From: Methylococcaceae bacterium
GTDB lineage: Bacteria; Pseudomonadota; Gammaproteobacteria; Methylococcales; Methylomonadaceae
DNA: 8,978 nt
Reading direction: 5' to 3'
Assembly (NCBI GenBank): GCA_947505055.1
Contig: CANNLO010000184.1
Location: 1 to 8,978, forward strand
Shown: one piece after another, positions 1 through 8,978 of the stretch
Layout of the letters: each line of letters begins with the position of its first letter
Position numbering within the stretch: position 1 is the first letter of the stretch
Program-made: the position numbers and the translations under genes
The notes under the pieces: model-generated
The model's database searches: none
What the model was told of the DNA's origin: nothing
The model's input: the letters and a program-made list of their open reading frames with translations, nothing else

Positions 1-317
1 AGGGGGTTTTCTAAAGGATGATTTGCGTAAGAAAATACAATTGATGATTCATTAAATGCAAAAACATTCGATGGATTCATTTCAGAAAAACCTAGCAGAT
101 GACAGGCAATGTGGCAGCCATGGTTGCATGTTTGATTCTGCGTAACCTGATCAGGGGTATTTCGGTTTTGATGTGCCTTTTGCACTTCTTGATGAAGATA
201 GCCAGCATCTTCTTTGATTGTATCAGCCACAGCCTCTGGACTCATTGCCCACAGCGAAGCAAACGCCACAGAAAAAGCGAGAAATAAAGCTATTAATTTA
301 GTCTTAGTCTGACTCAT
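1..317 (-). CDS. Secreted Cys/His-rich small protein, 3' end beyond the window
   Basis: An open frame reads leftward from an ATG at 317 to the window edge without a stop, giving 105 residues. The N-terminus looks like a Sec signal peptide: basic residues (K5, K7), a hydrophobic core LIALFLAFSVAFASLWA at 8-24, and possible cleavage after A24 or after AVA at 30-32. The mature part has a dense metal-ligand-like cluster, CNHGCHIACH at 64-73, with three Cys and three His. Small periplasmic proteins with such clusters occur in heavy-metal efflux loci (CzcI-like), but I cannot establish that family here, and disulphide or haem roles are also possible. The start overlaps the end of the 57-codon ORF by 14 bases, which suggests translational coupling; there is no strong Shine-Dalgarno of its own. 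Coding status is likely; function is unknown. Confidence 0.7.
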   Translation of the reverse strand, partial: MSQTKTKLIALFLAFSVAFASLWAMSPEAVADTIKEDAGYLHQEVQKAHQNRNTPDQVTQNQTCNHGCHIACHLLGFSEMNPSNVFAFNESSIVFSYANHPLENP

Positions 318-477
318 TGGTAAAAATTATATCACAATAACTGACCGTACTAGTTTCAAAATCCTTAACGGGGTTTATATTCCGTTTCGTGCGTCGACCC
401 CTAAAAGAAATACCAGTAGATTCACCACTGGCAGCTTTAGAAAAGTCTAATCCCCATGTGCCTTCACCCACCATCAT
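304..477 (-). CDS. Small hypothetical protein, 57 aa, coupled to the ParA-like gene
   Basis: This frame starts at the ATG whose last bases form the TGA stop of the ParA-like gene (ATGA at 474-477), a classic translational coupling arrangement. It runs 57 codons to a TAA at 304-306, overlapping the first codons of the secreted-protein gene by 14 bases. Without it there would be a 156-base gap in an otherwise compact operon. The peptide has a basic stretch RGRRTKR at 26-32 and one Cys (C48), no signal peptide and no membrane segment. I do not recognise a family. It could be a nucleic-acid-binding accessory protein, or a chance ORF; the double overlap is the main evidence that it is real. Confidence 0.5.
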   Translation of the reverse strand: MMVGEGTWGLDFSKAASGESTGISFRGRRTKRNINPVKDFETSTVSYCDIIFTNESD

Positions 478-1250
478 TTCACCAGCGCCTGATACAACCT
501 TTCCACATCACCTTGCACCTGCCCTAACAGCGTTTTAACCACAATGCTGTGTTTCTGATTGAGAATGTCGCCTAATTTATTTTCTTTCAATAAACCAGCC
601 ATCACGCCCTTGTTGTCATAGATGGTCTTTAATTCCACCTCAATAATGTTGACCTGCTGATTTGAAGCAATAATTTCCATTAGCTCAACATACAAGTGGC
701 TCACTTCTGCATAGGTGCCAAGGTGCTTCATATAGCCAGTATTTTTCACCAGAATTAAATTGATAGGGTTGGTTAAAGTCACATCCGATATGGTGGCGTA
801 AATATCCTTAATTGACGTCATGGACTTGTCAGATACCACAGGAATAATCACATTCAGTTCAGCATCGTTATTTTCAAAAGCAGTGTAGAACAAATCTAAA
901 TCACCAAATATTCGCTGGGTTATATCAATAGACCTGGCAGGCAAGTCTAACAATACATAATCACAGTGGGTTTGAATGCTCTCTACAATAATGTCGTTGT
1001 CAGTTTCAATGTCAAACCTGTAGCACCCGTCTAGCGCATCATTAAGCCCAGTGAGATTGCCATGCTTGTCTTTTTTGCCATATTTTTTATACAAACTACG
1101 GTGGTCATTATCCCCGTCATATTTCGCTATTTTGAGACCCTTGCTTTCAAAGGCGTAGCAAATTTTATCTGCAATATCTGACTTGGTGGCTGAACCCTCA
1201 TTGGTGAGTAATATGTATATCTGCTTCCTCTTTAATGCTTCATTCATCAT
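474..1250 (-). CDS. ParA/TraL-like P-loop protein with degenerate Walker A
   Basis: This 258-residue protein has the layout of the SIMIBI (ParA/MinD/TraL) NTPases. A hydrophobic strand IYILLT (11-16) leads to NEGSATKS (17-24), where a ParA would have KGGxGK[S/T]. K23 and S24 are kept but the signature lysine and two glycines are replaced. YDGD (44-47) resembles the strand following helix 1 with its aspartates, YVLLDLPARS (98-107) is Walker B-like, and LILVKN (165-170) fits the late strand that usually ends in an asparagine. Such proteins act in plasmid partition or, as TraL, in conjugation. The altered P-loop means ATP hydrolysis is uncertain. An AGGAG lies at 1253-1257, only 2 bases from the first ATG but 5 from the second (1247), so the true start may be the second Met. 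It heads a three-gene operon. Confidence 0.6.
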   Translation of the reverse strand: MMNEALKRKQIYILLTNEGSATKSDIADKICYAFESKGLKIAKYDGDNDHRSLYKKYGKKDKHGNLTGLNDALDGCYRFDIETDNDIIVESIQTHCDYVLLDLPARSIDITQRIFGDLDLFYTAFENNDAELNVIIPVVSDKSMTSIKDIYATISDVTLTNPINLILVKNTGYMKHLGTYAEVSHLYVELMEIIASNQQVNIIEVELKTIYDNKGVMAGLLKENKLGDILNQKHSIVVKTLLGQVQGDVERLYQALVK

Positions 1251-1393
1251 GGCTCCTATTATTCAATCATACTGAGCCTAATAAAAATAATGGCAATGTA
1301 AAGGGTGGGTGGTGATTATTTTGATAAATATTGATGGATTAGGCAAATAAGCCAAGTCACTGGGGAATCGGCTGGCGCTCAACTCTGGTCAAT

Positions 1394-1403
1394 CGTTCTA
1401 CGC
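1394..1403 (+). repeat. GGTTCTACGC-type box, copy 1
   Basis: The sequence CGTTCTACGC differs from the consensus GGTTCTACGC at the first base. It is followed by a weaker inverted pair, CCTACG at 1407-1412 and CGTAGG at 1428-1433, which shares the CTACG core. Confidence 0.5.
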
Positions 1404-1468
1404 AATCCTACGGGTAAAATTTTAGTGCGTAGGGTCGTTAAGCCAAGTAAATTCAAGCCTGTCACTAA

Positions 1469-1484
1469 GGTTCTACGGTTCTAC
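1469..1484 (+). repeat. Tandem GGTTCTAC boxes, copies 2 and 3
   Basis: Two GGTTCTAC units lie head to tail with no spacer, at 1469-1476 and 1477-1484. They sit at the left edge of the AT-rich core, 75 bases after copy 1. Confidence 0.6.
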
Positions 1485-1518
1485 TCAATATTATTAAATA
1501 TAAATAAAGGTAGGTATA

Positions 1519-1547
1519 AGTAACCGTTACTAGCTAATAGTACTATT
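1519..1547. repeat. Two adjacent palindromes in the AT-rich core
   Basis: AGTAACCGTTACT at 1519-1531 is a palindrome with 6-base arms around one central base. AATAGTACTATT at 1536-1547 is a perfect 12-base palindrome. They lie four bases apart, between the box copies, and could be protein-binding sites or an unwinding/cruciform element. Confidence 0.5.
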
Positions 1548-1568
1548 TAGAATAAGTTTCAACATTTT

Positions 1569-1578
1569 GCGTAGAACC
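1569..1578 (-). repeat. GGTTCTACGC-type box, copy 4
   Basis: GCGTAGAACC is an exact complement of the consensus, in inverted orientation relative to copies 1-3, on the right side of the AT-rich core. Confidence 0.6.
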
Positions 1579-1618
1579 ATAAAACACCTCTGGATGGCTT
1601 ATAAACATTGGCTCTGAC

Positions 1619-1651
1619 GGTTCTACGGTGATTTTCGTGGTGCGTAGAACC
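1619..1651. repeat. Perfect 9-base inverted repeat built from two boxes
   Basis: GGTTCTACG (1619-1627) and CGTAGAACC (1643-1651) are perfectly complementary arms with a 15-base spacer. The structure ends 8 bases before the stop codon of the 247-residue gene, on its downstream side. It could form a hairpin in that gene's transcript, but no T-run follows on the minus strand, so a protein-binding site is favoured over a terminator. Confidence 0.6.
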
Positions 1652-1659
1652 AAAGTTCA

Positions 1660-2403
1660 TTATTCATCACCCTCAACAACGTCCCATTCAAGAGGACCTA
1701 TGCCACCGCCTAATTCACCCTTATAGTTAGTTAATGTTTTTACTGTTTTCTTGATAGATTTAACTCGCTTCATTTGCTCGGTGTTCAAAGATGCCAAGAA
1801 GTCCTTACCGATGTTCTTGAGAATTCTGTTTAATAAAAATAAGTCATTCATCTCCAAAATTTCATTCCAGCCCTCGGTTGAATCAAAGTCCTCATCTGAG
1901 AAGATTTCAAGCGCAAACTTGTCATAATCAGGCGAAAAAGATAAAAAATCTTCATCTAATATGACGCGAATACGTTCGTATTTTGTTGGGTCATTTGAGT
2001 GGCTATAGGCTTCCCCAACAGCTATGTGGTAGTTCATTACGGGTGAGTAAAAACAAACACCATGCACGCAATCTCCATTTTTGAAATGGTTGCAGGTTAA
2101 GATAGCTATATCGCGAAGAGTAATCAACACAAAGTCCAACTTATCAAATTGACGTGACAGCTCCTCTATGTAATCGGTTTTAGGCCACGCTCCCTGCCAG
2201 CCCCAATGAATCCAGTCAATATTAGCACCTACAACTAACTCACCCTTTGGTGGCACACCATCATCCCAAACCCTCATTGGATCATAATTAGCACCCCATA
2301 AGCCTTCTTGGTTTAATGTTGCTTCTTTATCCATTGACGCTAAAAAATCCTTAATGGAATCTTTATCGCCACACACTTCAAAATAATGTTCTAAATCTGA
2401 CAT
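1660..2403 (-). CDS. Hypothetical protein, 247 aa, possibly YubB/DUF1281-like
   Basis: I do not recognise this gene with certainty. It is an acidic soluble protein with no signal peptide or membrane segment. The N-terminus, FEVCGDKDSIKDFLASM at 8-24, followed by a Trp/Gly-rich stretch (WIHWGWQGAW at 64-73), recalls the ferredoxin-like YubB/DUF1281 domain found on plasmids, where a short strand with a conserved Cys-Gly precedes a helix and an NWG-type motif. That match is by eye and weak. Three Cys lie in the middle (C104, C112, C117). The start at 2403 has only a modest GGAAA-like ribosome site. The gene is separated from the helicase operon by a terminator, and box-type sequences lie both up- and downstream, suggesting its own regulated transcript. 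Confidence 0.7.
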   Translation of the reverse strand: MSDLEHYFEVCGDKDSIKDFLASMDKEATLNQEGLWGANYDPMRVWDDGVPPKGELVVGANIDWIHWGWQGAWPKTDYIEELSRQFDKLDFVLITLRDIAILTCNHFKNGDCVHGVCFYSPVMNYHIAVGEAYSHSNDPTKYERIRVILDEDFLSFSPDYDKFALEIFSDEDFDSTEGWNEILEMNDLFLLNRILKNIGKDFLASLNTEQMKRVKSIKKTVKTLTNYKGELGGGIGPLEWDVVEGDE

Positions 2404-2450
2404 TGATATTTTCCATTTTATAATTTTAGTTAATCAAAGGGTGCTTGAAT

Positions 2451-2460
2451 GCATAGAACC
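2451..2460 (-). repeat. GGTTCTACGC-type box upstream of the 247-aa gene
   Basis: GCATAGAACC differs from the complement of the consensus by one base. It lies 48 bases before the start codon at 2403, in the position expected for an operator, and shares the orientation of copy 4. Its presence outside the main cluster argues that the box binds a regulator or initiator with more than one target. Confidence 0.45.
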
Positions 2461-2479
2461 TTGAGCTATTGGTAAGATA

Positions 2480-2497
2480 AAGAGCCTTTCGGCTCTT
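2480..2497 (-). terminator. Hairpin terminator of the helicase-DUF4116 operon
   Basis: Read on the minus strand this is AAGAGCC-GAAA-GGCTCTT, a perfect 7-base stem with a GNRA tetraloop, followed by TATCTT. It lies 13 bases past the DUF4116 stop codon. The T-run is short, but position and stem quality fit a Rho-independent terminator. Confidence 0.75.
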
Positions 2498-2510
2498 CCT
2501 TGTGGATGTG

Positions 2511-3695
2511 TCAAATTTTACCCCCTGATTTTTTTGAGTCATTAGCCATTTGTGTTGGTGTGAGTGGAGGCACATCAAGCTTGGACATAAGATTATCAGC
2601 ACGTAATTTGGCTGTAAAAAATATCACTGGGTCCATGCTCCCAACCATACCTTTAAGTCTTTGACTCGCAGATTTCAACGCATTCACGTTTTTTTTAATT
2701 GCGGCCAAAACAACTTCTTCGTCATCTCTTAACCTATCTGATGCATAATGCAGTGCAGAGCTATATTGAGACGATGCTGAGTTTATAGCCGACAGCATGA
2801 AGTTTTTATCGTCCCGTAAAATGTCTGAGGCATATTGAAGGACTCCAACATCGCGCTCCGCCGCGACTAGAGCAATCTTTGCGTTATTTCTCAAATTTTC
2901 AGAAGCGTATTTAAACGAGTCGTAATTGGATTCCACTGCGGCTAACACGACGTCTTCATCAGCTCTTAAGCTCTCGGAGATAAACTCTAAGGAGGATTCA
3001 TATTGAGCCATTGCGGATAAGACGATTTCTTTATTGCCTCTTAATCGTTCTGAGGCATAATTTAGGTTCCAATGGTTTTGCTGAACGGCAACCAATGTAA
3101 TGGCATCATGATTCCTGAGTCTTTCCGACAAAAATTCAAAATTCCCACTTACCCTTGTCACAGCTTCTAATGCCAATGCTTCATTATCTCTTAGGCTCTC
3201 AGACACATATCTTAGAATGCATTTGTATTCATGATTATTCTTAAAATTGAGATTATGATGCTGGTTAGATTTAACAGCACTCATCACTAGGTCATAGTCA
3301 CCATTTAAAGCATCTGAAGCGAACGCCAACGCGCCGCTAAAAGTTTTGACAGAGGTGGCAACAATATCCGCATTATTTCTTAATCGGTCTGAGGCGAAGC
3401 CGAGGGCTTCACCATGTTTCTCAACGGCAGCCAAAACAATAGATTCATTGTCCCTTAATAGATCAGATGCATATTTCAGAGCAATTGGGTGATGCGAAAC
3501 TGCCTGCAACATAAATTCATGGTCGCCTTTTAATTCGTCGACTACATGCTTTAATGCATCAGCATTGCACTTTACGGCAAGCATCGCTATTTCCCTGTCG
3601 CTTGCATAAGCCTTCTGATTGGTGAATTTCACAAGTCCAATCTCACCTTTTTTCAAAATAGCTCTTCTTACACTTTCAAATTTCTTGTCGGTCAT
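2511..3695 (-). CDS. DUF4116 repeat protein, twelve 25-residue units
   Basis: Nearly the whole protein is a tandem repeat with the pattern ALxYASExLRxNxEIVLAAVxxN, matching the DUF4116 family, whose function is unknown. Counting from the first ATG at 3701, the conserved acidic residue of the ASD/ASE motif falls at 55, 80, 105, 130, 168, 193, 218, 243, 268, 293 and 322, with Q347 last. That is a strict 25-residue period broken by 13 extra residues between units 4 and 5 and 4 between units 10 and 11. An alpha-helical solenoid used for protein binding is likely (inference). AAGGGG at 3703-3708 sits 1 base from the first ATG but 7 from the third codon, so the start is placed at 3695. It is 33 bases downstream of the helicase gene and ends before the terminator at 2480-2497. 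Confidence 0.85.
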   Translation of the reverse strand: MTDKKFESVRRAILKKGEIGLVKFTNQKAYASDREIAMLAVKCNADALKHVVDELKGDHEFMLQAVSHHPIALKYASDLLRDNESIVLAAVEKHGEALGFASDRLRNNADIVATSVKTFSGALAFASDALNGDYDLVMSAVKSNQHHNLNFKNNHEYKCILRYVSESLRDNEALALEAVTRVSGNFEFLSERLRNHDAITLVAVQQNHWNLNYASERLRGNKEIVLSAMAQYESSLEFISESLRADEDVVLAAVESNYDSFKYASENLRNNAKIALVAAERDVGVLQYASDILRDDKNFMLSAINSASSQYSSALHYASDRLRDDEEVVLAAIKKNVNALKSASQRLKGMVGSMDPVIFFTAKLRADNLMSKLDVPPLTPTQMANDSKKSGGKI

Positions 3696-3702
3696 GCTCA
3701 TT

Positions 3703-3708
3703 CCCCTT
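3703..3708 (-). promoter_or_regulatory. Ribosome binding site that decides the DUF4116 start
   Basis: AAGGGG on the minus strand is 7 bases before the ATG at 3695 and only 1 base before the ATG at 3701. The spacing favours the internal Met. Confidence 0.65.
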
Positions 3709-3728
3709 ATTTAGTTAATTTTTAATGC

Positions 3729-5252
3729 TTATGCCTGTTTAAACAAACTCACCACAACATCGTTTTCGTCCACCTCAACCACATGGTCTGATTCTTCGTT
3801 GTATCCAAAGAACACCAGCTCAGGTGGGACATTTAATAAAAGCTCGGCAAATCGCTTCATGCCTTCTTTTCTGGAATTCAGTTGGTAATAATAGCCTAGC
3901 GTCTTATGTTTCCAGTTACTGCGCCAGTTTTTGTTGTCCTGTTTTTCGAAGCCGAAAGCTAGGCTGATTGTTTTACCGAAATCAGTCAGTGATGATGGAA
4001 ATCTAATTTTTTGGCTGTCACACCAGTTGAGATAGTCTTGATATAGGTGATTGCGGAACCAGCGGATTGCACCCGTGGCATTAAGTGTCACCTCTGTTCC
4101 AGATTCCAAGTTAATGTTCTTTCCCAACAAATCAATGATGAATTTGTTAGTAGGTGATAAGCTGCGGATCATTAAATCAACACGAGCATGTGTGACTGGG
4201 AAATTGCGGGGGTTGAATTCGCTAATATCTCGGCTTGTTAGCTCAAACATAAGGGCTTCAATGCCACCTGATGTAAGCCATTGGTTGTAGGTGCTAAAGA
4301 ACTGCCCTGGCTCTGTTTGACCTTTATATCTCGCATCACAATCCACCACAAAAAATCTTCTATCACCTTCACCGACTGGAATTACCCAGTCTTCATTGGA
4401 TGCGACAAATAATCGCTTGTAATTTCTCACCTGAATGGCGGTGCGGTTTTTATCGTTAATCATGACATACGGTTCCGTAATCATGGCTTTAAGTGTGCCT
4501 TCGGCTGATTTGTCCCCGCCCCATATGGCCTCATCGGCAAACACAATATAAGCATCAAGTAGGTGGCCATTAAAATTTCCGACTAAGGCATAACTGGAAG
4601 AGAGGTGTTTGTAGTTGTCGGTTAAGTAGGACAAAGTTTTCATGAGCGTGCCCTTTCCACAACCTTGGGGACCTCGCAAAATAATTGCCGTCTCTGGGAT
4701 AGAAAATGCCTGTTGCACCAAATGTGCGAGGAAGTTCATCATATAGTCGATAGATTTGGCATCATCACAACATAAGGCTGCTATTAACTGATTGAACGGG
4801 GTTATATCGCCTTGTTTCGGCGTGACTCTAAAACCACTCCATAGATTCCAGTATTTGTTGCTGATGTTGGCTGACGGTGACGGGTCAAATATGATGCCTT
4901 CATAGCGGGTCGTGTCTTTGCTCTCAATGAACAATTTTGATATCAGAACCTTCTTGGGTTCAGCTTTACCCTTTGCAGGCAAATAGTGAAATTTGTGTGC
5001 ATGAAAGGTGTGGAAGTCGGGGATATTCTGGAATTCCAATACATCCTGCTCACGGTCTTTCCAACAAACATAGGTTTTGCCTGAACGATTGATGATGGAA
5101 TATTTTGCTTGGAATGCCTTCAAGTCCTTGTAGATGGCTATCTCTAATGTCGTATTGGCATGGAGTAGTTCAAATGGATTGAAAGTCTCTGAGTTAATCT
5201 CAGTATTTTGGTCAGCCGTGCGCGTAGCGCTGATGTTTAGCTCTTTTTTCAT
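3729..5252 (-). CDS. SF3 / P4-type replicative helicase (DUF5906-like)
   Basis: This is a superfamily 3 DNA helicase of the phage/plasmid primase-helicase group. Visible motifs in order are YWNLWSGF (134-141), typical of the domain just before the ATPase; Walker A GPQGCGKGT (194-202); Walker B IVFADEA (236-242); motif C/sensor LFVASNED (281-288); and the arginine finger region GDRRFF (296-301). SF3 enzymes form hexamers that unwind an origin and drive replication of phages, satellites and plasmids. At 507 residues it lacks the N-terminal primase catalytic domain and zinc finger of P4 alpha-type proteins, so a primase must be supplied by the host or elsewhere on the element. AAGGA at 5260-5264 is 7 bases from the ATG, supporting this start. 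It is first in an operon with the DUF4116 gene. Confidence 0.9.
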   Translation of the reverse strand: MKKELNISATRTADQNTEINSETFNPFELLHANTTLEIAIYKDLKAFQAKYSIINRSGKTYVCWKDREQDVLEFQNIPDFHTFHAHKFHYLPAKGKAEPKKVLISKLFIESKDTTRYEGIIFDPSPSANISNKYWNLWSGFRVTPKQGDITPFNQLIAALCCDDAKSIDYMMNFLAHLVQQAFSIPETAIILRGPQGCGKGTLMKTLSYLTDNYKHLSSSYALVGNFNGHLLDAYIVFADEAIWGGDKSAEGTLKAMITEPYVMINDKNRTAIQVRNYKRLFVASNEDWVIPVGEGDRRFFVVDCDARYKGQTEPGQFFSTYNQWLTSGGIEALMFELTSRDISEFNPRNFPVTHARVDLMIRSLSPTNKFIIDLLGKNINLESGTEVTLNATGAIRWFRNHLYQDYLNWCDSQKIRFPSSLTDFGKTISLAFGFEKQDNKNWRSNWKHKTLGYYYQLNSRKEGMKRFAELLLNVPPELVFFGYNEESDHVVEVDENDVVVSLFKQA

Positions 5253-5302
5253 AAAATAGTCCTTCTATTCTTGTATGGGCTTCCTTTCATACGTTTTCAT
5301 TG

Positions 5303-5322
5303 CAACTCAAAATATTGAGCTG
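5303..5322 (-). repeat. Short hairpin in the helicase leader
   Basis: On the minus strand CAGCTCAA-TATT-TTGAGTTG can form an 8-base stem with one G-T pair, about 50 bases upstream of the helicase start. There is no T-run, so it is more likely an operator or leader structure than a terminator of the acetyltransferase gene. Support is structural only. Confidence 0.35.
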
Positions 5323-5402
5323 GGAAACAAGCCTTGAACTATTAAGCCAACGGAATTGCTAGCTTATGCTCTACGGCATCGATAATTTTTTACTCCTACT
5401 GC

Positions 5403-6014
5403 TTAATGCACCACTGCGTTTTCTGTAGTGAGTGCCATGTACAAATCTTGTGCAAGCTGCTCATCTATCAACAAAGACTCCTCTATTTGAGGCTTATGAA
5501 AAAAATCATCATGCACCAAATAAATTAAGGCTCCATTTACTTCACCGCTACAAAATCCAAGTGTTTTATAGTAATGAACATTAAGTTCAGCTCTTTCAAT
5601 CTCCAATAAAATGGCTATCACATTGTAATTTTCGATTGCCAACTTTAATGCTTCACGAAACACTCCTTTTCCACGATAAGCAGCCTTAACAAATGCTTCG
5701 CTAACACAGTAAGCAGATTCATAAGGTGTTTCTGTTAATCTCATATAACCTACTTCTTTTTTACCTACACGAATAACTATAAAAATAGCATTCAATCTAA
5801 GTGAACGAAGATCATGGTGATCGATAGCACCGTCATAGTGTTGTAAAAATAAATTATTCCATTTCTTTTGTTCTGCATGTTTAGTAATCACTTTTAAAGT
5901 AATCTTGGAATCATCATTTCCTCCAATTCCATTTAACGATTTAACTGATGGAATCATACTTTCTAAATATGATAGTGATTTCTTAATCATGTAATCTGGT
6001 AGTTGTGTGTTCAT
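5403..6014 (-). CDS. GNAT-family N-acetyltransferase
   Basis: This 203-residue protein has the GNAT fold signature. Strands around 75-93 (AIFIVIRVGKKEVGYMRL) and 101-110 lead to the acetyl-CoA pyrophosphate loop YRGKGVF (113-119), followed by helix REALKLAIENY (120-130), and then NVHYYKTLGF (145-154), the usual late helix with the Tyr-containing GF ending. It transfers an acetyl group from acetyl-CoA to an unknown amine. AGGAG at 6022-6026 lies 7 bases from the ATG at 6014; an in-frame ATG at 6053 would overlap the upstream gene and has no such site, so 6014 is chosen. The C-terminal 30 or so residues extend past the fold and are acidic. Placed just after a 66-codon gene, it could be the toxin of a GNAT-type toxin-antitoxin pair, but the substrate is not predictable. 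Confidence 0.8.
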   Translation of the reverse strand: MNTQLPDYMIKKSLSYLESMIPSVKSLNGIGGNDDSKITLKVITKHAEQKKWNNLFLQHYDGAIDHHDLRSLRLNAIFIVIRVGKKEVGYMRLTETPYESAYCVSEAFVKAAYRGKGVFREALKLAIENYNVIAILLEIERAELNVHYYKTLGFCSGEVNGALIYLVHDDFFHKPQIEESLLIDEQLAQDLYMALTTENAVVH

Positions 6015-6021
6015 TTTATTT

Positions 6022-6026
6022 CTCCT
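6022..6026 (-). promoter_or_regulatory. Ribosome binding site that decides the GNAT start
   Basis: AGGAG on the minus strand sits 7 bases before the ATG at 6014 and downstream of the alternative ATG at 6053, so it fixes the start at 6014. Confidence 0.75.
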
Positions 6027-6043
6027 GTTTATTGATAATGTTG

Positions 6044-6244
6044 TTAATGCCAATGGCTATCTCTATATTCCTGACTCTCAGCTATTTCGAAAAAATTCTT
6101 ATAGTCGCCTGAATTTTCAAGCTCTTCAAATTTATCTATTTCGTCAAATTCATCATTAGTATAATAAAAGTCACGACCTTCATTAATGCAGGCATTACTT
6201 ATTGCGCCGACATTATTATTTACTTTAGTTTTATTTTTATTCAT
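6044..6244 (-). CDS. Small acidic hypothetical protein, 66 aa
   Basis: AAGGAA at 6251-6256 is 6 bases from the ATG at 6244, and the stop lies 29 bases before the acetyltransferase start, so the two are almost certainly co-transcribed. The N-terminal 20 residues are polar with Lys and Asn; the middle and C-terminal parts are strongly acidic (NDEFDEIDKFEELENSGDY at 30-48) with scattered aromatics. No ribbon-helix-helix pattern of the usual GNAT antitoxins is seen and I recognise no family. An acidic small partner upstream of an enzyme fits an antitoxin-like or DNA-mimic role, but that is inference from size, charge and order only. It is the first gene leftward from the palindromic box array. 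Confidence 0.65.
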   Translation of the reverse strand: MNKNKTKVNNNVGAISNACINEGRDFYYTNDEFDEIDKFEELENSGDYKNFFEIAESQEYRDSHWH

Positions 6245-6325
6245 TTCAATTTCCTTTATTTAACAAGTTGTTTATAAGTTATTTTTTTGTAAAACTTTAT
6301 TGTAACATTTCATTTATTTTTAATA

Positions 6326-6353
6326 TGTGTAGTGATTTTGACTTTCCTACACA
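6326..6353. repeat. Palindromic box 1
   Basis: The left arm is TGTGTAGT and the right arm CCTACACA, separated by 12 bases beginning GATTTTG. Seven of eight arm positions are complementary. It is nearest to the 66-aa gene, about 80 bases upstream of its start. Confidence 0.75.
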
Positions 6354-6436
6354 ATAATTAGAACTCCTTACTCTTCAATTCGCCTATTAATATTGCGTCT
6401 TAAAACAAAATTTTATCATTTCCATATTATTTTATC

Positions 6437-6464
6437 TGTGTAGTGATTTTGCATTTACCACACA
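6437..6464. repeat. Palindromic box 2
   Basis: TGTGTAGT and ACCACACA arms flank the same 12-base spacer pattern; one arm mismatch. It starts exactly 111 bases after box 1. Confidence 0.75.
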
Positions 6465-6547
6465 ATAATTAGAACTTCTTACTCTTCAATCCTCCTATTA
6501 AGATTGCGTCTTAAAACAAAATTTTATCATTCACACATTTTTTAATA

Positions 6548-6575
6548 TGTGTAGTGATTTTGCATTTACTACACA
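6548..6575. repeat. Palindromic box 3, perfect arms
   Basis: TGTGTAGT and ACTACACA are perfectly complementary with a 12-base spacer. It starts exactly 111 bases after box 2. Confidence 0.8.
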
Positions 6576-6657
6576 ATTAATATATCAATACGCTCTTTAA
6601 TTTCCTTATTGCGTTAATCATTAAAGTGGCATTTCTTCGCTTACTTTTTTTAAAGTA

Positions 6658-6685
6658 TGTGTAGTAAAATCATGATTACTACCTA
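6658..6685. repeat. Palindromic box 4, degenerate right arm
   Basis: TGTGTAGT is intact; the right arm is ACTACCTA, matching at six of eight positions, with the same 12-base spacer length but a different spacer sequence centred on TCATGA. It starts 110 bases after box 3 and ends 19 bases before the GTG of the 356-aa gene, so bound protein would cover that gene's ribosome or promoter region. Confidence 0.65.
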
Positions 6686-6704
6686 AATTTTAAAAGAGAT
6701 ATAC

Positions 6705-7775
6705 GTGTCATCAGAAACAGAAAAGTCCGAGGTGATACCCAAGGCGACGAGGTATGTTTCACCGTTAGATGAGTTTGAAAAACTTCCAGTATTGGTCTGG
6801 TTTAAGTATCTGCTTAATAGAACTGGCACATATGTCGCCGATGAGAAAGGTAAAATTTCTACCAAAAAGTTTGGTGCGTGGATTCAGGCTAATGAAATCA
6901 ACAGTGCCCCCTTGCCGCTGCAAAGTTCTAGGTGGTCAGAATATATCAATGGGAAAAGGTGTCCTTCCGAGCTTATGCTTTCTAACATGGATAAAATTAT
7001 CCCAGGCTCTTCAATCGTTTATTCGAATGGTGATGAAACACTGCCTTTATGGAGTGTTTTACGCGCCGTTACTCAATACTGGGATTTAAAGGAATTGGCT
7101 GAGGAGAAGTTAGCTAAGACGAATCCACCTTCACCCCAAGGTGAGGTTCAAGCGTTGAGCAGAGTTGAGGAGAAAAAATTAGACACTAAAATCATTAATG
7201 AGAAATTGATAGCCAAGAAAAAGAAGGCTGAAAAAGACAGAATAAAAGCGGCTGATTATTTAGTTTGTGAAAAACTTGTGAATGAAGTGTTGGGTGAGTA
7301 TGAGGTACTTAGTCAGACAATGACAAATGCAGACAAGTGTATGCAGATGTGTTTTTTGTCAATGAATGCCCCTTTGGGTAAAGAGTTTTATGAACACACC
7401 AAGCAATACAGCGGCGATATTGAACATATGCTTGTTTCGTTGCCAAACAAGATTGCTGATAGCTTTGAGGCAGGCTGTAAGATGTTTGAAGAAAATGGTT
7501 TTAAGTTTTCGTTGAAACACCCAATTTACTTTAATGCTGAAACAAATCGACCGCAGCGTTTGCTAGATGATTATAAGATTTTAAATAAGAAGTTAGTCTT
7601 ATCAATTATTGCATTGAGTCATATATGCTTACCCAGCGACGACAAGAGAGTGAAGCCACTGATTGACTATATGTTGGAAGGCATTACTGCTGGCGCTGTT
7701 GAATATCACTTTGGAAAGGATGTTAGTGATTTTTATGAAAATCCTGTGATTATTGAGCCACCTCTAGTGGGATAG
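6705..7775 (+). CDS. Hypothetical protein, 356 aa, possible DNA-binding N-terminus
   Basis: This is the only rightward gene. It starts at a GTG preceded by AAAGAGA at 6693-6699; no better in-frame start is near. Residues 50-101 contain KKFGAWIQANEI and then RWSEYINGKRCPSELMLSNM and IPGS, which resembles the recognition helix and W-x-x-Y-x-x-G pattern of XRE-like helix-turn-helix proteins; this is by eye and tentative. Residues 151-190 are Lys/Glu-rich and probably a coiled coil (AKKKKAEKDRIKAA). The C-terminal 170 residues are mixed alpha-helical with Cys 212, 216, 258 and 308. No enzyme motif is visible. Its position next to box 4 suggests it either binds the array, as an autoregulator or partition-like protein, or is controlled by it. 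I do not recognise a named family. Confidence 0.75.
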   Translation: MSSETEKSEVIPKATRYVSPLDEFEKLPVLVWFKYLLNRTGTYVADEKGKISTKKFGAWIQANEINSAPLPLQSSRWSEYINGKRCPSELMLSNMDKIIPGSSIVYSNGDETLPLWSVLRAVTQYWDLKELAEEKLAKTNPPSPQGEVQALSRVEEKKLDTKIINEKLIAKKKKAEKDRIKAADYLVCEKLVNEVLGEYEVLSQTMTNADKCMQMCFLSMNAPLGKEFYEHTKQYSGDIEHMLVSLPNKIADSFEAGCKMFEENGFKFSLKHPIYFNAETNRPQRLLDDYKILNKKLVLSIIALSHICLPSDDKRVKPLIDYMLEGITAGAVEYHFGKDVSDFYENPVIIEPPLVG

Positions 7776-7783
7776 TCCACTAG
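7764..7783. terminator. Possible bidirectional terminator between convergent genes
   Basis: CTAGTGG (7764-7770) and CCACTAG (7777-7783) form a perfect 7-base stem around a 6-base loop that holds the TAG stop of the 356-aa gene. It is the only strong hairpin in the short gap between two convergent genes, but neither strand has a T-run after it, so termination is uncertain. Confidence 0.35.
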
Positions 7784-7811
7784 GGATTAATATTACAGAA
7801 GACTCCTGAGA

Positions 7812-8465
7812 TTAAGCCTTCGGCAACTCACTAATTTTAAGTTTTTGGTTGGCAGCAAAGGCAACAATAGCCTCTAACTCTTTAATCCCCTCTGGTGTAG
7901 CTAGGTAAGCTGTGGCCTCTTCTTTGTTTTCTTCGCTGATATAGGCTTTCAATGAATCTATCGACCCAGCAATTTCTAATAATGTATCGGGCATGTTTTG
8001 GAATGGTTTTTGATTGATTGAATTTCTATTGGCTAGGTTTGTTGGCTCATATATACGACCCTGATTGTAGTTATAGCCTGGCGTCCTTGGATCCCTAGTC
8101 GCGTTTACTTTAATCAAAGTGATTGCAGCGTCACTTGCGCGAGATGACTTATCTGTAGCAGTGTCTGCTGAGGAGGCTTTAGCTTTCTTTACTTTATCAA
8201 CAACAAGACCAGTAATTTTCACAAGCTCGTCAATTGTGTAAATCTCGGTTAACGATAAGCCGAATGAAGCTATTTCTTCTTTTATTCTTTTGGCTTCTGC
8301 CCCACGACTCTCAATAATTGCTGCCTTCTCTACACGTAGTTTTTGCAGGTCATCATGATCTTCCAGTGTATCGACATCTTCGTTTATCTTTAATTTCAGT
8401 AAACCAATTTTATCGTCAATCTGTTTTATTCTTTGTTGTGGCGTTACATTCGTTTCTGCATTCAT
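7812..8465 (-). CDS. Coiled-coil protein, 217 aa, very loosely H-NS-like
   Basis: The first 68 residues are charged with a heptad-like pattern and end in IKEEIASFGLSLTEI (61-75), which resembles the end of the H-NS dimerisation helix and its FGL/YGL-S-x-x-D/E turn. A polar linker follows (95-115, rich in Ala, Ser, Lys and Asp). RDPRTPGYNYNQGRIYEP at 124-141 loosely recalls the H-NS DNA-binding loop (YRDPxTGxxWSGRGRxP) but lacks the tryptophan and the GRGR core. The C-terminal 60 residues are helical and not H-NS-like. It may be a nucleoid-type accessory protein of the element, or something unrelated with a coiled coil. The ATG at 8465 has a weak TAGGT upstream. It converges with the 356-aa gene and follows the ankyrin gene after an 89-base gap with a hairpin. 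Confidence 0.65.
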   Translation of the reverse strand: MNAETNVTPQQRIKQIDDKIGLLKLKINEDVDTLEDHDDLQKLRVEKAAIIESRGAEAKRIKEEIASFGLSLTEIYTIDELVKITGLVVDKVKKAKASSADTATDKSSRASDAAITLIKVNATRDPRTPGYNYNQGRIYEPTNLANRNSINQKPFQNMPDTLLEIAGSIDSLKAYISEENKEEATAYLATPEGIKELEAIVAFAANQKLKISELPKA

Positions 8466-8519
8466 TTTTATATACCTACGTGAGTAGAGCTTTCAATTAT
8501 TGTTAAAAAATTTATTTAA

Positions 8520-8550
8520 GGAATAGGTGTTAATGTCCCTATGCTATTCC
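8520..8550 (-). terminator. Probable terminator after the ankyrin gene
   Basis: On the minus strand GGAATAG and CTATTCC form a 7-base stem around a 17-base loop, 4 bases after the ankyrin stop, followed by TTAAATAAATTTTTT. The T-rich tail and position support termination, but the stem is AT-rich and the loop long, so read-through into the 217-aa gene is possible. Confidence 0.45.
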
Positions 8551-8554
8551 TATC

Positions 8555-8978
8555 TTATTTTACTGGCAACATCTCATTCAATTTATTAAACAAGGCTTTT
8601 GACTCAATCATTTTAACTAAGTTTTCATTGCCACATTGTTTGGCTAAATCAATCGCTGTTTCACCATTACTATTGGTTTGCGTGAAATCAATATCAAGTT
8701 TAAAAAGGGTGTTAATCAGCAAAATGTACTCCTGAAAAGATTCCACCTTCTGCTTGGCAATAATATGACTGAAACAAGCAGTGTATGCCTCATTGTTTTT
8801 GATGAATGATTGCGGCGCATTGATATCCAGCCCGTCATTTACACGTTTTTCAAGCTCACTAATAATGGCGTCAATATCAATGCCCAATTCGCACACCGAT
8901 AGATACCATGAGGCCAGGCTGTCTTTTTCAGCCCATAGGACTTCATAGCCCGTGATATTCAATTCTTCGTCTAAACTC
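8555..8978 (-). CDS. Ankyrin-repeat protein, 5' end beyond the window
   Basis: The frame is open to the right edge; the first possible start inside the window is a TTG at 8962 with no clear ribosome site, and five further sense codons (SLDEE) precede it, so the real start is probably outside. The C-terminal part reads as an ankyrin unit: DFTQTNSNGETAIDLAKQCGNENLVKMIES, with the G-x-T-A-I-x-L-A core and the helix that follows; written in two parts it is NSNGETAIDLAKQCG then NENLVKMIES. An earlier, weaker unit may lie around VNDGLDINAPQSF. Ankyrin repeats bind other proteins; they occur in host-interaction factors and mobile-element genes alike, so no specific job is assigned. Confidence 0.7.
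   Translation of the reverse strand, partial: SLDEELNITGYEVLWAEKDSLASWYLSVCELGIDIDAIISELEKRVNDGLDINAPQSFIKNNEAYTACFSHIIAKQKVESFQEYILLINTLFKLDIDFTQTNSNGETAIDLAKQCGNENLVKMIESKALFNKLNEMLPVK

Follow-up and report, generated by a model that had tools for sequence, protein, structure and literature searches.

In a probable mobile element, divergently oriented genes are separated by a stretch of DNA in which four palindromic boxes follow one another at nearly even distances. Which protein reads these boxes, and why are there several of them? The DNA analysed is a stretch of 8,978 nt (hereafter the window). A first-pass annotation of this sequence had offered a partition site, a looping operator for the divergent genes and a replication-control site as possible roles, and had taken the boxes together with their spacing to be under selection. 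In this study, we compared the window with related elements and weighed these roles against each other.

Results

Box array and gene organization of the window

The pattern TGTGTAGT-N12-ACTACACA, with up to three mismatches allowed, has exactly four matches in the window, whereas 0.03 are expected per window from dinucleotide-preserving shuffles, and 0/200 shuffles reached four matches (Table 1). The four 28-bp palindromic boxes of the first-pass annotation, at steps of 111, 111 and 110 bp, were thereby confirmed, as was their common left arm, which is conserved at 8/8 positions in every box. The right arm is perfect in box 3 only; box 4 shares it in part and has a deviating core (4/12 positions matching the other boxes). 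Box 1 is 222 bp from box 3 and box 2 is 221 bp from box 4, in both cases ~21 helical turns. No promoter-like site was found among the boxes.

Table 1. Coordinates of the boxes, the spacers and the genes discussed in the text (positions in the window).
Feature	Position	Strand	Description
Box 1	6326..6353	+	TGTGTAGT-N12-CCTACACA; 1 mismatch
Spacer 1	6354..6436		83 bp; matches spacer 2 at 73/83
Box 2	6437..6464	+	TGTGTAGT-N12-ACCACACA; 1 mismatch
Spacer 2	6465..6547		83 bp; tandem duplicate of spacer 1
Box 3	6548..6575	+	TGTGTAGT-N12-ACTACACA, perfect palindromic arms; 0 mismatches
Spacer 3	6576..6657		82 bp; likeness to spacers 1 and 2 scarcely above shuffles
Box 4	6658..6685	+	TGTGTAGT-N12-ACTACCTA, unlike core; 2 mismatches
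356-aa protein, proposed repressor	6705..7775	+	Predicted helical N-terminal domain
66-aa ORF, first divergent gene	6044..6244	-	No family found
GNAT acetyltransferase, second divergent gene	5403..6014	-	Acetyltransf_7 4.9e-6; start is the ATG at 6014
DUF5906 helicase-like replication protein (Rep)	3729..5252	-	DUF5906 5.9e-22; also phage primase families
ParA-like ATPase	474..1250	-	Weak matches, under Pfam cut-offs
217-aa protein	7812..8465	-	Within the block exchanged in L002

Spacers 1 and 2 give an alignment score of 63 (shuffle maximum 19), and TRF reports a tandem repeat of period 111 with 2.4 copies that encloses boxes 1 to 3. Because these two spacers are identical at 73/83 positions, the 111-bp pitch stems partly from tandem duplication. 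In alignments with spacer 1 and with spacer 2, spacer 3 scores 13.0 and 14.5, respectively, where shuffles reach at most 13.5 and 12.5; it might be either an old, decayed copy or unrelated DNA. The claim that the boxes were kept while the spacers diverged is reasonable for boxes 3 and 4, with intact left arms and a spacer near shuffle level between them. By sequence, the array resembles an old series of duplications that retained the arms.

The boxes fill the 460 bp that separate the 356-aa gene from the divergent gene set. Box 4 is separated from the GTG of the former by 19 bp, box 1 from the start codon of the 66-aa ORF by 81 bp. The divergent set comprises the 66-aa ORF, the GNAT acetyltransferase and the DUF5906 Rep, followed by DUF4116, 247-aa and ParA-like genes. 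A 396-aa protein (2511-3701) is built of DUF4116 repeats (8 stretches). The 356-aa protein has no match in Pfam or PHROG, and its family profile gave no match in the PDB up to E 5. In structure predictions, the N-terminal folds bear a weak likeness to lambda cI-type N-terminal domains. A full-length likeness to the ComR/Rgg/PrgX peptide receptors in the Foldseek list was rejected as too weak (TM about 0.25).

Block exchange in the closest related element found

The closest genome locus found, L002, lies on a 463-kb contig of a Methylophilaceae MAG. It is an integrated chromosomal element that encodes a tyrosine integrase and has a 53-bp repeat (96%) with copies about 37.4 kb apart, an intact tRNA-Lys being located at the far copy. 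TrwC relaxase (9.7e-8), the coupling protein TrwB_AAD_bind (5.6e-43) and ArdC are also encoded. The integrase and the attachment repeats at a tRNA, combined with relaxase and coupling protein, identify L002 as an integrative mobilizable element. The last gene of the window (weak ankyrin match) is cut at the window end, and its counterpart in L002 adjoins the integrase. Since the window ends before this integrase position, its own integrated state is something that we infer from L002.

The flanks of the array block are similar in window and L002, its interior is not. The ParA-like protein is 100% identical, the 247-aa protein 98%, the DUF4116 protein 98.5% and Rep 90%. Inside the block, a 357-aa homologue (25% identical by tblastn, 30% in the 11-locus comparison described below) replaces the 356-aa protein, and the boxes of the window are absent. 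L002 has an array of its own instead, an exact 11-mer in three copies at 124 and 124 bp, the nearest of which lies 18 bp before the start of the homologue. This repeat is barely palindromic, and its palindrome score did not beat all shuffles. As L002 keeps the ParA-like protein and Rep and swaps the block, the boxes appear to follow the 356-aa family and not ParA or Rep, and their spacing appears to be free.

The 356-aa family and its upstream regions

The family was reached through Rep relatives; neither a single-sequence viral scan nor scans of genomes and viruses with a three-sequence alignment returned relatives of the 356-aa protein. By tblastn and profile search (E <= 0.001), homologues were detected in 10/187 genomes of the L002 family (Methylophilaceae) and in 18/392 genomes drawn from the Undibacterium family, four already known ones included. 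Plasmid and phage records contained no 356-aa relative at E 0.01, and plasmids no ParA-like protein at 1e-5; the Rep relatives in plasmid and phage records are <60% identical. The family gene lies beside Rep in 5/8 loci of the Rep clade (L002-L009), and Pfam detected a divergent DUF5906 gene in 4/4 loci reached via the family gene (L143, L152, L153 and L154), while L157 had no match to the Rep profile.

Among the loci examined, 13 have E <= 1e-25. Two of them (L155 and L156) encode truncated homologues with an incomplete N-terminal half, and the comparison of proteins and upstream regions was made with 11 loci, these two excluded. The start of the L004 gene was placed at ATG 8192, not at the first GTG of the ORF, by likeness to relatives. 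In one scoring scheme, 4/11 upstream regions reached a score of >=16 compared with 1/275 random segments, and each of these four beat all 20 of its shuffles. An exact 11-mer repeated three times was present in 3/11 upstream regions and in 0/1100 control segments. A further 18 distant homologues were covered by the shuffle test of upstream regions only.

Palindromic sites are present in the divergent control region of the regulator in the window, L005, L006, L143 and L152. Three palindromes at 95/91 bp are present in L006 and L152, which are closely related and belong to the Undibacterium family. L005, from the same family, has two at 173 bp inside a duplicated stretch. In this locus (8083-8438), the repeated stretch, at 173-178 bp, takes in a box, the ribosome-binding region and the beginning of the following gene, perhaps a young stage of array growth. 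L143 has a single palindrome 24 bp before the gene, with arms similar to those of the window; its divergent operon (6151-8281) is headed by two DNA methylase genes and a GNAT gene. L003, L004, L153 and L154 have a compact upstream region of about 135-150 bp, in which a common GTTwTGCCArAACG stretch was recognized by eye. These four and L157 did not pass the array test, and a box matrix derived from L006 and L152 was not significant at this stretch and failed elsewhere.

In general, the related elements keep the gene layout. Where boxes are present, their sequence, their pitch and their number (1 to 4) vary from element to element. Relatives with 124/124, 95/91 or 173 bp, with single boxes or with no visible array lend no support to selection on the spacing. 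Helical phasing was also considered as a rule and rejected, as the pitches correspond to 10.6, 11.8, 9.05/8.7 and 16.5 turns (10.5 bp/turn) and have no common phase.

In the five genomes searched for their respective box patterns (G005, G549, G001, G071 and G004), these occur solely upstream of the family gene; the pattern used for L002 covers 2/3 of its copies. When the arm pattern of the window was sought in the 187 genomes of the L002 family (<=1 mismatch), one isolated site was detected (G159), which is chance level as the reversed-pattern control matched in 3 genomes. In IMG/VR, the strict box pattern had 0 matches. A pattern of three left arms matched 9 contigs, and no palindrome was seen by eye in the stretches viewed; 7/9 matches lie in long open frames, those in L169 and L170 outside such frames. 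Of 90 viral loci, 80 were compared with the window by BLAST alone. Homologous elements without the boxes or with other spacings (L002 and the Undibacterium-family loci) do exist, a finding that, by the criterion of the first-pass annotation itself, refutes a conserved spaced element.

Exchange between the halves of the 356-aa protein family

The L154 protein shares 89% identity with that of L004 over the N half but 51% over the C half; the corresponding values for L006 are 35% and 80%. Judging from these mosaics, the N- and C-terminal halves recombine. The control region travels with the N half, because L154 has upstream DNA of the type seen in L004; that both go together may be due to linkage, as they are adjacent. 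Another homologue, P0002, agrees almost completely with the window protein (P0001) in the first ~200 and the last ~28 residues and differs at about 200-327, which suggests an exchange of the inner region.

Discussion

The position of the boxes in the intergenic region shared by the 356-aa gene and the divergent operon, where several relatives have repeats of their own, supports the proposal of an operator for the divergent genes. With a probability of about 0.7, we consider the boxes to be operators through which the adjacent 356-aa repressor would keep an integrated mobile element silent. That the boxes serve as operators of this protein at all is likely, and that the protein controls the replication operon through them appears reasonably probable. 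A dimer would bind each palindrome via the N-terminal helical domain. Box 4, right before the start codon of the repressor gene, would mediate autorepression by blocking the own promoter, and box 1, closest to the divergent genes, would repress the replication operon. Additional boxes may have arisen by tandem duplication and might strengthen repression by cooperative binding or looping, although looping between the boxes on its own is somewhat doubtful. The variable C-terminal half potentially senses an inducer, and a signal on this half would allow the element to excise and replicate.

Repeats at regular distances are a common feature of some centromeres, and the element encodes a ParA-like protein, if only by a weak match. 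The array might thus be a partition site bound by an adaptor that works with this ATPase. However, the ParA-like protein is unchanged in L002, where the boxes are absent, and this disfavours the partition reading. Moreover, among 110 loci the ParA-like protein matched L002 alone (tblastn E <= 1e-3), so that L005 and L006 have arrays but no ParA-like match in the DNA examined; this role is very unlikely. Similar arguments apply to a replication origin in which the DUF5906 Rep would bind the boxes as iterons. The gene for Rep is close by, origins usually contain AT-rich repeats, a repressor array could overlap an origin, and the L002 Rep does differ in 10% of its residues. Nevertheless, a Rep that is 90% identical is retained in L002 in the absence of the boxes, which disfavours a Rep-bound origin as the replication-control site. 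In L003-L006, Rep is 55-56% identical to that of the window, yet the boxes are unlike those of the window and L003 and L004 have no array; we regard this role as quite unlikely.

The repeats could also be a passive product of tandem duplication, in which a single operator near a promoter would be all that functions. The high identity of spacers 1 and 2, the location of both L005 boxes in a duplicated segment, and several relatives that presumably work with one or zero visible box all fit this explanation. It does not account for the kept arms of boxes 3 and 4 next to a near-random spacer 3, nor for the unlike multi-copy arrays in at least three family branches (window; L002; L006/L152) with 0/1100 controls alike, and we consider it unlikely. 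Stem-loops acting at the RNA level in a leader are conceivable in so far as 8-base arms and a 12-base loop could pair in RNA. But Rfam has no match within the window, no terminator-like site is present in 6000-6900, and the arms of box 4 are mostly kept around a different core, which suits a dimer site; an RNA element is therefore hardly credible.

As a role, the proposed 356-aa repressor parallels the Stl repressors of SaPI islands (PMC6695447). No sequence relation is detectable, the arrays described here have up to four boxes at about 100-bp pitch, and the L002 element, in contrast to SaPI, carries conjugation-type genes. On the conjugative plasmid pLS20, the HTH repressor Rco acts at divergent promoters through multiple sites, with two operators 75 bp apart that are looped (PMC4207663). 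The proposed repressor likewise would control a mobile element from multiple sites at divergent promoters; Rco, however, has sites made of an 8-bp motif that is clustered in two operators (PMC4207663), whereas here single 28-bp palindromes lie at 111 bp and may or may not be looped. The same study describes ImmR, the element repressor of ICEBs1, which has six binding regions, grouped in threes near its two promoters (PMC4207663). Its host is unrelated, and it is likened here by role, not by site spacing or sequence.

In cluster A mycobacteriophages, repressor and sites vary together among related phages, resulting in separate specificities (PMC6550527). The 20 to 30 stoperators of these phages are genome-wide, while the boxes occur at one place per genome in the five genomes searched. 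As the C-terminal half of cluster A repressors also affects site specificity (PMC6550527), caution is needed before the boxes are assigned solely to the N half. In Gram-negative PICIs, the replication genes are taken to include those for DUF5906 proteins (PMC10111431). The elements described here resemble PICIs as integrated islands with an integrase zone and a DUF5906 replication zone; unlike PICIs, they have no AlpA or Bro by Pfam in the window and L002 proteins scanned, and L002 has relaxase and coupling protein. We recognized no paper on the 356-aa family or the array in a literature search that was not exhaustive, and absence from print is not claimed.

An unexplained repeat array becomes here a testable regulator-operator pair in little-known integrative elements of Methylophilaceae and Undibacterium. 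The relatives form a natural series, from no visible array to four boxes, with 91 to 173 bp pitch, unlike boxes and halves exchanged separately. With this series one can ask what makes repressors acquire operator arrays and how new specificities and their sites arise together. It is tempting to speculate, although we hold it to be improbable as a whole, that in this repressor family the DNA-reading and sensing halves are exchanged separately, and that each new specificity brings a multi-site array, grown through tandem duplication with an unconstrained pitch of about 90-175 bp, on which a higher-order assembly locks the replication operon and defines an own immunity group.

Several other features of these elements were observed. 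Within the exchanged block of L002 (5989-6604), two small ORFs resemble by eye a HigBA-type toxin-antitoxin pair, and metal-efflux-like genes were recognized, also by eye, inside the element (15872-18407). Between relaxase and coupling protein of the same element (L181; G001:C2:133000-152500) lies a SMODS nucleotidyltransferase gene (1e-16), possibly involved in defence. In the window, CGTAGAACC repeats in both orientations occur at 1394-1651, between the ParA-like and 247-aa genes, and also at 2451-2460. GCGTAGAACC, with <=2 mismatches, has 11 matches in the window compared with 3.45 expected window-wide, and 6 of them lie in the CGTAGAACC repeat region. These repeats are within a stretch that is 99% identical in L002, and qualify better than the boxes as a candidate origin or partition site.
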